Virus record (IMG/VR): IMGVR_UViG_3300013093_000004
Location: 1 to 54,866 of that record
DNA from: a virus
Direction: 5' to 3' (one strand)
Length of the DNA: 54,866 nucleotides
Shown: in pieces, positions 1 to 54,866 of the stretch
How positions within the stretch are numbered: position 1 is the first letter of the stretch
Layout: every line of letters starts with the position of its first letter
Position numbers and translations under genes: made by a program
Notes under the pieces: model-generated
The model's database searches: none
What the model was told of the DNA's origin: nothing
What the model saw: only the letters and a program-made list of their open reading frames with translations

Positions 1-123
1 GAAGGCACGCTGATCAGCGCCAGCACGGTCGATCATGACGGCCGCATGGTGATCGAGGGCAAGGTCGACATGGCCATGCTGGCGCTGGTGACCGAGCGCG
101 TGCTGTTGCAGGAAATCTATCAC
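1..123. repeat. Direct terminal repeat, left copy
   Basis: The first 123 bases are identical to the last 123 bases (54744-54866). The repeat lies inside a coding frame that reads straight through it, which is what an assembler overlap on a circular or circularly permuted molecule produces. A physical terminal repeat is less likely because its ends fall at an arbitrary point within a gene. Confidence 0.95.
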
Positions 124-141
124 ATCGGGACGCCGGCATGA
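1..141 (+). CDS. C-terminal part of small early protein (continues from 54669)
   Basis: This is the end of a 71-residue reading frame that starts with GTG at 54669 and crosses the circular junction. Codons 1-123 repeat those at 54744-54866, and the frame then adds six new codons ending in TGA. The last residues read HIGTPA. The stop overlaps the ATG of the next gene in an ATGA arrangement, so the two are translationally coupled. The protein is charged at its N terminus and otherwise helical in composition. I recognise no family. The continuous frame is the best evidence that the molecule is circular or terminally redundant. Confidence 0.75.
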   Translation, partial: EGTLISASTVDHDGRMVIEGKVDMAMLALVTERVLLQEIYHIGTPA

Positions 142-479
142 CGCGCCGGGCAGACATCGCGCAGCGCAATGCGCAGATCGTCGCGCGGTATCGCGCCGGG
201 AAATCGCTGAACCATCTGGCCCGGGTGTTTGGCCTGTCGCAATCACGGGTGTGGTCGATCGTGGCGTGGTCCGTTCACCCGGACGAAGCGCCGCACCGGC
301 GCGCGCTGATGGCGCCGCGGCACCGTGGCGGGCGGCGCGCGATCTGGCCCGATTGCCCGCCGGAATATCGCGACGAATACCTGCAGCTTCGGCGCGTGAT
401 CGGATCAGCGGCAGCGCGCGACCAACTGATGCGCCTGGCCCGGCGCGGTGATGGGCCCAAGCAAGCGAGGGCACGATGA
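138..479 (+). CDS. Small helix-turn-helix protein
   Basis: A basic 113-residue protein. Residues 10-45 (QIVARYRAGKSLNHLARVFG, then LSQSRVWSIV) look like a helix-turn-helix of the sigma-region-4 or resolvase type. The C-terminal half is Arg-rich and has no motif I know. It overlaps its upstream neighbour (ATGA at 138) and the ParB-like gene downstream (ATGA at 476), so it is an internal cistron of the rightward early operon. A DNA-binding role is inferred from the HTH alone; the target is unknown. Confidence 0.7.
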   Translation: MTRRADIAQRNAQIVARYRAGKSLNHLARVFGLSQSRVWSIVAWSVHPDEAPHRRALMAPRHRGGRRAIWPDCPPEYRDEYLQLRRVIGSAAARDQLMRLARRGDGPKQARAR

Positions 480-1714
480 GCCGACCAGCAACCGACCGCC
501 TGAAAGTCAACCCGCCGTTGGGCCATATGCCGGCGCTGCAATATCTGCCGCCAGCCATGCTGCGGGTCGATGACAGCTATCAGCGCACGCTGGACAGCGA
601 TGCGAGCCGGACGCTGGTGCGGCAGATCGCGCAGTATTGGAATTGGGATTTGTGCCAACCGCTGGTGGTGGCGCGGCGCGACGATGACGAATTGTACGTG
701 ATCGACGGGCAGCACCGGCTGGCTGCAGCGAGGTTGCGCGGCGACATACCCCAGCTGCCGGCGGTGGTGGTGCGGTATGCCAGCGCGGCGGATGAAGCGG
801 CCAGTTTTGTCCATCTGAACCAGCAGCGGCGACCGTTGACGCGGGTCGATCTGTTCAAGGCGGCCGTCGCATCGGGCGATAGCGAAGCGACCGCCATTTT
901 GGACGCGGTTGCGGCGGCTGGGTTGACGATCGCGCCGCATACCAACCCGACCGCGTGGAAACCCGGTCAGATTGCCAATATCGGCGGGATTGAGCAATGT
1001 TGGCGGACGCGCGGGCCGAAGGTGAGCGCCGCGGCGCTGATCGCGCTGGAACGCGCGCTGCATGGCCAGGTGCTGCAATATGCGGGCACGATGTTTCCCG
1101 GCATCGCGGCGGTGGTGGAAGCCGAGATTGGCCGGCGGCGCTGGTCGCAGCGGGCACTGAACGCATTGATCGCGATGATTGGCTGCGCAGCGCAAATAGG
1201 CTGGCGCGCGAAGGTGCATCACAAGCGCGGTGAGCAACCGAACCTGAATTTTGCGCGCGCGGCCGAACAGGTGTTTCTGGAACATTGGGCGGCGTGGTGG
1301 CCTGGGCTTTTGCCTGATGACGGGTCGGAATTGCCGGATGATGTGACACCGGCTGGCGTTGCGCCCGCGCTTTCGCCAGATGTGGCGCCGAAGCCGGCGG
1401 CGGCGGAGCCCGCGGCGAAACCTTCGCCCGCCCCAAAGCCGGCCTTTGACTGGCTGAAACCCGGCGGGGCGGCGGCGAAGGCGCCGGCGCCGAAGGCAGA
1501 GCCGAAACCCGAACCGTCGCGCGGCAAGGCGCCCAGCATCGACTGGGGCAAGGTCCGTGCACAGGTGGCACCGACGCGGGTGACAGCGGCGGGCAAAGCA
1601 TTTCGGCCCGATGACGAAGGCAAAGCATGGTGCGATCAGTGCGATCGTCGGCGGACGTGGCCGGAAATCGACGGGTGCCGGGACAAGCATTGCAGCTTTG
1701 GAGCGAAGGCATGA
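476..1714 (+). CDS. ParB/DGQHR-like nuclease-fold protein with C-terminal zinc-ribbon-like tail
   Basis: The 412-residue protein has a ParB/sulfiredoxin-like N-terminal domain over roughly residues 15-130. Visible there are a YQR motif after the first strand (DDSYQRTLD), the hallmark VIDGQHRLAAA, and a following NQQRRPLTRVDLF segment. A helical middle is followed by an Ala/Pro/Lys linker (about 285-370) and a tail with CDQC and a later C-x5-C pair that could bind zinc. DGQHR or ParB-like proteins bind nucleotides or DNA, and some members (DndB) regulate DNA modification. It overlaps both neighbours and directly precedes a Gp88-like gene, so they may act together. The family assignment is good but the role is open; a phage partition function is unlikely without a ParA. 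Confidence 0.8.
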   Translation: MSRPATDRLKVNPPLGHMPALQYLPPAMLRVDDSYQRTLDSDASRTLVRQIAQYWNWDLCQPLVVARRDDDELYVIDGQHRLAAARLRGDIPQLPAVVVRYASAADEAASFVHLNQQRRPLTRVDLFKAAVASGDSEATAILDAVAAAGLTIAPHTNPTAWKPGQIANIGGIEQCWRTRGPKVSAAALIALERALHGQVLQYAGTMFPGIAAVVEAEIGRRRWSQRALNALIAMIGCAAQIGWRAKVHHKRGEQPNLNFARAAEQVFLEHWAAWWPGLLPDDGSELPDDVTPAGVAPALSPDVAPKPAAAEPAAKPSPAPKPAFDWLKPGGAAAKAPAPKAEPKPEPSRGKAPSIDWGKVRAQVAPTRVTAAGKAFRPDDEGKAWCDQCDRRRTWPEIDGCRDKHCSFGAKA

Positions 1715-2466
1715 CGGGCCTGCGCAACCCTTCGCCGCATGCGCAGCGGCGGTTTGTCGGGCCGGCGGCGACGGCCAAGGGTTTGACCCTGCCAGCGTTT
1801 CATTCGGCGGTGCGATCGGCGCGAACGCTGTTTCCATCGCGCGTGTTTGGCGCCGCCGAAGTCGCACGGGTGCTGAAGGATGGCCACCAGAGCCGCAAGA
1901 TCGGCAAGATGATCACCAAAGGCCGGCGGCGCGGCTGGCCGATTTTCACCCTGACGCTCGAAGAGCGGGCGACGTGCCCCAGATCCTGCCAAGAATGGCA
2001 GAGCTGTTATGGCAACCGCATGCAGGCCGCCGAACGGATCGAGGCCGGGCGCGTGCTGATGAATGCGCTGTCGCATGAGGTGATCGACCTGGCCGCAGAG
2101 CATCCGCGCGGTTTTCTGGTGCGGCTGCACGTGCTGGGCGACTTTTTCAGCGCGGATTATGTGGCGTTTTGGGCCGGCCTGTTGCGGGATGTGCCGGCGC
2201 TGCACCTGTTCGGTTTTACCGCGCATGCGCCGGATTCGCCGATTGGAGCGGCGATCGGCGCGATGATGGCGGCGCACGGCTGGGACCGCGCTGCCTTTCG
2301 ATATTCGGGAGCTGCCGGGAGCGACATGGCCGCGCGGGTGATCGGCCCCGGCCAAGACGATGCGGACGGGATCCTTTGCCCGGCACAGACCGGCGGAACC
2401 GACTGCTGCGCGACATGCGCGCTGTGCTGGCACAGCCAGCGATCCATCATTTTTCGGAGGCATTGA
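1711..2466 (+). CDS. Gp88-like cysteine-rich protein
   Basis: This 251-residue product (ATG overlapping the previous TGA) matches the pattern of the phage Gp88 family. It has an N-terminal cysteine group C89, C93, C99 in ATCPRSCQEWQSCYGN, a central VRLHVLGDFFS motif, FGFTAH, and a C-terminal cluster with C223, C232, C233, C236 and C239 followed by W. The cysteine pattern and alternating strand-helix layout suggest a metal or iron-sulfur TIM-barrel protein related to radical-SAM-like families. That part is inference, since the classical CX3CX2C is not present. An upstream in-frame start at 1627 is rejected because it lies within the preceding gene. Its biochemical activity is not known. Confidence 0.75.
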   Translation: MTGLRNPSPHAQRRFVGPAATAKGLTLPAFHSAVRSARTLFPSRVFGAAEVARVLKDGHQSRKIGKMITKGRRRGWPIFTLTLEERATCPRSCQEWQSCYGNRMQAAERIEAGRVLMNALSHEVIDLAAEHPRGFLVRLHVLGDFFSADYVAFWAGLLRDVPALHLFGFTAHAPDSPIGAAIGAMMAAHGWDRAAFRYSGAAGSDMAARVIGPGQDDADGILCPAQTGGTDCCATCALCWHSQRSIIFRRH

Positions 2467-2467
2467 G

Positions 2468-2803
2468 ATGCGACCAGAATTGACCATCGATACGTTCGCG
2501 CTGCCGCAATCCGCCCCGGATGGAAAACCAGCGGTGCAGGTGACGATCGTGCGCGACCGTTGGGCGCATCACGTGCGGTTGAGCATGGACGAGGCGCACG
2601 ATGCCTATGCCAAGCTGGGGACTGCGCTGGGCACGCTGAAGCTGGGAAAGGCTCTGGCTGCCGGCGATGACCCGCGCGCGGTGGAACGGATGAAGCTGGC
2701 GCGGCGTGCGGTCAAGATCGGCTGGGATTGCGCGGGGGTGTGCGCCGTCTTTGACATCACCGAGGTTGAATATCGGTGCCTGGCGCAGGAGGTGGCGCGG
2801 TGA
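2468..2803 (+). CDS. Hypothetical early protein, 111 residues
   Basis: It starts at ATG 2468, behind a clear GGAGG at 2456-2460, and overlaps the next gene's GTG. The N-terminal half is strand-like (TIDTFALP, VQVTIVRDRW). The C-terminal half is helical, with a stretch around VKIGWDCAGVCAVFDITEVEYRCLAQ that could be a degenerate HTH. It contains three cysteines but no metal-site spacing. It lies between the Gp88-like gene and the replication initiator, so a role in early DNA metabolism is possible. I do not recognise a family. Confidence 0.75.
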   Translation: MRPELTIDTFALPQSAPDGKPAVQVTIVRDRWAHHVRLSMDEAHDAYAKLGTALGTLKLGKALAAGDDPRAVERMKLARRAVKIGWDCAGVCAVFDITEVEYRCLAQEVAR

Positions 2804-3777
2804 GCATTCGGCTGATGACGATTGTGTGGGATATGCCGGATTTGAACCCCGGCGCGAAGCTGGTGCTGCTGTGTTTGGCCGACCAGGCCAACGATAACGG
2901 CACGCATTGCTGGCCCAGTGTCGAGACGATTTGCCGGCGGTCAGGTCAGGCAGAGCGGACGGTTCGGCGCATTTTGAATGACCTGGAACAGGCGGGCCAT
3001 ATCACGCGCCAGCATCGCAGCGGGACCAGCACGCAATACAAAGTGCACCCCTGCCAAAATGGCACCCCTGCCAAAATGGCACCCCTGCCAAATCGGCAGG
3101 ACACCCCTGCCATGGTGGCACCCCACCCCTGCCAAATTGGCACCCAAACCACCAATGAACCGTCAATGAAACAAGAACCCCCCAACCCCCTTGTCAGGGG
3201 GCGTGAGCGTGTGCCGATTCCTGCTGATTGGGTTTTGCCGGGGATTGACGATCTGCCGCCGGAGATCGGTGCGCTGGCCCGCCAGTGGCCGGCTGGGGCT
3301 TACCAAGCGGCTGGCAAGGCGTTTCACCAGCACTGGCGCGGTCGCGGCACGAAACGGCCCGATTGGTCGGCGAGCTGGGCGGCGCGGGTGCAGGCGCAGC
3401 ACGAAGTGGTGATGCGTGGCGCCAAGGCGGGCGTTTCGTACATCGGCGCAACAGCGGGCGGTGGCGTGGTGGCAGATCGGCCGCCGGTGGCGGCAAAAGC
3501 GCGCGAAGACGCTCATTCGGCCGAATTGCACGATGCGGTGCGCGAGACGGTTGGCGCGGCGGTTTGGTCGCAGTGGTTTGAGCCGATGGCGCTGCTGTTT
3601 CACGATTTGGGGCTGATGGTGGTCGCGCCGTCAAGATTTCATGCGGCGCAGATTGAGGCAAACCATCGCGGCACGATCGATGCTGCGCTGACCACGGCGG
3701 GGCGCGGCGTCGATTGGGTCAGGGTGATTGCTGAACAGCCGGCAGCGGCGAAAAAGGGAGCGGCGCGGCGTGGTTGA
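2800..3777 (+). CDS. Replication initiator: winged helix plus DnaA domain-I-like C terminus
   Basis: It starts at GTG 2800, eight bases after AGGAGGT (2786-2792) and overlapping the previous stop. Of 325 residues, 1-85 form a winged-helix domain like the N terminus of lambda O and phage HTH_36 initiators (LNPGAKLVLLCLADQAND, then WPSVETICRRSG, then RTVRRILNDLEQAGHI). Residues 83-115 are a low-complexity His/Pro/Cys/Gln segment encoded by iterons. The C-terminal 80 residues (AVWSQWFEPMALL, then LMVVAPSRFHAAQIEANH) resemble DnaA domain I, which contacts the replicative helicase. It probably binds its own iterons and recruits host DnaB. No helicase or primase gene is seen nearby, consistent with host helicase use. 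Confidence 0.85.
   Translation: MSIRLMTIVWDMPDLNPGAKLVLLCLADQANDNGTHCWPSVETICRRSGQAERTVRRILNDLEQAGHITRQHRSGTSTQYKVHPCQNGTPAKMAPLPNRQDTPAMVAPHPCQIGTQTTNEPSMKQEPPNPLVRGRERVPIPADWVLPGIDDLPPEIGALARQWPAGAYQAAGKAFHQHWRGRGTKRPDWSASWAARVQAQHEVVMRGAKAGVSYIGATAGGGVVADRPPVAAKAREDAHSAELHDAVRETVGAAVWSQWFEPMALLFHDLGLMVVAPSRFHAAQIEANHRGTIDAALTTAGRGVDWVRVIAEQPAAAKKGAARRG
3045..3139 (+). repeat. Five iterons inside the initiator gene: probable replication origin
   Basis: Five 17-bp units related to GCACCCCTGCCAAAATG start at 3045, 3062, 3079, 3101 and 3123, so their spacings are 17, 17, 22 and 22. Units 1 and 2 are identical and the others differ mainly in the last five bases. Extra GGCACCC half-sites lie at 3118 and 3139. 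A somewhat AT-richer stretch follows (3146-3177). A 6-bp stem CCCCCT/AGGGGG at 3186-3201 comes next. Iterons within the initiator gene are the arrangement of lambda ori in gene O, so this is the likely origin. Confidence 0.75.
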
Positions 3778-4330
3778 AAATCAGGTTGATACTTGGTGCG
3801 TGCTGCGCACCGCTGCCTCGCAAACGCTGCCGCTGGCCAAAGCGTTGACCGATGATGGCATCGCGGCCTGGACGCCCACCGAGGTGAAGCAGATGCGGGC
3901 GCGCCGCCAGGTGCCGGCCTATGAGCTGACCGTGGCGCTGATGCCGTCGGTCGTTTTCGCGCCATATGATCGGTTGTCGGATCTGATCACGCTGTCGCGC
4001 ACGGCGATGCCGTACAAAGTCTGGGATGCGGCGGTGCGCCGAATGGTGGCGCGCGGCTGGCCCCATTTCACCGTCATGCGGATCGCCGATCGGTATGCGC
4101 GGGTGGCTGATCGGGAACTGATCGGATTGCGGCGGATCGAACGGGTGCGGTTGACGGTGGCGAAACGGTCGATGTTTCGCCCAGGCGGCGCGGTGCGGCT
4201 GGTCGATGGTCCTGGCGAAGGATTGCGCGGCACGATCGACAGTGTGACCGCCGGCTTTGCGACGGTCAGCTTTCCCGGGTGGGCGCTGTCGATGAAGATC
4301 GCGTTTCATCTGCTGGAAATTGCAGAATAA
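3770..4330 (+). CDS. NusG-like transcription antitermination factor
   Basis: GTG at 3770 (AAAAAGGGAG ten bases upstream, overlapping the initiator's stop) gives 186 residues. The N-terminal half has the NusG/RfaH NGN pattern: WCVLRTAASQTLPLAKALTD, then DGIAAWTPTE, then a KQMRARR-type loop. The end holds a KOW-like repeat (FRPGGAVRLVDGPGEGLRG, TIDSV, ATVSFP). Such proteins bind RNA polymerase and make it pass terminators or pauses. It is the last gene of the early operon and sits just before the late promoter, the place of Q in lambda, so control of late transcription is a reasonable inference. A target site cannot be named from the sequence. Confidence 0.8.
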   Translation: MVENQVDTWCVLRTAASQTLPLAKALTDDGIAAWTPTEVKQMRARRQVPAYELTVALMPSVVFAPYDRLSDLITLSRTAMPYKVWDAAVRRMVARGWPHFTVMRIADRYARVADRELIGLRRIERVRLTVAKRSMFRPGGAVRLVDGPGEGLRGTIDSVTAGFATVSFPGWALSMKIAFHLLEIAE

Positions 4331-4405
4331 TCATATGCTTGCGCGGCATCGGCTGTAATTTTTTGCCGAATATTTTTCCATTTTAGGAATTTCTTTCCAT
4401 TGGCG

Positions 4406-4435
4406 TTGACAGCGCGAATCGCGGTCATGTATATG
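4406..4435 (+). promoter_or_regulatory. Probable late promoter
   Basis: A perfect TTGACA at 4406-4411 is followed 18 bases later by TATATG (4430-4435), or 17 bases later by GTATAT. It lies downstream of the NusG-like gene and upstream of the HNH-terminase-capsid operon. The preceding 4350-4400 is rich in T and A runs and could act as an UP element. Transcription would begin near 4442, which rules out an ATG at 4437 as the start of the next gene. Confidence 0.65.
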
Positions 4436-4580
4436 GATGTTCACGTTTTGGCCCCGTTTGCCGGACCGACCGTTCAAGGCGCGTGATTATCCCCCTTGGA
4501 CCGGCTCGTTTGAAACCTCGTTTGAGCGGGGCTGCTGCCGCATGGCGGCGTTCAATCATGGATGTCCAAGCATGGTCGCG

Positions 4581-4898
4581 ATGGCGAAACCCCGGCTGGG
4601 AATGGCCAAGGCGCGTCGGCTGGCAACCCCACCAAAAGTGGCTGCTGCGGATTATCAGTCCCCCGAACACAAGGCTTGGCGCGAAGCGGTGATCGCACGC
4701 GCTGGGCGGCGATGCGAGGCGGTGATCGATGGCAAGCGCTGCTGGAAAGCTGAGCCGCGTCATCGCATGTTCGCCGACCACATCGTCGAGATCAAAGACG
4801 GCGGCGCGCGGCTCGATCCGGACAACGGACAATGCCTTTGCGGCGCCCATCACACGGCCAAGACGGCCGCCACCAGAGCAGCACGGCGGTTCATCTGA
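4581..4898 (+). CDS. HNH endonuclease next to the terminase
   Basis: The HNH fold is visible in CEAVIDGKRC, then HRMFADHIVEIKDGG, then DNGQCLCGAHHTAK: two zinc CxxC-type pairs framing the DHI histidine and the NxxxLC(x)2H end. HNH proteins beside HK97-type terminases are known to assist terminase cleavage at packaging sites. The start is uncertain. ATG codons at 4542 and 4572 are in frame, and 4581 is chosen because family members begin close to the MAKPRL-like segment. The product is about 105 residues and would be the first gene from the late promoter. Confidence 0.8.
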   Translation: MAKPRLGMAKARRLATPPKVAAADYQSPEHKAWREAVIARAGRRCEAVIDGKRCWKAEPRHRMFADHIVEIKDGGARLDPDNGQCLCGAHHTAKTAATRAARRFI

Positions 4899-4912
4899 CC
4901 AAGCGCGGCCTC

Positions 4913-5069
4913 GCTGAAAAAATCGTTCACTTTCAATGCATTGTAGCGCCCGCCGAACGGATGGTGACCCTCGCCACCCGGTAGGGGGTTTCGGATGGGC
5001 CGCCGCCGTCGCGGGCAACCGCGTTTGACCTCACGCAAAGATTTTTTTTCGCTCACTGATTTTTTCAGC
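4913..5069. repeat. Dyad in the non-coding stretch before the terminase genes (candidate packaging site)
   Basis: Between the HNH gene and the small terminase (4899-5115) there is no credible gene. GCTGAAAAAATC at 4913-4924 and GATTTTTTCAGC at 5058-5069 form a perfect 12-bp inverted repeat 133 bases apart. TCGTTCACT and TCGCTCACT recur as near-direct repeats beside each arm, and TCACGC/GCGTGA flank the right arm. The position fits a cos or pac recognition region, but no nicking site can be identified. Confidence 0.4.
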
Positions 5070-5115
5070 AGCGTGATTTTGACGGCGGAGGAAAATTAAT
5101 CGGGGTCGAAATCGT

Positions 5116-5724
5116 ATGGCAAAACGCGGACGACCGGCCAAAGAGCCCAGCGAAGGCGACAGGGCAAAAGTCGCTGATTTACGGGCAAAAAAAGTACCCG
5201 TCGCTGATATAGCGGCGATCTTTCAGATGTCAGTTCCCACGCTGCGGAAATATTTTCGGGACGAATTTTTTACCGGAAAAAAAATCGCGGCGGAGAAAAA
5301 ACCAAGCCGCGAAGTCACCGAAGCCCTCCGGGCCAAGGTCACCCGGTATCTTGGTTATGGCATGGGCCCCGAAGACATCGCCCTGGCGATCGGGTACCAC
5401 GGCGAAGGCGAATACGAAAATTTCCGCGCCGACTATGCTCATGAATTGCGCATCGGCCGGGCGATCACCCGGGCTGAAACGATCGACCGCTTGGTCAACC
5501 AGAGTGCCGGCGGTCTGATCGGCGCCACCACCAAGCTGGAAGCGCTGAGCCGGCCAACGCCAACGAAGGAAGGGCCGGCGGCGCCAGCTGGGGAGTACAT
5601 CGGCAAAAAGACGGTCGCCAAAGCAGACGCGGCAACGGCCATTGCGGCGGGCGGAATGTTTGCCCCGCGCACCCCGCCTCGCCTTGCCGCCGTCAACGGT
5701 CAGCCGGTCACAAAGCCTGATTGA
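5116..5724 (+). CDS. terS: Terminase small subunit
   Basis: A basic 202-residue protein begins MAKRGRPAKEP and contains two HTH-like units, VADIAAIFQMSVPTLRKYFR (about 37-56) and PEDIALAIGYHGEGEYENFR (about 87-106), followed by a helical segment and a loose Ala-rich C terminus. Small terminase subunits bind the packaging site and load DNA into the large subunit. The gene directly precedes terL and overlaps it by one base. The upstream CGGGG at 5101-5105 is a weak ribosome site, and a better GGAGG at 5087 is too far away. Identification rests on size, HTH content and position rather than a strong motif. Confidence 0.7.
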   Translation: MAKRGRPAKEPSEGDRAKVADLRAKKVPVADIAAIFQMSVPTLRKYFRDEFFTGKKIAAEKKPSREVTEALRAKVTRYLGYGMGPEDIALAIGYHGEGEYENFRADYAHELRIGRAITRAETIDRLVNQSAGGLIGATTKLEALSRPTPTKEGPAAPAGEYIGKKTVAKADAATAIAAGGMFAPRTPPRLAAVNGQPVTKPD

Positions 5725-7505
5725 TGCTGGCCTGGTCGACTGCGTGCATCGATTGGCGCGAACGCATCATTGCCGGCAAGTCATTGTTGCCCTGCCCTCC
5801 TCTGTTCCCGGAGGAGGCAGAGGCGGCGCTGGCAGTGTTTCGCGATCTGCCGATCGTCGATGTCATGGGCAAACCCAGTTTTGGCGATATCGGGCGCCCT
5901 TGGACGTTTGATCTGCCTGCGGCTGTTTTCGGCGCTTACAACCCGGAGACGGGCCGGCGCGAGATCAACCAGTTCTTTGAGCTGATCGCCAAGAAGAACA
6001 CGAAATCGACCCGCGCTGCGGGGATCATGCTGACCGAGCTGATCCGCAACGATCGCTACAGCGCGCAATACACCATTCTGGCCCCCACGATCGAGGTCGC
6101 GAAGAATTCCGCTGAGCCGGCCATGGATTTTGTGGCCGAACACCCCGATTTGAAACGCATTTTGAAACCGGTCGCGCATCAGCGCTTGATCGAACACCGC
6201 GTGACAGGCGCACAATTGAAGATCCTGGCCGCCGACAGCGAAACTGTCGCCGGCGGCAAAACCACCGGATTGCTGATCGACGAACTTTGGCTGTTCGGCA
6301 AACGCCCCAATGCGAAGAACATGCTGCGCGAGGCGATGGGCGGTTTGGCGTCTCGACCTGAAGGGTTCGTGATCGCGCTGACGACTCAGGGGGATGCCCC
6401 GCCCGAAGGCGTGTTTCTGGATTGGTTGCGCCGGTTTCGCGACATTCGTGATGGCAAGTTGATCGCCCCGCGTTCGCTGGGCATGCTCTATGAATTCCCG
6501 GAAGATATGATCCGGTCGGAAGCCTATAAGGATCCGGCGAACTTCTATATCCCGAACCCCAATCTGGGCGCGTCTGTCGACGAACAGTTTTTGCTCGACG
6601 AATACGAAAAAGCCCAGCGCGAAGGCCAGAAATCGCTGGTCGGGTTTTTCGCCAAGCACTTGAACGTCGAACCAGGCATGGCAGCTCGGGCCGATACTTG
6701 GGCCGGCGCGGAATTCTGGAAACAGCGGGCAGATCCGGCAATCACGCTCGACGAAATCATTGCCCGGTGTGAAGTGGTGGTGATCGGCCTCGATGGCGGC
6801 GGCCTAGATGACCTTTACGGCATGACAGTGCTTGGCCGCGAAAGCGCCGAAGTCGAAGTGTCGGCCAAAGTGGCCGCCGACGAAAGCGAAGGCAGCATCG
6901 GCGGTAAACGTCAAATTAAACGGTGGCTGTCCTGGTCGCATGCATGGGCATCACGCATCGTGCTGGACCGCCGCAAATCGATCGCCGAAAAATTGCTCGA
7001 TTTGGAAAACGCTGGCGAGGTGACCATTCTGGAAAACGGCGAAGTCGACGAAAGTGGACAGCCCGCCGATATCGCCCAGATCATGGAAGTGATCATCCGC
7101 GTTCGCGATGCCGGACTGTTGTGCTGCGTCGCAGTTGACCCTGCCGGGCTTGGCGAGCTGATCGACGCTTTGGCTGATGCGCAGATCACCGAAGAAAACG
7201 CCAAAATTGGTCGCGATTATGTGATTGGCGCGCCTCAGGGCTATCGCATGATGACCGCGATGAAGACCGCCGAACGCAAACTTGCCAACGGCACCATGAT
7301 CCACGCTGATCAGCCCCTGATGGATTGGTGTGTGGCAAACTTGAAAATCGAGGCCACTGCCACCGCGATCCGCGCCACAAAGCAAACCGCTGGCGATGCA
7401 AAGATCGACCCAGCCATCGCGCTGTTCAACGCCGTGACGATCATGGCTGAAAACCCTGATGCGGTTGCCTCCGGTTACGAAACCAGGGGGCTGCTGATCA
7501 TCTGA
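5724..7505 (+). CDS. terL: Terminase large subunit (HK97-type)
   Basis: A 593-residue packaging ATPase-nuclease. A deviant Walker A (LIAKKNTKST, about 87-96) and a Walker B (GLLIDELW, 182-189) mark the motor. The nuclease half shows VVIGLDGGGLDD, CVAVDPAG and DAKIDPAIALFNA, with acidic residues in the order expected for the RNase-H fold. It cuts and pumps DNA into proheads at the portal. The start is taken at ATG 5724, which overlaps the terS stop; a TTG three bases earlier is possible. Length and order match Terminase_1 family members. Confidence 0.95.
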   Translation: MLAWSTACIDWRERIIAGKSLLPCPPLFPEEAEAALAVFRDLPIVDVMGKPSFGDIGRPWTFDLPAAVFGAYNPETGRREINQFFELIAKKNTKSTRAAGIMLTELIRNDRYSAQYTILAPTIEVAKNSAEPAMDFVAEHPDLKRILKPVAHQRLIEHRVTGAQLKILAADSETVAGGKTTGLLIDELWLFGKRPNAKNMLREAMGGLASRPEGFVIALTTQGDAPPEGVFLDWLRRFRDIRDGKLIAPRSLGMLYEFPEDMIRSEAYKDPANFYIPNPNLGASVDEQFLLDEYEKAQREGQKSLVGFFAKHLNVEPGMAARADTWAGAEFWKQRADPAITLDEIIARCEVVVIGLDGGGLDDLYGMTVLGRESAEVEVSAKVAADESEGSIGGKRQIKRWLSWSHAWASRIVLDRRKSIAEKLLDLENAGEVTILENGEVDESGQPADIAQIMEVIIRVRDAGLLCCVAVDPAGLGELIDALADAQITEENAKIGRDYVIGAPQGYRMMTAMKTAERKLANGTMIHADQPLMDWCVANLKIEATATAIRATKQTAGDAKIDPAIALFNAVTIMAENPDAVASGYETRGLLII

Positions 7506-7520
7506 ACACGGGACCACCGC

Positions 7521-7709
7521 ATGAACCGCTCGGCTCAAAATCTGCTGGCTGTCGTGCGGGATGCGATCGGCCTGGCTGGTCTGGGCGCCATCACGTTCGG
7601 CGCCTACCAGATCTACCATCCCGCCGGCTATATCGTCGGCGGCATGATCGCGGTCAGCGCGACCACGTTGCTGAATCTGGCCGCAATCAAGAAATCGGCC
7701 ATCAGCTGA
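7521..7709 (+). CDS. Small membrane protein between terminase and portal
   Basis: The 62-residue product has two hydrophobic segments, one about residues 16-32 (IGLAGLGAITFGAYQIY) and another about 36-55 (GYIVGGMIAVSATTLLNLAA), separated by a short turn. It overlaps the portal start by one base. Small two-helix proteins at this position are common in HK97-like genomes; their role is unknown. Confidence 0.75.
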   Translation: MNRSAQNLLAVVRDAIGLAGLGAITFGAYQIYHPAGYIVGGMIAVSATTLLNLAAIKKSAIS

Positions 7710-9046
7710 TGGCAGGCGGTTTGTTTGGCGCCCTGGTGCGCGGCGCCCAGTTGGCAACGCGCGGGTTCCCCGGCGACACGGAATCATTCTGGAACGGCTA
7801 TTTCTGGTCGGCGCCGTCTGCGACCGGCATTCAGATCAATCAGCAGACCGCGCTGCAGGCGACCACCGTCATGGCCTGCGTGCGCATCCTGTCCGAAGAC
7901 GTTTCGAAAATGACGCCTCGGATGTACCGTCGCTATACCTCGGGCATCCATAAGAACGGCGCGCGCGAAAAACTGGACTCGGCCGACCATCCGCTTGCCA
8001 AGCTGCTGAAGCGGCCCAACGATTGGATGACCTGGCCGGAATTCTGCCGGATGATGATGATCGGCTACCTGCTGCGCGGGAACGCCTTTGCCGTCATTTT
8101 GCGCAATCGCCGCGGCGATCCGATTTCGCTGGTACCGATCAACCCCGATCGCGTGTCGCTGTGGCAGGCACCCGATGGCGGCCTGTTCTGGTGGGTTACC
8201 CGGTCGGGTCTGCATGAATTGAACGTGCTGGCACATGTGCCGCTGTTGATCCCTTACGAAGATGTGTTTCACCTGAAGGATCTGTCCGCCGATGGCCTGG
8301 TCGGCACCTCGCCGATCGCGCTGGCGCGTGAGGCAATCGGGCTCAGCCTGGCGCAAGAACAGCAATATGCTCGGCTGATGGGCAACGGCGCGCGGCCGTC
8401 CGGCGTGTTGTCCACGGAACAGCGTTTGACCGATACCAGTGCCGCCCGCATTCGCGCCGACTGGGAAGCGATGAATTCCGGCCTCGCCAACGCGGGACGC
8501 ACTGCGATTTTGGAACAGGGTCTGAAATGGACCCCGCTGACAATCACTTCGGTCGATCTGCAATTTCTGCAAATGCGACAATTTCAGGTTATCGAAATCT
8601 GCCGGATCTTTCGCGTGCCTCCGCACATGGTCGGCGACATGGCGCGCGGTTCGTTCAACAACATCGTGCAGCAAAGCCAGGAATACCGCAACCACACGCT
8701 GACCAGCCACACCGACATCTGGGAAAAGCGGTTCGCGTTCACGTTTGACCTGGTCGATGACATCGAAGAGGTCGATTTCGACGAAAGCGCTTTGCTCAAA
8801 GCCGACCTGACCGCCCGGTACAATGCCTATCGCGTCGGCGTGCTGACCGGGTGGGATACCCGCAACGAGGTCCGCGTCGCCGAAGGCAAGAACCCGCTTG
8901 ACGGGCTCGATGAACCAATGGCGCCGGCCAATGAAATCGACGGTTCAAAACTCGGCAGCGACATGGGCGGCGACAACCCCGGCGCCGGCCAGCCCAGCAC
9001 CAACATCGATGTGAACAACCAGCCCATCAATCAGGCAGATTCGTGA
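7709..9046 (+). CDS. Portal protein (HK97 family)
   Basis: This 445-residue protein has the HK97 portal pattern: ALQATTVMACVRILSEDVSKM near the start, PLAKLLKRPNDWMTW, GNAFAVILRNRRGDP, ISLVPINPDRV, DVFHLKDLSADGLVGTSPI, and later ICRIFRVPPHMVG. Portals form the dodecameric DNA gate at one vertex of the prohead and dock the terminase. The C terminus is acidic and Asn/Pro-rich. It overlaps both the small membrane protein and the protease gene, as usual for this module. Confidence 0.95.
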   Translation: MAGGLFGALVRGAQLATRGFPGDTESFWNGYFWSAPSATGIQINQQTALQATTVMACVRILSEDVSKMTPRMYRRYTSGIHKNGAREKLDSADHPLAKLLKRPNDWMTWPEFCRMMMIGYLLRGNAFAVILRNRRGDPISLVPINPDRVSLWQAPDGGLFWWVTRSGLHELNVLAHVPLLIPYEDVFHLKDLSADGLVGTSPIALAREAIGLSLAQEQQYARLMGNGARPSGVLSTEQRLTDTSAARIRADWEAMNSGLANAGRTAILEQGLKWTPLTITSVDLQFLQMRQFQVIEICRIFRVPPHMVGDMARGSFNNIVQQSQEYRNHTLTSHTDIWEKRFAFTFDLVDDIEEVDFDESALLKADLTARYNAYRVGVLTGWDTRNEVRVAEGKNPLDGLDEPMAPANEIDGSKLGSDMGGDNPGAGQPSTNIDVNNQPINQADS

Positions 9047-10224
9047 TGAAACAGCGCCGTTCGGACAATCAGATGCTGCGCCGCTTCGTCAGCAGCGGTG
9101 TCACCGCGCTGTCGGATTATGAAATCGAGGTGATCGTCTGCACCAATGACGATCACGTTCTTGATGGCGATGTCTGGGACATGCAGGGCATCGATCTGAC
9201 CCGCTATCTGGCGCATCCGGTGGTGCTGTGGGATCACGACATGTCGCAGCCGATCGGTCGGGCGTCCGATCTGACCGTCACGCCGGAAAAGATCACCGCA
9301 AAGGTCACATTTCCCGACGAGGGAATTTCGCCCAAGGCCGACGAAATTCGCAAAATGGTCAAATCGGGCATGATCAGCGGCGTCAGCGGCGGCATCCTGC
9401 CCGTTCAATCCAGGCCGCTCGATCCCAAAAATCCGCGCTCCGGCAATCGCATCACCAAATCGATCCTGCTGGAATTCAGCATCTGCGCCGTCCCCGCCGA
9501 TGCATCATCGGGTGTGACTGCCCGATCCAATGGAGGCACCACCGTGGCTGACCCGACCGTCCCGACCGATGATGAAAAGGCCGCCGCTGCTGCCGCGCGC
9601 AAACGGGCTCTGGCAGTGCTGCCGCGCGGTTTGTATTCGGTCGGGCAGCTCGCCTATACTCTTTCGTCGCTTGGCTATCAGGCTGACAGCGCCAAGTATG
9701 AAGCGGAAATCGAAGGTGACGGCAGCAAGGTGCCGGCCATGTTGGCATCGGTTCTGCACGACCTGGGCGATGCGCTGATCGCGATGACGATCGAAGAGGT
9801 CGGCGAATTGCTCGCCGGGCACGACGTTGACGTCGAAGCCGATGATGACGATCTCGATCCCGACGAACGCGCCGCGATCGCCGGCACGGACAACGCCGCG
9901 CTGCGGGCATTCCGGCGCGGTGTGGCGCATGCCAAACAGCGCGTTGGCAAAAAGCTGTCGGCCGACACGGTTCGTTGCATCCGCAACGCGCTGGACGAAC
10001 ACGCCGCCGCCACCGCCGACGTTCGCGCGGCCGTTGCAAAACAGAAAAAGGCGCTCAGCTCGATCGAAGATTTGCTCGACGGTACCGATGACGGCACCGG
10101 CGACGGCAATCCCGAAGCGACCACCGGCAACGATGATGACGAAGACGCTGCCGCCGAACGCGCGTTGCGCGCCCGCGCCGCCCTCGCAAAGGCCCGCGCG
10201 CTCGAACTCACCGCGCCTGTCTGA
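9046..10224 (+). CDS. Prohead maturation protease with long scaffold-like C terminus
   Basis: Residues 1-165 match the HK97 (S78) prohead protease. His64 lies in VVLWDHD and Ser114 in MISGVSGGI, and the segment SILLEFSICAVPAD is characteristic. The remaining 225 residues are unusual for the family. They hold a Pro/Thr/Asp linker, a helical region (LYSVGQLAYTLSSLGY), a very acidic stretch (VEADDDDLDPDE) and a charged coiled-coil-like end, and may serve as the scaffold, since no separate scaffold gene is present. The start is ATG 9046 overlapping the portal stop; a GTG at 9043 is possible. Confidence 0.9.
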   Translation: MKQRRSDNQMLRRFVSSGVTALSDYEIEVIVCTNDDHVLDGDVWDMQGIDLTRYLAHPVVLWDHDMSQPIGRASDLTVTPEKITAKVTFPDEGISPKADEIRKMVKSGMISGVSGGILPVQSRPLDPKNPRSGNRITKSILLEFSICAVPADASSGVTARSNGGTTVADPTVPTDDEKAAAAAARKRALAVLPRGLYSVGQLAYTLSSLGYQADSAKYEAEIEGDGSKVPAMLASVLHDLGDALIAMTIEEVGELLAGHDVDVEADDDDLDPDERAAIAGTDNAALRAFRRGVAHAKQRVGKKLSADTVRCIRNALDEHAAATADVRAAVAKQKKALSSIEDLLDGTDDGTGDGNPEATTGNDDDEDAAAERALRARAALAKARALELTAPV

Positions 10225-10233
10225 CCCCTTCCT

Positions 10234-10310
10234 CTGACGCTCCCGCGTCAGTCGAACGCCCTTACCGCCGGTTGGGCACCGGCACTTGGCCCGTCGCGAG
10301 ACGGTCTTTT
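10234..10310 (+). other. Three hairpins upstream of the capsid gene
   Basis: CTGACGC/GCGTCAG (10234-10251, loop TCCC), GCCGGT/ACCGGC (10267-10283) and CCGTC-GCGA-GACGG (10291-10304) follow each other in the protease-capsid gap. The last has a stable GNRA tetraloop and is followed by TCTTTT, so it could act as a weak terminator or processing stop. RNA structures here probably set the capsid mRNA level or stability. Confidence 0.55.
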
Positions 10311-10329
10311 CCCTTTGATGGAGCCCCCC

Positions 10330-11742
10330 ATGACCCGAACCCTTAAGGACGTTCGCAAGGAATATCGCGACGCCACCGATGAACTGCCGACCCTGACCCG
10401 CGACGCGGCGAAGTTTGCCGCGTGCGAAGCGCGCATCGCCGCGTTGGAAGAAGAACTGAACGTTTTCGAACGGGAAGCTCGTGCCACCGACATCCGCAAC
10501 CGCGCGCTGGCGGGTGTCGACACCTCGGCCGAGACCGACGGCGCGTCCGCCAACGGTGATTTCGTCGACAATTCGGCCGGCGCCTGGCGCTCGACGCAGG
10601 ATCTGGTCGCGCAGCGCAGCCGTGGACCGATTTCCCCGGCAGTGCGGTTTGCCGAACTGATGAGCCAAAGCCGGCGTTCGTGGGGCGTGCAACTCGACGC
10701 GCAGAAGCATTTTCGCAACCTGGGCGAACAGCTGCAGGCGATCGCGACGTACTATCTGCGCAAGGATGGCACCTGCGATGCCCGTCTGACCCGCGCGCCC
10801 ACCGGCGCGTCGGAAGTTGACCCAACCGGCGGCGGCTTTTTGCTGCAGACCGATTTTGCCAATGCGATCTGGATGCTTGCCCACGAAATGGGCGACATCC
10901 TGGGCGCGGTGAACGGTATTCCGATCTCGGGCAATTCGAACAGCCTGAAGATCCGCGGCGTGGACGAAACGAGCCGTGCTACCGGCAGCCGCTGGGGCGG
11001 TGTCGCGTCGAACTGGGTCGGTGAAGGCACGGCGGTCACCCCGTCGAAGCCGAAGTTCCGCCTGATCGAGTTCGATCTGAAAAAGCTGATGTCGGTGATG
11101 TACACCACCGAAGAGCTGATGCAGGACGCCCCGGCGCTGACCACGATCGCCGGCCAGGCATTCTCGGAAGAAATCATGTTCATGACCGAGGATGCCATCG
11201 TCAACGGCACCGGCGCGGGCATGCCGCTGGGCGTGCTGAACTCGCCGTCCCTTGTGACCGTGGCGAAGCAGCCCGGTCAGGCCAGCGGCACGATCGTCAA
11301 GGAAAACATCGACAACTTGTGGGCGCGCTGCTGGGCGCGCAGCCGCAAGAACGCGGTTTGGTACATCAATCAGGATTGCGAACCGCAGCTGAACCAGATG
11401 GGCCAGATCGTCGGCACCGGCGGTATGCCCGTCTATGTGCCGGCGGGCGGGCTGTCGGCCGCGCCGTTTGCCACGCTCTATGGCCGTCCGGTGGTCATCA
11501 CCGAATACAACGCTGCGCTGGGTACGCCGGGCGACATCCTGCTGGCTGACCTCAGCCAGTATACGAAGGTCGACAAAGGCGGCGTGCAGGCGGCCACCTC
11601 GATGCACGTGGCATTCCTGACCGATGAAAACGTGTTCCGCGTCACATATCGCGTCGATGGCAAGCCGATGTGGACCACCGCCATCACGCCGTACAAGGGC
11701 ACGCTGACCAAATCGCCGTTCCTGGCGCTCGCGCAGCGCTGA
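10330..11742 (+). CDS. Major capsid protein (HK97 fold)
   Basis: The 470-residue product starts at ATG 10330 behind GGAG (10320-10323). Residues 1-110 form a charged coiled-coil delta domain (TRTLKDVRKEYRDATDE, then ARIAALEEELNVFEREAR) that the protease would remove. The mature part shows capsid motifs such as DPTGGGFLLQTDFANAIW, LMSVMYTTEELMQDAP and YGRPVVITEYNAALG. It forms the icosahedral shell. It is flanked on both sides by RNA hairpins rather than overlapping genes, consistent with separately tuned, high expression. Confidence 0.95.
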   Translation: MTRTLKDVRKEYRDATDELPTLTRDAAKFAACEARIAALEEELNVFEREARATDIRNRALAGVDTSAETDGASANGDFVDNSAGAWRSTQDLVAQRSRGPISPAVRFAELMSQSRRSWGVQLDAQKHFRNLGEQLQAIATYYLRKDGTCDARLTRAPTGASEVDPTGGGFLLQTDFANAIWMLAHEMGDILGAVNGIPISGNSNSLKIRGVDETSRATGSRWGGVASNWVGEGTAVTPSKPKFRLIEFDLKKLMSVMYTTEELMQDAPALTTIAGQAFSEEIMFMTEDAIVNGTGAGMPLGVLNSPSLVTVAKQPGQASGTIVKENIDNLWARCWARSRKNAVWYINQDCEPQLNQMGQIVGTGGMPVYVPAGGLSAAPFATLYGRPVVITEYNAALGTPGDILLADLSQYTKVDKGGVQAATSMHVAFLTDENVFRVTYRVDGKPMWTTAITPYKGTLTKSPFLALAQR

Positions 11743-11765
11743 TCGGGCCTACCACCCAACGATAA

Positions 11766-11790
11766 CGGGCGCGGTTCCCCACCGCGCCCG
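11766..11790 (+). other. Strong hairpin after the capsid gene
   Basis: CGGGCGCGGT (11766-11775), loop TCCCC, ACCGCGCCCG (11781-11790) form a perfect 10-bp GC-rich stem. There is no T tract behind it, so mRNA 3'-end protection or processing is more likely than termination. Confidence 0.6.
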
Positions 11791-11846
11791 CACATATCCT
11801 TGCCGCTTTGGGGGGCGGCACGCGCGTTCTGCGCAAGGAGCCCATC

Positions 11847-12335
11847 ATGGCACGCAATTTTTCGATGGTTTACCAGATCCCGCCGGTTGCACTGCTTGCT
11901 CCGGCCGCCGACGCCGCCGGCCGCGCCAGTCCGTACCGCACGTTGAAAAACGCGGCGGACAAAGCCTACATCGTTTGCCACATCAACCAAGGCAACGCGG
12001 CGCAGGTCACCCTGACCCCCTATCAGGCCAAGGATGTGTCCGGCACCGGGGCAAAGGCAATCAATGCCGTGCCGATCTTTTTGAACGATGCCACCGCGAC
12101 CAGCGATGCGTTCGTTCAGCAAACGTCGGCGGCCAATTTCCAGACCGACGCTACCATCGCTGACAAAATCGTAATTTTCGAAATCACTCCCGATGTGGCG
12201 CTCGATTTGGTCAATGGCTATCGCACCATTGGTGTGACCACCAGCGCCTCGAACGCGGCCAACATCACCGAGGCCACCCTGTTCGTCCTGGGCGCGATTC
12301 AGGGGGCCTCAGCCCCGACCACTTACAGCAACTGA
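11847..12335 (+). CDS. Putative head structural or decoration protein
   Basis: The 162-residue product starts at ATG 11847 behind AAGGAG. It is largely beta-type, with alternating short hydrophobic strands and Thr/Ala/Asn loops (AYIVCHINQGNAAQVTLTPY, KIVIFEITPDVALDLVNGY), and it has no catalytic-looking residues. It lies directly after the capsid gene as a separate cistron with its own good ribosome site, the usual place for capsid decoration or stabilising proteins. That role is inferred from position. I cannot name a family. Confidence 0.65.
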   Translation: MARNFSMVYQIPPVALLAPAADAAGRASPYRTLKNAADKAYIVCHINQGNAAQVTLTPYQAKDVSGTGAKAINAVPIFLNDATATSDAFVQQTSAANFQTDATIADKIVIFEITPDVALDLVNGYRTIGVTTSASNAANITEATLFVLGAIQGASAPTTYSN

Positions 12336-12344
12336 CGAATTACC

Positions 12345-12373
12345 CCGGCGTGGCCGCCTTATGGCCGCGCCGG
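12345..12373 (+). other. Hairpin between head genes
   Basis: CCGGCGTGGCC (12345-12355) pairs with GGCCGCGCCGG (12363-12373) over 11 positions, with one T-G wobble, around a seven-base loop. A pyrimidine-rich but interrupted stretch follows. It is probably an mRNA stability or weak attenuation element in the late operon. Confidence 0.5.
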
Positions 12374-12427
12374 CCTTCGTTGTTTCCCTTTCGCGCGGCG
12401 TGATCGCATTGCGCAGGAGATTCGGTC

Positions 12428-13180
12428 ATGACCACCAAGGGCATCTACAAATATGGATTTGCCGTCGAATATGACGATGGCACGCAGGAATTTTTGGCGA
12501 CCTCCGCGCCGATCGATTTCAACGACGATTTCGTCGGCGCCGGCCACACTGCCAGCTTGCCGCAATTCGGCAGCCCGGTCGCGGGCTATCCCTGGGTTCA
12601 GAAAGTGGTCAAAACGGCGGGCACGCCGTCGGTCGCGGCGGTAACCAATGGCCCGGGTGGCCAGATCGCCATGGCGCTGACCAACACCAGCGAAGCGCAG
12701 GAAGCCACGCTTTACCAGAACGATCAGCGCACTTGGGACAGCACCAAGACGTTGATCTATCAGGCTCGCACCCAATTGACCGTGCTGCCCAGCGCCGCCG
12801 GTGTGCAGGCGGTGTTTGGCCTGGCCGGGGCGTGGGCCAGTGGCCCGCTGAATATCGGCACCTACATTTTCTTCGGCTGCAACGGTTCGGGCGAACTGTT
12901 CATGTACAGCTATGACGGCACCACGACCAAGGCGGTCGATACCGGCATCGCGCTGACTGCGGGCGTGTATTACCAGTTCCGCATCGAAATCGATCAATCG
13001 GGCGTGTTGCACTTCTATGTCAATGGGGTGGAATATACCACTTCGTTGGCACCGATCACTTGGGCTGCCACCGGCACCCCGGCGATCTTGCAGCTGTACA
13101 ATTCGGTCTACAAGCCCAGCGGCACTGGCGTAGCCACGCTCAACCTCGACAGCGTCGAGGTGTGGTCGCCGCGCACGTAA
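12428..13180 (+). CDS. LamG/concanavalin-like jelly-roll structural protein
   Basis: The 250 residues start behind GCAGGAG. After a short N-terminal strand region comes a lectin-like beta sandwich: FNDDFVGAGHTASLPQFG, then YQARTQLTVLPSAA, VYYQFRIEIDQSGVLHFYVN and LNLDSVEVWSP. This resembles LamG/laminin-G or concanavalin-like domains that virions display for glycan binding. It lies between capsid and connector genes and has strong hairpins on both sides. It could be a head fibre or decoration protein that adheres to surface polysaccharide. The fold call is moderate and the ligand unknown. Confidence 0.6.
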   Translation: MTTKGIYKYGFAVEYDDGTQEFLATSAPIDFNDDFVGAGHTASLPQFGSPVAGYPWVQKVVKTAGTPSVAAVTNGPGGQIAMALTNTSEAQEATLYQNDQRTWDSTKTLIYQARTQLTVLPSAAGVQAVFGLAGAWASGPLNIGTYIFFGCNGSGELFMYSYDGTTTKAVDTGIALTAGVYYQFRIEIDQSGVLHFYVNGVEYTTSLAPITWAATGTPAILQLYNSVYKPSGTGVATLNLDSVEVWSPRT

Positions 13181-13206
13181 TCGCGCGCGCTCGATACCTG
13201 GCACCA

Positions 13207-13240
13207 TTCGTCATCCCGGGTTTGATCTCGGGATGACGAA
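13207..13240. repeat. Chromosomal-type GTCATCCCG palindrome
   Basis: TTCGTCATCCCG (13207-13218) and CGGGATGACGAA (13229-13240) form a perfect 12-bp stem around a ten-base loop ending in GATCT. Palindromes of this GTCATCCCGG...CCGGGATGAC type are dispersed in many alphaproteobacterial chromosomes. Its presence between two late phage genes suggests capture from a host, or use of the same hairpin as an RNA stabiliser. Confidence 0.7.
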
Positions 13241-13254
13241 ACAGGGAAAAAGTC

Positions 13255-13599
13255 ATGGCCTATATCGAATTTCAGACTGCGACGATCGCGGCCAGCGCGT
13301 CGCTGTCTTCCGAAGTGCCGTTGGGCGAAAAATCACTTGTCGGGATCGTCATGCCCCCCGCATGGACCGCCGCATCGTTGACTTTTCAAGCGACGCCCGA
13401 CGATACCAATTTCTATGAACTCTATGACGGTGCCGGCAACGAAGTGACGGTGGTCGCTGGTGCTGGACAATTCGTTCAAGTTGATCCCACCAAATGGCGC
13501 GGAATTACCGGGATCAAAATCCGCAGTGGTACCGCTGCCGGCCCGGTCAATCAGACCAGCGCCGTGACGCTCACGCTTGTCACTCGCACGATCTACTGA
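13255..13599 (+). CDS. Small beta-rich virion protein
   Basis: 114 residues, starting right after the palindrome with AGGGAAAAAG as ribosome site. The pattern (IAASASLSSEVPLGEKSLVGIVMP, in shorter words SSEVPLGEKSLVGIV, then SLTFQATPDD and FYELYDGAGNEVTV) is that of a small beta-sandwich protein found in phage head-tail modules. It has no cysteine and no catalytic signature. It precedes the connector gene by only three bases. A structural role is inferred; the exact place in the particle is unknown. Confidence 0.65.
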   Translation: MAYIEFQTATIAASASLSSEVPLGEKSLVGIVMPPAWTAASLTFQATPDDTNFYELYDGAGNEVTVVAGAGQFVQVDPTKWRGITGIKIRSGTAAGPVNQTSAVTLTLVTRTIY

Positions 13600-13602
13600 C
13601 CC

Positions 13603-14520
13603 ATGGGCATCGCGGCTGGCCGGATCAGCACTGTTACCGCTTCATCGGCCAGCTACGCGCTGGTCGATCTGGCAACAGCGAAAAACGAATTGAACATCCG
13701 CGCGAATGACACGACCAACGACACCGCGCTGACCCGAACGATCAATTTCGTCAGTCAGATCATCGCCAACTATTGCGGCGGCCCGTTTGGCCCTTTCGCG
13801 GTCGAAGCGGTGACCGATACGTTCCAGTTTGATCGTGATGCGTTCCCGGGGATTCGCTTTGCCGGCGAAAACCGCATTGCATTGGCCCGCTGCCCGTTGC
13901 TGTCGATCGGCGCTGTGGTGCAGACCAACACCGACGGATCGACCACGACGCTGGTCCAGGGCACCGATTACCTGCTCAATGCCAAACAGGGCGAACTGAT
14001 GCGGCTCAGCTGCACCGGCGCGCTGATGCGGTGGGAAACGCTGCCGCTGTCGGTGTCCTATGTGGCCGGCTATGGCGCGCTGATCACCGCAGAGGCGCAA
14101 ACCGTGCCCGGATCCGCCCCGTATACCGTCAACGCCACCAATGCGGCCACTTTCGCATTTGATCAGGGCGTTACCTATGCCAACGGCACTCCGCTGACCC
14201 TTGTCGCTGCCAACCCTGCCCATGGTCAGTACAGTGTGGCCAACGGTGTTTACACTTTCGCCGCCGCCGATGCGCACGCCGCCGTGCTGCTGGCCTATGC
14301 CTATAACCAGATTCCCTATGATCTGGTCAGCCATGCGCTGGAAATCGTCACTGCGCGCTGGGCCAGTCGCGGTCGCGACCCCGCGCTGGTGCAGGTGGAT
14401 ACTCCCGGCATCGGCACGCAGCGGTTCTGGTTCGGCAGCGAGCCTGGACAGGATGGCGAACTGCCGCCGCGCATCGCCGCAGCGCTGGACAACACCTATC
14501 GACCTCCACGGGTGGCGTGA
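13603..14520 (+). CDS. Head-tail connector (gp6-like) with inserted beta domain
   Basis: Residues 15-160 resemble the phage head-tail connector family: YALVDLATAKNELNI, then DTALTRTINFVSQIIANYCG, then LSIGAVV. Residues 167-235 form an inserted beta module (VPGSAPYTVNATNAATFAFD, then GVYTFAAADAHAAVLLAYAY) that recurs in the tail-tube protein of this phage. The last 70 residues return to the connector (PYDLVSHALEIVTARWASRG). These proteins form the ring beneath the portal. The gene overlaps the gp10-like gene downstream by one base (TGATG). Confidence 0.8.
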   Translation: MGIAAGRISTVTASSASYALVDLATAKNELNIRANDTTNDTALTRTINFVSQIIANYCGGPFGPFAVEAVTDTFQFDRDAFPGIRFAGENRIALARCPLLSIGAVVQTNTDGSTTTLVQGTDYLLNAKQGELMRLSCTGALMRWETLPLSVSYVAGYGALITAEAQTVPGSAPYTVNATNAATFAFDQGVTYANGTPLTLVAANPAHGQYSVANGVYTFAAADAHAAVLLAYAYNQIPYDLVSHALEIVTARWASRGRDPALVQVDTPGIGTQRFWFGSEPGQDGELPPRIAAALDNTYRPPRVA

Positions 14521-15020
14521 TGGACATTCGCTTTGACATCAAGAACGCGCGACAGGTCGGGCTGCGCTTTGACCAGTTTCCGCCCGAAATTTACGACGAT
14601 CTGCGCATCGCCATCAACGATCTGGCCCATCAGCTGTTTGCCTTGGTCCAATCCGAAACGCCTGATCTGACCGGACAACTGCGCGGCCAGGAAATGGTCC
14701 GCGTGTTCACCGATCCCAAAAAGATCACCGGGTCGGTCGCCGTGGTGACGCGTGACAAGCAATCGGCGATCAAAGCGGCGACGCTGGAATATGGCAGCAC
14801 CGGCAAATCGGTGAAGGTCAAAAGCAAAACCATGCGGCTGGACCACGTTTTTGACCACGTCTTGGACGAGCCGATGGAGGTTATCGTCAAGGCCTATAAT
14901 CGCACACCGAACGTCGAAGAATTCCGCTTTGAACGCGGCCCGCTGGAAGTGATGCAGCCGATCGTTGCCGCGCGGCTGAATGCGGTGGTTGCCGCCGCGG
15001 TCAAGGCCGCGAACGCATGA
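14520..15020 (+). CDS. HK97 gp10-like neck/tail-completion protein
   Basis: A 166-residue mixed alpha/beta protein with the gp10-like layout. A helical N terminus (IYDDLRIAINDLAHQLFALV) is followed by PDLTGQLRG, a beta core (KKITGSVAVVTRDKQS), the EYGSTGK signature and a C-terminal helix. The LEYGT-like motif preceding a basic stretch is typical of HK97 gp10 family neck proteins, which help join head and tail. It overlaps the connector before it and the tail-terminator candidate after it. Confidence 0.75.
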   Translation: MDIRFDIKNARQVGLRFDQFPPEIYDDLRIAINDLAHQLFALVQSETPDLTGQLRGQEMVRVFTDPKKITGSVAVVTRDKQSAIKAATLEYGSTGKSVKVKSKTMRLDHVFDHVLDEPMEVIVKAYNRTPNVEEFRFERGPLEVMQPIVAARLNAVVAAAVKAANA

Positions 15021-15691
15021 ACGCCGATTTCTACATGATCAAAACCGCGCTGCTCAATCAATTGACCGGCGCGGTCATGCCGACCTTTACCGCCGGGGCA
15101 ACGGCCAACAGTGCCACGCTTACCGCGCCCAGTTCGATCGCCGGCCTGTTTACCGGGCTGCCGGTGTTCGGCATCGGCGCGGCGGCTGGCGTCACCATCG
15201 CGGCAATCGCCGCCAATGGATCATCGATCACGCTGTCGCAGCCGATGACCACGGACACCGTTGGGACGACCACCGCATTCGGCGCCGGATTTGTGCAAAC
15301 CGGCGCGCGCGCGGTGCGGTGGAACGATGTTGCCGATCAACCCGCGCTGTTCTTGCGCCGCGTCGCCGTACACGACGATGAAGAAGGCGACGGCCTGGTG
15401 CGCACCGCGCTTGATTTTGAAGCGTGGATCTACAGCAACGCCGGCGCCGATGGCGATGTCGATCCCGATGTCACGCTGTCCGCGCTTGAACAATTGGTGC
15501 GCAACGCGATCAACCCCGATCTGCTGCCCCATGACAATGACGAAGGCCGGTTCACCCTCGCCACCGCGCTGGCAGCGCTGGGCCTGCCGCCTGCCTATTG
15601 GTGCCGGGTCACCGGGCATTCGATGATTTTCACCGGTGATCAGGGGCCGCAGGCCATCGCCCGCATCCCGATCCGCGTCACGCTCCCCTGA
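15017..15691 (+). CDS. Tail terminator-like protein with extra beta module
   Basis: The position (after gp10-like, before tail tube) and the C-terminal 120 residues (VAVHDDEEGDGLVRTALDFEAWIYSN and so on) fit a tail terminator that caps the tube at the neck. Between the N-terminal helix and that core lies an inserted beta module of about 75 residues (TFTAGATANSATLTAPSS, then SSITLSQPMTTDTVG), a pattern common as an add-on in phage virion proteins. The family call is by context, and the insertion is visible as Gly/Thr/Ala-rich strands. The start ATG overlaps the previous gene. Confidence 0.65.
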   Translation: MNADFYMIKTALLNQLTGAVMPTFTAGATANSATLTAPSSIAGLFTGLPVFGIGAAAGVTIAAIAANGSSITLSQPMTTDTVGTTTAFGAGFVQTGARAVRWNDVADQPALFLRRVAVHDDEEGDGLVRTALDFEAWIYSNAGADGDVDPDVTLSALEQLVRNAINPDLLPHDNDEGRFTLATALAALGLPPAYWCRVTGHSMIFTGDQGPQAIARIPIRVTLP

Positions 15692-15710
15692 TCCTGAAAG
15701 GACCGCTGCA

Positions 15711-16016
15711 ATGTCCACCAACGCCGACATCGTCAATGGCTGGTTCGCCGACCGGCTGGCCAATGGCCCGATCGCACGCAATACCGAAGCATACAATCAG
15801 GCTCAAGCCGCGCTGACCGATCTGATCGCCCGGCTGGATGCTGCCGCCGCGCCCGCGCCGGCCGACGCTGCAGCCACGCCCGCCACGCCGTCCAAGCCGA
15901 CCGCAGCGCAAAAGGCAGCGGCCAAGATCGCCGCCGACGCTGCCGTGTTGTCGGCCGATGAAGCGGCTGTGGCTCAAGATACCGCGTCGGCCTCGACTGG
16001 CTCGACTGCCGCGTAA
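15711..16016 (+). CDS. Small Ala/Pro-rich protein before the tail tube
   Basis: 101 residues from ATG 15711 (GAAAGGA upstream). The first 40 residues are helical (ADIVNGWFADRLANGPIARN, then AYNQAQAALTDLIARLDAA). The rest is a low-complexity Ala/Pro/Lys/Thr region, likely disordered. I recognise no family. It may be a minor or assembly protein of the head-tail joint. Confidence 0.6.
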   Translation: MSTNADIVNGWFADRLANGPIARNTEAYNQAQAALTDLIARLDAAAAPAPADAAATPATPSKPTAAQKAAAKIAADAAVLSADEAAVAQDTASASTGSTAA

Positions 16017-16034
16017 CCAGCGCGGTTTTGGAAT

Positions 16035-16054
16035 ACCCCGACGGTGTTGTCGGG
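16035..16054 (+). other. Hairpin before the tail-tube gene
   Basis: CCCCGAC (16035-16041), loop GGTGTT, GTCGGGG (16048-16054) form a perfect 7-bp stem in the 117-base gap before the tail-tube gene. An alternative GGGG/CCCC pairing follows it. No T tract is present. It is likely another RNA element that separates a highly expressed virion gene. Confidence 0.5.
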
Positions 16055-16133
16055 GCACGCCCCTAACGGCCCTTGGGCAAGGCTGCTGACCCCGCTGTGA
16101 AGCGCACGTCCTTCCCATCGATGGAGCCCCCAC

Positions 16134-16895
16134 ATGACCGTCCTGAATGGCAAACCGACTTTCGGCGTTGGCCGCGCCTTCGCCATCCCGAATGTCACCA
16201 ATCCGACCCCAACCCGCCTGCTGATCCCGCAGAGCCAGTCGATCGACATCAAATCCAAGGTGGAAGAACTGTTCGGCGAAAACATCTTTGCCGAAGCGAC
16301 CGCCAAGGGTGAAACGTCGATCACCGGCAAAGTCGAATACGGCAAATCGGTGGCCAGCGTGCTGGCCAACATCATCAGCGGCGATGGCTCGACCACCGGC
16401 AGCTATGCCGAAGCGGACAAAGAAGCTGGCACCGTTCCGGCCAGCACGCCCTACACTTATACCGCCGTCAATGCCGCCACGTTTCTGTTTGACCTGGGCG
16501 TGCGCAATGTCACGACCGGCGCGATCTATTCGTGCGTGGCCAGCGGCAGCGAGGTCGCGGGCAAAAGCTATTCGGTCGCGGCCGGCGTCTACAAATTTGC
16601 CGCGCTCGATGCCAATGCCAACGTGCAGGTATCCTACGCCTATTCGGTCACTGCATCGGGCGTGACGGTCAATCTGGCCAACCAGGTGCAGGGCCCGTCG
16701 ACCAGCTTTGAAGCGGTGCACGTGTTCCCGTGGGGTACCGAACAGGACATGGTGGTGCTCAACAACTGCATCGCGTCCAGCAGCAGCCTGCTGTCGGCCA
16801 AAAAGAGCGGCTTCGGCATGTCGACGCTCGATTACACCGCTGCGGTGAACGCCAGCGGCACGCTGGGCACCATCACGTTCGCCGAACAGAACTGA
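16134..16895 (+). CDS. Major tail tube protein
   Basis: The 253 residues start behind ATCGATGGAGCCCCC, almost the same leader as the capsid gene. The N-terminal half has tube-protein features (TPTRLLIPQSQSIDIKSKVEE, in shorter words RLLIPQSQSIDIKSK, then LFGENIFAEATAKGETSITGK). Residues 100-172 are a beta module shared with the connector (VPASTPYTYTAVNAATFLFD), and the end closes the tube fold (TSFEAVHVFPWGTEQDM). It polymerises around the tape measure. The role is supported by order: terminator, tube, chaperones with frameshift, tape measure. Confidence 0.85.
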   Translation: MTVLNGKPTFGVGRAFAIPNVTNPTPTRLLIPQSQSIDIKSKVEELFGENIFAEATAKGETSITGKVEYGKSVASVLANIISGDGSTTGSYAEADKEAGTVPASTPYTYTAVNAATFLFDLGVRNVTTGAIYSCVASGSEVAGKSYSVAAGVYKFAALDANANVQVSYAYSVTASGVTVNLANQVQGPSTSFEAVHVFPWGTEQDMVVLNNCIASSSSLLSAKKSGFGMSTLDYTAAVNASGTLGTITFAEQN

Positions 16896-16913
16896 TCAGG
16901 GGCCTGATCCGGC

Positions 16914-17285
16914 ATGATCGCCCGCACCATCGACGAACGCCGCGCGCTGGGTCGCGCGCGGCGGCTGGTGTTTCAGAACATCGCCAACGGTGTGCCGATC
17001 GAACGCATCCGCGAAGACATGCGCCTGTCCGATATCGAAATCGAACAGGCGCGTGGCTTTGTCGCGCGCAAGATCTTGGAAAACCGCACCCTGCGCCGGC
17101 AACCGCCAATTCCCTGTCTGACGCAGGCGGAAATCCGGTTTCACCGCCGCGCACTGTTGGGCACGCTGTCGCTGATCGGTGATGTCGACCTGTCCACCGA
17201 CTTGATCCTTTCAAAGCTGCTGGTCCAATCGATCGATCATCCCAGCATGCTGGAAGAAGCAAAACAACGGATGGACGCTGCATGA
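16914..17285 (+). CDS. Hypothetical tail-module protein with HTH-like N terminus
   Basis: 123 residues between tail tube and tail chaperone. The first half is helical and resembles an HTH (GRARRLVFQNIANGVPIERI, then REDMRLSDIEIEQARGFV). The second half includes FHRRALLGTLSLIGDVD. It overlaps the chaperone start. Phages of this type often have such a gene here, possibly a tube chaperone or assembly factor. A regulatory role is less likely inside a late operon. No family is assigned. Confidence 0.65.
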   Translation: MIARTIDERRALGRARRLVFQNIANGVPIERIREDMRLSDIEIEQARGFVARKILENRTLRRQPPIPCLTQAEIRFHRRALLGTLSLIGDVDLSTDLILSKLLVQSIDHPSMLEEAKQRMDAA

Positions 17286-17695
17286 TCACCCATCGCGATA
17301 TCACTCTGGGATTTGAAACCTTTCGTGTTCCGCCGCTGCCCATCCGGTGGAATCGAGAGGTCTATCCGCTGTGCGCTCGCCTTAGCGAATCCGATCTCGA
17401 AACGCGTTGGCTGGTGCACCAAGGCAAACTGCGGTTTGACGATCAGGAATTCGCTGATCTGTGCGATATCGCCTGGTACCTGACCCGCGCTGCCGGTGCC
17501 GAATTCGATCGAGCCACGTTCGATGCCTGGCCGATCAATTCGGTGCAACTGATGTTGGCGTTTTATGCGGCGCGCTATCAGACCGGGGTGTGGATTCCAG
17601 TCGAGGCCCCGGATGGCGCAGGCAAAGAGCCGGACCAACAGCCGGGGGAATCGATCGGGGAGCCGGAACCCCGAAAAAAACGCCGCCGCAAATAG
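17282..17695 (+). CDS. Tail assembly chaperone, short form (G-like)
   Basis: This 137-residue protein occupies the slot of lambda G: after the tube, before the tape measure, with an overlapping out-of-frame continuation. Its body is helical (LSESDLETRWLVHQGKLRFD, then DLCDIAWYLTRAAGAEF). It ends EPRKKRRRK, where the Arg-Lys codons come from the slippery A-run. Chaperones of this kind coat the tape measure during tail assembly and do not stay in the virion. The identity rests on position and on the frameshift signature rather than on sequence similarity. Confidence 0.8.
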   Translation: MITHRDITLGFETFRVPPLPIRWNREVYPLCARLSESDLETRWLVHQGKLRFDDQEFADLCDIAWYLTRAAGAEFDRATFDAWPINSVQLMLAFYAARYQTGVWIPVEAPDGAGKEPDQQPGESIGEPEPRKKRRRK

Positions 17696-17949
17696 ATTTC
17701 AATCGGATTTTGGCGAAGCTGGTGCGCTATTTTCACCAGCCTGCCGAATACTGGCTCGATCACTGCACCATGCAGGATTGGCGCGACATCTATGCCCGCG
17801 AATTGATGGAATTACCCCCGATCGACCACTGGGGGGCCGTCTGGTTCAAACACGAGCCGCCAAATGAACCTTCGCCTGCTGCGTCCGCGTCGGCCGCCGG
17901 GCTCGAAGCTGAAGAATGGCGTTCCGATCTGCCGGACGTGACGGAGTAA
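17282..17949 (+). CDS. Tail assembly chaperone, -1 frameshift fusion (GT-like)
   Basis: Ribosomes that slip back one base at the seven A's (17674-17680) continue with ACG CCG CCG CAA ATA and read the -1 frame to the TGA at 17949. This adds 89 residues to the first 133 for a 222-residue product. The added part is credible protein (LAKLVRYFHQPAEYWLDHCT, then WRDIYARELMELPPI) and has no start of its own in a sensible place. This is the lambda G/GT arrangement, in which the fusion bridges tape measure and tube protein. The ratio would depend on the slip rate. Confidence 0.8.
17657..17680 (+). other. Slippery site for -1 programmed frameshift
   Basis: In the zero frame the sequence is CGA AAA AAA CGC, giving the heptamer A_AAA_AAA (17674-17680). 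A Shine-Dalgarno-like GGGGAG (17657-17662) lies eleven bases upstream, a known stimulator of bacterial -1 shifting. The GCC-rich sequence behind it may add structure. Confidence 0.8.
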
Positions 17950-17955
17950 ACGGCT

Positions 17956-20907
17956 ATGGCCAACAACATTGCCGTTCAGATCACCGCTGACGTCGCCGAT
18001 CTGACCGCAAAATCGGCGATCGCGCGCGCCGATATGGCCGCCACGACCAAGGCGCTGAACGACCTGGCCAAGCAAGCGCGCGGCACGGCCATGACAACCG
18101 AATTGCAAACCTCATTGTTGCAAGCCGGCGATGCGGCGGCCAAAGCCAAAAACCAATACGCGGCGATCACCCAAGAATTGACAAAAATGCGGCCCGCTGC
18201 CGAAGGCGCTATGCACGGATCTGCCGGCGTAACGCGCGAGCTGCTGGTGATGGGTCGCGAACTGTCGCGCGGCAATTTCAACCGCATGGCTGGCAGTGCC
18301 ACAATTCTGGCGGGTCGGCTGGGCGTCCTGACCCCTGCGGTCATCATGACGGTCGGCGCCATCGCCGCCTTGGCTGCGCCGTTCGTTGCGTTTGCTGTCG
18401 CCGCTGAACAAGGCAGCCAGGAAGCGGCCAAATTCAAAAACGCGATCGAGGCGACCAACGGCTATGCCGGGGTAACCGAATCGCAATTGCAGAACCTGTC
18501 GCGCAGCATGGCGACCTGGGCGCATGTCGGTATCGGCGCGGCCAATGAAGCGTTGATGAAGATCGTCGCATCGGGTCATTTTTCCGGCGACACCATGCGG
18601 CTGGTCGGCGAAGACGCGGTACGCATGGGCCAACTGACCGGCCAATCTGCTGACAAATTCATCGACGAGTTCGACAAAATGAAATCCGGCGTGGCCAAGT
18701 TCGCGCAGGAATACAACGATCAGTACCATCAGCTATCGCTGGCCCAGTTTGAATATATCCGCACACTGGAAGAACAAGGCCGCAAAGAAGAGGCCGAATA
18801 CGCGCTTGCCCAGAACGTTTACAATTACCTCGGCAAGCAGGCGCCGCAAAACCTCGGGTATCTGGAATCGGCGTGGCATTCTTTGTCGAAAGCGGCTTCC
18901 GACGCGTGGGATTCGATGAAGGCATGGGGGCGCAACAGCAACCAGGATCAAATCGATGATTTGAACCAGCGGATTGCGCTGATGAAGCGCGACCCGAACG
19001 CCAACAAGGGTGGTGCGGTTTCGCGGGAAATTGCCGGGTTGGAACGCCAGCTGCAGTTGGTCCAACAGCGCGAAGCGAGCGAACAGCGCGCAGCCGCCTC
19101 GCGCGCCGAACAAGCCCGCACGCAAAGCGATGGTGTCGATGCCGCAGCCAGGTTGGCTGAAAAGTTCGAAGCATCCAAGACCAGCGGCGAAAAGCTGAAA
19201 AAGGCGATCGCTGATATCAACAACGATCTGGCCAAAGCGGTCAAGGCCGATCCCGCCAATGCTGCGCGGTATGAAGCAGAGGCTGCCGCGGCGCGTGCGC
19301 AAGCGCAAAAATCCGATACCCCGCATGCGCCCAAAGTTCATGACGATATCGTCGCGCAATGGACCGAACAGCTTCACGCGCAGGAAATCGCCAGCAAAGA
19401 CTTTTTCAAGGACAACACCGCCGACGAACTGGCGTTCTGGCAATCAAAGCTGGCGCTGGTCGCCAAGGGGTCCAAGGATTGGTTGGCAGTCCAGACCAAG
19501 ATTTATGAACTCAGCAAAACGATGGCGCATCAGGCTTATGACGCCAAGATCGCCGATTACAATGAACAAATCGCCGCCGCTCGCGACAATTGGTCGAAAG
19601 AGCAAGCCGATATTCAGGCCAAGCTTTCCTATGTCAAATCGACTCAGGGCGAACAAAGCCGCGCCTACAAAGACGCCCACCGCGAACTGGAAACCGCCCA
19701 GCGCGAGCACGACGATCGCGAATTGCGCGAAGCGCAGGAACACACCAAGCGGCTGTACGATGACCTGAAAATCCGCATCGATGCTCAGGCCAAGGCGCGC
19801 GAAGACGATGCCCGCGCGGCTGAGGCGGTGGTCAAGGGCAATGCCGGCGCGACCCCGTTCGGCGAAATCGCTGCGCAGCGCCAACTGGCTGAAATCCATC
19901 GCCAGTTGACCGAACAGAAGATTGCCGACAACGAAACGCTCTACGCTTCGCAATCGGCGGGGCTGCAAGCCGATATCGACAAGGCTGCCGCGCTCTATAA
20001 CGGCGACCAAAGCAAATATCAGGCGCTGCTCGATGCCAAGGCCAAGGCGGACCAGCAATACGCCGCGCGCAAACAGGAACTCGATGCCCAATTGCGCATG
20101 CAGTCCATTCAGGACATGCAGGCCCTGCAAAACACCTATGCCAGCTATATCAGCGGGACGGTCAATGCCACGGTTACCGGGTTCAGCAAGATGATCGGCG
20201 GCCAGGAATCGTGGCGCAACCTTGGCATAAGCATCTATCAGTCAATGGTCCGCGAGGCGGAACAGCAGATTGAAAAGCTGGTCACCAACTGGATTGTTCA
20301 GCACGTTTTCATGACCGCCGAACAGCGCGCCGAACTGGCCGCGCAGAAGGCTGCACACGCGGCAAGCGAGGCGGCCAAGACGGCGACAACCACCACCAGC
20401 ACTGCCGCGCAAACATCGGCAGTAGTGGCCGGCGGAGCGACGCAGACTGCTGCGATGATGGCAACGACCAAGGCACAAGTCGCGTTGCTGGCCGGCCTCG
20501 CTGGCGCCGGCGGCGTTGCTTCAATGGCAGCGGCACCCTGGCCGATCGATATGACTGCGCCCGCGTTCGGCGCTTCGATGGCGGCATCCGCGATGTCGTT
20601 CGGTGCGTTCGAAAAAGGGCTCGACATCGTGCCCAACGACATGATCGCGCAAGTCCACGAGGGCGAGCGCATCATTCCAAAGGCCGATAACTCCGCTCTG
20701 ATCAATCTGGCCGCGCGCGGCGCCGGGATGGCTGGTGGCGCCGGCTCGGCCGGCGGCGCGGCTGGCGGCGACACCCATAACCACTTCGCGCCAGTCATTC
20801 ATGCCAATGGCGTCGATCCCAAATCGGTGATGCAGGCGCTGGAAAGCAACTTTGGTGATTTCACCAGTCTGCTGAAGCGAGCAGCGCGCAACGGTGCTTT
20901 CCGCTGA
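17956..20907 (+). CDS. Tail length tape measure protein
   Basis: 983 residues, the largest gene, following the chaperones. The N-terminal region is helical (NNIAVQITADVADLTAKSAI). Hydrophobic segments appear around residues 125-160 (VIMTVGAIAALAAPFVAFAV). There are long coiled coils from about 330 to 720, a Thr/Ala-rich stretch and a Gly-rich end. The C terminus has the tape-measure-like GAFEKGLDIVPNDMIAQVHE, then GERIIPK. The tape measure sets tail length, probably near 145 nm at about 1.5 angstrom per residue, and may help DNA cross the membrane. RBS CGGAG at 17942. Confidence 0.92.
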   Translation: MANNIAVQITADVADLTAKSAIARADMAATTKALNDLAKQARGTAMTTELQTSLLQAGDAAAKAKNQYAAITQELTKMRPAAEGAMHGSAGVTRELLVMGRELSRGNFNRMAGSATILAGRLGVLTPAVIMTVGAIAALAAPFVAFAVAAEQGSQEAAKFKNAIEATNGYAGVTESQLQNLSRSMATWAHVGIGAANEALMKIVASGHFSGDTMRLVGEDAVRMGQLTGQSADKFIDEFDKMKSGVAKFAQEYNDQYHQLSLAQFEYIRTLEEQGRKEEAEYALAQNVYNYLGKQAPQNLGYLESAWHSLSKAASDAWDSMKAWGRNSNQDQIDDLNQRIALMKRDPNANKGGAVSREIAGLERQLQLVQQREASEQRAAASRAEQARTQSDGVDAAARLAEKFEASKTSGEKLKKAIADINNDLAKAVKADPANAARYEAEAAAARAQAQKSDTPHAPKVHDDIVAQWTEQLHAQEIASKDFFKDNTADELAFWQSKLALVAKGSKDWLAVQTKIYELSKTMAHQAYDAKIADYNEQIAAARDNWSKEQADIQAKLSYVKSTQGEQSRAYKDAHRELETAQREHDDRELREAQEHTKRLYDDLKIRIDAQAKAREDDARAAEAVVKGNAGATPFGEIAAQRQLAEIHRQLTEQKIADNETLYASQSAGLQADIDKAAALYNGDQSKYQALLDAKAKADQQYAARKQELDAQLRMQSIQDMQALQNTYASYISGTVNATVTGFSKMIGGQESWRNLGISIYQSMVREAEQQIEKLVTNWIVQHVFMTAEQRAELAAQKAAHAASEAAKTATTTTSTAAQTSAVVAGGATQTAAMMATTKAQVALLAGLAGAGGVASMAAAPWPIDMTAPAFGASMAASAMSFGAFEKGLDIVPNDMIAQVHEGERIIPKADNSALINLAARGAGMAGGAGSAGGAAGGDTHNHFAPVIHANGVDPKSVMQALESNFGDFTSLLKRAARNGAFR

Positions 20908-20908
20908 C

Positions 20909-21571
20909 ATGACGCTCCCCATCTATCCCGGCAGCGATCTGTTGAAAGGGCTGTCTTACAGCTCGAAATGGGATTCGCAGTTCTTCAATCAGAACGCCAC
21001 CGCTGCTGACGGCGCGTCGGTCAGCGTTGGCATCGCCAAGTACCCGCTGCATACGTTCGAATTGACCTACAAATTCCTGCGCGACGGGCCGGATTGGCAG
21101 GATGTGCTGTCGGCGCTGGAATTCCGCACCATGAAGGGGTTTCACCTCGCCATGGCCGGTTCGCTGAACCGGTTTCTCTATCGCAACCCCGACGATTCGC
21201 AGGTCTGGCAGCAATCAATCGGCACCGGCGACGGATCTACCACCACGTTTACTCTGGTGCGCACGTTCGGCGCCAATGGCTTTTTCGGCACCGAACCGGT
21301 CGGCCAGGTCGATACCACGTCAATCAATGTCTATCTGGGCGGATCGTCCACGCCGATCAACCCGACGCTCTATACCATCAGCACCGCCAACCCGGTGGCA
21401 AACACGATCACGTTCGCCACTGCGCCGGCGGCTGGCACCGCGATCGCGGTCGACATGGCCTATTGGTATTATTGCAGATTACCGAACGATAACGGCGTGT
21501 TTGAAAAGTTCATGGGCCGGCTGTGGCAGATCGGCAAGGTGCAGATCGCCAGTTGCCGCCCTGGTACGTGA
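20909..21571 (+). CDS. DUF2460 distal tail protein (GTA gp12-like)
   Basis: The 220-residue protein matches DUF2460: PIYPGSDLLKGLSYSSKWDS near the start, VEL-like strands (YPLHTFELTYKFLRDGPDW), LEFRTMKGFHLAMAG, then a GTGDGSTTTFTLVRTFG module and a strand end with GVFEKFMGRLWQIGKVQI. This family is the distal tail ring in gene transfer agents and related siphophages. It begins one base after the tape measure stop. An earlier TTG at 20894 is in frame but lies inside the tape measure gene. Confidence 0.85.
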   Translation: MTLPIYPGSDLLKGLSYSSKWDSQFFNQNATAADGASVSVGIAKYPLHTFELTYKFLRDGPDWQDVLSALEFRTMKGFHLAMAGSLNRFLYRNPDDSQVWQQSIGTGDGSTTTFTLVRTFGANGFFGTEPVGQVDTTSINVYLGGSSTPINPTLYTISTANPVANTITFATAPAAGTAIAVDMAYWYYCRLPNDNGVFEKFMGRLWQIGKVQIASCRPGT

Positions 21572-21589
21572 TCAGGGGGATGATCCGCC

Positions 21590-22516
21590 ATGCTCCTGAT
21601 ATTTGCCACGAACGGCGCGGCGGCGGCCAACAGCAACGCATTTTTGCGCAATTGGCCCGCGCCCTTGGTCGCCGCGATCAACGCCCGGGCAATCCGCTAT
21701 CGGGCAAAGCTCTATACCATCACGCTGGTGGGCGGCGGCACGTTGACCTGGACCGATTTCGATACCGATCTGGTCTATGCCGGCACGGTTTTTCAGTCGA
21801 AAGCGGCTTTCCTGTCAAAGCCATCGTGGAAAGTCAGCAACACGATGGAGGTGCCCGAACTGTCGCTGAAAATCAGCAGTTTCAACACCGCCTTTGACGG
21901 TGGCGGCACGCTGGAATTGCAGATCCACAGCGGATTGCTCGATGGCGCAACGTTCCTGATGCAGGAATGCATGATGGGCGTCGATTGCAACCCGAACACG
22001 TTGGGCGTGGGCCCGCTGTTCGGTGGCAAGATCGCCGGCATCGACCTTGACGGTGTGACCGCGACGATCGCCGCCAAGGGCAAGATCAACGATCTCGATC
22101 AATATGTGCCGCGCAACCTGTACCAGGTGCCGTGCAACCACGCGTTTTGTGATCCCGGCTGTTCCTTGTCGGCGGCCAGTTTCACCAGCAGTTTCACCAT
22201 GGGCGGCGTGCCCAGCACGTCGTTCATCCCATGGGCCAGTGCGCCGTCGAATGCCGCAGCCTATCAGAATGGCACATTGGTCATCACCAATGGCCCGGCA
22301 TCGGGATCACGGCGCACGATCGCTGCGGCTTCCAGCGCTGGGCTGACCTTGGGCTATCCGCTGCCGTTTCTGCCGGTTGCAGGCAACAGTTTTACCGCGT
22401 TCCAAGGGTGCGACAAGACGCTTAATTCGGGCAGCAGCCAAAGCTGCACCGCCTATTCCAACACCGCCCATTTTCGCGGCTTTCGCGACGTTCCGCCGCC
22501 CGCTTCCGCTTATTGA
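21590..22516 (+). CDS. Tail hub protein (DUF2163 / BR0599 family, GTA gp13-like)
   Basis: 308 residues with the two parts of the family. The DUF2163 half shows LYTITLVGGGTLTWTDFDTD and LSLKISSFNTAFDGGGTLEL. The BR0599-like C terminus has a cysteine pattern: VPCNHAFCDPGCS, then FQGCDKTLNSGSSQSCT, then HFRGFRDVPPP. In gene transfer agents and lambda L the corresponding tail-hub cysteines hold an iron-sulfur cluster, which these cysteines could do as well; that is inference. The gene lies between DUF2460 and NlpC/P60, the normal order. Confidence 0.85.
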   Translation: MLLIFATNGAAAANSNAFLRNWPAPLVAAINARAIRYRAKLYTITLVGGGTLTWTDFDTDLVYAGTVFQSKAAFLSKPSWKVSNTMEVPELSLKISSFNTAFDGGGTLELQIHSGLLDGATFLMQECMMGVDCNPNTLGVGPLFGGKIAGIDLDGVTATIAAKGKINDLDQYVPRNLYQVPCNHAFCDPGCSLSAASFTSSFTMGGVPSTSFIPWASAPSNAAAYQNGTLVITNGPASGSRRTIAAASSAGLTLGYPLPFLPVAGNSFTAFQGCDKTLNSGSSQSCTAYSNTAHFRGFRDVPPPASAY

Positions 22517-22530
22517 CGATCGGGGAACCG

Positions 22531-23070
22531 ATGCAGATCACCCGCCAGGGCGAAACCCTGCTGGTCCCCGCGCCGGGGGGCTACGAAACCTATACTTTTC
22601 GCAGCGAGGAAGAGGCTGCGGCGCGCGTCGCGCTGATGGCAGAGGCGCTGTCATGGATCGGGACGCCCTACGCCAACTGCGGCGATGTCAAAGGGCCCGG
22701 CGGCGCGGTCGATTGCGCCATGCTGCTGACCCGTTGCGTCATCGATACCGGGTTGATCGCACCGTTCGACCCCCGGCCCTATCCGCCGCAATGGCACGTC
22801 CATCATGATCGCGAACTGTTCATCGAATTCCTGACCGATCGGCTGGGCGCGCACGAGATCGATGCCCCGCGCCCTGGCGATATCGCGGTGGTCAAATTTC
22901 ACCGCACCTATGCGCACGGCACGATCATGCTGAACAGCGTCGAAATGGTGCACGCCTGGTCGGGATATCGCATGGTCGCGCGCACCCGCCGCGACGAAGG
23001 TCAATTCCTGACCGCGCTGGGCGTGCCCCGCCCAACGCGCTATTTTGATCTGTGGAGCGTGAAGGCATGA
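22531..23070 (+). CDS. NlpC/P60 tail-tip peptidase (GTA gp14-like)
   Basis: The 179-residue protein has the NlpC/P60 triad: Cys62 in GGAVDCAMLL, His129 in YAHGTIML and His141 in VHAWSGYR. The preceding WIGTPYANCG is typical. The enzyme is thought to cut peptidoglycan peptides at the tail tip during entry. Start chosen at ATG 22531 behind CGGGGA; a TTG at 22513 overlapping the previous stop is possible. It overlaps the J-like gene downstream by ATGA. Confidence 0.88.
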   Translation: MQITRQGETLLVPAPGGYETYTFRSEEEAAARVALMAEALSWIGTPYANCGDVKGPGGAVDCAMLLTRCVIDTGLIAPFDPRPYPPQWHVHHDRELFIEFLTDRLGAHEIDAPRPGDIAVVKFHRTYAHGTIMLNSVEMVHAWSGYRMVARTRRDEGQFLTALGVPRPTRYFDLWSVKA

Positions 23071-25730
23071 GCGGCCTGCTCGGTTCCACCACTGCGCCGA
23101 CCAATACCCCGATCGAATATTCGGGCCTGAATGTTGGCACGTCGCAATGGAACATGCCTCTGCCGCTGTTTTGGGGCACGCGTCGGCTGGCCACCAATGC
23201 GATGGCGTTCGCCAATTTCCAGGGCCATCAGGTCAATGGCAAAGGCGGGGGCAAAGGCGGCGGCAAAAGCGCACAGCAACAGACCTATACCGCCGACGTT
23301 CTGCTGGGGTTGTGCGAGGGCCCGGTCGATTCGATCCAGAACATCTGGGCAAACGGTTCGACCACCACGACCACCACGCTCAGCGCGCTGAACATGACTT
23401 TTTTCCCCGGTACGCTGGGGCAGGCCGCATGGTCCTATTGGCAAAGCCAGTACCCTTCGCTGCAACAGAATTACAGCCAGACCGCCTATCTGGGGGCGGT
23501 CAACCTGGCGCTGGGCGAATCCGCGACGATCCCGCAAAACGATTTCGAATGCGTGCGCGCCTCGATGTTCGCGTGGACCCGAACCAGCACCATCGCCGGC
23601 TGGATCAACCCGACGTATCACACTCAGGCCAGCGCCACCGATGTGCTGATGTCGGATGTGATCACCGATCTATTGACCAACGTGCAATATGGCGCGCTGC
23701 TGCAATCGGCTGATCTGGGCTCGATCGCGCAATACGCCACCTATAACCGGGCGCAGGGCATTTTCGTTTCGCCGCTGCTCAACACGCAGGAAAAATGCAC
23801 TGATGTTCTCAACCGGTTTGCCCAGATCACCAATTCATGGATTTTCTGGTCGGGCGTTCAGTTGGAATTCTATCCGTTGGCCGATGCGGCGATCACCGGC
23901 AACGGCGTCACGTTCACCCCAAAAAACGATGTCGCCTATACCTTGGCGATCACCGATCTGCTTGCCGAAAAGGGTCAGCCGCCGGTCAAAGTCACGCGCA
24001 AGGATCCGGCCGATTGCTACAACCGCACCAGCGTCAACATCTGCGACCGCACGCTTGGTTACATCGACAACCCCATCCCCTGGGTTGACGATCAACTGAT
24101 CGATCAGTTCGGGCTGCGCGACAATACCAGCATCAGCGCGAACGAGATCTGCGACCCCCAGGTCGGCGCGATCGTCGCGCAGCTGGTGGGCAAGCGAGCG
24201 GCCTATATCCGCAACACCTATCAGTTCAAAACCAACTGGAATTTCATCCTGTGCCTGCCCGGCACCGTGCTGCAAATCCCGCTGAATTACACCGGTCAAA
24301 CCGTGCGCGTGCGAGTGACCGAGGTCAGCGAAGATGACAAAGGACAGTTGTCATTCACCGCAGAGGAATTTCCCGGAACGGTGGGCACCTATGTGCCGCC
24401 GCAAAGCCAGGTCACCGCTTCGGCCAGCCAAGTTCCCAATATCTATGCCGCGGCGCCCAGCATCAACACCCCGGCGATATTCGAACCGCCGGCCAGCTTT
24501 ACCGGCGGCGTCGCAAAGATCATCATTGCTGCATCCGGTTCGGGCAACTGGGGTGGCTGCACCGTCAATATCAGCTTTGACGGCACCACCTATGTACCGA
24601 TCGGTACCATCACCGCGCCAGCGCCGCAGGGCGTGCTGACGGCTTCGCTGCCGGCCTATGGCGGCGCCAACCCCGACACGACCGACACCTTGGCGGTCGA
24701 TCTGACGCAAAGCGCCACCACACCACAGCCGGTGACCAACGCCGACGCGGTTGCCTTGCGCACGCTCGCCCTGATCGCTGCCCAGCCCACTGTCTCCGGC
24801 GGTGCCTCGGTGGTGCCCAGCAATGGCGAATTGCTTGCGTTCGGCAACACCGCGATCACCGGCACCTATACCGCGAACCTGACCTATCTCGAACGCGGCC
24901 AATACGGCACGACGGCTGGCGCCCACGCGGCCGGCGCGCAATTCACCCTGATCGACGTGCTGGGCAACACCGGTACCTCGGTCGCCTATACCTTGCCGCA
25001 GCAGTACATCGGGCAGACGATCTATTTGAAGCTGGCCAGCTTCAACCTGTTCGACCATGGCGCGCAGGATCTTTCGTCGGTGGTCGAATACCAATATACC
25101 CCGGTCGGTACCGGGTTTGGCACCGGGCCATCGGGCGTGCCGGCTACTCCCACCGGCTTGACCGGCGTGGCCAGCTTGTTCGGCTATAACGCGTTGTCCT
25201 GGGCGGCCAACCCGACCAACGACAGCGTGATATCCTATTCGCTGTACAAGGGCGAAGGGTCGGGCGCCGCGTTTTCCAGTTGCGTGCTGCTCTATCAGGG
25301 CGTTGGCCTGGTCTATACCGACGCGGCAATCGTGGCCGGCACCACCTATACCTATTACGTGGTCGCCAACAATTCGGTGGGACAATCTGCCGTCTCGGCC
25401 GCGTGCAACATTACCGCGCTGGCCAATGGCAATATCGCTTCGGGTCTGACCGCGCTCGGATCGACCACCACCACAACGTCAACCAGCACGTTTACCTTGA
25501 CCAGCGGCGTGCCTTCGGGCGCCAGCCTGGTGATCGTGGTCAATGGTTCGATCCTGTCATCGTCCTATTATTCGATCAGCGGCACCACCGTGACATTCAG
25601 CCCGGCGATCGCGTCCGGCAGCACCATCCTGGCCTATTACATCACCAGCACCGGTACCGGCGGTGGTGGCGGCGGTGGCGGCGGTGGCGGCATTGGCGGC
25701 GCCTACAACAACGGGTACGGGCTCAAATAG
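23067..25730 (+). CDS. Central tail-tip protein (J / GTA gp15-like) with fibronectin domain
   Basis: 887 residues from ATG 23067. The N-terminal part is glycine-lysine rich (GKGGGKGGGK) after NMPLPLFWGTRRL. The middle holds the phage-tail_3-like core (VKVTRKDPADCYNRTSVNI, then TVLQIPLNYTGQTVRVRV). A fibronectin type III-like domain lies around 690-780 (VPATPTGLTG, NALSWAANPTNDSVISYSLY). A Thr/Ser-rich strand domain follows, and the end is a run of nine glycines plus a short tail. The protein forms the tail-tip spike and connects to the adhesins. The glycine tract may be a flexible anchor to the fibre encoded next. Confidence 0.88.
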   Translation: MSGLLGSTTAPTNTPIEYSGLNVGTSQWNMPLPLFWGTRRLATNAMAFANFQGHQVNGKGGGKGGGKSAQQQTYTADVLLGLCEGPVDSIQNIWANGSTTTTTTLSALNMTFFPGTLGQAAWSYWQSQYPSLQQNYSQTAYLGAVNLALGESATIPQNDFECVRASMFAWTRTSTIAGWINPTYHTQASATDVLMSDVITDLLTNVQYGALLQSADLGSIAQYATYNRAQGIFVSPLLNTQEKCTDVLNRFAQITNSWIFWSGVQLEFYPLADAAITGNGVTFTPKNDVAYTLAITDLLAEKGQPPVKVTRKDPADCYNRTSVNICDRTLGYIDNPIPWVDDQLIDQFGLRDNTSISANEICDPQVGAIVAQLVGKRAAYIRNTYQFKTNWNFILCLPGTVLQIPLNYTGQTVRVRVTEVSEDDKGQLSFTAEEFPGTVGTYVPPQSQVTASASQVPNIYAAAPSINTPAIFEPPASFTGGVAKIIIAASGSGNWGGCTVNISFDGTTYVPIGTITAPAPQGVLTASLPAYGGANPDTTDTLAVDLTQSATTPQPVTNADAVALRTLALIAAQPTVSGGASVVPSNGELLAFGNTAITGTYTANLTYLERGQYGTTAGAHAAGAQFTLIDVLGNTGTSVAYTLPQQYIGQTIYLKLASFNLFDHGAQDLSSVVEYQYTPVGTGFGTGPSGVPATPTGLTGVASLFGYNALSWAANPTNDSVISYSLYKGEGSGAAFSSCVLLYQGVGLVYTDAAIVAGTTYTYYVVANNSVGQSAVSAACNITALANGNIASGLTALGSTTTTTSTSTFTLTSGVPSGASLVIVVNGSILSSSYYSISGTTVTFSPAIASGSTILAYYITSTGTGGGGGGGGGGGIGGAYNNGYGLK

Positions 25731-25772
25731 CCGGACCGCTGAAAATTTCGTCCTTACATTGGAGTAATTCGC

Positions 25773-28493
25773 ATGATCCTGATGCTTGCGCCAAAGGGCG
25801 GGATGTCATTTGGCAGCGCTCCCAGCGGCTCGACTTATGTCGCTGATGCCTATGCGGTGGTGCACATCACCAACAACAGCGCCGCCGACCAGACCTATCT
25901 GGCCAATGCCGGTTGCTACACGTTGACCCCGTTCGGCGGCTGGGGCGCCGCCGCTTTCAATACATTGGCTGCACTCTATGCTGCCGATCTGGACACCGGC
26001 CTGATCCTGCCGGGACAAGTGGGCTTTCCGCAATTTATGATGGCCTCGGTTTATGCCGATCCGACCAGCGGGAACAACGGCACATGGGCCAAAACCGGCA
26101 CGGGCAATGGCAGTGGCAATTGGACGCAGATTTCCACGCAGACGCTGGCGCAACTGACTTCCAGTGTGGCCGCTCTGACGTCCAGCGTGGCCACTCTGTC
26201 GGCCAGCGTGGCCAACATCACCGCCGGCGTCACCACGCCCAGCCTGTCTGCCGGCAACGCCGCCTTTGCCGTCATTCAGCCGAACGGGTGGCAGGTTCTG
26301 GTCTATTGGAAAGGGTTCAAAGCCGGCGGAACATCGACGCTGAATCCCAACGCCACGCCTCGGTTGGTGCTGCAAGTGGTCGATCAAGGCTTTACCAGTA
26401 CGGGCCAGCCCACGCTGATCAGCCGCACCGTGGTCGGTACAGTCAACATGCGTGCGCCGTGGCCCATTGAAACGACGCCGATCGACGTCGCTGATGCCAA
26501 CGGATCATCACGCCTATATGCCCTGTCTGAACCGATTTACGCCGCTTCAAACGTCGCGGGCAGTGGTTTGGCACCAATCACCACGGTTGTTGCCGGGCTT
26601 TACCTGGACAACGGCAGCGGCGGCAGCAGCGCCAATTCGTTGACCAGCAGCCTGTTTGCAATGAATGGGTCGGCCCTGACATATCCGCCGCCCGTCGCCA
26701 ATTGGGTGTGCAGTGCGTATCAGCGCGCCGGGTCGAATGGATTTCAGTTCGAAGTCTACGCCGATCACCAGTTCGGATTCAACGCTTCACCCGTCGCACA
26801 AGTCGGAGTTCGCGTCACGGACAGTGCGGGCAACAAAGCCTACGGCTACGCGAACACTTTGACGCAATCCGCGCAAGTGGCCACCACCGATCCGAATCCG
26901 CTCGTTTTTCCCGTGTCCGTTTCAACTTTAGGGTTGGTTGATGGTGCGGCCACGGCCGATATTCTGGTGTGGCCCTGGATCGGTAACACGGTGTGGGACA
27001 GCAAGATCAATGGCGCGACCTGGCCGACACCGCAGGTCTGTTCCATCCCCGTGCTGATCGATGCTGCTGGCAACTATACCCCGGCCTATGCCTGTCTCGA
27101 CACGGCCGCCGGTGTGGACGCCAGCGGCGTGGTATCCACCACCCAAGCCACTGCCGAAGCAGCGCCGTACAAGACATGGGCGGCAGCGCGCGCCGCGATC
27201 AAGACGTTCAACAACGCGCGCGGCCATAATGACCATGCCGCTGGTGTGATGTTGTTGACGCAGGATTTGGCCGGCTTTGGCGAAAACCTCGCCAGCACGC
27301 TAACCCCGGGCCTGACCTGGTTCACCATCGGCCACAAATCGACCGTATCCGCGCAAACGATCGGCTTTACGACTGCCAGCAGCGACACCAATGCCACGCT
27401 GGCAACGCGGGTGGCATTCAATGGGTTGTATTTGCGCAGCACCAGCGCAACCAACTTGTTTGATGGCGGCGTCGATGGTGCCGTTTCGGGATTGCCGCAA
27501 ATCTATGTGAATTGCACCAATTGCAAACTGTCGCAAAGCGCTGTGACCAATGCGGTGCCGCTGTTTTATCAGACCGGTCTGATGGATTATATCGGTTGCA
27601 CGTTCACCAATTGCGGCCCTGCTGATCTGACCAACTACAGCGTCACGCGTCAGCATCACCGACTGCACCTCGGCACCACCTATACCACGACTTCGACCAG
27701 TGGGCCAATCGCGTCGATCTGGACGGCCATCGGCTGCACTTTCAACGGGTGCAATTTCCAGGACACCACCGCTGCCGCGCAACCATATCAGCAATCGCAG
27801 GATGGGTTGATCCACGCCAACAACAAGTGGTTCGGCATGCGCACGACGTCGAATTATTCCGGCGCTCGCCAGTGGACGAAGGGTATCGTGGTTGCCCAGT
27901 CAGTCTACGAATTGGTCACCGGCACAGTGCCGGCTTTGCAGGTCAGTGCTGATGGAATGTTGAATCCGGTCGCGAATGTGATCCGCAGGTTCAACACCAT
28001 TGCCGGCGGCCGCACCAATTTCCTTTACAATGACATCGGCGCCGTTCCGACCGTTAAAACCGGGGTCAGCCAATATAATTTGGATTATCAATACAATATC
28101 AAACGCGATCCCTTCAATAACCCGACCGGCGGGCAAAGCGGCAATCGCACCGGCAACTGGATGACATCATTCGGGGTCGGCTGTTTTGGCAATCATGCGG
28201 TGGCTGGTGCCACCGGCAATGACACAGGGGGCAGCAGCTCAGCGCCCGGCCCGGATAGTTGGTTGGGCGAATTTACCGGTTTGGCCTCGACCAACAATGT
28301 TGCGGTAACGTTCACCACCGATGCCAGTTATCTTGGCACTGGCGCCGGCGGCGGAAATTACCTGCCCACAGGCACAGTCACCACGCTGCAAGGCAAAGTC
28401 GCGGCTGGCCGCCAACCCTATCCTTCGGACATCCACTCCACCGCGCGCAAAAACACCGGCACCGGATCTTGCGGCGCCTACGAGGTTGGCTGA
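25773..28493 (+). CDS. Tail fibre / adhesin 1 with trimer stalk and beta-helix-like C terminus
   Basis: 906 residues following the J-like gene. Residues about 128-148 are a heptad stalk of repeated SSVAALT-type units, coded by three 21-bp repeats (26154-26216), typical of trimeric fibres. The rest is Ser/Thr/Asn/Gly-rich and strand-like. It has the sequence GVVSTTQATAEAAPYKTW at the entry of a parallel beta-helix region and ends with GNWMTSFGVGCFGN and a final IHSTARKNTGTGSCGAYEVG. From about residue 225 it is paralogous to the second adhesin at 30059. It probably binds the cell surface. No catalytic residues were identified. Confidence 0.75.
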   Translation: MILMLAPKGGMSFGSAPSGSTYVADAYAVVHITNNSAADQTYLANAGCYTLTPFGGWGAAAFNTLAALYAADLDTGLILPGQVGFPQFMMASVYADPTSGNNGTWAKTGTGNGSGNWTQISTQTLAQLTSSVAALTSSVATLSASVANITAGVTTPSLSAGNAAFAVIQPNGWQVLVYWKGFKAGGTSTLNPNATPRLVLQVVDQGFTSTGQPTLISRTVVGTVNMRAPWPIETTPIDVADANGSSRLYALSEPIYAASNVAGSGLAPITTVVAGLYLDNGSGGSSANSLTSSLFAMNGSALTYPPPVANWVCSAYQRAGSNGFQFEVYADHQFGFNASPVAQVGVRVTDSAGNKAYGYANTLTQSAQVATTDPNPLVFPVSVSTLGLVDGAATADILVWPWIGNTVWDSKINGATWPTPQVCSIPVLIDAAGNYTPAYACLDTAAGVDASGVVSTTQATAEAAPYKTWAAARAAIKTFNNARGHNDHAAGVMLLTQDLAGFGENLASTLTPGLTWFTIGHKSTVSAQTIGFTTASSDTNATLATRVAFNGLYLRSTSATNLFDGGVDGAVSGLPQIYVNCTNCKLSQSAVTNAVPLFYQTGLMDYIGCTFTNCGPADLTNYSVTRQHHRLHLGTTYTTTSTSGPIASIWTAIGCTFNGCNFQDTTAAAQPYQQSQDGLIHANNKWFGMRTTSNYSGARQWTKGIVVAQSVYELVTGTVPALQVSADGMLNPVANVIRRFNTIAGGRTNFLYNDIGAVPTVKTGVSQYNLDYQYNIKRDPFNNPTGGQSGNRTGNWMTSFGVGCFGNHAVAGATGNDTGGSSSAPGPDSWLGEFTGLASTNNVAVTFTTDASYLGTGAGGGNYLPTGTVTTLQGKVAAGRQPYPSDIHSTARKNTGTGSCGAYEVG

Positions 28494-28575
28494 TCCGGTT
28501 TGATTTTTCAGCCATGATTGGTGGCGATGCCGATAATCATCACGACAACCCCCGATTGACACCCCGGAGGAACGA

Positions 28576-28821
28576 ATGCCCGATACCGACAGCGAGCAAC
28601 CCATCCCTCGGGCACCGATTACCAAGGACGATGCACGTCTGATCGCGCAGGAAGTGCTGGCGGAAATCAACGACAATTTCACCAAATACGTCGGTCGCGG
28701 CATTATCTCGATGTTCTGGAAAGCCATATTGTTGGCGGCGCTGATCATCGCGCTGTGGGGATGGGCGCATTTCAACGGCGTGATGCAACCTGGCGCGTCG
28801 CAGCACCCCGCAAACCACTGA
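28576..28821 (+). CDS. Small single-span membrane protein before the endolysin
   Basis: An 81-residue protein with a charged N-terminal half (DDARLIAQEVLAEINDNFTK) and one membrane segment about 47-65 (FWKAILLAALIIALWGWAHF). It begins behind GGAGGAACGA and is seven bases from the endolysin gene. It may be a holin-like or anti-holin component, but a single span without more context leaves this open. Confidence 0.65.
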   Translation: MPDTDSEQPIPRAPITKDDARLIAQEVLAEINDNFTKYVGRGIISMFWKAILLAALIIALWGWAHFNGVMQPGASQHPANH

Positions 28822-28828
28822 GGCAACA

Positions 28829-29404
28829 ATGGCAGCACTGCACAATGCCCCGGCGTTTTTCGCCGCGATCCGGCGCGTCACTGGCCCGTTGACAGAAACC
28901 CAGGCCGCGATCGCCAATGGGCTGCTCACCGCAGCCGTCGCGTGGCCGATCGGCTGGCTGGCCTATGGCTTTGCGACGGCATGGCACGAGGCGCGCCTCA
29001 CGCCGCAGGATGAAATCGGGCACGGCCACGGGCGACCGTATGGCGTGCCGGGCAAGCACGGCGGCCAGATCCCGTTCGGGCGCGGCCTCGTGCAGATCAC
29101 ATGGGATACGAATTACGAATGGGCTGACCGCATCTGCGCGGCGGCGGGGCTGATCAAGCCCGGCGATCTGCTGGCGAATTTCGAGCTCGCCAATCGGCCT
29201 GACATTGCGACCCGCATTCTGATCACCGGCATGGAGACCGGGCATTTCACCGGTAAAAAGCTGACCGATTACATCACCATTCGCGGCACGCACGCCGATT
29301 TCGTGGCGGCGCGGCGCATCATCAACGGGCAGGACTGCGCTGAAAAGATCGCGATTTATGCGGATCAATTTCAAGACGCGGCTGATCTTGGGGGCTGGAA
29401 ATGA
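28829..29404 (+). CDS. Endolysin, GH19/lysozyme-like
   Basis: The 191 residues show the glycoside hydrolase pattern of many alphaproteobacterial phage endolysins: TAWHEARLTPQDEIGHGHGR with the catalytic-type Glu after His, then FGRGLVQITWDTNYEWAD, MTRILITG-like spacing (ATRILITGMETGHFTGKKL), and a closing VAARRIINGQDCAEKIA. It should cut the glycan strand of peptidoglycan at lysis. A mild hydrophobic segment at residues 25-45 (AAIANGLLTAAVAWPIGWLA) is part of the fold rather than a signal peptide. It overlaps the next gene by ATGA. Confidence 0.8.
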   Translation: MAALHNAPAFFAAIRRVTGPLTETQAAIANGLLTAAVAWPIGWLAYGFATAWHEARLTPQDEIGHGHGRPYGVPGKHGGQIPFGRGLVQITWDTNYEWADRICAAAGLIKPGDLLANFELANRPDIATRILITGMETGHFTGKKLTDYITIRGTHADFVAARRIINGQDCAEKIAIYADQFQDAADLGGWK

Positions 29405-30054
29405 GCGACGGCGTAACGATAAACCCCGCCACAACCACCGGCGGCCCAACTATCTACACCGAGACTGACGCCGCGACCGGCTTTCAAATGCAGGGCGTCA
29501 AGGTGCTGACCGGTGCCAAGGATGTCAACGGCGGCCCGGTCAGCGCGACAAACCCCTTCCCCGTTCAGCTGCAATCTGGCGCCAGCATCGTCGGATCGGT
29601 TCTGGGCCGCACCAGCAAGGTCGCGGTCACCCCGACCGTGACGGCGACCGCCGCGTATACCGCCGGCAACGAGGTCGGCGGCCTGATGACTTTCGCCAGC
29701 ATTTTCGACGCGCAACAGTCGGGCATCCTGCAATCTGTCCGCATCCGATGCAAATCGGTCCAGACGGCTGGATTCAAGCTTTACCTGTTCACGGCCAACC
29801 CCACCAATTCGACCTGGACCGACAAATCCACGCCGGCGATCAATGCGGCCGACATCCCGGCGGTGGTCGGCCCGTTCAATCTGGTCACCGCCGACAGCGG
29901 TCTGGGCACCGAAACCACCTATGAGCTCGACGGGATCGGGGCGGCCATCCTGAGCTCGACCACCTCGCTTTATGGGGTGCTGGTGACGATCGGCACGCCG
30001 ACTTTTGCCAGTACCAGCGATGTGACGGTCGAATTGACCGTGCTGAAGGATTGA
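29401..30054 (+). CDS. Beta-rich virion protein upstream of adhesin 2
   Basis: 217 residues, mostly Thr/Ser/Gly/Ala with alternating strands. A short Asn/Thr-rich N terminus leads to NPFPVQLQSGASIVGSVLG, a common linker in phage appendage proteins. It is followed by a beta-sandwich (LQSVRIRCKSVQTAGFKLYL, TTSLYGVLVTIGTP). The gene lies between the endolysin and the second adhesin, so it may anchor that adhesin to the particle. No enzyme motif is seen. Confidence 0.65.
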   Translation: MSDGVTINPATTTGGPTIYTETDAATGFQMQGVKVLTGAKDVNGGPVSATNPFPVQLQSGASIVGSVLGRTSKVAVTPTVTATAAYTAGNEVGGLMTFASIFDAQQSGILQSVRIRCKSVQTAGFKLYLFTANPTNSTWTDKSTPAINAADIPAVVGPFNLVTADSGLGTETTYELDGIGAAILSSTTSLYGVLVTIGTPTFASTSDVTVELTVLKD

Positions 30055-30058
30055 CCGC

Positions 30059-32215
30059 GTGCCGGTGCTGAACGGTCGCCGGGCGCTGCTCTCTGGCGGA
30101 AAGGTCTCGGGCTTCACGGTCAGTTCGCTCGGCTGGGACGTCAACCTGGCCAGCGCGCCGGGTGTGCTGCTGCCCATGCAAACCGTGCAATTCCTGCGCG
30201 CGGGCTACACCACGTCTGCAACGCCGACCTATTATCCCGAAAACATCGTGATCACGTCACGTGTTCGGCTGCCCTGGCCGAATATCTCGGTGCTGAACGG
30301 CGGCAGGTGCGCTCTGTCGGATTTCATCTATTCGACTGACCTGCCGATCGGCGGCGCGAACAACAGCGCGCTGACCTCTCCGCAGCCGATCGCGCAATGG
30401 GTGACGGTTGACCGCCAAGTGGTCGGCAACTCGTTGACCGTGGATCTGGTCGCATTTCACCGCAATGGCCGCAACGGCAGCCCGGTGGCATGCGTCACCG
30501 GCACCGCGACCGATGGCACCAACACCGCGACCGCATCGACCTCGACGCCGATCGTCCTGGGTGACGCGAACGATCTAAACGCGGTGATCGGCTATCGGCT
30601 GACCTTCAACCTGTCGTCGCTGAACAACAATGCGCTGATCACCGTCAACGCCAAGGTCTACCCTTGGATCGGCGGCTCCGGATCGATTCTGGACAGCTCC
30701 ACGACCGGCGTGGCGGTGGACGGGCGCGGCTTTGGCCCGCGCGTCTATTACCGCAGCACCTCGCTGGCGAGCTCCCCGCCCTACGCCTATGTGAACGCAA
30801 CGACGGGCAATGACAGCACCGGCGTTGTCTCGACCACAGCGACCACGGCATCGGCCAGCCCGTTCCTGACGCTGCAAGCGGCGATCAACAAGCTGCGCAC
30901 CACCTATACCTACACGACCGGGTGCATCATCCGCATTCAGGCGTCGGGGGGCACCTTGGCGCTTGGATCGACCAGCGTCACCAGCGTGCAGAATCAAAAT
31001 GGCGGCGAGCTGATCATTCAGAGCGACCCCGCCGGCTCGACGGCCACGATCAGCTACGGGACGGCGTTCAACACCTATAACCCCTATGTCCGCTGGCAGA
31101 ATCTGAACATCACGCGGACCGCGAACGTCTTTTTTCCTTATGGCGCCTATTCGAGCACCAACGCGAAATGGACCTTCCAGAACGTCACCTATAACGGCGG
31201 CGGCTATTCGGCGGTGCTGACCGGCGCCAACATGGCGCTGAACCTGATCGGGGTCAGCTTCACCAATGCCTCGGCCAACATCCTGAACACCGCCTCGGCG
31301 ACCCTCGGCCTGCTGATGGTGCGCGGGTGCAGCACCTCAATCACGATGCCGACGGTCGAAGCGTTCAACATGGTCGGCTGCACCTTCACCAACGGGATGA
31401 TCCGATCGTCTGGCTCGACGCGCAGCCCGGCGGGCACGGTGATCGCCTTCAACAAGTTCATGAACCTGTCCGGCACGAGCGTCGCGTTCGGATTCGGCAC
31501 ATCGAACGAGGTGACCGCGCTGGGCGGGACCAACCCGATGACGATCACCGGCATCGCAATCGTGCAGAACATCTTCGAGAAGGCCGACACATCGAATGCG
31601 GCTTCCTTCCGCCCGTCCGGCGATAGCGACCAGTTCACGCTGGTCCATCTGGTCGTCTGGAACAATACCTTCACCGGCATCTTCGGCGGCGGCGGCCTGG
31701 GGCGCATGAATTGCCTCTATGACGATCAGGCAAACACCACCGTCCGCTATCACACGCTGCATTCGTTCCGGGGCAACATCCACTCGCAGATCAACACCAA
31801 ATCAGACGTCTTCGTATCGGCGAACGGCAACGGCACACCAGACCCGACCGACGGGCCATCGCATGTCGGCAACTGGCCCTATAAATTCGGCGTCGGCTGC
31901 TATGGCGAGTTTTCGCAATGGGTTGGCGATGACGGCTATCCGTGGGCGCTCGGGTCATCGTTTTCGCAGGACTATCCCGGCCTGCTGAACAACCTCGGCC
32001 AGAGCGAGACGGTGCGCAACGATCCGCTGTTCACCGCCTATGCCGGAACCACCAGCACCGGCACCACGCCGGTCGCCGGCACGGGCAACGGCACCTATAC
32101 CTTGAACAGCGGCAGTCCATGTATCGGGGTTATCCCATCGTCGGCCTTTGAAGCGCTGCCCTATGACTTGGCCGGCACAGCGCGCACGCGCGGCGCGATC
32201 GGGGCCTATGCCTGA
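30059..32215 (+). CDS. Tail fibre / adhesin 2, paralogue of adhesin 1
   Basis: 718 residues from GTG 30059, four bases after the previous stop. It lacks a coiled-coil stalk but aligns by eye with the C-terminal two thirds of the adhesin at 25773: ALTSPQPIAQWVTVD against ALTYPPPVANWVCSA; AKVYPWIGGSG against ILVWPWIGNTV; STGVVSTTATTASASPF against ASGVVSTTQATAEAAPY; and VGNWPYKFGVGCYGE against TGNWMTSFGVGCFGN. The middle has regular strand spacing and is probably a beta-helix, and the end is YDLAGTARTRGAIGAYA. A second receptor-binding protein is inferred. A strong terminator follows. Confidence 0.75.
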   Translation: MPVLNGRRALLSGGKVSGFTVSSLGWDVNLASAPGVLLPMQTVQFLRAGYTTSATPTYYPENIVITSRVRLPWPNISVLNGGRCALSDFIYSTDLPIGGANNSALTSPQPIAQWVTVDRQVVGNSLTVDLVAFHRNGRNGSPVACVTGTATDGTNTATASTSTPIVLGDANDLNAVIGYRLTFNLSSLNNNALITVNAKVYPWIGGSGSILDSSTTGVAVDGRGFGPRVYYRSTSLASSPPYAYVNATTGNDSTGVVSTTATTASASPFLTLQAAINKLRTTYTYTTGCIIRIQASGGTLALGSTSVTSVQNQNGGELIIQSDPAGSTATISYGTAFNTYNPYVRWQNLNITRTANVFFPYGAYSSTNAKWTFQNVTYNGGGYSAVLTGANMALNLIGVSFTNASANILNTASATLGLLMVRGCSTSITMPTVEAFNMVGCTFTNGMIRSSGSTRSPAGTVIAFNKFMNLSGTSVAFGFGTSNEVTALGGTNPMTITGIAIVQNIFEKADTSNAASFRPSGDSDQFTLVHLVVWNNTFTGIFGGGGLGRMNCLYDDQANTTVRYHTLHSFRGNIHSQINTKSDVFVSANGNGTPDPTDGPSHVGNWPYKFGVGCYGEFSQWVGDDGYPWALGSSFSQDYPGLLNNLGQSETVRNDPLFTAYAGTTSTGTTPVAGTGNGTYTLNSGSPCIGVIPSSAFEALPYDLAGTARTRGAIGAYA

Positions 32216-32257
32216 TACTACCTGACTGCCGCTGATCAGTCGGCTGCCGGGAAATTC

Positions 32258-32288
32258 GTCACAGCACAGTCCCGCTGGTGACTTTTTT
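32258..32288 (+). terminator. Rho-independent terminator after adhesin 2
   Basis: GTCAC-AGC (32258-32265) pairs with GCT-G-GTGAC (32274-32282), with one bulged G and an eight-base loop, followed directly by TTTTTT (32283-32288). It separates the fibre genes from the lysis and Gly-rich adhesin block, or serves as a partial stop that an antiterminator could override. Confidence 0.7.
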
Positions 32289-32312
32289 GGCCCAACAAAC
32301 GGAAAATTCGAT

Positions 32313-32642
32313 ATGTCTGACACGCCTTCCCCGGCGCGGAATTTTCTGCGTCAGGCGCTGACCGGCGCCGATAACCGCACCATCGCGATCGGCCGCCTGA
32401 TCGGATTCATGATCGCGCTGGTCCTGCTGTTCGTGCTGCCGCTGTGGGCGGCTTGCGCGATCGATTGGGCAAAGGATGAGACCGCGCGCAAATCGCAAAC
32501 GGACGGCTGGCACCTGCTGTTCGAAATGCTGGCGATCTACGTGCCGGCGGTCACCGGCTCGGTCACCGCGGTCATTCGCTGGACCAATTCAACCGAACCG
32601 CTGCCCACGATGTCGGATGCAGGAGACAAACCCAATGGCTGA
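32313..32642 (+). CDS. Holin-like two-span membrane protein
   Basis: 109 residues with two hydrophobic segments, about 24-48 (IAIGRLIGFMIALVLLFVLP) and about 66-90 (LHLLFEMLAIYVPAVTGSV-like), separated by a charged loop. Both ends are polar. Size and topology fit class II holins, which set lysis timing by forming membrane lesions. It starts after a terminator and overlaps the phospholipase-like gene, so it begins a short lysis-associated block. The holin role is by topology and context. Confidence 0.65.
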   Translation: MSDTPSPARNFLRQALTGADNRTIAIGRLIGFMIALVLLFVLPLWAACAIDWAKDETARKSQTDGWHLLFEMLAIYVPAVTGSVTAVIRWTNSTEPLPTMSDAGDKPNG

Positions 32643-33264
32643 TCCCACCATCGATCTCGGTTCGCCGACGATCATCACCTCGCTGTGGTCGTTCAAGCTG
32701 GAAAAGGACGCGCCGGCCGGCGCCAGTCCCGATCACCTGGTCATGCATGCCGGCCGCGACAATATCCACGCCAGCTTGAAAGCCGCGCTGTCGGCCACCC
32801 GGTCCAGCCTGGTGATGAACATGTACGGGATGGACGATCCCGAACTGTGGGCGATCGTGTGGGGCCTGATCGAGCATCCCGGAATTCTGGTGCAGATCAC
32901 GCTCGATAAAAGCCAGGCTGGCGGCCCGACCGAAAAGCGCATCCTGGACTCTTCGCGCGGCCGAAATCTCGCCGCGTTCAACAGCCACATCGCCATCGGC
33001 CAAAGCGCCACGCATCAGATCAGTCACACCAAAGGCGGTGTGATCGACGGGGTGCTGGCGTGGCACGGCAGCGTCAATTGGTCGGCCAGCGGCGAAGGCA
33101 CGTTCGTATCGGCCACCGGGCCCGGCGGCGTGGGCTACAAAGCGCAGAACAACACGCTCGCCTGGTTCACCGACGGGCCGAACCTCAACGGCTTTCGCGA
33201 CGAGCTGCAGCGCGAACACGCCGCCGCCATGGCTCAGGCCGCAAAGGCCGCATCTGCTGCATGA
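32635..33264 (+). CDS. Phospholipase D-superfamily protein (single HKD)
   Basis: 209 residues from ATG 32635 behind AGGAGAC. The catalytic HxKx4D signature is complete: His131, Lys133, Asp138 in SHTKGGVIDG, followed by GSVNWS (145-150). A single motif means that two chains would form one active site, as in bacterial Nuc-type nucleases and toxin-like members. It could cut phospholipid or nucleic acid. Sitting between a holin-like and a small membrane protein, it may attack the membrane at lysis or act inside the infected cell. The substrate cannot be told from the sequence. It overlaps both neighbours. Confidence 0.8.
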   Translation: MADPTIDLGSPTIITSLWSFKLEKDAPAGASPDHLVMHAGRDNIHASLKAALSATRSSLVMNMYGMDDPELWAIVWGLIEHPGILVQITLDKSQAGGPTEKRILDSSRGRNLAAFNSHIAIGQSATHQISHTKGGVIDGVLAWHGSVNWSASGEGTFVSATGPGGVGYKAQNNTLAWFTDGPNLNGFRDELQREHAAAMAQAAKAASAA

Positions 33265-33425
33265 CCGGCGTTCTGATTCTGGCCACCGGCATTCTGATCG
33301 GCTTGTGCATATCAGCCACCGATTCAAGCCCGCGATATCGCGGCGGCTGGCAACCCAAAGCGCCGCCGCCCGGCGCGCCGACCCGGCCGCCGCCGATCAG
33401 CGGCGGCAATGGGCGTCGGCTTTAA
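33261..33425 (+). CDS. Small membrane-anchored Pro-rich protein
   Basis: 54 residues overlapping the phospholipase-like stop (ATGA). One N-terminal hydrophobic segment (GVLILATGILIGLCIS) is followed by a short basic, very Pro-rich tail (APPPGAPTRPPP). There is a Cys at position 16, but the residue before it is Leu, so it is not a proper lipobox. It may localise the enzyme encoded upstream. No family is recognised. Confidence 0.55.
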   Translation: MTGVLILATGILIGLCISATDSSPRYRGGWQPKAPPPGAPTRPPPISGGNGRRL

Positions 33426-33483
33426 TCCAACCGCATAGATCACCCGAAACCCAAGTTGCTTTGAATAATCGAAAGGCGCCAGA

Positions 33484-33744
33484 ATGAGCACGACAAACAC
33501 AATCTCCTGCAATTTGGGGGCATGGACCCAGGTATCGTCTGGATCGGCCTCGGTTTCGGTGCAGGGGCCACCATTTTCCTACCGGGTCGCTGTCGCTGCC
33601 AGCGCGCCATCGTCCACATCGAACGGCATTGTGGTGTCCGAACCGGACGGCATCGCCAATTTTACCGGCTTGGCCTCCACCGACTGCGTCTGGGTCGTTC
33701 CGATCGGCCAAAGCGTAATGTCCGTTTCGGTCATCGCGTCTTAA
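33484..33744 (+). CDS. Small beta-type virion protein
   Basis: 86 residues with a GAAAGG ribosome site. The protein is Ser/Val-rich and strand-like (WTQVSSGSASVSVQGPPF, then VWVVPIGQSVMSVSVIAS). It is a short structural protein of the kind found in tail-appendage regions, directly upstream of the glycine-rich adhesin and possibly its partner. No catalytic motif is seen. Confidence 0.6.
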   Translation: MSTTNTISCNLGAWTQVSSGSASVSVQGPPFSYRVAVAASAPSSTSNGIVVSEPDGIANFTGLASTDCVWVVPIGQSVMSVSVIAS

Positions 33745-33762
33745 CACAAGGGGGCTTTGGAC

Positions 33763-34701
33763 ATGCTCAATTTCGGTTCCAGCTTTCGACCGACCAACGT
33801 CATCACCTTCACTTCATCGGGCACTTACACGCCGACGCCGGGGATGCAGAAGGTCGACATCTACGTGTTCGGCGGCGGCGGCGGTGGTGGCGGCGGCGCT
33901 CTGGTCGCGACCTCGACGGCCGCATCTGGCGCGGGCGGCGGCGGCGGAGCGGGCTGGCAACAGGGTAGTTTCCCCGCTTCTGCAATCGGCGCCTCCCAAA
34001 CGGTGCTGGTCGCCGCTGGGGGCACTTCGGGGGCCGCAGCTACAGCTTCGTCGACTGCTGGGGGAACCGGGGGCAACGGCGGCGCGTCGTCCGTCGGCAC
34101 GTTGATCTACGGAGGCGGCGGCGGCGGCGGCGCAGGCGGTCAGATCGGTACGGCGTCGGGCGGCGGCGGCGGCGGAGCGGGCGCGAACATGATCTACAAC
34201 GGCTCAGCCGGCACTGGGGCTGCTGGCGGCTCAGCAGCAAACTTCGCCGCTGCCGGCGGTTATGGTGCGATAGGCGCGGCAGCCACAGTGCCTGGCGCAG
34301 GCCCGGGCGGTGCTGGCGGAGGAGCAACGGGCGCGGCCTTTCAAGGCGGAAACGGATTGTTGGGCTGCACCGGAGGGGGGTCTGGTGGGGGTTTTACAGC
34401 CTCCAATGGCACCAACAACGGTGGCAGCGGTGGGATCAACAATATCCAAACCCAAGCCATCGGCGGCGCCGGAGCGGGCGCAAACGGAACTTCGGCTTCG
34501 TCGACGAACAGAGGGTTTCAGCAACAATGCGGGACCGGCGGGGCGGGCGGCGCTTCGGGAATTTCCACCGGATATAACGGCGGCAACGGCGGGAACTATG
34601 GCGCGGGCGGCGGCGGCGGCGGTTCCTCGCAGAACGGCGGCACGGCCGGCGCTGGCGGCGCGGGCGCGCCCGGCATCGTCGTCATCGTCGAATACTTCTG
34701 A
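33763..34701 (+). CDS. Glycine-rich (polyglycine II) tail-tip adhesin
   Basis: 312 residues from ATG 33763 behind AAGGGGGC. After a short beta start (VITFTSSGTYTPTPGMQKVD, IYVFGGGG), nearly the whole protein is glycine runs broken by variable Ser/Thr/Asn/Ala loops, and it closes with GAPGIVVIVEYF. This is the architecture of polyglycine II sandwich adhesins such as the Gp38 of T-even-like phages, in which the loops between glycine helices decide receptor specificity. A third adhesin of this phage is therefore likely. A TTG six bases earlier is rejected as a start. Confidence 0.78.
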   Translation: MLNFGSSFRPTNVITFTSSGTYTPTPGMQKVDIYVFGGGGGGGGGALVATSTAASGAGGGGGAGWQQGSFPASAIGASQTVLVAAGGTSGAAATASSTAGGTGGNGGASSVGTLIYGGGGGGGAGGQIGTASGGGGGGAGANMIYNGSAGTGAAGGSAANFAAAGGYGAIGAAATVPGAGPGGAGGGATGAAFQGGNGLLGCTGGGSGGGFTASNGTNNGGSGGINNIQTQAIGGAGAGANGTSASSTNRGFQQQCGTGGAGGASGISTGYNGGNGGNYGAGGGGGGSSQNGGTAGAGGAGAPGIVVIVEYF

Positions 34702-34712
34702 GGAGACCCCGA

Positions 34713-34886
34713 ATGAACCCTGTCCGCTGCATCCAGGTGCTCGATGGCATGATCATCAACACCGTCATCGCCGATCCGACTGCCTTTCAGCCCAATGACG
34801 GCTCCGAATTGATCGCATCGCCCACCGGCGAAATCGGCGACAGTTATGCGAATGGCGTCGTCGTGCCGGCTGCTCAATCATCCTGA
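34713..34886 (+). CDS. Small tail-fibre tip or assembly protein
   Basis: 57 residues starting GAGGAGACCCCGA before ATG 34713. The sequence ends with the pattern GEIGDSYANGVVVPA, common at the tips of phage fibres and in small fibre-assembly proteins. It follows the glycine-rich adhesin by twelve bases and may assist or complete it. Confidence 0.6.
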   Translation: MNPVRCIQVLDGMIINTVIADPTAFQPNDGSELIASPTGEIGDSYANGVVVPAAQSS

Positions 34887-34950
34887 CCGCAACACCTCCT
34901 GCCACCAACCAAGCCCGGGAATCCTCCCGGCAACATCGAAAGGAAAGACC

Positions 34951-35118
34951 ATGTCCATCAAATCCACCATCGACACCGCCGAAACCGACGCGAAGGCAGA
35001 CGTCGCCAAGGTCGAAGGGACCGCGACCACCTGGGCCGATTTCATCAAGGCGCACGCGATCGCCGCCGCCTCGATCTCGTCGTTCCTGCTCGGGTTCGCC
35101 GCGCGCGGCCTGATCTGA
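34951..35118 (+). CDS. Small single-span membrane protein
   Basis: 55 residues from ATG 34951 with AAAGGAAAG upstream. A charged amphipathic N-terminal half (TIDTAETDAKADVAKVEG) is followed by one hydrophobic C-terminal segment (HAIAAASISSFLLGFAARG). It precedes the spanin pair and could belong to the lysis set, possibly as a pinholin or antiholin. That is only a topological suggestion. Confidence 0.55.
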   Translation: MSIKSTIDTAETDAKADVAKVEGTATTWADFIKAHAIAAASISSFLLGFAARGLI

Positions 35119-35170
35119 CACCCCGCGCGCGCTGGCTCCGGCTGGCGCGCGTAAACCACGGAGGCAGCCG

Positions 35171-35635
35171 ATGCTCACCGCGATAATCTCCGCAATCAAG
35201 CTGTGGTCGATCTGGGGCCGCCTGAGCGCGTTTTTCGACGCGGTGGCCGGATGGGTGTCGCGCAACCCGCTTGCGGCTTTGGCTGCGGCGCTGGGGCTTG
35301 CTGTGGCCGCCCTGCTCTGGCTGCACCACCACGACCTTGCCGACATCGCCAAGGCGCGCGCCGATCAGGCCCAGGCCGAAGCTGCCCTCAAAACCGAGCA
35401 GGCCAGCAACGCGCGCCTGCAAGCCGCGATCACCGCGCAGAACACCGCCGTGGCGTCGCTGGGAGCCGCCAGCGCGCAAGCGCAGGCGAAGGGCGCTAAG
35501 GCCGACGCAGATGCCCTGACGCGCTCGGCGAAGCGCGCGGGCGAGGCGCAGACGATCGTGGTGCCGCCGGCGGTCACCGGCAAGCCCGGCTGCCCGACGC
35601 CCGCCGACGTCATGGCCGTGCAGGGGGATTTGTGA
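35171..35635 (+). CDS. Inner-membrane spanin (Rz-like)
   Basis: The 154-residue product has an N-terminal membrane segment (PLAALAAALGLAVAALLWLH, about 34-53), then a long Ala/Gln/Lys coiled coil (about 58-130), then a short Cys-containing end. This is the layout of an i-spanin, whose periplasmic coil crosses to the outer membrane. It overlaps the lipoprotein gene by one base. RBS GGAGG ahead of ATG 35171. With the next gene it completes disruption of the outer membrane at lysis. Confidence 0.8.
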   Translation: MLTAIISAIKLWSIWGRLSAFFDAVAGWVSRNPLAALAAALGLAVAALLWLHHHDLADIAKARADQAQAEAALKTEQASNARLQAAITAQNTAVASLGAASAQAQAKGAKADADALTRSAKRAGEAQTIVVPPAVTGKPGCPTPADVMAVQGDL

Positions 35636-35943
35636 TGCGAACCTGTAAGCTATCGTTTCAAGTTGCCGGCGCCCTTGCGTTGGCCGCGTGCGCGCAGACT
35701 CCGCCGCCGGCGATCAACGACAAGGTGGTGACGGTCAAGGTGCCCGTCGCGGTGGCTTGCGTCGATCCGAGCAAGATCCCCGCGCCGGTGCCGCGCTCTC
35801 AACTGAGCGGCGACGCGCAGCATGATGTCAGCGTGCTGGCGCGCACCGACCTGGCGCTGCGCAGCGCTGTGGACCAGCTGATGGCGCTGGTGGGGCCGTG
35901 CACCGTCACGCCCGGCATTGCTAACGAAACGGCGCCGCATTGA
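35635..35943 (+). CDS. Outer-membrane spanin lipoprotein (Rz1-like)
   Basis: 102 residues with a signal peptide and a canonical lipobox (ALALAACAQTPPP, Cys about residue 20), a Pro-rich start of the mature protein, and a C-terminal helical part. It overlaps the i-spanin stop. The spanin pair is separated rather than nested. The lipid anchor should place it in the outer membrane facing the i-spanin. It is the last gene of the late block on this strand. Confidence 0.8.
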   Translation: MRTCKLSFQVAGALALAACAQTPPPAINDKVVTVKVPVAVACVDPSKIPAPVPRSQLSGDAQHDVSVLARTDLALRSAVDQLMALVGPCTVTPGIANETAPH

Positions 35944-35994
35944 TCGTCGCATCGAGCCGCTGCCCTTGCTGCGATCCTTTTGCCCGCCCGCTGC

Positions 35995-36106
35995 TATAAT
36001 GACTGCCTTACAAACGGCTTGATTCCGGCAGCGATTTCCAACAATACCCGTTGTAAGCGTTGAACCCCTGAGGGAAATGACCATATTGGCACTGAAAGTA
36101 GGGGTT
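35995..36106 (+). promoter_or_regulatory. Leader region of the toxin locus
   Basis: A perfect -10 TATAAT lies at 35995-36000, without a recognisable -35. Downstream, CTTACAAACGG (36008-36018) and CCGTTGTAAG (36049-36058) form an interrupted inverted repeat. AACCCCT (36063-36069) and AGGGGTT (36100-36106, followed by TTT) form a second that could terminate or attenuate. Such dyads are where toxin-antitoxin operators sit. The stretch 35944-36231 holds no convincing gene. Confidence 0.45.
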
Positions 36107-36231
36107 TTTACGATGTCAGCCGCGTTATGGCGGGTGAGTCGTTAACCGGAAATTCAAGCCTTGAATGTCACTTTCGAGAGCATGTGTCGTTCGACCTTTT
36201 TATGAACATCAATCCCACAGAGAGCATGGCC

Positions 36232-36402
36232 ATGTCCGCAGAAACGCACAACAGGCTGGGCCGCAATCACAAGGCAACGCCCCCCCACCCAGATTACAAT
36301 GACGAGATCACCGATGATCAGATCGCGGCGATTCGTCATCTCGCTGATCCGGACGGACAGAGGGCTGCAAAACGCGTGGTGCTATACCCGCAGGTCGTAT
36401 GA
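36232..36402 (+). CDS. Small protein upstream of a PemK/MazF-like toxin: putative antitoxin
   Basis: 56 residues if translation starts at ATG 36232 (AGAGAG seven bases before). In-frame ATG codons at 36127, 36202 and 36226 are alternatives. The product is polar and charged (PHPDYNDEITDDQIAAIRHL) and overlaps the toxin gene by ATGA. I see no classic AbrB or ribbon-helix-helix motif. Antitoxin identity is inferred only from size, overlap and order. The GC content is clearly lower than in the phage backbone. Confidence 0.55.
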   Translation: MSAETHNRLGRNHKATPPHPDYNDEITDDQIAAIRHLADPDGQRAAKRVVLYPQVV

Positions 36403-36842
36403 CCTTCTCATTCTTCCCGATATCAACCCTGCCGGCACCTTACGACATCGTTTGGTGCCGGTTTCCATATGACGATAGCCTCGGTACGCCCGGCCCAAAA
36501 CCACGGCCAGCTATCGTACTCAACGTAGCCGTCGATGCTGAAGCAGGTGAAGGCGAAGTCCAAGTCGTTTACGGAACAACCAAGACAAAAGCACTGCGTC
36601 GTCCGCGTGATTTTTTTGTGACGAACGTATCAGAGATGGATGCATGCGGGCTTGATAAGGCCACACGGTTCGATCTCGACAAAATGACTTGGATACCTTG
36701 GGCGAATGAATGGTTCGCCACTCTTCCCCGATATGGATCACCGGTAATTGGTAAATTGACGCAACATGGCCAGCGCCTGTTGCAAATCGAACTCAGCCAC
36801 CGGCAGGCAAAAAATTTGCGTGAAATCGAGGGTCGCGAATAA
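36399..36842 (+). CDS. PemK/MazF-like toxin
   Basis: 147 residues with the PemK/MazF pattern: APYDIVWCRFPYDDSLGTPG, then PKPRPAIVLNV, VQVVYGTTKTKA, an acidic-hydrophobic core, the GLDKATRFDLDKMTWIPW segment, and PVIGKL near the end. Such proteins are usually sequence-specific endoribonucleases held by a partner. It follows a small overlapping gene and lies in an AT-richer patch between the lysis genes and attP, a normal place for lysogeny cargo. It may stabilise the prophage or act against other phages. Confidence 0.75.
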   Translation: MTFSFFPISTLPAPYDIVWCRFPYDDSLGTPGPKPRPAIVLNVAVDAEAGEGEVQVVYGTTKTKALRRPRDFFVTNVSEMDACGLDKATRFDLDKMTWIPWANEWFATLPRYGSPVIGKLTQHGQRLLQIELSHRQAKNLREIEGRE

Positions 36843-36852
36843 GATCGCTCCT

Positions 36853-37041
36853 TCAACTCCCGTGAGGTCTCGCCAGCTCCGGCAACACCTCAGTCTCGAT
36901 CAGCTTTCGCAAATCCAAAAACGCGCTGTAGGCATCGGGCTTCAAATGCGCACCGTGTTCGCATCTGGTGCCCTCGGGAAAGTCTCGCAACCGATGGTAA
37001 AGCGATTCGAGCCGGTCGTGCAGTTCGATCCGGTCCATCAC
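36853..37041 (-). CDS. Small hypothetical protein next to attP
   Basis: 62 residues on the minus strand (M at 37041 or 37038), convergent with the toxin gene and ten bases from it. It is soluble and charged, with a helical pattern (RIELHDRLESLYHRLRDFPE, then AYSAFLDLRKLIETEVLPEL) and one HxxC-like pair. It looks like a true protein, but I recognise no family. It lies on the opposite side of attP from the integrase. Confidence 0.6.
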   Translation of the reverse strand: MMDRIELHDRLESLYHRLRDFPEGTRCEHGAHLKPDAYSAFLDLRKLIETEVLPELARPHGS

Positions 37042-37199
37042 TGATCACCTCACTCTTGATCGACTTTTGATCGTTGCCCCTGCCCTTGCGTGTCTTTTGC
37101 GTGAAACTCGCGCAAAAAGCGGGTTTGTTCTTCTATTGTTCTCAATGCGGTAATGGCAAAAACCGCAGAAATCCGCCAAAAAATCATGCAAGCTGTGCG

Positions 37200-37244
37200 T
37201 TGACATCGTAGGGGTCGCAAGTTCAATCCTTGCTACGCCCACCA
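37200..37244 (+). other. attP: attP core: 3' end of a tRNA, probably tRNA-Val(GAC)
   Basis: TTGACAT (37200-37206) looks like an anticodon loop with GAC. The T arm is intact (GCAAG, TTCAATC, CTTGC; 37217-37233), then TACGCCC, the discriminator A and CCA (37242-37244). The 5' half of a tRNA is absent, so this is not a gene. It is the piece that restores the host tRNA after integration, next to the integrase as usual. Confidence 0.8.
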
Positions 37245-37254
37245 TCGTTTAAAA

Positions 37255-37286
37255 GGCCGCTGCCCCAAGGGGTTAGCGGCTTTTTT
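37255..37286. terminator. Terminator between attP and integrase
   Basis: GCCGCT (37256-37261) pairs with AGCGGC (37275-37280) and an inner CCCC/GGGG adds a second stem. T6 follows on the plus strand (37281-37286) and CCTTTT on the minus strand. It can therefore end leftward transcription through the integrase, and also a rightward host tRNA transcript after integration. Confidence 0.75.
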
Positions 37287-37287
37287 C

Positions 37288-38607
37288 TTATGCGCGCAAG
37301 ACTGTTACATTGGCGTCCTTTTGCGTGAGTTTTGCGTGAAGTGCCGGGCCGGCGGCCTTGGTCAGGTCGGCGACGATATCGTTGATGCCGTCGCGCACCG
37401 TGGCCAGATAGCCCGGATCAAAGATCGCGTAGCGGCTGCTGGTCTTGCTGATCACGCGGTGGCCCAGCGCCATTTCGAGCTGCACCAGGTCAACGCCGCG
37501 GTTGGCCAAGATCGTGGCCATGCTGTGGCGAATAAGCTTTGGGCCCCACCCGTCGGGGATGCCCAGCTGCGCGCGGGCGCTGGTCCAGCCTGACCGAATG
37601 CCATCGACCGGGGTTTGCGTAGTGATCTCAACCTTGCGCCGATCGTCATAGCGGGTCGATTCGCGGCAGACGAACCATTCATCGGTCGCGTGCAGCCAAT
37701 TGGCCAGCAGCGGCACCACGGGCACGATCGGGCGCACCTTCTTGGTCTGGATCCGGCCGGCTGGGTTCAACGCAAACAGGCCGTGATCGCGCAGCCATTG
37801 CTCGCGCGCCGGCGCCACGCTCATGTCCAGGATCGCATCAGGCCGGGCCAGCGTGCAGATCGCGGCGATCAGGTAGCGGCGCAGTGGCATCAGGATCGCG
37901 CCGTGGCCGGCGTAGCGCCCTGCCCCGCGCAAACTGTAATCCAGCAGCTCGGCAATCGATTCGACCGACAGGCGATAGGTGCGCTGCGGCGTGACCTGGT
38001 CGCGCGTCTTGTGGGCCAGCGGAGGCACGTATTTGGTGCGGCGGGCGCGCCATGCGTGATTCAGCGCGGCTTTGAGCTGGATCACGCTCTCTTCGACGGT
38101 GCTGGCGCTGCGCGGGCGCGATTGGCCGGCGATCCAGTTGCCGGCGGCGTCCTTTTTGCGCGCGACGATTGGATCAGCGATCGCCCAGGCACGAAACCGG
38201 TCCAGCAGGCGGTCATCGATATGGTCGGGCAGTAACTGGTCGGGGATGCGGCCGGCCGCTTCTTCGATGTCCAGAAACCGCACCAGCAGCTTGATGCGCG
38301 CCTTGATCGGGTCTGCACTGGGCAGATGGCGGCCGTGTTCCTGCCAATAGTCGTTCAGCGCCGCGTGGACGGTATAAACGTCCTGTTCGGCTGGGGTTGC
38401 GCGGTGCGTCGCCAGGTAATGCTGATCGAGCGCGTCGCAGGCTACGCGAACGTCTGCCGTGCGCGTGCTTTTGCGCTGTTGTCGGCCGGCGGCGGCATCA
38501 TACCACCAGATGTACCACCGATCGCTGGCGGGTCGGCCGTCGCCGCCGCGGACGAGGTCAAGCCAGAACGGGCCCCGCTGATAGACGCCACCCTTGATTG
38601 CCGACAT
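37288..38607 (-). CDS. int: Tyrosine-family integrase
   Basis: 439 residues. The catalytic domain shows Arg255 (TLARPDAIL), Lys290 (QTKKVR), Arg360 (LIRHSMAT), His383 (LGHRV) and Tyr393 (SSRYAIF). The usual His of the H-x-x-R box is Lys357. The N-terminal part has an arm-binding look (GGVYQRGPFWLDLVR), and a core-binding helical domain follows at about 75-190. It recombines attP with a host tRNA gene. It is the last gene of the leftward operon, ending just before the terminator and attP. Its start overlaps the preceding small gene for 166 bases. Confidence 0.93.
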   Translation of the reverse strand: MSAIKGGVYQRGPFWLDLVRGGDGRPASDRWYIWWYDAAAGRQQRKSTRTADVRVACDALDQHYLATHRATPAEQDVYTVHAALNDYWQEHGRHLPSADPIKARIKLLVRFLDIEEAAGRIPDQLLPDHIDDRLLDRFRAWAIADPIVARKKDAAGNWIAGQSRPRSASTVEESVIQLKAALNHAWRARRTKYVPPLAHKTRDQVTPQRTYRLSVESIAELLDYSLRGAGRYAGHGAILMPLRRYLIAAICTLARPDAILDMSVAPAREQWLRDHGLFALNPAGRIQTKKVRPIVPVVPLLANWLHATDEWFVCRESTRYDDRRKVEITTQTPVDGIRSGWTSARAQLGIPDGWGPKLIRHSMATILANRGVDLVQLEMALGHRVISKTSSRYAIFDPGYLATVRDGINDIVADLTKAAGPALHAKLTQKDANVTVLRA

Positions 38608-38777
38608 TGTGCCTGTTCCCTTAGCGCGACAGCTTTCGCTGATGACAGTTGTTCGATCATGCCGATTCGGGCCAGCACTTCCAGTTCATCACCGGTCAGC
38701 TTGATGCCCTTGCCGGTGACGATCGCTCGCGACAGCTTGCGATCGAGCCGGACCAAAGTGTCGGGGGATTCGGTCAT
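38442..38777 (-). CDS. Small protein overlapping the integrase start
   Basis: 111 residues, of which the first 60 look like real protein (PDTLVRLDRKLSRAIVTGKG, then IKLTGDELEVLARIGMIEQL). The remainder lies in the integrase gene in another frame and has the look of a shadow. Either the two genes overlap by 166 bases, or the small gene has lost its natural stop by a base change. Position before int suggests an excisionase or directionality factor, but the sequence is not diagnostic. Confidence 0.5.
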   Translation of the reverse strand: MTESPDTLVRLDRKLSRAIVTGKGIKLTGDELEVLARIGMIEQLSSAKAVALREQAQCRQSRVASISGARSGLTSSAAATADPPAIGGTSGGMMPPPADNSAKARARQTFA

Positions 38778-38998
38778 CGCGCGGCCATCCTCTTGCGCTT
38801 TGGCTGATGCTGTCGGGTAATGGAGACGGTCTTTCCGAGCATCGACGGACTGAAAATCACGCTATCGCCTTTCACGCTATAATCGACGCCCTTGGTCAGC
38901 GGTTGGCCATTGCAAGACACGGTGATCTCCGGCGACGGCTGATGGAATTCGTTCCACCATTGTGCGACAGCGCGCGCGACGATCATTCGGTGCATCAT
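38774..38998 (-). CDS. Hypothetical protein, 74 residues
   Basis: It starts at ATG 38998, overlapping the DUF1643 stop, and ends in an overlap with the next gene. The start has a helical segment (RMIVARAVAQWWNEFHQPSP). A strand part follows (VSCNGQPLTKGVDYSVKGDS), and the end is basic (QPKRKRMAAR). No family is recognised. An in-frame ATG at 39103 lies inside the upstream gene and is rejected. Confidence 0.65.
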   Translation of the reverse strand: MMHRMIVARAVAQWWNEFHQPSPEITVSCNGQPLTKGVDYSVKGDSVIFSPSMLGKTVSITRQHQPKRKRMAAR

Positions 38999-39567
38999 CG
39001 CGCTGCCCTCCACAAAATCGGTTGCTGATCGGCTGGGATACGGTGCGCGCCGCGCGCCAGCGGGTGTTTCGGCGCGCCAGCGGCGGTTTTGCCCCAGCAC
39101 CACAGATCGGGGTATGGCCCCTCGCCGAACTGGATTTCTTCAACCACGTGTTCGATCCAGTCTTGGTCGCGGGCGATCGCGCCCCAGCAGACAAAGACCT
39201 GGCGAGCGTGCTTGGCCTCGATGCGCAGCACGTCGAGGTTGGTGTAATAGAGTTCGTCGCGCGCGCTCCAGTTCACCCCGCCGTTGATTTCGTCAACGAT
39301 ACGATAGACGTCGTGCGGATCGGCGCTGCACCATGGGTAGAGATTGACCGCGACATAGCCTCCGAATCCATAGAGCGCGAACCAACGGTTCCACCATCGG
39401 CTGGTCGGATCATCCTTTGTGCCGTCAGCAGCGGACGGGTTGTGGCCGATGACGCACGCGATCGGACCCGGCGCCCATTTGCGATAGAGGCGCAGGCGGT
39501 TGCGACCGTGAAAATCAGCGCGGCGTTCGGTGACCGGCTGGCCAAACAGGTCAAGGGGGTCAGTCAT
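38995..39567 (-). CDS. DUF1643 family protein
   Basis: 190 residues with the DUF1643 signature: RLRLYRKWAPGPIACVIGHN, PSAADGTKDDPT, a central GFGGYVAVNLYPWC, DVFVCWG-like (QVFVCWGAIARD) and the C-terminal LWCWGKTAAGAPKHPL. The function of the family is not established; members occur in phages and mobile elements. The conserved Asn-Pro-Ser, Asp-Pro-Thr and His near the end suggest an enzyme. It is in the middle of the overlapping left operon. Confidence 0.85.
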   Translation of the reverse strand: MTDPLDLFGQPVTERRADFHGRNRLRLYRKWAPGPIACVIGHNPSAADGTKDDPTSRWWNRWFALYGFGGYVAVNLYPWCSADPHDVYRIVDEINGGVNWSARDELYYTNLDVLRIEAKHARQVFVCWGAIARDQDWIEHVVEEIQFGEGPYPDLWCWGKTAAGAPKHPLARGAHRIPADQQPILWRAAR

Positions 39568-39688
39568 TTTCGGCCCCCAGCGCCCCGATCAGCACCAGCG
39601 GATCACCGGGTTGCATCGGCGGGTATGGCGTCTGCCATGCTGACAGCGCGCTGATGGCGGCCAGGGCGATGAATAGCGCGCGGGTCAT
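39560..39688 (-). CDS. Very small protein with hydrophobic start
   Basis: 42 residues (ATG at 39688), overlapping the genes on both sides: four bases with the upstream 71-residue gene and eight with DUF1643. The N-terminal 17 residues are hydrophobic (MTRALFIALAAISALSA) and could be a signal or anchor. The rest is Pro-rich. Support is the overlap pattern; it is too small for a firm call. Confidence 0.45.
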   Translation of the reverse strand: MTRALFIALAAISALSAWQTPYPPMQPGDPLVLIGALGAEND

Positions 39689-39900
39689 GCGTCACCGCCT
39701 TTCGAGGCTGCGATAACGCCGCGAACAGAGGGCAAGATGGGTTCGCGGTTCAACGCGGTAATTGCCTGTTGGTCCAAAGGGGAGCGCGCCCAATCAAACT
39801 TCGGAAGGGCAAATTCGGCAATGTCAGCGTACCGGCTGCAAGCCTCCACCAGCCCCGCATTGACCGCCCGCAGCCGCGCGCGCTTGTCGGTGTCAATCAT
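39685..39900 (-). CDS. Hypothetical protein, 71 residues
   Basis: It begins at ATG 39900 (ATGA with the upstream stop). It is helical and charged (RARLRAVNAGLVEACSRYAD), then has an Ile/Pro-rich middle (EFALPKFDWARSPLDQ). I know no family. It belongs to the chain of coupled left-operon genes. Confidence 0.6.
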   Translation of the reverse strand: MIDTDKRARLRAVNAGLVEACSRYADIAEFALPKFDWARSPLDQQAITALNREPILPSVRGVIAASKGGDA

Positions 39901-40184
39901 GACTTCACCTCGTCGGTTTTGGCGAACACCACGCGCGCCGACCATGCGTCGGCGCCGCGCGAATGCTGGGGGAACTTGTGGCGATCGAGCGCGGCGCTGA
40001 GCGCGCGGTAACAGCCCGGCGGTCCGCCTCTGTTTGGCGCGTTGTGGCTGGCGGGATCCGGGTAGAGCTTTTCGGCCAGTTGATCGAAGCGCATCGAGCC
40101 GCCGGCGGCGACCAGCGCGGCCTGAATGCGGTCTTTGATCGGCAGCTTGCGCGCGCGATAGCTGGGGTGCCAAGCGCGGGTCAT
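39897..40184 (-). CDS. Small winged-helix-like protein
   Basis: 95 residues. The segment IKDRIQAALVAAGGSMRFDQ, then LAEKLYPD, resembles the start of a winged helix as in small phage regulators. A Gly/Pro-rich loop and RALSAALDRHKF follow. It is basic overall. It overlaps the methyltransferase stop and the next gene. A DNA-binding role is possible, but no family is assigned. Confidence 0.6.
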   Translation of the reverse strand: MTRAWHPSYRARKLPIKDRIQAALVAAGGSMRFDQLAEKLYPDPASHNAPNRGGPPGCYRALSAALDRHKFPQHSRGADAWSARVVFAKTDEVKS

Positions 40185-40822
40185 GCGGCATTTGCCGGAT
40201 AATCATCGGCGCGTTCAAGCCGGCGGCGACACGGCGCGATCCAGTCGAAGCGCGTCCCCTCTTCGCCCATGATCCACACCAGCCACGCATAGGCCGTCGC
40301 GGTCGATCCTTCGGGCGCCAACCGGCCCTTGTGCATCACGACGCGTTCGGTGAATTGCAGCACATGGGTCGGGGGGTTCTTGGCAAACAGCCGCTCGTAA
40401 CGCCCCTGCCCTTCCAAAAACGCTGCGCGCACGATCATGGCGACGCCGCACTCGCTGGTAAGGAACGCGCGCTCGATGAACTGCTCGGCCAGCTTGAACG
40501 GCGGATTGGTGATGGTCCAATCGACAGGCCGGGGCGGCGGCCCAAACAGATAATCTTGGACCAAGTAGCCCGCGCCATAATCATGCACGTCGCTGGCGAT
40601 CACGCACCCGAAATACTCGGCCAGCGGCTTGACCATGTGGCCGCGATTCGCTGCCGGTTCGCGCGCGGTCATGTCGTTCCAATCTTCCGGCTCGACGCAC
40701 CAGTTTGCGCGCAGCCATTCGCACAACGCGCGGGTGGCCCAAGGCGGCGTAGGAAAATCGTCCAAGCTGTCGTGCGGCTCGACGCGGCGCTGCATGACGG
40801 CGGTGCTACGGTTCTGGGTCAT
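40181..40822 (-). CDS. DNA adenine methyltransferase-like protein
   Basis: 213 residues from ATG 40822. NPPF (106-109) is the amino-methyltransferase motif IV. EPAANRGHM (55-63) replaces the usual EPxxGxG SAM-binding motif I, and IASDVHDYG is motif II-like. It would methylate adenine or cytosine N4 in DNA and so protect the phage from restriction. The motif I variation (Ala-Ala-Asn in place of Cys-Gly-Gly) is seen in many phage enzymes of this type. It overlaps the PAPS-reductase-like gene by ATGA and may work with it. Confidence 0.8.
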   Translation of the reverse strand: MTQNRSTAVMQRRVEPHDSLDDFPTPPWATRALCEWLRANWCVEPEDWNDMTAREPAANRGHMVKPLAEYFGCVIASDVHDYGAGYLVQDYLFGPPPRPVDWTITNPPFKLAEQFIERAFLTSECGVAMIVRAAFLEGQGRYERLFAKNPPTHVLQFTERVVMHKGRLAPEGSTATAYAWLVWIMGEEGTRFDWIAPCRRRLERADDYPANAA

Positions 40823-42006
40823 GATCCGACCAACTCCCTGAAAAGGATCGGCTGGGTCGATCCATCGCCATAGACCGTATCGAGCCACAGATCGGCGCGC
40901 GGTTCATCACCATCCCAGCGGTCCGGGAAAGTGCCGGCGGCGATCAGTTCGCGAATGCGGGCCTCTTCTTCGGGGTTGATCAGGTCGACTTGCGCGCGCG
41001 CTTGAATATCGAGAATGCGCTCCAATGCCTCGCTGCGCGCTTCAAGCGTCAATGGCCCCATGCGCTGGGGGTTTTTGCCGATGCTGCCATCCTTCAGCCG
41101 CTCCACGCCGCGCTTGCGCAGGCGCTGCTTCGGCTGGCGCATCCAGCGATAGATCGGCTTCAATTCCAAAAGCGGCGCCAGATGCGCCCAGGCCGGCATC
41201 GCGATGATGTTTTCCAGCGCGGTGTCGCGTTGCGCGAGCGGGCAGCCGATGCAGCCGGTGCGCGCGTTGATCTCAGTCGCATCGTCGCCGCCATAGGCAT
41301 CGGCAAGGATTTGCGTCGGCCACCCGCCGAATTCTGGCATCGGCGCGTAGACCTTCAGCCAATCCCAGATCCAGCACACCCGCCAATGCAGCAGCGGCGC
41401 GAGTGTGGCGATCCGGCCCTTGACGCCCTTCGCTTCGGGCAAGATTTGCTGATACCAACCCTGGCCGCACTCGGCGCCGTCTTTTGAGCATGACATGGCG
41501 ATGCGGCCGTCGCGGATCGCGCTTTCGCCTTGGCGCACACCGGTGAGCATCAGCGCGGTGCCGGGCAAAGCGGCCATGGCGTCGATAAGCGCGCTGGCCA
41601 TCGGCTCGACTTTGATCTGGCGGGTGCACCAACGCAGCGTGTTGTTGTTCGGCGGCGGCACACCACGGCCCAAGATGTAGACCATGAACCGCTTGTCGAG
41701 CGGCGCGCGCACGATGTGCAGCCGGATCCAGTTGATGCCGCGCAGCATGGCCATGATCTGTTCGGCGCTGCGCTGGATCGGCGGCAATTCCTGCCGCGTG
41801 TCGGCATAGAAGACGTGCAACACCTCCGGCTGGGGCAACAAGCCGGCCTGAATCAGATGAACCACGATCGTCAGCAGCGCGGTGCTGTCTTTGCCGCCGG
41901 ACCAGGCCAAAGCATAGTGCTGGTGGTTGCCCCAATAGGCGCGAAGTGACTGCAATGTCAGTTCGACGCCTTCGGCATGCACTGCCTGAATGCTGATATC
42001 GCTCAT
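40819..42006 (-). CDS. PAPS-reductase-family, DndC-like protein
   Basis: 395 residues from ATG 42006. The pyrophosphatase loop SGGKDS (36-41) and the conserved RWCTRQIKVEP (Cys127) are clear, and TGCIGCPL (Cys252, Cys255) with Cys173 and Cys180 could bind an iron-sulfur cluster. This combination is typical of DndC-like members, which activate by adenylation and transfer sulfur in DNA phosphorothioation, rather than of CysH sulfate reductases. No DndD, DndE or IscS partner is present here. It overlaps the methyltransferase gene and so may belong to a DNA-protection function. Confidence 0.85.
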   Translation of the reverse strand: MSDISIQAVHAEGVELTLQSLRAYWGNHQHYALAWSGGKDSTALLTIVVHLIQAGLLPQPEVLHVFYADTRQELPPIQRSAEQIMAMLRGINWIRLHIVRAPLDKRFMVYILGRGVPPPNNNTLRWCTRQIKVEPMASALIDAMAALPGTALMLTGVRQGESAIRDGRIAMSCSKDGAECGQGWYQQILPEAKGVKGRIATLAPLLHWRVCWIWDWLKVYAPMPEFGGWPTQILADAYGGDDATEINARTGCIGCPLAQRDTALENIIAMPAWAHLAPLLELKPIYRWMRQPKQRLRKRGVERLKDGSIGKNPQRMGPLTLEARSEALERILDIQARAQVDLINPEEEARIRELIAAGTFPDRWDGDEPRADLWLDTVYGDGSTQPILFRELVGS

Positions 42007-42254
42007 GCCAGCCCTGCCCGGCGCAGCCAGTCGGCCAGCTTCGCCTCGACCTGCGCGCGCGCGTCTTCGACGGTCTTTGCGGTGCGCCAAATGGCGGTGT
42101 GGTGATCCAAATCGAAAAACCAAGCCGGCTGGGATTTGTGGCCGCCACGTTCCAATACGCGGCCGACCGGAACCTCGCCCAGATAGAGCAATTCGAGGCT
42201 GCACCACGGGCGCCAGGCAATGTTCGCCGGCAGGGTGACTGGGCGGGCGGTCAC
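42003..42254 (-). CDS. Hypothetical protein, 83 residues
   Basis: It starts at GTG 42254 (GTGA overlap with the upstream stop) and overlaps the DndC-like gene. It is compact alpha/beta: WCSLELLYLGEVPVGRVLER, then WFFDLDHHTAIWRTAKTVED, ending in a charged helix. The layout is like small phage proteins with a single beta-sheet that sit beside DNA-metabolism genes. No family can be named. Confidence 0.65.
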   Translation of the reverse strand: MTARPVTLPANIAWRPWCSLELLYLGEVPVGRVLERGGHKSQPAWFFDLDHHTAIWRTAKTVEDARAQVEAKLADWLRRAGLA

Positions 42255-42493
42255 GCCAGCACCCGCGCGATGTGGTTGGCGTACACCCCGACCGCTTTCC
42301 AATAGAGGGCCATGGGCGCCTTATGGGTGGCCCAACACTTGGCCGCGCGGCCCCTCGCATCGTCCCTGATCGCCAACAGGACGGCACGCACCCGTTGGCG
42401 TTCGGCTGGGGTCAGTTCGACCAATGCAAGTTTGGCCGCCTGCAAGCCGAGGATGGGGTTGCGCACCTCGCGGCGCGCCGAACGGTCGCTCAT
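42251..42493 (-). CDS. Hypothetical helical protein, 80 residues
   Basis: It overlaps the HNH gene upstream and the 83-residue gene downstream. It is basic and almost all helix (AERQRVRAVLLAIRDDARGR, then ALYWKAVGVYANHIARVL). Nothing diagnostic is visible. It could be an accessory to its neighbours, to which it is translationally coupled. Confidence 0.6.
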   Translation of the reverse strand: MSDRSARREVRNPILGLQAAKLALVELTPAERQRVRAVLLAIRDDARGRAAKCWATHKAPMALYWKAVGVYANHIARVLA

Positions 42494-43140
42494 CTCCGCT
42501 GCGCCTCCTTCATCGCCTGTTCGACCTGAGCGATGGCCAGCACGGTCGGTTTCAGTTCGGCTGGGGCATCGTCATAGGCAATGCGCCGGCGCCAGCGGCC
42601 GCCGTTGAGCCGGGGCAGCAGGTTGCGCGGGATCAGAATCCAGTTTGACGGGTCGGTATTGAGCGGGTTGCTGTCCAGGCATTTGAGCGCGTGGCCCTCG
42701 GGCAATGGCCCGTTGACCGCTTCCCAATTGATCAAGTGCACCGCGCGCCAACGCTTGTGGAACGGCATGTCATCGTTGATCTTGCGTTCGAGATAGCCGT
42801 CGATGATGCGTTCGGACCCGATCGGTTTGTAATTGCGCGATGCCTTGCCGCTGCGCTGGCCCTTGCGAAACTGCGTGGCACGGGCATTGGGGTGTTTCCC
42901 GCCGCGACCCTCTTCGCATTTCACGCCCTTGTTGTGCGGCAGCTGACCGCGCGCGAATTGACCGGTGCGGCCGGTGCGCCAACCTTTGCGCTTGCGCAGG
43001 GCGTGGAGGTGGCCCGCAGTGACATCGGCGCGATCAAACCGGGCGACGAACGCCGCGTGATAGTCGGCGATCGGCATGGTGTGGTGTTCGAACAACCAGG
43101 CCATCTGCTGTTCGGTGTAGATGATCGCGCGGCCCTTCAT
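42490..43140 (-). CDS. HNH homing-type endonuclease
   Basis: 216 residues. The N terminus has an HTH-like start (IYTEQQMAWLFEHHTMPIAD). The C-terminal HNH core runs WRAVHLINWEAVNGPLPEGH, then LKCLDSNPLNTDPSNWILIP, then RNLLPRLN, with the HNH_3 spacing. Proteins of this form are often free-standing homing endonucleases in phages, here embedded in a tightly overlapping operon rather than interrupting a gene, so it may be a normal phage nuclease. The basic central linker should bind DNA. Confidence 0.8.
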   Translation of the reverse strand: MKGRAIIYTEQQMAWLFEHHTMPIADYHAAFVARFDRADVTAGHLHALRKRKGWRTGRTGQFARGQLPHNKGVKCEEGRGGKHPNARATQFRKGQRSGKASRNYKPIGSERIIDGYLERKINDDMPFHKRWRAVHLINWEAVNGPLPEGHALKCLDSNPLNTDPSNWILIPRNLLPRLNGGRWRRRIAYDDAPAELKPTVLAIAQVEQAMKEAQRR

Positions 43141-43424
43141 GCCGGCACCCGCTTGCGTGCAGCGGTCAGCCAGTTGCCGATCGCCTGGCCGATGCCTTGG
43201 GTCGATGATGCGCTGATGCCGGCCAAGACAAATCGGCTGGCATCAGACTTGGTGTTGAACCGCGCGCCGAATTGCGTGAACAGCCTAGCACACAGCAGCC
43301 TCATTTGGGCATCATAGCGGCGGTGATAGGCCATCGGGTCATCGCCCAATGTGCCGGCACACCGGCGCGCGTCGGCGTACTGGGCTTCAACCTGGCGAAT
43401 GATATCGGCCAGCGGCTGGTTCAT
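43137..43424 (-). CDS. Hypothetical helical protein, 95 residues
   Basis: It starts at ATG 43424, overlapping the upstream gene's stop. It is helical and soluble (QPLADIIRQVEAQYADARRC, then RYDAQMRLLCARLFTQFGAR), followed by a Ser/Gly-rich segment and a basic end. It could be a small DNA-associated or dimerising factor. No family is recognised. Confidence 0.6.
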   Translation of the reverse strand: MNQPLADIIRQVEAQYADARRCAGTLGDDPMAYHRRYDAQMRLLCARLFTQFGARFNTKSDASRFVLAGISASSTQGIGQAIGNWLTAARKRVPA

Positions 43425-43696
43425 TGGTCGCCGCCCCCGATCAAGCGCGGCTGGGCCGGCGCGGCGATCGGCGCGATCTGCGCGACCATGCCCTTGAACC
43501 GATCGCCATGCTGCGCCAGCACGGTGACTGCCTCCAGCTGCACTTGCGAGCTGTGGATGATCTGTTCGGCGATCTGCACCACCGCCTTGGCGCGCTGGCA
43601 CTCGGCCTCGATATCCTCGGGCGTCTTGCAATCCTCTGACAGGCGATCGAGCTGCGCGAACAGGTGGTTGTTCAAATCGTTGAGCGTGCTGGTCAT
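43421..43696 (-). CDS. Hypothetical coiled-coil protein, 91 residues
   Basis: It starts at ATG 43696, overlapping a possible 21-residue frame upstream. Most of the protein is one long amphipathic helix (NDLNNHLFAQLDRLSEDCKT, then AKAVVQIAEQIIHSSQVQLE), ending in a Pro/Ala-rich tail. Small coiled-coil proteins of this kind occur in many phage early operons. Function unknown. Confidence 0.65.
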   Translation of the reverse strand: MTSTLNDLNNHLFAQLDRLSEDCKTPEDIEAECQRAKAVVQIAEQIIHSSQVQLEAVTVLAQHGDRFKGMVAQIAPIAAPAQPRLIGGGDQ

Positions 43697-43758
43697 GACT
43701 GATCCTCGATCGGCTGAAATGGGAAAGCGCCCTGCCCGGCCCGATGCGCGCCGGTCAT
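43693..43758 (-). CDS. Possible 21-residue microprotein bridging two genes
   Basis: A 22-codon frame starts at ATG 43758, in an ATGA overlap with the gene before it, and ends with TGA at 43693, in an ATGA overlap with the gene after it. The product (MTGAHRAGQGAFPFQPIEDQ plus S) fills exactly the only gap in this coupled series. The double overlap argues for translation. Size prevents a firm call, and it may serve only to pass ribosomes on. Confidence 0.4.
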   Translation of the reverse strand: MTGAHRAGQGAFPFQPIEDQS

Positions 43759-43919
43759 TCCACCACCTCGAAATTCCGGGTGCGGTAATTGGTGCGAGCG
43801 ACTTCGGCCTCGATCTGGGCGAGCGTCATCACCTCGGTCTTGACCGTGCGACCGCCGCCGGGGGTGACCACGAAGAATTCAACGCGGTAACGGGTGTTGG
43901 GGTTTGCGCGGCGGGTCAT
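43755..43919 (-). CDS. Hypothetical protein, 54 residues
   Basis: It starts at ATG 43919 (overlap with the acyl-carrier-like gene) and overlaps the microprotein frame. It is a compact beta-alpha unit (TRYRVEFFVVTPGGGRTVKT, then MTLAQIEAEVARTNY). A longer frame starting at 44030 would lie inside the upstream gene and is rejected. Function unknown. Confidence 0.6.
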   Translation of the reverse strand: MTRRANPNTRYRVEFFVVTPGGGRTVKTEVMTLAQIEAEVARTNYRTRNFEVVE

Positions 43920-44146
43920 GCTGTGGTGGTTTCCATGGTGGCGATCACGTCGGCGATGGTGCGCCATTGTTCGAGCGTGGTGTCGCTGATGCGGATATCG
44001 AGCTGGTCTTCCAGCTCCATGGCGATGCATTGACGGTCCAGGCCATCGAGGCCCAGATCATCGATCAAAGTGGCCGCTTCGAACGGCTGGTCGCAGATGG
44101 TGACGTCCGCGATGACCGCGCGCAGGGTTTCCAGCGGATCAGGCAT
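43916..44146 (-). CDS. Acyl-carrier-protein-like protein lacking the carrier serine
   Basis: 76 residues with the four-helix acyl carrier pattern: a first helix, the loop with TLIDDLGLDGLDRQCIAMEL, an acidic helix II (EDQLDIRIS), and a last helix (EQWRTIADVIATM). Carrier proteins have DSL at the start of helix II for the phosphopantetheine; here it is Asp34-Gly35-Leu36. The protein therefore cannot carry an acyl group in the normal way. It may be a decoy or protein-interaction module. It overlaps both neighbours in the left operon. Confidence 0.75.
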   Translation of the reverse strand: MPDPLETLRAVIADVTICDQPFEAATLIDDLGLDGLDRQCIAMELEDQLDIRISDTTLEQWRTIADVIATMETTTA

Positions 44147-44630
44147 CGGCGTTCACGAACATCGCGTCGCCGAACAATTCGATCCATTGCGGCTGGTCGA
44201 CCGGGTTCAGATCGCCGTTGACGATCAACGCGATGGTCGCCGCGATCCGGGCCAGCGCATCATCGTCGCCAGTCGCAACGATCTGGGCGCCAAACACCCG
44301 TGCATAATAGTGATCGACCGGCATGATGTGGCCCTGGACGATCGAGCCGCGCGGCGCGCGCGGATCCATGGCCATCACCCACAACTCGTGCGTGGCGCCG
44401 GGCACCTTGATTTCGACCAAGTCATGCTGGTGGGCCGGGCGCAGGTGCAGCAACGCGACATGGCAACTGTGCACCGCGTGATGGGCGCCCGGCGCCGACA
44501 CGATCCAATCGCCGATCACCGCGTCGTGCTGCGGTTTGATGCGGTGGCGCGCCAGCGCCGCGGCGCGGTTGCAAGCCCATGCGGCACCGTGCGTGCCAGC
44601 GTGGTCGGCTGGGGGCATGTTATCGAGCAT
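44139..44630 (-). CDS. Hypothetical His-rich protein, 163 residues
   Basis: It begins at ATG 44630 (or 44618), overlapping the HD-type gene. The sequence has many His residues (KPQHDAVIGDWIVSAPGAHH, AVHSCHVALLHLRPAHQHDL) and a beta-rich middle (VEIKVPGATHELWVMAMDPR). The His cluster might bind metal, but there is no known motif. It may be an enzyme of unknown class that goes with the HD hydrolase and acyl-carrier-like protein on either side. Confidence 0.6.
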   Translation of the reverse strand: MLDNMPPADHAGTHGAAWACNRAAALARHRIKPQHDAVIGDWIVSAPGAHHAVHSCHVALLHLRPAHQHDLVEIKVPGATHELWVMAMDPRAPRGSIVQGHIMPVDHYYARVFGAQIVATGDDDALARIAATIALIVNGDLNPVDQPQWIELFGDAMFVNADA

Positions 44631-45246
44631 CGAGCACGCTCCTGACTTGGTGATAGAATTCGATGAACCGCCGGGCCGCTTCGTCGGCTGGCCACGGATC
44701 GATGACGAAATCGAATGGTTCGATGCCGCTGATCGCCCGCCACTTGTCGAAATTGGCGTGAGGCATCAGATCGCGCTTTTCGGTCGCCAGCATCCGCAGG
44801 TCATAGCGTTTGACCAGGGCATGGTGATTGTGCCCCACTTCAAAGCGCGCATCGATGGCGTGCGCGCTCCGCTTGATCAGCGCGCGCAGTTCGGCTGGCA
44901 AAAGCGATTTGGCTGGGCTGGGAAAATCGCCCCACACCACCTCGTCGCTTTCATGCATCAGGCCCTGATAGATCGCCGGCCACGAATGACCTTCGCGCGC
45001 CATCTGCCGCGCCAGCAACACGCAATGCTGCGCCACGAAATAGAGCATGCGCCGGCCCGGCACGCGGTTGGGACCGACAGCTTCGCGCGTCTGGCCGGAA
45101 AAGCGCGGACGCAGCAAACCCCAGGCATAATCCTCGATCGTCATCGCCGCTGCATCGGGGGTGACGAAATCGAAATAGGCGCCATCGCCCAGCATGATCG
45201 TCGGGCCGCTGATCCGGCGTGCGGCTGGTGCGGCCTGATCAGGCAT
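44620..45246 (-). CDS. HD-domain hydrolase, YfbR-like
   Basis: 208 residues. FVAQHCVLLARQMAREGHSW, then IYQGLMHESDEVVWGDFPSP, then AK, matches phage HD proteins related to 5'-deoxynucleotidase YfbR (usual form LLHDxxEAxxGDxxxPxK). The second metal ligand pair is His98-Glu99 instead of His-Asp, so metal binding may be altered. A nucleotide monophosphatase or related activity is inferred. The gene overlaps DUF5131 upstream and a His-rich protein downstream. Confidence 0.75.
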   Translation of the reverse strand: MPDQAAPAARRISGPTIMLGDGAYFDFVTPDAAAMTIEDYAWGLLRPRFSGQTREAVGPNRVPGRRMLYFVAQHCVLLARQMAREGHSWPAIYQGLMHESDEVVWGDFPSPAKSLLPAELRALIKRSAHAIDARFEVGHNHHALVKRYDLRMLATEKRDLMPHANFDKWRAISGIEPFDFVIDPWPADEAARRFIEFYHQVRSVLDAR

Positions 45247-46336
45247 GGGGCACCGCCGGCAGACCGTTGTGCTCGACGCCGTCCAGCAGGCGGCCGGCGC
45301 GCGCTTTGCCGACGGCGCTCAACAACGTAACGCTGCGTCCATGGCCGGCGTATGCCCGCCTTGGATTTATCATCTCGATCGCGCCACACGCACAATCACG
45401 AGCCCCATCAGCGATCGGGATCGTATAACTATCCGGCGCCCACTCTCCCCACTGCTTAAAATGAAACGGCACGCCAGCGGCGGCGCACTGGTCGCGCAGC
45501 GATCGAGCCCAGTCCGGGTGCATCGGTCGGGCGCCGGGGCCGCTTTCGCCGCCGACGATTACCCAGTCGATAGTTGGGTCAAACGCCCAATTTCCATCAG
45601 CGGACGGAATTGAATACCGCCATGATGCGTCAGATGGGCAATTTTGGCACCGATATTCCGGTTCGCCACCGCAGCAGGCACCGGTTGGGTCAAGCCATTG
45701 CAACAAATCGATTTCGCCCAGCAGTGGTTCGCATGACAGGAACCGCACCCATGCCGGCGTAGCCAGCAAGTCGGGGATTCGTTCTTCGGCGCGCTGCTGG
45801 TCCTCGACGCTGACACCAAGCCAGACATTCGGGAGCGGCCACCATGCAGCGCCTGGCCGAATGTGCGGCAGCGGCACCACCACGAGTTTGTCGCCGCGCT
45901 CACGCCTGATCTTGATTGCCGCGTCGGCGATGCGACCTACCGCCCCGGCCATGTATTCCCGCATCCGCGCGCTGCGCTTGGTCAGGATCATGTGCGTGTG
46001 GTGCGGGGTCAGCGCGCAGACCGCAAAAACCCGGTCGATCCATGCGTCGGGCACCGCCAGGTGAAACAGATCGCCGTGCGCGTTCCAGAAAATCCGGCGC
46101 GGGCGTTTCCATGCCAGCGGTTGCATCAGCGCCGGCTCGTGCAAGCGCACGCGGCCGCTCCACACCGGTCCGGCTTTGGTGTCGATCGTCAATCCTTCGC
46201 GGGTCGGGTGGTGCTTCAACCGCGTGCCGGCAAGGCGCATGGCGTAGCAGTTCGTGCAGCCCGGCGAGACCACCGAGCAACCGTTGATGGCGTTGACCGT
46301 GGCATCGGCCCATTCGATTTTGGTGTTGTCGGACAT
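45239..46336 (-). CDS. DUF5131 / phage Gp37-Gp68 family, radical-SAM-like
   Basis: 365 residues. It begins NTKIEWADATVNAINGCSVV, then SPGCTNCYA, with Cys20, Cys27 and Cys30, the hallmark of this family; GDLFHLAVPDAWIDRVFAV and the C-terminal VIVGGESGPGARPMHPDWAR also agree. The family has a TIM-barrel with a cysteine cluster like radical SAM enzymes, though spacing differs from CX3CX2C. Its substrate is unknown. A middle insertion has further Cys pairs (CCGGEPEYRCQNC) that may form a zinc finger. It is one of the larger enzymes in the left operon. Confidence 0.85.
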   Translation of the reverse strand: MSDNTKIEWADATVNAINGCSVVSPGCTNCYAMRLAGTRLKHHPTREGLTIDTKAGPVWSGRVRLHEPALMQPLAWKRPRRIFWNAHGDLFHLAVPDAWIDRVFAVCALTPHHTHMILTKRSARMREYMAGAVGRIADAAIKIRRERGDKLVVVPLPHIRPGAAWWPLPNVWLGVSVEDQQRAEERIPDLLATPAWVRFLSCEPLLGEIDLLQWLDPTGACCGGEPEYRCQNCPSDASWRYSIPSADGNWAFDPTIDWVIVGGESGPGARPMHPDWARSLRDQCAAAGVPFHFKQWGEWAPDSYTIPIADGARDCACGAIEMINPRRAYAGHGRSVTLLSAVGKARAGRLLDGVEHNGLPAVPHA

Positions 46337-46339
46337 CGC

Positions 46340-46864
46340 TCAGGCCTCCCAATCGGCGGCCAGCAGCGCATCGAGCGGCTGGGGATCAGGGTCGCTGGCC
46401 GTGATCTGGTCAGGCGGGGACAGCTCGCGCAGGTATTGCTGAGCGGCGTCCAGGGCGCGCATGGTCGCATTCAGCTTGCCAACGACCACGCCAAGGTAAA
46501 CGTGGTCCAGATCGGGCAAATCAGCGACTTGCGCGATCGGGATTAACGCGCCGACAGCGCCAACCAATTCGGCGAGCATGGCGTTGGCGCGATCACGATC
46601 CTGTTCGGCGATCGAGGCTTTGCTGGCCAGCTCGTCGGCGGCGGCGCGCTGCGCGGCCAGCGTGGTGTCTGCCTGCATCTGATGCCAGATCAACGCCGCC
46701 TGCGCGGCGGTTTTGGCGCCGATGGAACGCATCAAGTTGGCGCGGTGGATTTCGACCGTGCGACGGCTGATGCCGAAAGCGTGCGCGATCTGCTTGTTTT
46801 GCTGACCAGCAGCCAGCAGTTCGAGCACCTGGCGCTGGCGCTGCGGCAATTCGTCCAGGGTCAT
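46340..46864 (-). CDS. LuxR-type HTH regulator with coiled coil
   Basis: 174 residues from ATG 46864. The N-terminal 60 residues are a LuxR/GerE HTH (LPQRQRQVLELLAAGQQNKQ, IAHAFGISRRTVEIHRANLM). A coiled coil of about 45 residues follows (AAQRAAADELASKASIAEQD), and the C terminus is helical. There is no receiver domain, so it would act by oligomerisation alone. It lies early in the left operon and could adjust phage or host genes during infection. A longer frame (to 47113) covers the neighbour and is rejected. Confidence 0.78.
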   Translation of the reverse strand: MTLDELPQRQRQVLELLAAGQQNKQIAHAFGISRRTVEIHRANLMRSIGAKTAAQAALIWHQMQADTTLAAQRAAADELASKASIAEQDRDRANAMLAELVGAVGALIPIAQVADLPDLDHVYLGVVVGKLNATMRALDAAQQYLRELSPPDQITASDPDPQPLDALLAADWEA

Positions 46865-46886
46865 GATTGGCGCTTTCGATGTCGGT

Positions 46887-47108
46887 TCAATCGGCGATTT
46901 CGTATTCGGCGATGTCGAACGGATGGGCCGGCCGACTGATCGACCAGCGCGTGGGCGGCCGACCATCGGCGGCTGGCCAAGAACCGCTGGCGTGGCTGGT
47001 CCAGCCATTGACCAAGCGGACGTGGACGCGGCGATATCCGGTGATTTCGCCGGTTTCTGGGTGGACGATGGCGCAATCGTCCGGGCAGCGGCCGGGATTG
47101 GGGCGCAT
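46887..47108 (-). CDS. Hypothetical protein, 73 residues
   Basis: A soluble protein with strand-like content (CAIVHPETGEITGYRRVHVR, then LVNGWTSHASGSWPAADG) and an acidic end (DIAEYEIAD). It sits 22 bases upstream of the LuxR-type gene and one base after its own upstream neighbour. Two Cys lie in the first 12 residues. No family is recognised. Confidence 0.55.
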   Translation of the reverse strand: MRPNPGRCPDDCAIVHPETGEITGYRRVHVRLVNGWTSHASGSWPAADGRPPTRWSISRPAHPFDIAEYEIAD

Positions 47109-47109
47109 G

Positions 47110-47319
47110 TCATTGCCCGGCGCCCTGCAGTGTCAGCAGCTTGCTGACCTCATGACGCATGGCAAATGCATCGTCGCGCTCGCCGCGTTCGAAACACTGC
47201 GCCTCGACCTCGTGCCCCTTGCCGCGCAGGCGTTCGGCGCAATTGAGGCGTGCGGCGGCCATGATGTGCGCCGGCGCCGAGACAGGCGGCAACGGCGGGA
47301 TCGGGCCGTGGGCGCTCAT
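47110..47319 (-). CDS. Hypothetical protein, 69 residues
   Basis: It starts at ATG 47319, overlapping the preceding gene. A Pro-rich start (HGPIPPLPPVSAPAH) is followed by a helical basic part with two Cys (ARLNCAERLRGKGHEVEAQC). No known motif is present. It is part of the coupled left operon. Confidence 0.55.
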   Translation of the reverse strand: MSAHGPIPPLPPVSAPAHIMAAARLNCAERLRGKGHEVEAQCFERGERDDAFAMRHEVSKLLTLQGAGQ

Positions 47320-47567
47320 TGCGTTGCGCCAATCTTGGAGGAACGCGCGTCCATTTGCCGCCGGCGCCGGGCGATCTCACGCTTGTGCTCGTGCGGATGG
47401 CCGGTGCGGCGGTTGATGCCGGCGGGAATGATTGAATCGCGGCCACGGGCATAGGCGCGCGGGCCAGGGCCAACAATGGACGGTGAAACCCGCAAAGCTG
47501 CGGCGGCGGCATCGGCGGCGGAAAGCGCAAGGCCGGCAAAGCTCATCGGCAAAAACAATTTTCTCAT
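47316..47567 (-). CDS. Small protein with signal-like N terminus
   Basis: 83 residues. The start (MRKLFLPMSFAGLALSAADA) resembles a signal peptide with a possible cut after AxA. The rest is basic and His/Arg-rich (GHPHEHKREIARRRRQ). It could be exported or membrane attached. An independent start is supported by the overlap with the next gene. It is in the left operon; function unknown. Confidence 0.55.
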   Translation of the reverse strand: MRKLFLPMSFAGLALSAADAAAAALRVSPSIVGPGPRAYARGRDSIIPAGINRRTGHPHEHKREIARRRRQMDARSSKIGATQ

Positions 47568-47608
47568 GATGGTCTTTCAAGACAAGGGTGCGATGGGACC
47601 AAAAGCGC

Positions 47609-47758
47609 TTATGACTGGCGCCCGAACAAACGGCGCCAGAACGACGCGCTGCGGCGGCGCTGCTGCTGGGCAAGCCATTCGCGCATGGGGATTGGGCGCG
47701 GTACCGGCGGGTGCGCCGATCCTTCGCGGGATGAACCGGAAACGCGGGCTGCGGTCAT
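47609..47758 (-). CDS. Small basic protein, 49 residues
   Basis: It starts at ATG 47758 (ATGA overlap with the membrane protein upstream). It is Pro/Arg/Ser-rich (HPPVPRPIPMREWLAQQQRR) and ends WRRLFGRQS. No motif beyond the strong basicity. The overlap makes translation plausible. The 41 bases to the next gene hold nothing obvious. Confidence 0.45.
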   Translation of the reverse strand: MTAARVSGSSREGSAHPPVPRPIPMREWLAQQQRRRSASFWRRLFGRQS

Positions 47759-47904
47759 TGCGGACCTCCGAGGGCGTAAGTTGTCCAGAAAATGAGCGCG
47801 ACGGCGAAAGCGATCAGCAGGCCCATGCCGATGATGCCAGCAACCGATGCGCAGACCAGGCCGGCATCGCGAGAGTCGGCCATGACGCGGCGGATGGCGT
47901 TCAT
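47755..47904 (-). CDS. Small single-span membrane protein
   Basis: 49 residues from ATG 47904, overlapping genes on both sides. A charged start (NAIRRVMADSRDAGL) precedes a 30-residue hydrophobic segment (CASVAGIIGMGLLIAFAVAL, then IFWTTYAL). It may sit in the inner membrane. No family is recognised; superinfection or membrane effects are possible but unsupported. Confidence 0.5.
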   Translation of the reverse strand: MNAIRRVMADSRDAGLVCASVAGIIGMGLLIAFAVALIFWTTYALGGPQ

Positions 47905-48248
47905 GACCGGCCCTCCGCCTTGGCAATGGCGGCACGGGCGGCGATGATCGCGGGGATCAGATCACCGCAGCCCGGAATATGACCGAGCAGCGCGGGGAGC
48001 TCACCGTCGGTAACGTTGGGCGATACCAGCGCGGCAACTATCTGGGTCGCCGCAGCCAGCAAGTCGGGCGCTGCGGCGGCCAATACGCCATCAGGCCGAT
48101 TGAATGACCCAAGCGGGCCGCATTGGACGCTGATTTTTACGCGGTCCAGCCCGTGTTCGGGCGAGATGACGTGATCGCGGATAGACCATGGCGGGGGTGT
48201 GCGCTGAGCGTTTGCCCGCACATCATCGATTGATTGCAGCCGGGTCAT
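47901..48248 (-). CDS. Hypothetical protein, 115 residues
   Basis: The second gene of the left operon, overlapping its neighbours. A polar N-terminal half (DVRANAQRTPPPWSIRDHVI) is followed by an Ala/Leu-rich helical part (LLAAATQIVAALVSPN) and a helical end (LIPAIIAARAAIAKAE). This is like the Ead/Ea22-type proteins of early phage operons in general shape, but without clear homology. Function unknown. Confidence 0.6.
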   Translation of the reverse strand: MTRLQSIDDVRANAQRTPPPWSIRDHVISPEHGLDRVKISVQCGPLGSFNRPDGVLAAAAPDLLAAATQIVAALVSPNVTDGELPALLGHIPGCGDLIPAIIAARAAIAKAEGRS

Positions 48249-48472
48249 GACGTGATCACCCGGGCGAGGCCCTTCAGCGTGTCGGGGCTGATGCCGATAT
48301 CGGCAAAAGCGGCCAGCATGCGGCCCTTTGCTTCAAAGTGGTGGGTCCGGTTGCCGCCGACGGTGCGGTAATGTTCGCCCACGGCGGCAATGATCGCCTC
48401 TGCCAACGGCGAAAGCGTCGCGGCTGGGCGCGATGGCGCCGGTGGCGTCGAAATGGATCGAGCGGGTTGCAT
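48245..48472 (-). CDS. First gene of the leftward operon, 75 residues
   Basis: It begins at ATG 48472 behind a strong GGAGGTGA, some 30 bases downstream of the pL start. The N terminus is Pro/Ser/Ala-rich. The rest is helical (LAEAIIAAVGEHYRTVGGNR, then GRMLAAFADIGISPDTLKGL). It would be the first protein made from pL after induction. No family is recognised. Confidence 0.65.
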   Translation of the reverse strand: MQPARSISTPPAPSRPAATLSPLAEAIIAAVGEHYRTVGGNRTHHFEAKGRMLAAFADIGISPDTLKGLARVITS

Positions 48473-48510
48473 CGGGTCACCTCCATCGCCGCGATTGCGG
48501 TGATGGGGTG

Positions 48511-48539
48511 AGATTACGATTACCGTAAAATTACGTCAA
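48511..48539 (-). promoter_or_regulatory. Leftward early promoter pL
   Basis: Read on the minus strand: TTGACG (48539-48534), a 17-base spacer, TAATCT (48516-48511). A repressor operator (48514-48528) fills the end of the spacer and contributes the TAA of the -10, and a second operator (48548-48562) lies just upstream of the -35. It drives the whole leftward operon. Confidence 0.75.
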
Positions 48540-48562
48540 GCCGGTTTTTACGGATTCCGTAA
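48514..48562. promoter_or_regulatory. Left operator pair (TTACG-N5-CGTAA)
   Basis: TTACGATTACCGTAA at 48514-48528 and TTACGGATTCCGTAA at 48548-48562 are perfect 5+5 palindromes with five-base centres, 34 bases apart. They match three sites between the repressor and cro genes. The right one runs to the last base before the stop codon of the exonuclease gene. Confidence 0.85.
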
Positions 48563-49426
48563 TTACAGGCCGACAGTAGCCGTCATGGCAAGAAAATCGG
48601 TTTCGGCGATGATGCGGACAGGGTGGCCGGCGGCTTGCATCGCCTCTGCCTTGCGGTGTTTCGAACTTTTGGCGTGGCCGGCCAGTTTCGACAGATCCTG
48701 ATCCCCGACCACCAGCATGGTGGTTCGTTCTGTCACCAGACTGTCGACAACAGCGCCCATGCGATGCGCCAGATCAGCGGCAGTGTTGCGCTGGAAAACC
48801 AGCTTTCCAGTGAACACCACGGTTTCACCGTGCAATGGACCTTCGTCGCCGGCTGGGCGTTTGACCGAGTTGCGATCTTGGGCCGTGATTGGATTGCGCT
48901 GGTGATTGATCCAGTCGGCGATCGTCAGACCGCTATCGCGAACGGCGTGCAGAAAAATGTGGCCTGCCGCGCGTGCATCGTGTTCGGCGTCATGGTGCTG
49001 AAACGCGAGGCCAAGGCGATCGGCCAGCGGGCGCAAGCCATAGCCCCGCTGCGCAACATCTGGCCAAGTTCGCCGCGCCACCTTTGCGCTGTCGATCCAG
49101 ATGCATTCAATCGAAGGCAATCCAGCGTGTGCGCAAGCCTGCTGAATCGATACGCGGTCAAAATGGGTGTGATGCACGACGATCGCGCCTTGCAGCGCAG
49201 AAGCCAAGCCAGTGTGATAGTCGGAGAAGATCGGCGCCTCTGCGACGGCGGCGGCATCGATCCCGTGGATCGAAACATTGACCGGGTCGAACCAGGTCTG
49301 CGGATCGATCAACCAATTGTGCGAACCCACCTCGTTGCCTGCTTCGTCGAATACGACCAACCCGATCTGGCAAATGCTGCCCATGAAAGCGTTGGCAGTT
49401 TCCACATCGAGCGCGACGAAGCCCAT
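48563..49426 (-). CDS. DEDDh 3'-5' exonuclease fused to a BRCT domain
   Basis: 287 residues from ATG 49426, overlapping the lipoprotein stop. The exonuclease part (1-165) has Asp7 and Glu9 in FVALDVETAN, Asp90 in HHTHFDRVS, and His145 and Asp150 in HHDAEHDARA, the full DEDDh set. The last 90 residues are a BRCT domain (GETVVFTGKLVFQRNTAADL, then MGAVVDSLVTERTTMLVVGD, and SSKHRKAEAMQAAG). This fusion occurs in bacterial epsilon-like exonucleases. Here it is third in the repressor operon, so it is likely made in the lysogen and could act on damaged or foreign DNA. Confidence 0.88.
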   Translation of the reverse strand: MGFVALDVETANAFMGSICQIGLVVFDEAGNEVGSHNWLIDPQTWFDPVNVSIHGIDAAAVAEAPIFSDYHTGLASALQGAIVVHHTHFDRVSIQQACAHAGLPSIECIWIDSAKVARRTWPDVAQRGYGLRPLADRLGLAFQHHDAEHDARAAGHIFLHAVRDSGLTIADWINHQRNPITAQDRNSVKRPAGDEGPLHGETVVFTGKLVFQRNTAADLAHRMGAVVDSLVTERTTMLVVGDQDLSKLAGHAKSSKHRKAEAMQAAGHPVRIIAETDFLAMTATVGL

Positions 49427-49791
49427 CAAATTCGCCCGGAACAATCGGCGATCGCGAAGCGCCCCGATGAATGACTGGCGCGTGCCAACCGGCCATCAAT
49501 CAAGATCTGGCATTCGATGTAATCTTCGTCGGCTTGATCGAGCTGCGCCGACAGGAACACCCGGTCGCCGCTGGTGACGATGTCATCCTGGGACCAGGGC
49601 AGAAAAACGCCAAGTTCGTCCATACCGCCCGATTTGTTGACCATGCGGACCTTGGCGATCTCGCTCGGCAAATCAGGATGCTCTTTTTTCCAATCCGGCG
49701 AACCGATCACGCGGTATGTGATTTTGTGCTGCGTCGGGCTGCAAGAGATGAGGGCAAGCGACAATCCGGCGAGTGCCAAGCCCGCGCGCAT
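49426..49791 (-). CDS. Lipoprotein with MmpS-like beta domain, in the repressor operon
   Basis: 121 residues from ATG 49791, one base after the repressor stop. A signal peptide ends in the lipobox LALISC (Cys17). The mature part has the pattern of the small MmpS-like beta domain: KITYRVIGSPDW, VRMVNKSGGM, LPWSQ, then YIECQILIDGRLAR and FAIADCSG, with a Cys pair that could form a disulfide. It would be attached to a membrane, facing the periplasm or the outside. Because it is transcribed with the repressor, it is a candidate lysogenic conversion or superinfection exclusion factor; this is inference. Confidence 0.75.
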   Translation of the reverse strand: MRAGLALAGLSLALISCSPTQHKITYRVIGSPDWKKEHPDLPSEIAKVRMVNKSGGMDELGVFLPWSQDDIVTSGDRVFLSAQLDQADEDYIECQILIDGRLARASHSSGRFAIADCSGRI

Positions 49792-49792
49792 G

Positions 49793-50398
49793 TCAAAGAC
49801 CCGCGCTGCTGCCATAGGCCACCACCCGGCCGACAACGGTGATCGGATGATCACCGATTACGATCGGCTGGTGCACCGGGTTGTGCGAATCCGGCGCAAA
49901 GCGCGCCGGTGATTCCTGGTACCGCTTCACGGTGCCCTCTCCGCCTCCATTCATGATCAGATAGACCCGGCCAGGGTAAAGATCGCGCTGATCAGGATCA
50001 ATGATCGCCCAGCAGCCGTGTGGCATGACACGATCCATGCTGTCGCCATAGACTTCGACCGCAAATGCTTGGTTTTCGCCTTTCACGCGCAATCTGGGGA
50101 TGTGATACACCGGCAACTCGACAGCTTCCTGCCATGATCCGGCGGCGGCGATACCGATGACCGGGACCATGACCACGTTCGACGGGTCTGCGTTTTCCTG
50201 TTCTGCCTCTCCCAAACCAAGGAATTCGGCCAGCACGTCCATTTCGTGCTGCTGAATCCGGCGGGTGCCCTTTTTGATTTCGGTGATGCGTGACGCCCCG
50301 ACGCCAAGGAAATCGGCGATCTGTTTGCCGGTGAAGCAACGCTTTTCCAACGCGGCCAGCAGCGCGCTGCGAATCTGATCATGCGTCACGATGGCCAT
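49793..50398 (-). CDS. cI: CI/LexA-like phage repressor (S24 peptidase)
   Basis: 201 residues from ATG 50398. Residues 7-60 are a Cro/CI-type HTH (FTGKQIADFLGVGASRITEI). The C-terminal S24 domain has Ser120 in VYGDSMDRVM and Lys158 in TVKRYQ, and the Ala86-Gly87 bond in IGIAAAGSW is the likely self-cleavage site. RecA-stimulated cleavage would induce the prophage. It probably binds the five TTACG-N5-CGTAA sites. It has no Shine-Dalgarno before the ATG; the transcript may be leaderless as with lambda cI. In-frame codons up to 50443 lie within the operators. Confidence 0.92.
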   Translation of the reverse strand: MAIVTHDQIRSALLAALEKRCFTGKQIADFLGVGASRITEIKKGTRRIQQHEMDVLAEFLGLGEAEQENADPSNVVMVPVIGIAAAGSWQEAVELPVYHIPRLRVKGENQAFAVEVYGDSMDRVMPHGCWAIIDPDQRDLYPGRVYLIMNGGGEGTVKRYQESPARFAPDSHNPVHQPIVIGDHPITVVGRVVAYGSSAGL

Positions 50399-50407
50399 GC
50401 CGGCACA

Positions 50408-50483
50408 TTGCGGAAATCGTAATGCAGATTCTATAACGAACATCGTAATAATCCGGGTTGCTTTGAATTTACGAATATCGTAA
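50408..50483. promoter_or_regulatory. Right operator triple between repressor and cro
   Basis: Sites: TTGCGGAAATCGTAA (50408-50422), TAACGAACATCGTAA (50434-50448) and TTACGAATATCGTAA (50469-50483). The third is a perfect 5+5 palindrome and the other two differ in one base of the left arm. The spacing of centres is 26 and 35. Binding would cover both pR and the repressor's own promoter. Confidence 0.85.
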
Positions 50484-50486
50484 TTC
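50458..50486 (+). promoter_or_regulatory. Rightward early promoter pR
   Basis: TTGCTT (50458-50463), 17 bases, TAATTC (50481-50486). The operator 50469-50483 occupies the spacer and gives the TAA of the -10 exactly as at pL. Transcription would start near 50493-50494, at the ATG of the cro-like gene. A second possible promoter is TTGCGG (50408-50413) with TATAAC (50432-50437), spacer 18. Confidence 0.6.
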
Positions 50487-50493
50487 AGCCGTC

Positions 50494-50814
50494 ATGATGA
50501 CTGCGACGCAAATTATCGAAGGGTTGGGCGGCACAGTGCAGGTCGCCAACGCGCTCGGTCTGGCGCCGACCACGGTTTCAAGCTGGAAGTCTGCGAATTC
50601 GATTCCGAAGTGGCGCATGCCTGGCATCGAGCAGCTGGCGCAGGAAAAAGGGTTTGCCCTCGGGTCGCAAGCCGAAGGGCGGGGCGGCGGTTCTGGCAAT
50701 AGCATTGGCACTGCCGATGCGGCCGCCGCCCCTGATGTTTCACCCCCGCCCCCATCCACGGGTGAAGCCGAAGCCGGGGGCGTGCTGCCGTGCGCCCCCG
50801 GCGGAGGCGTTTGA
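50494..50814 (+). CDS. Cro-like regulator
   Basis: 106 residues from ATG 50494 (a second ATG follows at once). Residues 3-45 form a YdaS/Cro-type HTH (ATQIIEGLGGTVQVANALGL, then APTTVSSWKSANSIPKWR). The C-terminal half is a Gly/Pro/Ala-rich tail. It is divergent from the repressor across the operators and opens the rightward early operon, as cro does. No Shine-Dalgarno lies before the start. It should compete for the same operators and shut off the repressor promoter. Confidence 0.82.
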   Translation: MMTATQIIEGLGGTVQVANALGLAPTTVSSWKSANSIPKWRMPGIEQLAQEKGFALGSQAEGRGGGSGNSIGTADAAAAPDVSPPPPSTGEAEAGGVLPCAPGGGV

Positions 50815-50817
50815 ACG

Positions 50818-50946
50818 ATGCGGGTGGCGCTCGAAATTCTGGGCGGCTGGTTTGCGCTGTCGTGCTTTTGCGCGCTGGTGTGGTGGCGGCTGAGCAAGAT
50901 CGTCGACGTGCATGCGGAACCTTCGGACGATGCGGGGGGCATGTGA
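50818..50946 (+). CDS. Small single-span membrane protein
   Basis: 42 residues from ATG 50818 (GGAGG eleven bases upstream, inside the end of the cro-like gene), ending in an ATGA overlap with the LexA-like gene. The hydrophobic segment GWFALSCFCALVWWRLSKIV is flanked by charged ends. Overlap and ribosome site support it. Role unknown. Confidence 0.6.
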   Translation: MRVALEILGGWFALSCFCALVWWRLSKIVDVHAEPSDDAGGM

Positions 50947-51260
50947 TGGATCAGGTTCACCCCTTCCCTTGCACGCGCCGGCAGATGGACCTGTTGCGCT
51001 TCATCGCCGGGTATACCGAGGCGCGCGGGTGTGCGCCGGATTTGCGCGAGATGGCCAATGCAATCGGCCTGGCGACGAAGGGCGGCGTTGTGCGCCTGCT
51101 GACAGGGCTTGAACAGCGAGGCCACGTTGCGCGCGGGCGTTACCGCGAACGCAGCACGGTGGTGCTGAGCAATCCGCCCCTTGCCCGCGCGCCCGACGGC
51201 GCGCCGCTTCATTTCATCCCGGTGGAGTTGCTTGGTTGTCATGGGGGTAGTGATGCCTGA
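50946..51260 (+). CDS. LexA-type winged-helix protein without peptidase domain
   Basis: 104 residues from ATG 50946. Residues 9-70 follow the LexA DNA-binding domain: CTRRQMDLLRFIAGYTEARG, CAPDLREMANAIGL, VVRLLTGLEQRGHVARGR. The C-terminal 35 residues have no Ser-Lys dyad, so it cannot cleave itself. It might bind SOS-box-like or phage sites and modulate the switch after induction. It lies second to third in the early operon. A frame beginning at 50790 crosses the neighbour and is rejected. Confidence 0.75.
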   Translation: MDQVHPFPCTRRQMDLLRFIAGYTEARGCAPDLREMANAIGLATKGGVVRLLTGLEQRGHVARGRYRERSTVVLSNPPLARAPDGAPLHFIPVELLGCHGGSDA

Positions 51261-51717
51261 TCGTTTGCGCCAAGTCCGCCCCGACAATCGATCCAAAATG
51301 GACGTGTCTGCCGCGCTGGCGGCTGGGTGGGCGCGGGTGATCAATGCGATCGGGCGCGGCGCGTTTGCCGATCGGCTGGATGTCGATGGCAAGACCGTTG
51401 GTCGCGCGCTGGCTGGGGATACGCTGCCCGAATTGCACACCGCGTTCAATTCGCTGCGGATCGATCCGACGGCGCTGGATGAATTGGCGGCGCTGTATGG
51501 CGTGGAGATCCGGCCGCGCAAAGCATGCCAGGGCAGCGACATGGCGATGATCGCCGGGTTGGCCCGGCTGGCCGCGCAATGGACCGATGTGATGGCCGAT
51601 GGCGTGCGCGACCACCGCGAGACGGTGGAACTGGCGCGCGCGCTGCGGCCGTTGATGCCGGGGATCAACGCGATCCTGGCCGAAGCTGACCGGCTGACCG
51701 GCGCGGTGGCGGCATGA
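51253..51717 (+). CDS. CII-like regulatory protein, tentative
   Basis: 154 residues from ATG 51253, overlapping the LexA-type gene by eight bases. The N-terminal half has an HTH-like region (AALAAGWARVINAIGRGAFA, DRLDVDGKTVGRALAGDT) reminiscent of phage CII/CP76-type regulators, and the C-terminal half is helical (IAGLARLAAQWTDVMADGVR), perhaps for oligomerisation. Order (cro, small genes, then this) agrees with cII in lambdoid phages. The family call is moderate. Confidence 0.6.
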   Translation: MPDRLRQVRPDNRSKMDVSAALAAGWARVINAIGRGAFADRLDVDGKTVGRALAGDTLPELHTAFNSLRIDPTALDELAALYGVEIRPRKACQGSDMAMIAGLARLAAQWTDVMADGVRDHRETVELARALRPLMPGINAILAEADRLTGAVAA

Positions 51718-51806
51718 ACAGCCAGCGCCACCAGACCGGGCCGCCCGAATAGCGCGCCACCTGCGCGCAAGCGCGGATCTTGACCCATCATTGTTGGAGA
51801 ATTCCG

Positions 51807-52235
51807 ATGACCGAGCAGCAGAGCGCTGACACCGGCAGATTACCTGCATTTGAAGAAGGCGCGGCTGACGGTCGCGCCCGTTATCCCGCCGTCACCACGC
51901 TGACCGATCTGATCCAGATGCTGAACGATGGAAAGTTCAACCAGGATTGCATCGACAAGCTGGGCGAATTTTCCGCCGACATGGAAGAGATGGGTTGCGA
52001 GACTGATCGCAAGGTCAAGGGCAAAATCGTCCTGACCATTGAGGTCGATCGGGAAACCGACGGCATCTATTTCTTCACCCCCTCGATCGACTTCAAGCTG
52101 CCCAAGGAAAAGGGCCAGCGCACGATCGGCTGGGTCACCTCGGACAACCGGTTCACGCCGAACAAGCCGCATCAGGGCAACCTGTTCGGGACCATCCGCG
52201 AAGTGGGCGGCGAGCGCACGGTGCGCGGCGCCTGA
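51807..52235 (+). CDS. Hypothetical protein upstream of DUF2303
   Basis: 142 residues with TTGGAG ahead of ATG 51807. A short disordered start is followed by TLTDLIQMLNDGKFNQDCID, KLGEFSADMEEMG and a beta part (KGKIVLTIEVDRETDGIYFF, TPSIDFKLP). It ends with DNRFTPNKPHQGNLF. A gene of this form is usually adjacent to DUF2303 in phages of this group. Function unknown. The 89 bases before it hold no gene. Confidence 0.7.
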   Translation: MTEQQSADTGRLPAFEEGAADGRARYPAVTTLTDLIQMLNDGKFNQDCIDKLGEFSADMEEMGCETDRKVKGKIVLTIEVDRETDGIYFFTPSIDFKLPKEKGQRTIGWVTSDNRFTPNKPHQGNLFGTIREVGGERTVRGA

Positions 52236-52266
52236 GCCCCTGCAAGTTCATGAAAGGTAACAGACC

Positions 52267-53214
52267 ATGACCGAGAAAAGCAGCGCCGCGAGTGTGCCGG
52301 CGATTGAAGGTGCGGGCCCGCTGATCCGCGAAGCGTTGGCAGCCGCGCGCGATCATTACCAGGGGACGGTTATCAGTTTGACCGATCCGCGCGATGGTAC
52401 GATCGGCACGGCGATCCTGACGCCCCACGGCGCGAAAGCGATTGATTTGCGCGAGCTCGATGCGTTTCGCGTCAAGCCGATCCACCGCGCCGGCACGGCC
52501 AAGCACACGCGGCTGGACAGCTTCATTGCCCACGTCAATCGATTCAAGGCGCCGAACAGCGCGGTGTTTGCGATCGACAATGCTGCGAGCCCCAAGCTCA
52601 CCGCGGTGTTCGATTATCACCCGGAAGGCCCCGACATCGTCGATGCTCGTTTTGGGGCGCATCGCGCGGTGTACGAATTTCCGCTGTCCGAAGAATGGAA
52701 GGCGTGGTCGAAGGCGAACGGGACGGTCATGTCGATGGCCGATTTTGCGGCATTTCTGGAAGACCACATCGTTGACGTGGTGGCCGATGCGAAGCCGGCA
52801 AGTGCAGCTGCGATGGACTTCATCGCCAAAGTTGGCGGGGACATCGCGGGGCCTTCAAAGCTTATCGAGATCGCTCGAACGCTGCAGGTGAATGAAGCTT
52901 CGACGCTGCGCGAAGCGCGCAATCTTTCGACCGGTGAAACCGAGGTCGTGTTCAATTCAACCCATCTGGATGCCGCCGGCAATAAGCTGGTTGTGCCCAA
53001 TCTGTTCATGATTTGCATTCCGGTGTTCGCCCGGTCGCCCGATTATTGGCAGATTTTGGCGCGGTTCCGGTATCGCAAATCGGGCGAAGGCATCCGCTTC
53101 TGGTTTGAGTTGTGGCGGATCGACCTGGTCTTCGAAGAAGCGTTCGAAGGCGCTTGCAAGGCTGTGGTCGAGCAGACCGGCCTGCCGATGTTTGTCGGCA
53201 CCGCAGAGGTCTGA
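52267..53214 (+). CDS. DUF2303 (YfdQ-like) protein
   Basis: 315 residues. The DUF2303 signature can be followed through: HTRLDSFIAHVNRFKAPNSA, VFAIDNAASPKLTAVFDYHP, EFPLSEEWKAWSKANG, MSMADFAAFLEDHI, and the C-terminal IPVFARSPDYWQILARFRYR. The family is abundant in early operons of tailed phages and prophages (E. coli YfdQ). Its function is not established. It starts behind GAAAGGTAACAGACC. Its place among replication and recombination genes suggests a DNA-related role. Confidence 0.85.
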   Translation: MTEKSSAASVPAIEGAGPLIREALAAARDHYQGTVISLTDPRDGTIGTAILTPHGAKAIDLRELDAFRVKPIHRAGTAKHTRLDSFIAHVNRFKAPNSAVFAIDNAASPKLTAVFDYHPEGPDIVDARFGAHRAVYEFPLSEEWKAWSKANGTVMSMADFAAFLEDHIVDVVADAKPASAAAMDFIAKVGGDIAGPSKLIEIARTLQVNEASTLREARNLSTGETEVVFNSTHLDAAGNKLVVPNLFMICIPVFARSPDYWQILARFRYRKSGEGIRFWFELWRIDLVFEEAFEGACKAVVEQTGLPMFVGTAEV

Positions 53215-53217
53215 CCC

Positions 53218-53571
53218 GTGGCGCCGTCGTTGATCGCGCTGATCGTTCTGACCGTTGCGCTGGCGATGGGCAGTGGTGCGGCGTTTGTCGTTGCCTGGGT
53301 GGCACAGCGGCGCGCGCAGATGGCGGAAAACGCGGCATTGGAGGCGCGCACGCGCGCAGCCATGCTGGAATCCGCATTGCATGATCAGCGGCGGCGCAAA
53401 TCCGACGCGGTGTCGCGCGGAAATCGCACGCGCGCGGCGAAGCAGGCGGCGCTGCGCAAAGAGCGGCTGGCCGAATTGCAGGATGCGGTCGCGCTGAAGC
53501 GTGCCGGCGGGCAGCACAGCCTGCCGCTGGAACCGGCCCGGCCGGCTGGCGGTGAGGCCAGTGCAGCATGA
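53218..53571 (+). CDS. Membrane-anchored coiled-coil protein
   Basis: 117 residues from GTG 53218, three bases after DUF2303. An N-terminal membrane segment (ALIVLTVALAMGSGAAFVVA, then WVAQ) is followed by a very basic coiled coil (RRAQMAENAALEARTRAAML) and a Gly/Pro-rich tail. It overlaps the next gene by ATGA. It might tether something at the membrane. I recognise no family. Confidence 0.65.
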   Translation: MAPSLIALIVLTVALAMGSGAAFVVAWVAQRRAQMAENAALEARTRAAMLESALHDQRRRKSDAVSRGNRTRAAKQAALRKERLAELQDAVALKRAGGQHSLPLEPARPAGGEASAA

Positions 53572-53882
53572 GCGTGGAACAGCGGCGGCGGCAGATCGAC
53601 GTGTTGCGGGCGTGGTTGCAGCGGCAACTGGGCGACGATGCAGTGATCTATCACCAGAACAGCGCGACGCCGTTGCCCAAGGCAAGCGAAGCGGAGCGGT
53701 TTTCGATCACCGTGCCGGTCGCGGATTCGATCGGGCTGGTGTGGTTGCGCCGCTGGACCGGGCCGGTGCGATCACGGGCGATGGTGCTGATCGTCGTGGC
53801 GATCGAGCCGGAAGGGGTGTTGCGCACGCATGGCCGGACGGCGCGGCGCGACATCGTGGTCCATTATCGAGAGGCGGTATGA
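53568..53882 (+). CDS. Hypothetical protein, 104 residues
   Basis: It overlaps its neighbours on both sides. An N-terminal helix (EQRRRQIDVLRAWLQRQLGD) leads to a beta part (RFSITVPVADSIGLVWLRRW, then MVLIVVAIEPEGVL). No catalytic residues could be placed. It directly precedes the VRR-NUC nuclease and may accompany it. Confidence 0.65.
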   Translation: MSVEQRRRQIDVLRAWLQRQLGDDAVIYHQNSATPLPKASEAERFSITVPVADSIGLVWLRRWTGPVRSRAMVLIVVAIEPEGVLRTHGRTARRDIVVHYREAV

Positions 53883-54370
53883 TGGCGGAATCGATGATCG
53901 CATCGCGCGAAAGTCCGCAGCGATTGGAAAGTTCAGCGCGCACGCCGGGGTTTCTGATCCGGCTGATGCAGCACCATCCGTTGCCGGCACGCACGCGGCT
54001 GGGGCCAGAAGATGGCGCGGCATACCAATTCGCCCAAGATCTTCGCGCGGCGACGATGGAGCGGCGGCTGCGCGCGGTGTGGACGCACCCGGCGAACGAG
54101 CTGGCGGGATTGCCCAAGGATACGCCGCGGCGGTTTTTGCTGCGCGCGGCGATTGCGCGGGCGTTGGGCCTGATCACCGGCACGAGCGATTACCTGTTCC
54201 TGTGGGACGCCGGATCGATGGTGATCGAGTTCAAGAGCGACACCGGCCGGCTGACAGCGGAACAGCGCGATTTTCGCGATTGGTGCGCGGCGGCGGGTGT
54301 GCCGTTTCATGTGGTGCGCAGCAGCGGCGAAGGATTGGCCCTGCTGCGCGCGGCTGGGGTGCTGTCATGA
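53879..54370 (+). CDS. VRR-NUC domain nuclease
   Basis: 163 residues from ATG 53879 (second ATG 53882). The C-terminal 75 residues are a VRR-NUC domain of the PD-(D/E)xK type: ALGLITGTSDYLFLWDAGSM, VIEFKSDTGRLTAEQRDF, then GVPFHVVRSSGEGLALL. The Asp of TSDY, Glu-x-Lys of IEFKS and the Gln of EQRDF are the active-site set. Phage members can resolve branched DNA or cleave host DNA. The frame extends to 53501 but that part belongs to other genes. Confidence 0.85.
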   Translation: MMAESMIASRESPQRLESSARTPGFLIRLMQHHPLPARTRLGPEDGAAYQFAQDLRAATMERRLRAVWTHPANELAGLPKDTPRRFLLRAAIARALGLITGTSDYLFLWDAGSMVIEFKSDTGRLTAEQRDFRDWCAAAGVPFHVVRSSGEGLALLRAAGVLS

Positions 54371-54672
54371 TGTGGGCGGCATTGGCCGATGCGGCGATCT
54401 GTTCGGGGAGCCTGGGCACCGGCTGGGCGCTGGCGCGGTATTTCAACGCCGCGCGGGTCCAGGTGGTGCCGGTGCCGATGGATCATGTGAGCGATGCGGT
54501 GCGGTTTCTGGGCGACCGGGTCGACGATGTGGTGCGCCACATGCGGATGACCGGCGGAACGATCGAAATGAGCACCAGCGGCCATGTGACGCACAAGGGC
54601 ATCATCGTCATTTTTGCCCTGCGCACGCTGCCGATCGCCATGGCAGGCCCTGAAAAGGACAATCGGCGGTGA
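54367..54672 (+). CDS. Hypothetical protein, 101 residues
   Basis: It starts at ATG 54367 (or 54370), overlapping the nuclease. It has a mild N-terminal hydrophobic stretch (WAALADAAICSGSLGTGWAL), then a helical segment (HVSDAVRFLGDRVDDVVRHM) and a strand part ending GIIVIFALRTLP. It overlaps the junction-spanning gene by GTGA. Function unknown. Confidence 0.6.
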   Translation: MMWAALADAAICSGSLGTGWALARYFNAARVQVVPVPMDHVSDAVRFLGDRVDDVVRHMRMTGGTIEMSTSGHVTHKGIIVIFALRTLPIAMAGPEKDNRR

Positions 54673-54866
54673 GCGCCCGGGCGGAATTGCGCGCGCGGCG
54701 CGTGTTGCGGGCGATGCAGGCCGAAATGCACCGCCAGGTGAGAGAAGGCACGCTGATCAGCGCCAGCACGGTCGATCATGACGGCCGCATGGTGATCGAG
54801 GGCAAGGTCGACATGGCCATGCTGGCGCTGGTGACCGAGCGCGTGCTGTTGCAGGAAATCTATCAC
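54669..54866 (+). CDS. N-terminal part of small early protein (continues at 1)
   Basis: It begins with GTG 54669 overlapping the preceding TGA. The frame is open to the last base and continues after the repeat with six further codons to 141, giving 71 residues: a basic helical start (SARAELRARRVLRAMQAEMH), then TLISASTVDHDGRMVIEGKV and a Leu-rich end. No family is recognised. It shows that the window's ends are contiguous. Confidence 0.75.
   Translation, partial: MSARAELRARRVLRAMQAEMHRQVREGTLISASTVDHDGRMVIEGKVDMAMLALVTERVLLQEIYH
54744..54866. repeat. Direct terminal repeat, right copy
   Basis: Identical to positions 1-123. Removing one copy gives a circle of 54,743 bp with all coding frames intact across the joint. 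Confidence 0.95.

Follow-up and report, generated by a model that had tools for sequence, protein, structure and literature searches.

The cargo genes of this phage form a mosaic operon, and we propose with moderate confidence that it is a 'moron' operon of a temperate siphophage, in which a lone DndC-family enzyme and a DNA methyltransferase protect or mark phage or prophage DNA. The window analysed is the whole stretch of 54,866 nucleotides. Phage genes of the PAPS-reductase/DndC-like type have been noted recurrently, with their function left unassigned. The survey presented here sets the DndC-like enzyme apart from its accidental neighbours, demonstrates that it is under strong selection, and identifies DNA methyltransferases of unrelated classes as its most recurrent company.

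The cargo genes lie in a tightly overlapping operon on the minus strand, flanked by an S24-type repressor and a tyrosine integrase. The repressor (49793–50443, minus strand; LexA/CI-type, HTH and Peptidase_S24, PF00717, 2.8e-18) is at the 5' end of the cargo strand, and the integrase (37288–38607, minus strand; PF00589, 1e-7) forms the 3' border of the cargo region. A LuxR/GerE-type HTH regulator (46340–47113, minus strand; PF00196, 3.4e-17) is located 3 bp before the DUF5131 gene. From DUF5131 down to a small ORF at 39897, neighbouring genes overlap by 4–11 bp, except ahead of 43696, where about 58 bp separate them; the DUF1643 gene (38995–39567, minus strand; PF07799, 2.2e-20) stands 329 bp beyond the end of this chain. 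The eight genes named by an earlier sequence-only reading are all present at this place on the minus strand, as judged by profile matches and ORF coordinates, with six more small ORFs scattered among them. Profile matches gene by gene show that most of its enzyme labels were correct, and its general theme of nucleic-acid chemistry is upheld. The closest named relatives are from Novosphingobium and Croceicoccus, and the host of the phage is therefore probably a sphingomonad. The window also carries DUF2303 and ParB genes. We considered whether ParB/DUF6551 regularly accompanies the DndC-like gene, and rejected this: it is adjacent in two loci (L003 and L273), yet the family occurs in only 2 of 50 DndC-like records.

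The position upstream of an integrase is a recurrent one. Of 79 loci, 25 have a tyrosine integrase downstream of the DndC-like gene on the same strand, no more than 4.5 kb away, and not one has it upstream. The order of repressor, cargo and integrase on one strand is equivalent to that in the Thermus phages IN93 and Tsatsa, where an S24/LexA-type repressor, variable accessory genes and an integrase have been argued to be a defence locus expressed in the prophage (PMC11437467). By analogy, the genes between repressor and integrase might be transcribed in the prophage and shield its host cell from infection by other phages; the DndC-like enzyme would then be a piece of a modification-based defence. 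The matches of both the DndC-like and the DUF5131 protein to PADLOC models are consistent with this, as are the solo SspD and DndC genes reported from S. meliloti prophages (PMC12429752). However, the Thermus cargo consists of HEPN or lipoprotein genes (PMC11437467), in place of the methyltransferase, DndC-like, DUF5131 and DUF1643 genes found here. The only recognised effector is the HNH gene, which is kept with the DndC-like gene in just 1 of 79 other loci, and a scan for promoters and terminators gave no signals above chance. We regard such a defence as possible, though doubtful.

The DndC-like protein (40819–42006, minus strand) is, by its profile match, a member of an already known phage family, phrog_12882, annotated as 'PAPS reductase'. 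The family profile spans its full length (E = 1.5e-208, residues 9–391). Its relatives in this family, which include Dobby, phiC725A, RR1-A and Sphingomonadaceae prophages, are 60–87% identical over nearly the full length and share all the invariant cysteines, often the cargo position upstream of an integrase, and an adjacent DNA methyltransferase. Against TIGR03183, the DndC equivalog model of Dnd phosphorothioation, the protein scores 92.7 bits (E = 2e-26), below the curated cut-off of 290.4. Alignment with Aliivibrio DndC shows that the SGGKDS PP-loop, RWCT and CxxC motifs are common to both, these being invariant in the phage family, and that the similarity continues into part of the C-terminal region. 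Six cysteines are invariant across 86 DndC-like sequences. C173, C180 and C211 are invariant cysteines specific to the family, and are missing from the genuine DndC compared (Aliivibrio). Conversely, DndC C287, beside the CxxC pair, has no aligned cysteine in the window protein, in which the other invariant cysteines are positioned elsewhere; that the family has no such cysteine at the expected site counts against the reading that we prefer. The dN/dS of the gene is 0.11, 0.11, 0.10 and 0.20 against four relatives, which indicates strong purifying selection. The same PP-loop domain is found in SspD of the Ssp system and BrxP of type 4 BREX, but with weaker matches (2.5e-10 and 4.4e-14, respectively) and with no other Ssp or BREX component among the operon proteins scanned. 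A sequence search of the PDB with the DndC-like and DUF5131 families gave no match.

The previous reading had remarked on the lack of DndD, DndE and any cysteine desulfurase, and this was borne out. Searches of the window for DndD and DndE found nothing, while the same searches detected both in a Dnd plasmid used as a control, and DndE was not found in 50 relatives. No Aminotran_5 match, expected of a cysteine desulfurase, was seen in the window; this enzyme could come from the host.

Taken at its database name, the enzyme would be a PAPS/APS reductase encoded by an auxiliary metabolic gene that helps the infected cell to assimilate more sulfate, as has been proposed for phages vB_EliS-R6L and Y8A (PMC5463345, PMC10434257). 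The Pfam PAPS_reduct match (9.5e-9) agrees with this, and the predicted fold matches PAPS/APS reductases, including CysH, together with FAD synthase and LarE. However, the similarity and the order of the motifs follow DndC, no other sulfate-assimilation genes were seen in the operon, and the company is that of DNA methyltransferases, which makes a metabolic role very unlikely. TtuA is also among the fold matches, and tRNA PP-loop sulfurtransferases have the same fold, so the protein might alternatively thiolate tRNA or nucleotides rather than act on DNA, and thereby sustain translation or counter tRNA-targeting defences. This we consider unlikely, given that a search of the window for tRNA genes found none, that the closest named relatives of the enzyme are DndC and other DNA-defence enzymes, and, again, that it is accompanied by DNA methyltransferases.

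The methyltransferase of the window (40181–40822, minus strand; phrog_799, 1.4e-55) has an NPPF motif in the alignment. Its best start is the ATG at 40822, giving a 4-bp overlap with the stop of the DndC-like gene. Around DndC-like genes generally, 74 methyltransferase copies lie within 3 kb and 26 at 3–10 kb, which covers about twice the sequence. This is a 5.3-fold enrichment (p about 1e-15), with the caveat that related loci are not independent samples, and a cargo niche shared by both kinds of gene may explain part of it. A methyltransferase was found within 3 kb in 69 of 166 loci. Because none was detected within this distance in the other 97, even allowing for an incomplete query set, it is clearly not an obligatory partner. 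Methyltransferases of different classes adjoin the DndC-like gene in all five annotated isolates inspected, namely Dobby, phiC725A, RR1-A, RHph_N28_2 and Mae-JY29; the arrangement of genes around it is simple in the P. aeruginosa phages Dobby and phiC725A and in the Rhizobium phage RR1-A. Other relatives carry 5mC or N6/N4 enzymes, whereas RHph_N28_2, like the window, pairs the DndC-like gene with a phrog_799-type methyltransferase. A Pfam tally of 107 other neighbours revealed no further recurrent family.

The proposal of the earlier reading that all the operon genes belong to one dedicated, undescribed DNA-modification pathway draws on their tight overlaps, and was examined by a survey of neighbourhoods. 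Neighbours were clustered using coding selection and profiles, as a guard against the shadow ORFs of high-GC DNA, and gain and loss were traced on a 146-member tree of DndC-like relatives. The DUF5131 label changes state 16 times on this tree (at least 13 of these forced), DUF1643 9 times and the methyltransferase 45 times. The genes thus come and go independently, which contradicts the proposal: the operon is not one dedicated pathway. There is some association, in that DUF5131 is present in 16 of 50 DndC-like phage records (and absent from 34) compared with 1 of 40 terminase-anchored control records, whose host range may differ (Fisher p 0.0003); scans for close relatives of the DUF2303 and ParB genes in the window yielded too few loci to serve as the control. 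DUF5131, DndC-like and DUF1643 genes also occur together within 4 kb in four loci (L004, L010, L016 and L036), in differing order. Conversely, the DndC-like gene is present in 5 of 50 DUF5131 records and missing from about 45. The HD gene is near 2 of 85 viral relatives of the DndC-like gene, the HNH gene near 1, and the acyl-carrier-like and His-rich genes near none. Among the sampled relatives only a near-identical record (L002) has the full set, and most pairs of genes are separable. A dedicated pathway is therefore highly improbable and already largely refuted. What remains of it is a functional-looking DndC-family enzyme recurrently beside methyltransferases of unrelated classes, with DUF5131 and DUF1643 as occasional neighbours.

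The DUF5131 protein (45239–46336, minus strand; PF07505, 4.8e-94, 314.8 bits against a cut-off of 28.9) may be radical-SAM-like. Its cysteines C20-x6-C27-x2-C30 are invariant in 20 relatives. The top PDB fold matches of its model are to the radical-SAM enzyme spore photoproduct lyase (probability 0.93), but with a weak E value of 0.011, a TM of about 0.36, and Cx6Cx2C spacing in place of the canonical Cx3Cx2C cluster motif, so the function is not transferable. It has a stronger partner in ASCH-type genes, found beside it in 31 of 79 loci and absent from the window, which also speaks against a dedicated pathway. A literature search found no paper combining the name DUF5131 with 'phage'.

On the basis of these observations, the members of the mosaic operon are best viewed as interchangeable anti-restriction, nucleotide and regulatory genes, and would not be subunits of one pathway. 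The DndC-like protein most likely works on its own, as a sulfur-transfer or adenylating enzyme that the phage carries together with methyltransferases as cargo for anti-restriction or lysogeny. By analogy with its family, the PP-loop would activate a substrate with ATP (AMP/PPi chemistry), and sulfur would then be passed on via cysteines, probably with the aid of an Fe-S cluster, the sulfur and clusters being supplied by the host Isc/Suf machinery. Homology to DndC and the methyltransferase company suggest that the substrate is nucleic acid. Together with the overlapping methyltransferase, the enzyme would most likely help to protect or mark phage or prophage DNA, protection being the presumed purpose. 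That this solo enzyme, with its own extra cysteines, puts sulfur into the DNA backbone or a base without DndD or DndE, the adjoining methyltransferase giving the choice of site, is a more specific suggestion that we find rather unlikely.

The remaining genes are all on the minus strand. The acyl-carrier-like protein (43916–44146; PP-binding PF00550, 4.2e-7) reads DGLD in the alignment where ACPs have DSLD, and therefore has no phosphopantetheine attachment serine, a further point against a dedicated pathway; the serine is retained in two phage relatives. Family searches with the His-rich protein (44139–44630) gave no match; its single relative is 34% identical (L129). The HNH endonuclease (42490–43140; HNH_3 PF13392, 2e-7; phrog_1891, 3.6e-39) is accompanied in three other loci (L054, L106 and L312) by a small phage protein, phrog_2044, as here (43421–43696). 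Among the other small ORFs, those at 43137–43424 (4-bp overlaps on both sides) and 39897–40184 (4-bp overlap) have no Pfam match, and that at 43755–43919 has its start read from the ORF translation. The ORF at 42251–42493, with a 4-bp overlap, has relatives in L023, L035 and L040, and that at 42003–42302, whose start is uncertain and whose last 4 bp overlap the DndC-like gene, has one in L103. Finally, the HD-superfamily protein (44620–45246; phrog_318, 1.1e-40) is of the dNMP 5'-phosphatase type, and alignment shows that its metal motif is HE in the window and the two closest relatives, and HD in most others.

In the 54.9-kb virus record, the terminase, portal and tail genes lie on the plus strand; the minus strand holds a block that starts with an S24-type repressor (49793-50443) and ends with a tyrosine integrase (37288-38607). 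The genes studied here occupy the integrase-proximal part of this block, from DUF5131 (45239-46336) to DUF1643 (38995-39567). All eight genes listed in the sequence-only reading are present: in profile searches, DUF5131, the HD protein, HNH, the DndC-like protein (40819-42006), the methyltransferase and DUF1643 matched their families strongly and the acyl-carrier-like (ACP-like) protein moderately, whereas the His-rich protein matched no family. Scattered among the eight are six small ORFs without names. Consecutive genes overlap by 4-11 bp over most of the chain, which is therefore very probably a single transcription and translation unit, with DUF1643 set apart by a 329 bp gap. For the methyltransferase, the most likely start codon is ATG 40822 rather than GTG 40888, with which the open frame begins.

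Other genes in the block include a LuxR/GerE-type regulator (46340-47113, minus strand), 3 bp upstream of DUF5131 and possibly the controller of the cargo, and a DnaQ-type exonuclease with a fused BRCT domain (48563-49444, minus strand). A phrog_2044 gene (43421-43696, minus strand) accompanies the HNH gene in three other phage loci (L054, L106 and L312); its label, 'RNA polymerase beta subunit', looks wrong, because the profile spans only 78 positions.

The DndC-like protein is a member of phrog_12882. It is not a DndC equivalog, scoring 92.7 bits against a cut-off of 290. Aligned to the genuine DndC encoded on a dndBCDE plasmid, it shares the PP-loop SGGKDS, the RWCT motif, a CxxC pair and, in part, the C-terminal region, but lacks a counterpart of Cys287 and has its own invariant C173, C180 and C211. 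The alignment to DndC is poor in the segment containing C173 and C180, where the model also has low confidence. Six cysteines are invariant across 86 family members, and dN/dS values against four relatives (0.11, 0.11, 0.10 and 0.20) show purifying selection. Its structure model has fold matches to PAPS/APS reductases, FAD synthase and LarE.

The suggestion that DndD, DndE and a cysteine desulfurase are missing is borne out. Neither DndD nor DndE was found in the window by searches that detected both in a control plasmid, 50 relatives likewise lacked DndE, and the window encodes no desulfurase. Dnd systems are described as having DndD-DndE for their invariant core (PMC10853773), so the window does not encode one; the same paper states that housekeeping desulfurases can take the place of DndA.

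Nor is the operon one system. We surveyed 80 phage loci with DndC-like relatives and 80 with DUF5131 relatives, and none keeps the full gene set except IMGVR_UViG_3300013094_000110, a 41.9-kb contig that has the window's repressor-to-integrase block with 100% protein identity for all surveyed genes, and which was left out of neighbour counts. Profile searches of whole records found DUF5131 in 16 of 50 DndC-like records; of 50 DUF5131 records, 5 have the DndC-like gene and one more has a marginal match (E 2e-4). A tree was made of 146 DndC-like proteins, drawn from phages and from bacterial genomes. On it, having or lacking DUF5131 within 3.5 kb takes a minimum of 13 changes, and 16 by the simplest account; DUF1643, with 10 carriers, takes 9 changes, and a DNA methyltransferase of any kind takes 45. 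Among viral relatives of the DndC-like gene, HD and HNH are each near just one or two, and the ACP-like and His-rich genes near none. The genes have therefore been gained and lost independently, an outcome that the sequence-only reading had itself named as refuting, and the single modification system proposed there fails.

The mosaic is not shapeless, however, since the company is non-random. Up to 3 kb from the DndC-like gene there are 8.1 DNA methyltransferases per 100 kb, and at greater distances about 2, a gradient not seen for helicase and repressor genes; a broader methyltransferase query set over 166 loci gave a near/far ratio of 5.3 (74 copies near, 26 far; p about 1e-15). In all five annotated isolates inspected, a methyltransferase adjoins the DndC-like gene or is separated from it by one small gene: a 5mC enzyme lies upstream with a 4-bp overlap in Pseudomonas phage Dobby and Rhizobium phage RR1-A, 5mC and adenine enzymes lie downstream in Pseudomonas phage phiC725A, two methyltransferases lie downstream in Rhizobium phage RHph_N28_2, and one overlaps by 4 bp in Microcystis phage Mae-JY29. 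The methyltransferase classes are unrelated, and the pairing thus arose many times. DUF5131 is also over-represented in DndC-like records (16/50) compared with terminase-anchored records (1/40). Common settlement in a cargo niche can explain part of all this company: of 79 DndC-like loci, 25 have an integrase on the same strand no more than 4.5 kb downstream, and none has one upstream.

The chief rival explanation is a prophage-expressed defence locus, as argued for Thermus phages with the same repressor-cargo-integrase layout (PMC11437467). We consider the operon most likely to be interchangeable phage cargo with roles in nucleic-acid processes, in which the DndC-like protein would work alone or with the adjacent methyltransferase. 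ATP activation would take place at the PP-loop, and the cysteines, probably with an Fe-S cluster, would relay sulfur; the host would supply both the sulfur and the cluster. The target would probably be DNA, and the purpose probably protection from restriction. The analysis demonstrates the mosaicism, the conservation and the methyltransferase company, from which the chemistry, the target and the purpose are to be kept apart as inferences. Lone DndC/SspD-like genes have been reported in prophages and phages, with function left open (PMC12429752, PMC11437467, PMC5463345), and the window adds one further member. Two details may be new: the cysteines specific to this family and its repeated pairing with unrelated methyltransferases.

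In the DUF5131 protein a Cx6Cx2C motif is invariant, and the closest match of its model, though with weak statistics, is the radical-SAM DNA-repair enzyme spore photoproduct lyase; together these support the description 'radical-SAM-like' without assigning a function. Its strongest partner elsewhere, absent from the window, is an ASCH-type gene: 31 of 79 DUF5131 loci have, no more than 3 kb away, either a gene with an ASCH domain or a 'GRKTQTRR' gene with no Pfam family (near/far ratio about 10), a likely functional partner. In the HD protein HE replaces HD, as in its two nearest relatives, which also adjoin DUF5131. The ACP-like protein as sequenced lacks the prosthetic-group-bearing serine, making a carrier role unlikely.

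Two further associations were seen around DndC-like genes. A family of about 170 residues without a Pfam match (cluster u208; L025:6791-7318 and relatives) lies within 3 kb of the DndC-like gene at about 16 of the 79 phage loci, mostly in the interval that separates that gene from the integrase. On the plus strand of the window, a ParB-like DUF6551 gene (476-1714) overlaps a GP88-like three-cysteine gene (1627-2466; CPRSCQEWQSC); the pair recurs in locus L300 and more loosely in L273, both times near a DndC-like gene, and in L003 a ParB-like gene adjoins the DndC-like gene.

Follow-up and report, generated by a model that had tools for sequence, protein, structure and literature searches.

The switch region and its genomic setting

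The window analyzed here is the whole 54,866-bp record, a single virus contig which encodes a terminase, a portal, a tape measure, an O-like replication protein and a tyrosine integrase. The gene content, in which both an integrase and lytic structural genes are found, is that of a temperate phage. The organization of the region between the integrase and the early genes is provided in Table 1. pL is the start of the leftward operon and a gene for a Cro-like helix-turn-helix (HTH) protein is the first of the pR operon. A megablast search of the switch region against the phage collection gave no match, similarity to any record being undetectable at the DNA level.

Table 1. Features of the immunity region and associated genes (positions in the window; promoters and transcripts are predicted)
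Feature	Position	Strand	Sequence or elements	Remarks
Tyrosine integrase	37288-38607	-		Encoded on the strand transcribed from pL, some 10 kb farther downstream
pL leader	48440-48513	-	CATCACCGC..GCGGCGATGGAGG	Stem-loop with the Shine-Dalgarno sequence on its 3' arm
pL promoter	48511-48539	-	TTGACG (48534-48539)-17-TAATCT (48511-48516)	TTGACN kept in relatives
OL1	48514-48528	-	TTACGATTACCGTAA	0 mismatches; reads TTACGGTAATCGTAA in the pL direction; in the pL spacer, supplies TAA of the −10
OL2	48548-48562	-	TTACGGATTCCGTAA	0 mismatches; 34 bp upstream of OL1
Two genes between repressor and OL	48563-49854	-		Exonuclease-BRCT gene (48563-49444) and lipoprotein-like ORF (49426-49854)
Repressor	49793-50398	-		N-terminal HTH (helices 24-31 and 35-43), C-terminal S24 domain
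pRM (predicted)	50405-50433	-	TAGAAT (50428-50433)-17-CAATGT (50405-50410)	OR3 at the same offset as OL1 and OR1
OR3	50408-50422	+	TTGCGGAAATCGTAA	1 mismatch (position 3); within the pRM spacer
OR2	50434-50448	+	TAACGAACATCGTAA	1 mismatch (position 2); centre at −43 relative to the repressor start codon
pR promoter	50458-50486	+	TTGCTT (50458-50463)-17-TAATTC (50481-50486)	
OR1	50469-50483	+	TTACGAATATCGTAA	0 mismatches; within the pR spacer
Cro-like HTH protein	50494-50814	+		P22-Cro/YdaS-like
LexA-type gene region	50946-51260	+		Shortly 3' of cro

The S24 domain of the repressor (Pfam, 2.4e-18) has an invariant Ser/Lys dyad (S120 and K158) and an Ala-Gly site (A86-G87), which are predicted features of self-cleavage. 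The ATG at 50398 is supported as its start codon because the distance to OR3 (9 nt) is constant. In a structure model (mean pLDDT 82), R37 and E40 are placed on helix 3, which is the recognition helix, and among solved folds that of lambda CI is the closest. The Cro-like protein scored below the curated Pfam cut-offs for both P22 Cro (PF14549, 26.9 vs 30.2 bits) and YdaS (PF15943, 28.2 vs 30 bits). In four relatives (L009, L061, L124, and L199), the HTH and the operators are kept, the S24 domain is apparently missing and the C-terminus of the repressor is short and different; such repressors are possibly not SOS-inducible.

The operator sites

The first-pass annotation had described one palindrome, TTACG-N5-CGTAA, used five times at pL and in the repressor-cro gap. 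All five sites were found, three of them perfect and two with a single mismatch, and a scan of the 54,866 bp allowing 0-1 mismatch returned no other; the many equal sites elsewhere that would speak against an operator are thus absent from the phage record. Simulation of 200 first-order Markov sequences yielded a mean of 0.4 sites at 0-1 mismatch and of 0 perfect sites, and never more than 2 in any 2 kb. Positions 1 and 15 are dictated by promoter elements, and the conserved core is TACG-N5-CGTA, which refines the original motif.

The two mismatches recur among 30 relatives, in which position 2 of OR2 is other than T in 28 and position 3 of OR3 is G in 29. Given that they are kept at a median HTH identity of 48%, they are features of the sites and not decay. 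The OR2 sites of L009 and L061 are without the usual deviation at position 2.

Promoters and predicted transcripts

The equal offset of the site at pL and pR, also claimed in the first-pass annotation, was borne out, since in both promoters the −10 box opens with the three bases that end the site (OL1 or OR1). A third promoter, pRM, was predicted upstream of the repressor. Relative to the start codon of the repressor, its family consensus (TCGACN-17-CAATGT) falls exactly at −35 and at −12 (to −7), with six unconserved bases after it; the hexamers of the window are weak. A pRM −10 box inside OR2 or OR3 was considered and rejected, as the conservation profile places it at −12.

The position of the pRM hexamers relative to the start codon, together with the six unconserved bases, is as predicted for a leaderless repressor message. 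The ATG of cro follows OR1 by 10 nt in the window and mostly by 9-11 nt in the relatives, so that its message is probably leaderless. The layout of both promoters therefore points to leaderless repressor and cro mRNAs. These predicted messages, the pRM with OR3 at the shared offset, the conserved deviations of OR2 and OR3 and the covariation of Cro described below go beyond the earlier annotation.

Relatives and conserved layout

Relatives were sought from the DNA and from the protein side. Scans of IMG/VR with the DNA pattern alone (tandem sites) retrieved the repressor HTH at 7 of 24 and at 22 of 33 loci, and a control scan with reversed words retrieved it at 0 of 15. About half of the pattern-only loci had other centres and no related repressor, and are probably due to chance or to other regulators. 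The reverse search, starting from the protein, gave 18 loci with a scorable repressor, all of which have two or three OR sites and 17 of which have an OL pair. Since the record holds a virus contig only, sites in host chromosomes were assessed in 397 genomes of the host family, where the HTH profile (E<1e-20) singled out the same four genomes, at the same loci, as the DNA pattern; three of these four had first come from an earlier DNA scan. The named hosts of the relatives are Novosphingobium, Sphingobium, and Sphingomonas. A class-level search with Cro yielded mainly large unrelated proteins.

The geometry was compared over 30 non-redundant repressors (pairwise HTH identity: median 48%, minimum 28%), L038 and a few truncated loci being excluded from the table. 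Their layout is common: 9 nt separate the end of OR3 from the start codon of the repressor, OR2 lies 26 bp beyond OR3 and OR1 another 32-35 bp. In the 29 relatives with an OL pair, the offset of OL1 in pL is equal within about 1-2 bp. The distance between OL2 and OL1 is 23-26 bp in 24 relatives (25-26 bp in the majority of relatives) and 34-35 bp in five; in the short class, the OL2 arm is always CGTAT and its last T doubles as the initial T of the TTGAC −35 box.

Covariation of the recognition helix and the operator

Loci with the Cro-like gene and no TTACG have an identical layout with different operator words. Specificity was therefore examined in 112 non-redundant switches with a confident OR1, counted after HMM alignment; it must be noted that the OR1 picker favours a CG-N5-CG core and that words outside this frame are perhaps under-counted in this set. 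Repressors with an R..E recognition helix have TACG/CGTA operators in 39 of 41 switches, and the two exceptions (L217 and L198) are hybrid operators with one TACG half. Among the 67 switches with an x..K helix none has TACG/CGTA, the words being TGCG/CGCA (47), TCCG/CGCA (14), TGCC/GGCA (3), and three rarer ones. The two helix classes differ at many residues, so that no single-residue code follows from the comparison.

The word at OL is that of OR1 in all 83 switches with an OL pair, although OL lies 0.7-2.2 kb away, beyond the repressor gene, and the search for it allowed all T[ACG]CG words. Downstream of cro, pairs of the OL type were found in 0 of 105 regions (1 of 540 in shuffles). A natural swap is provided by L104 and L210, whose C-terminal domains are 72% identical, with only 28% identity in the HTH (over 39 residues) and operators reading TTACG..CGTAA and TTCCG..CGCAT, respectively; the difference is also seen at OL, for L104 and for L218, a close relative of L210. 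The Cro protein covaries as well: the residue after the Trp of its recognition helix is K in 33 of 39 TACG/CGTA switches and R in 47 of 47 TGCG/CGCA switches. Taken together, the covariation of helix and word, the match of OL and OR1, the L104/L210 swap and the covariation of Cro are the strongest grounds for the view that the sites are read by the repressor, together with Cro. In this regard, the proposal that operator and repressor could be paired from sequence alone was substantiated by these 112 switches and by the identity of the OL and OR1 words. The reader is very probably the S24 repressor, and the Cro-like protein would be a second one.

L217 is a natural recombinant which combines an R..E repressor with a WR-type Cro; in the 140 bp upstream of its cro gene, OR1 and OR3 are hybrid (TGCG..CGTA) and OR2 is TGCG..CGCA. 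In L210, L218, L169 and others, the operators are asymmetric (TCCG..CGCA) and face the promoter in the same way at OR1 and OL, the TGCG half adjoining the −10 box.

That the palindrome is set by the Cro-like protein alone, and not by the S24 repressor, might be suggested by the presence of Cro at nearly every such locus and by the covariation of the residue after its Trp, but we consider this improbable. The repressor helix covaries more strictly, being R..E in 39 of 39 switches of the TACG/CGTA class, in which three Cro proteins have R at that residue, and L217 joins a WR-class Cro to an R..E repressor and hybrid operators. Moreover, the positions of OR3 and OR2 on pRM and the word followed at both OL and OR are those expected of a master repressor.

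Still less credible is that the phages have recruited the sites of a host regulator, such as one that acts in the cell cycle or in the stress response of Sphingomonadales. Genes of alphaproteobacterial phages are reported to be controlled by host factors, CtrA among them (PMC9437464), but here the word changes with the HTH of the phage's own repressor, the phage record is without further sites, and the OR1-OR2 pattern is confined, in the 397 host-family genomes, to the four loci with this repressor. It is equally hard to believe that the likeness of palindrome and promoter reflects shared promoter sequence (the TAA of the −10 box) in place of an operator. The outer bases of the sites are indeed dictated by promoter elements, as in the CGTAT of OL2 and the TAA of OR1; nevertheless, OR2 lies outside any promoter spacer with both arms kept, the arms away from the −10 box are equally conserved, and other classes show a symmetrical change of the core word.

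The HTH, the OR sites and cro are adjacent and could be transferred jointly as one block. Against such a move, OL lies beyond the other domain of the repressor and yet its word still matches. Three builds of S24-domain trees gave 6-10 class changes, 3-7 of them forced by supported branches, and the classes interleave. The operator followed the class change in 2-5 cases and the opposite occurred in 0, numbers with which a sign test cannot reach 0.05, the few independent events limiting phylogenetic independence. We lean toward the view that temperate phages of sphingomonads share one 15-bp operator frame (most with CG-N5-CG) and that their immunity group is set by the arm word, above all by the third base of the word. 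The change of the helix from R..E to x..K and of Cro from WK to WR would then be matched simultaneously at all OR and OL sites, with the hybrids L217 and L198 as natural intermediates.

Proposed mechanism and comparison with known switches

The comparative data support the reading, put forward in the first-pass annotation, of a lambda-like switch whose palindrome is recognized by the S24 repressor. With a probability of roughly 0.88, we interpret the region as the immunity switch of a temperate siphovirus that has relatives among the prophages of Sphingomonadales (Novosphingobium, Sphingobium, Sphingomonas), in which the S24 repressor would read TACG-N5-CGTA. The sites, the promoters, the fixed geometry and the covariation of the recognition helix with the operator, both at OR and at OL, are observed in silico, and from them we infer binding, activation, autocleavage, the order of occupancy and the role of Cro, with lambda as the model for activation at pRM, cleavage, cooperativity and filling order.

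A dimer of the S24 (CI-type) repressor would bind the TACG-N5-CGTA core through its third helix. On OL1 and OR1, between the −35 and −10 boxes, it would shut pL and pR. On OR2, whose centre lies at −43 relative to the start of the repressor gene, it would be in a position to stimulate the weak pRM, like lambda CI at −42; this geometry is consistent with positive autoregulation. On OR3, inside the pRM spacer, it would limit its own synthesis. Upon DNA damage, RecA-aided self-cleavage at A86-G87 would release pL and pR, and Cro would then be made from a leaderless message and read the same sites.

As in lambda (NC_001416), the repressor and cro genes are divergent with three OR sites between them, and similar sites are found at the other early promoter. 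In both phages the operators overlap pR and pL (here according to sequence) in a position to block RNA polymerase. The −10 box begins inside the operator with the same offset at pR and pL, at base 14 of 17 in lambda and at base 13 of 15 here. Measured from the annotated record, the OR2 centre of lambda is at −42 (−43 here) and that of OR3 at −19 (−17 here). Unlike in lambda, the operator has 15 bp with a 5-bp centre, there are two OL sites instead of three, and the spacing between OR1 and OR2 is 35 bp (24 in lambda). In addition, the cro start codon is 18 bp from the OR1 centre (35 in lambda), which again makes a leaderless cro probable. Most of the defining features of the lambda switch are thus found, except for three OL sites, and the switch would be expected to work like that of lambda.

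Exchange of helices in 434 and P22 is said to have established that specificity is set by residues of the recognition helix. Those phages and 933W have few, unrelated operator sequences, whereas here the arm word varies within one 15-bp frame across more than 100 switches. The 933W repressor also owes its specificity to recognition-helix residues and has OR sites of unequal strength (PMC3317979). In the immB region of the telomere phages PY54, N15, and phiKO2, leaderless cI and cro messages were mapped by RACE, and the operators of these relatives differ only in peripheral base pairs and hence in Cro specificity (PMC4488713). PY54 and N15 are therefore a precedent for leaderless cI and cro and for specificity through peripheral operator bases; in contrast, PY54 Cro binds a single site (PMC4488713), and here five sites at three promoters are involved, with the word change at all of them.

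Searches of open-access papers turned up neither an account of this operator family, which as a negative is weak evidence, nor a mapped switch for the sphingomonad host group. The operator family and its specificity code therefore appear to be undescribed. They supply a predicted operator-repressor pair for sphingomonad hosts and more than 100 natural pairs in one frame, which could serve as orthogonal regulators for sphingomonads. In addition, the evolution of phage immunity specificity becomes testable with respect to which helix residues set the word and whether Cro must change with CI. A further question is whether phages that share a word are mutually immune even though the identity between their repressors is often no more than about 40%.

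Additional features of the region

The two genes between the repressor and OL occupy the place of rexA and rexB in lambda. Judging from their position, they are probably co-transcribed with the repressor, and they are candidates for functions expressed in the lysogen. The lipoprotein-like ORF has an LISC lipobox. The gene region shortly 3' of cro encodes a LexA-type DNA-binding domain (Pfam, 1.9e-9) without the peptidase domain.

A hairpin of the CTCC..GGAG type, comparable to that in the pL leader of the window, is found directly before the first gene in most relatives. A different element, GTGAGCCG(C/A)AAGCGCAGACC, is absent from the window and occurs nearly identically just after pL, in the leader of some 6-7 different phages (carriers include L003, L038, L049, L056, L095, L104, and L183) whose surrounding sequence is otherwise different. 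It looks like a structured RNA element, perhaps antitermination-like.
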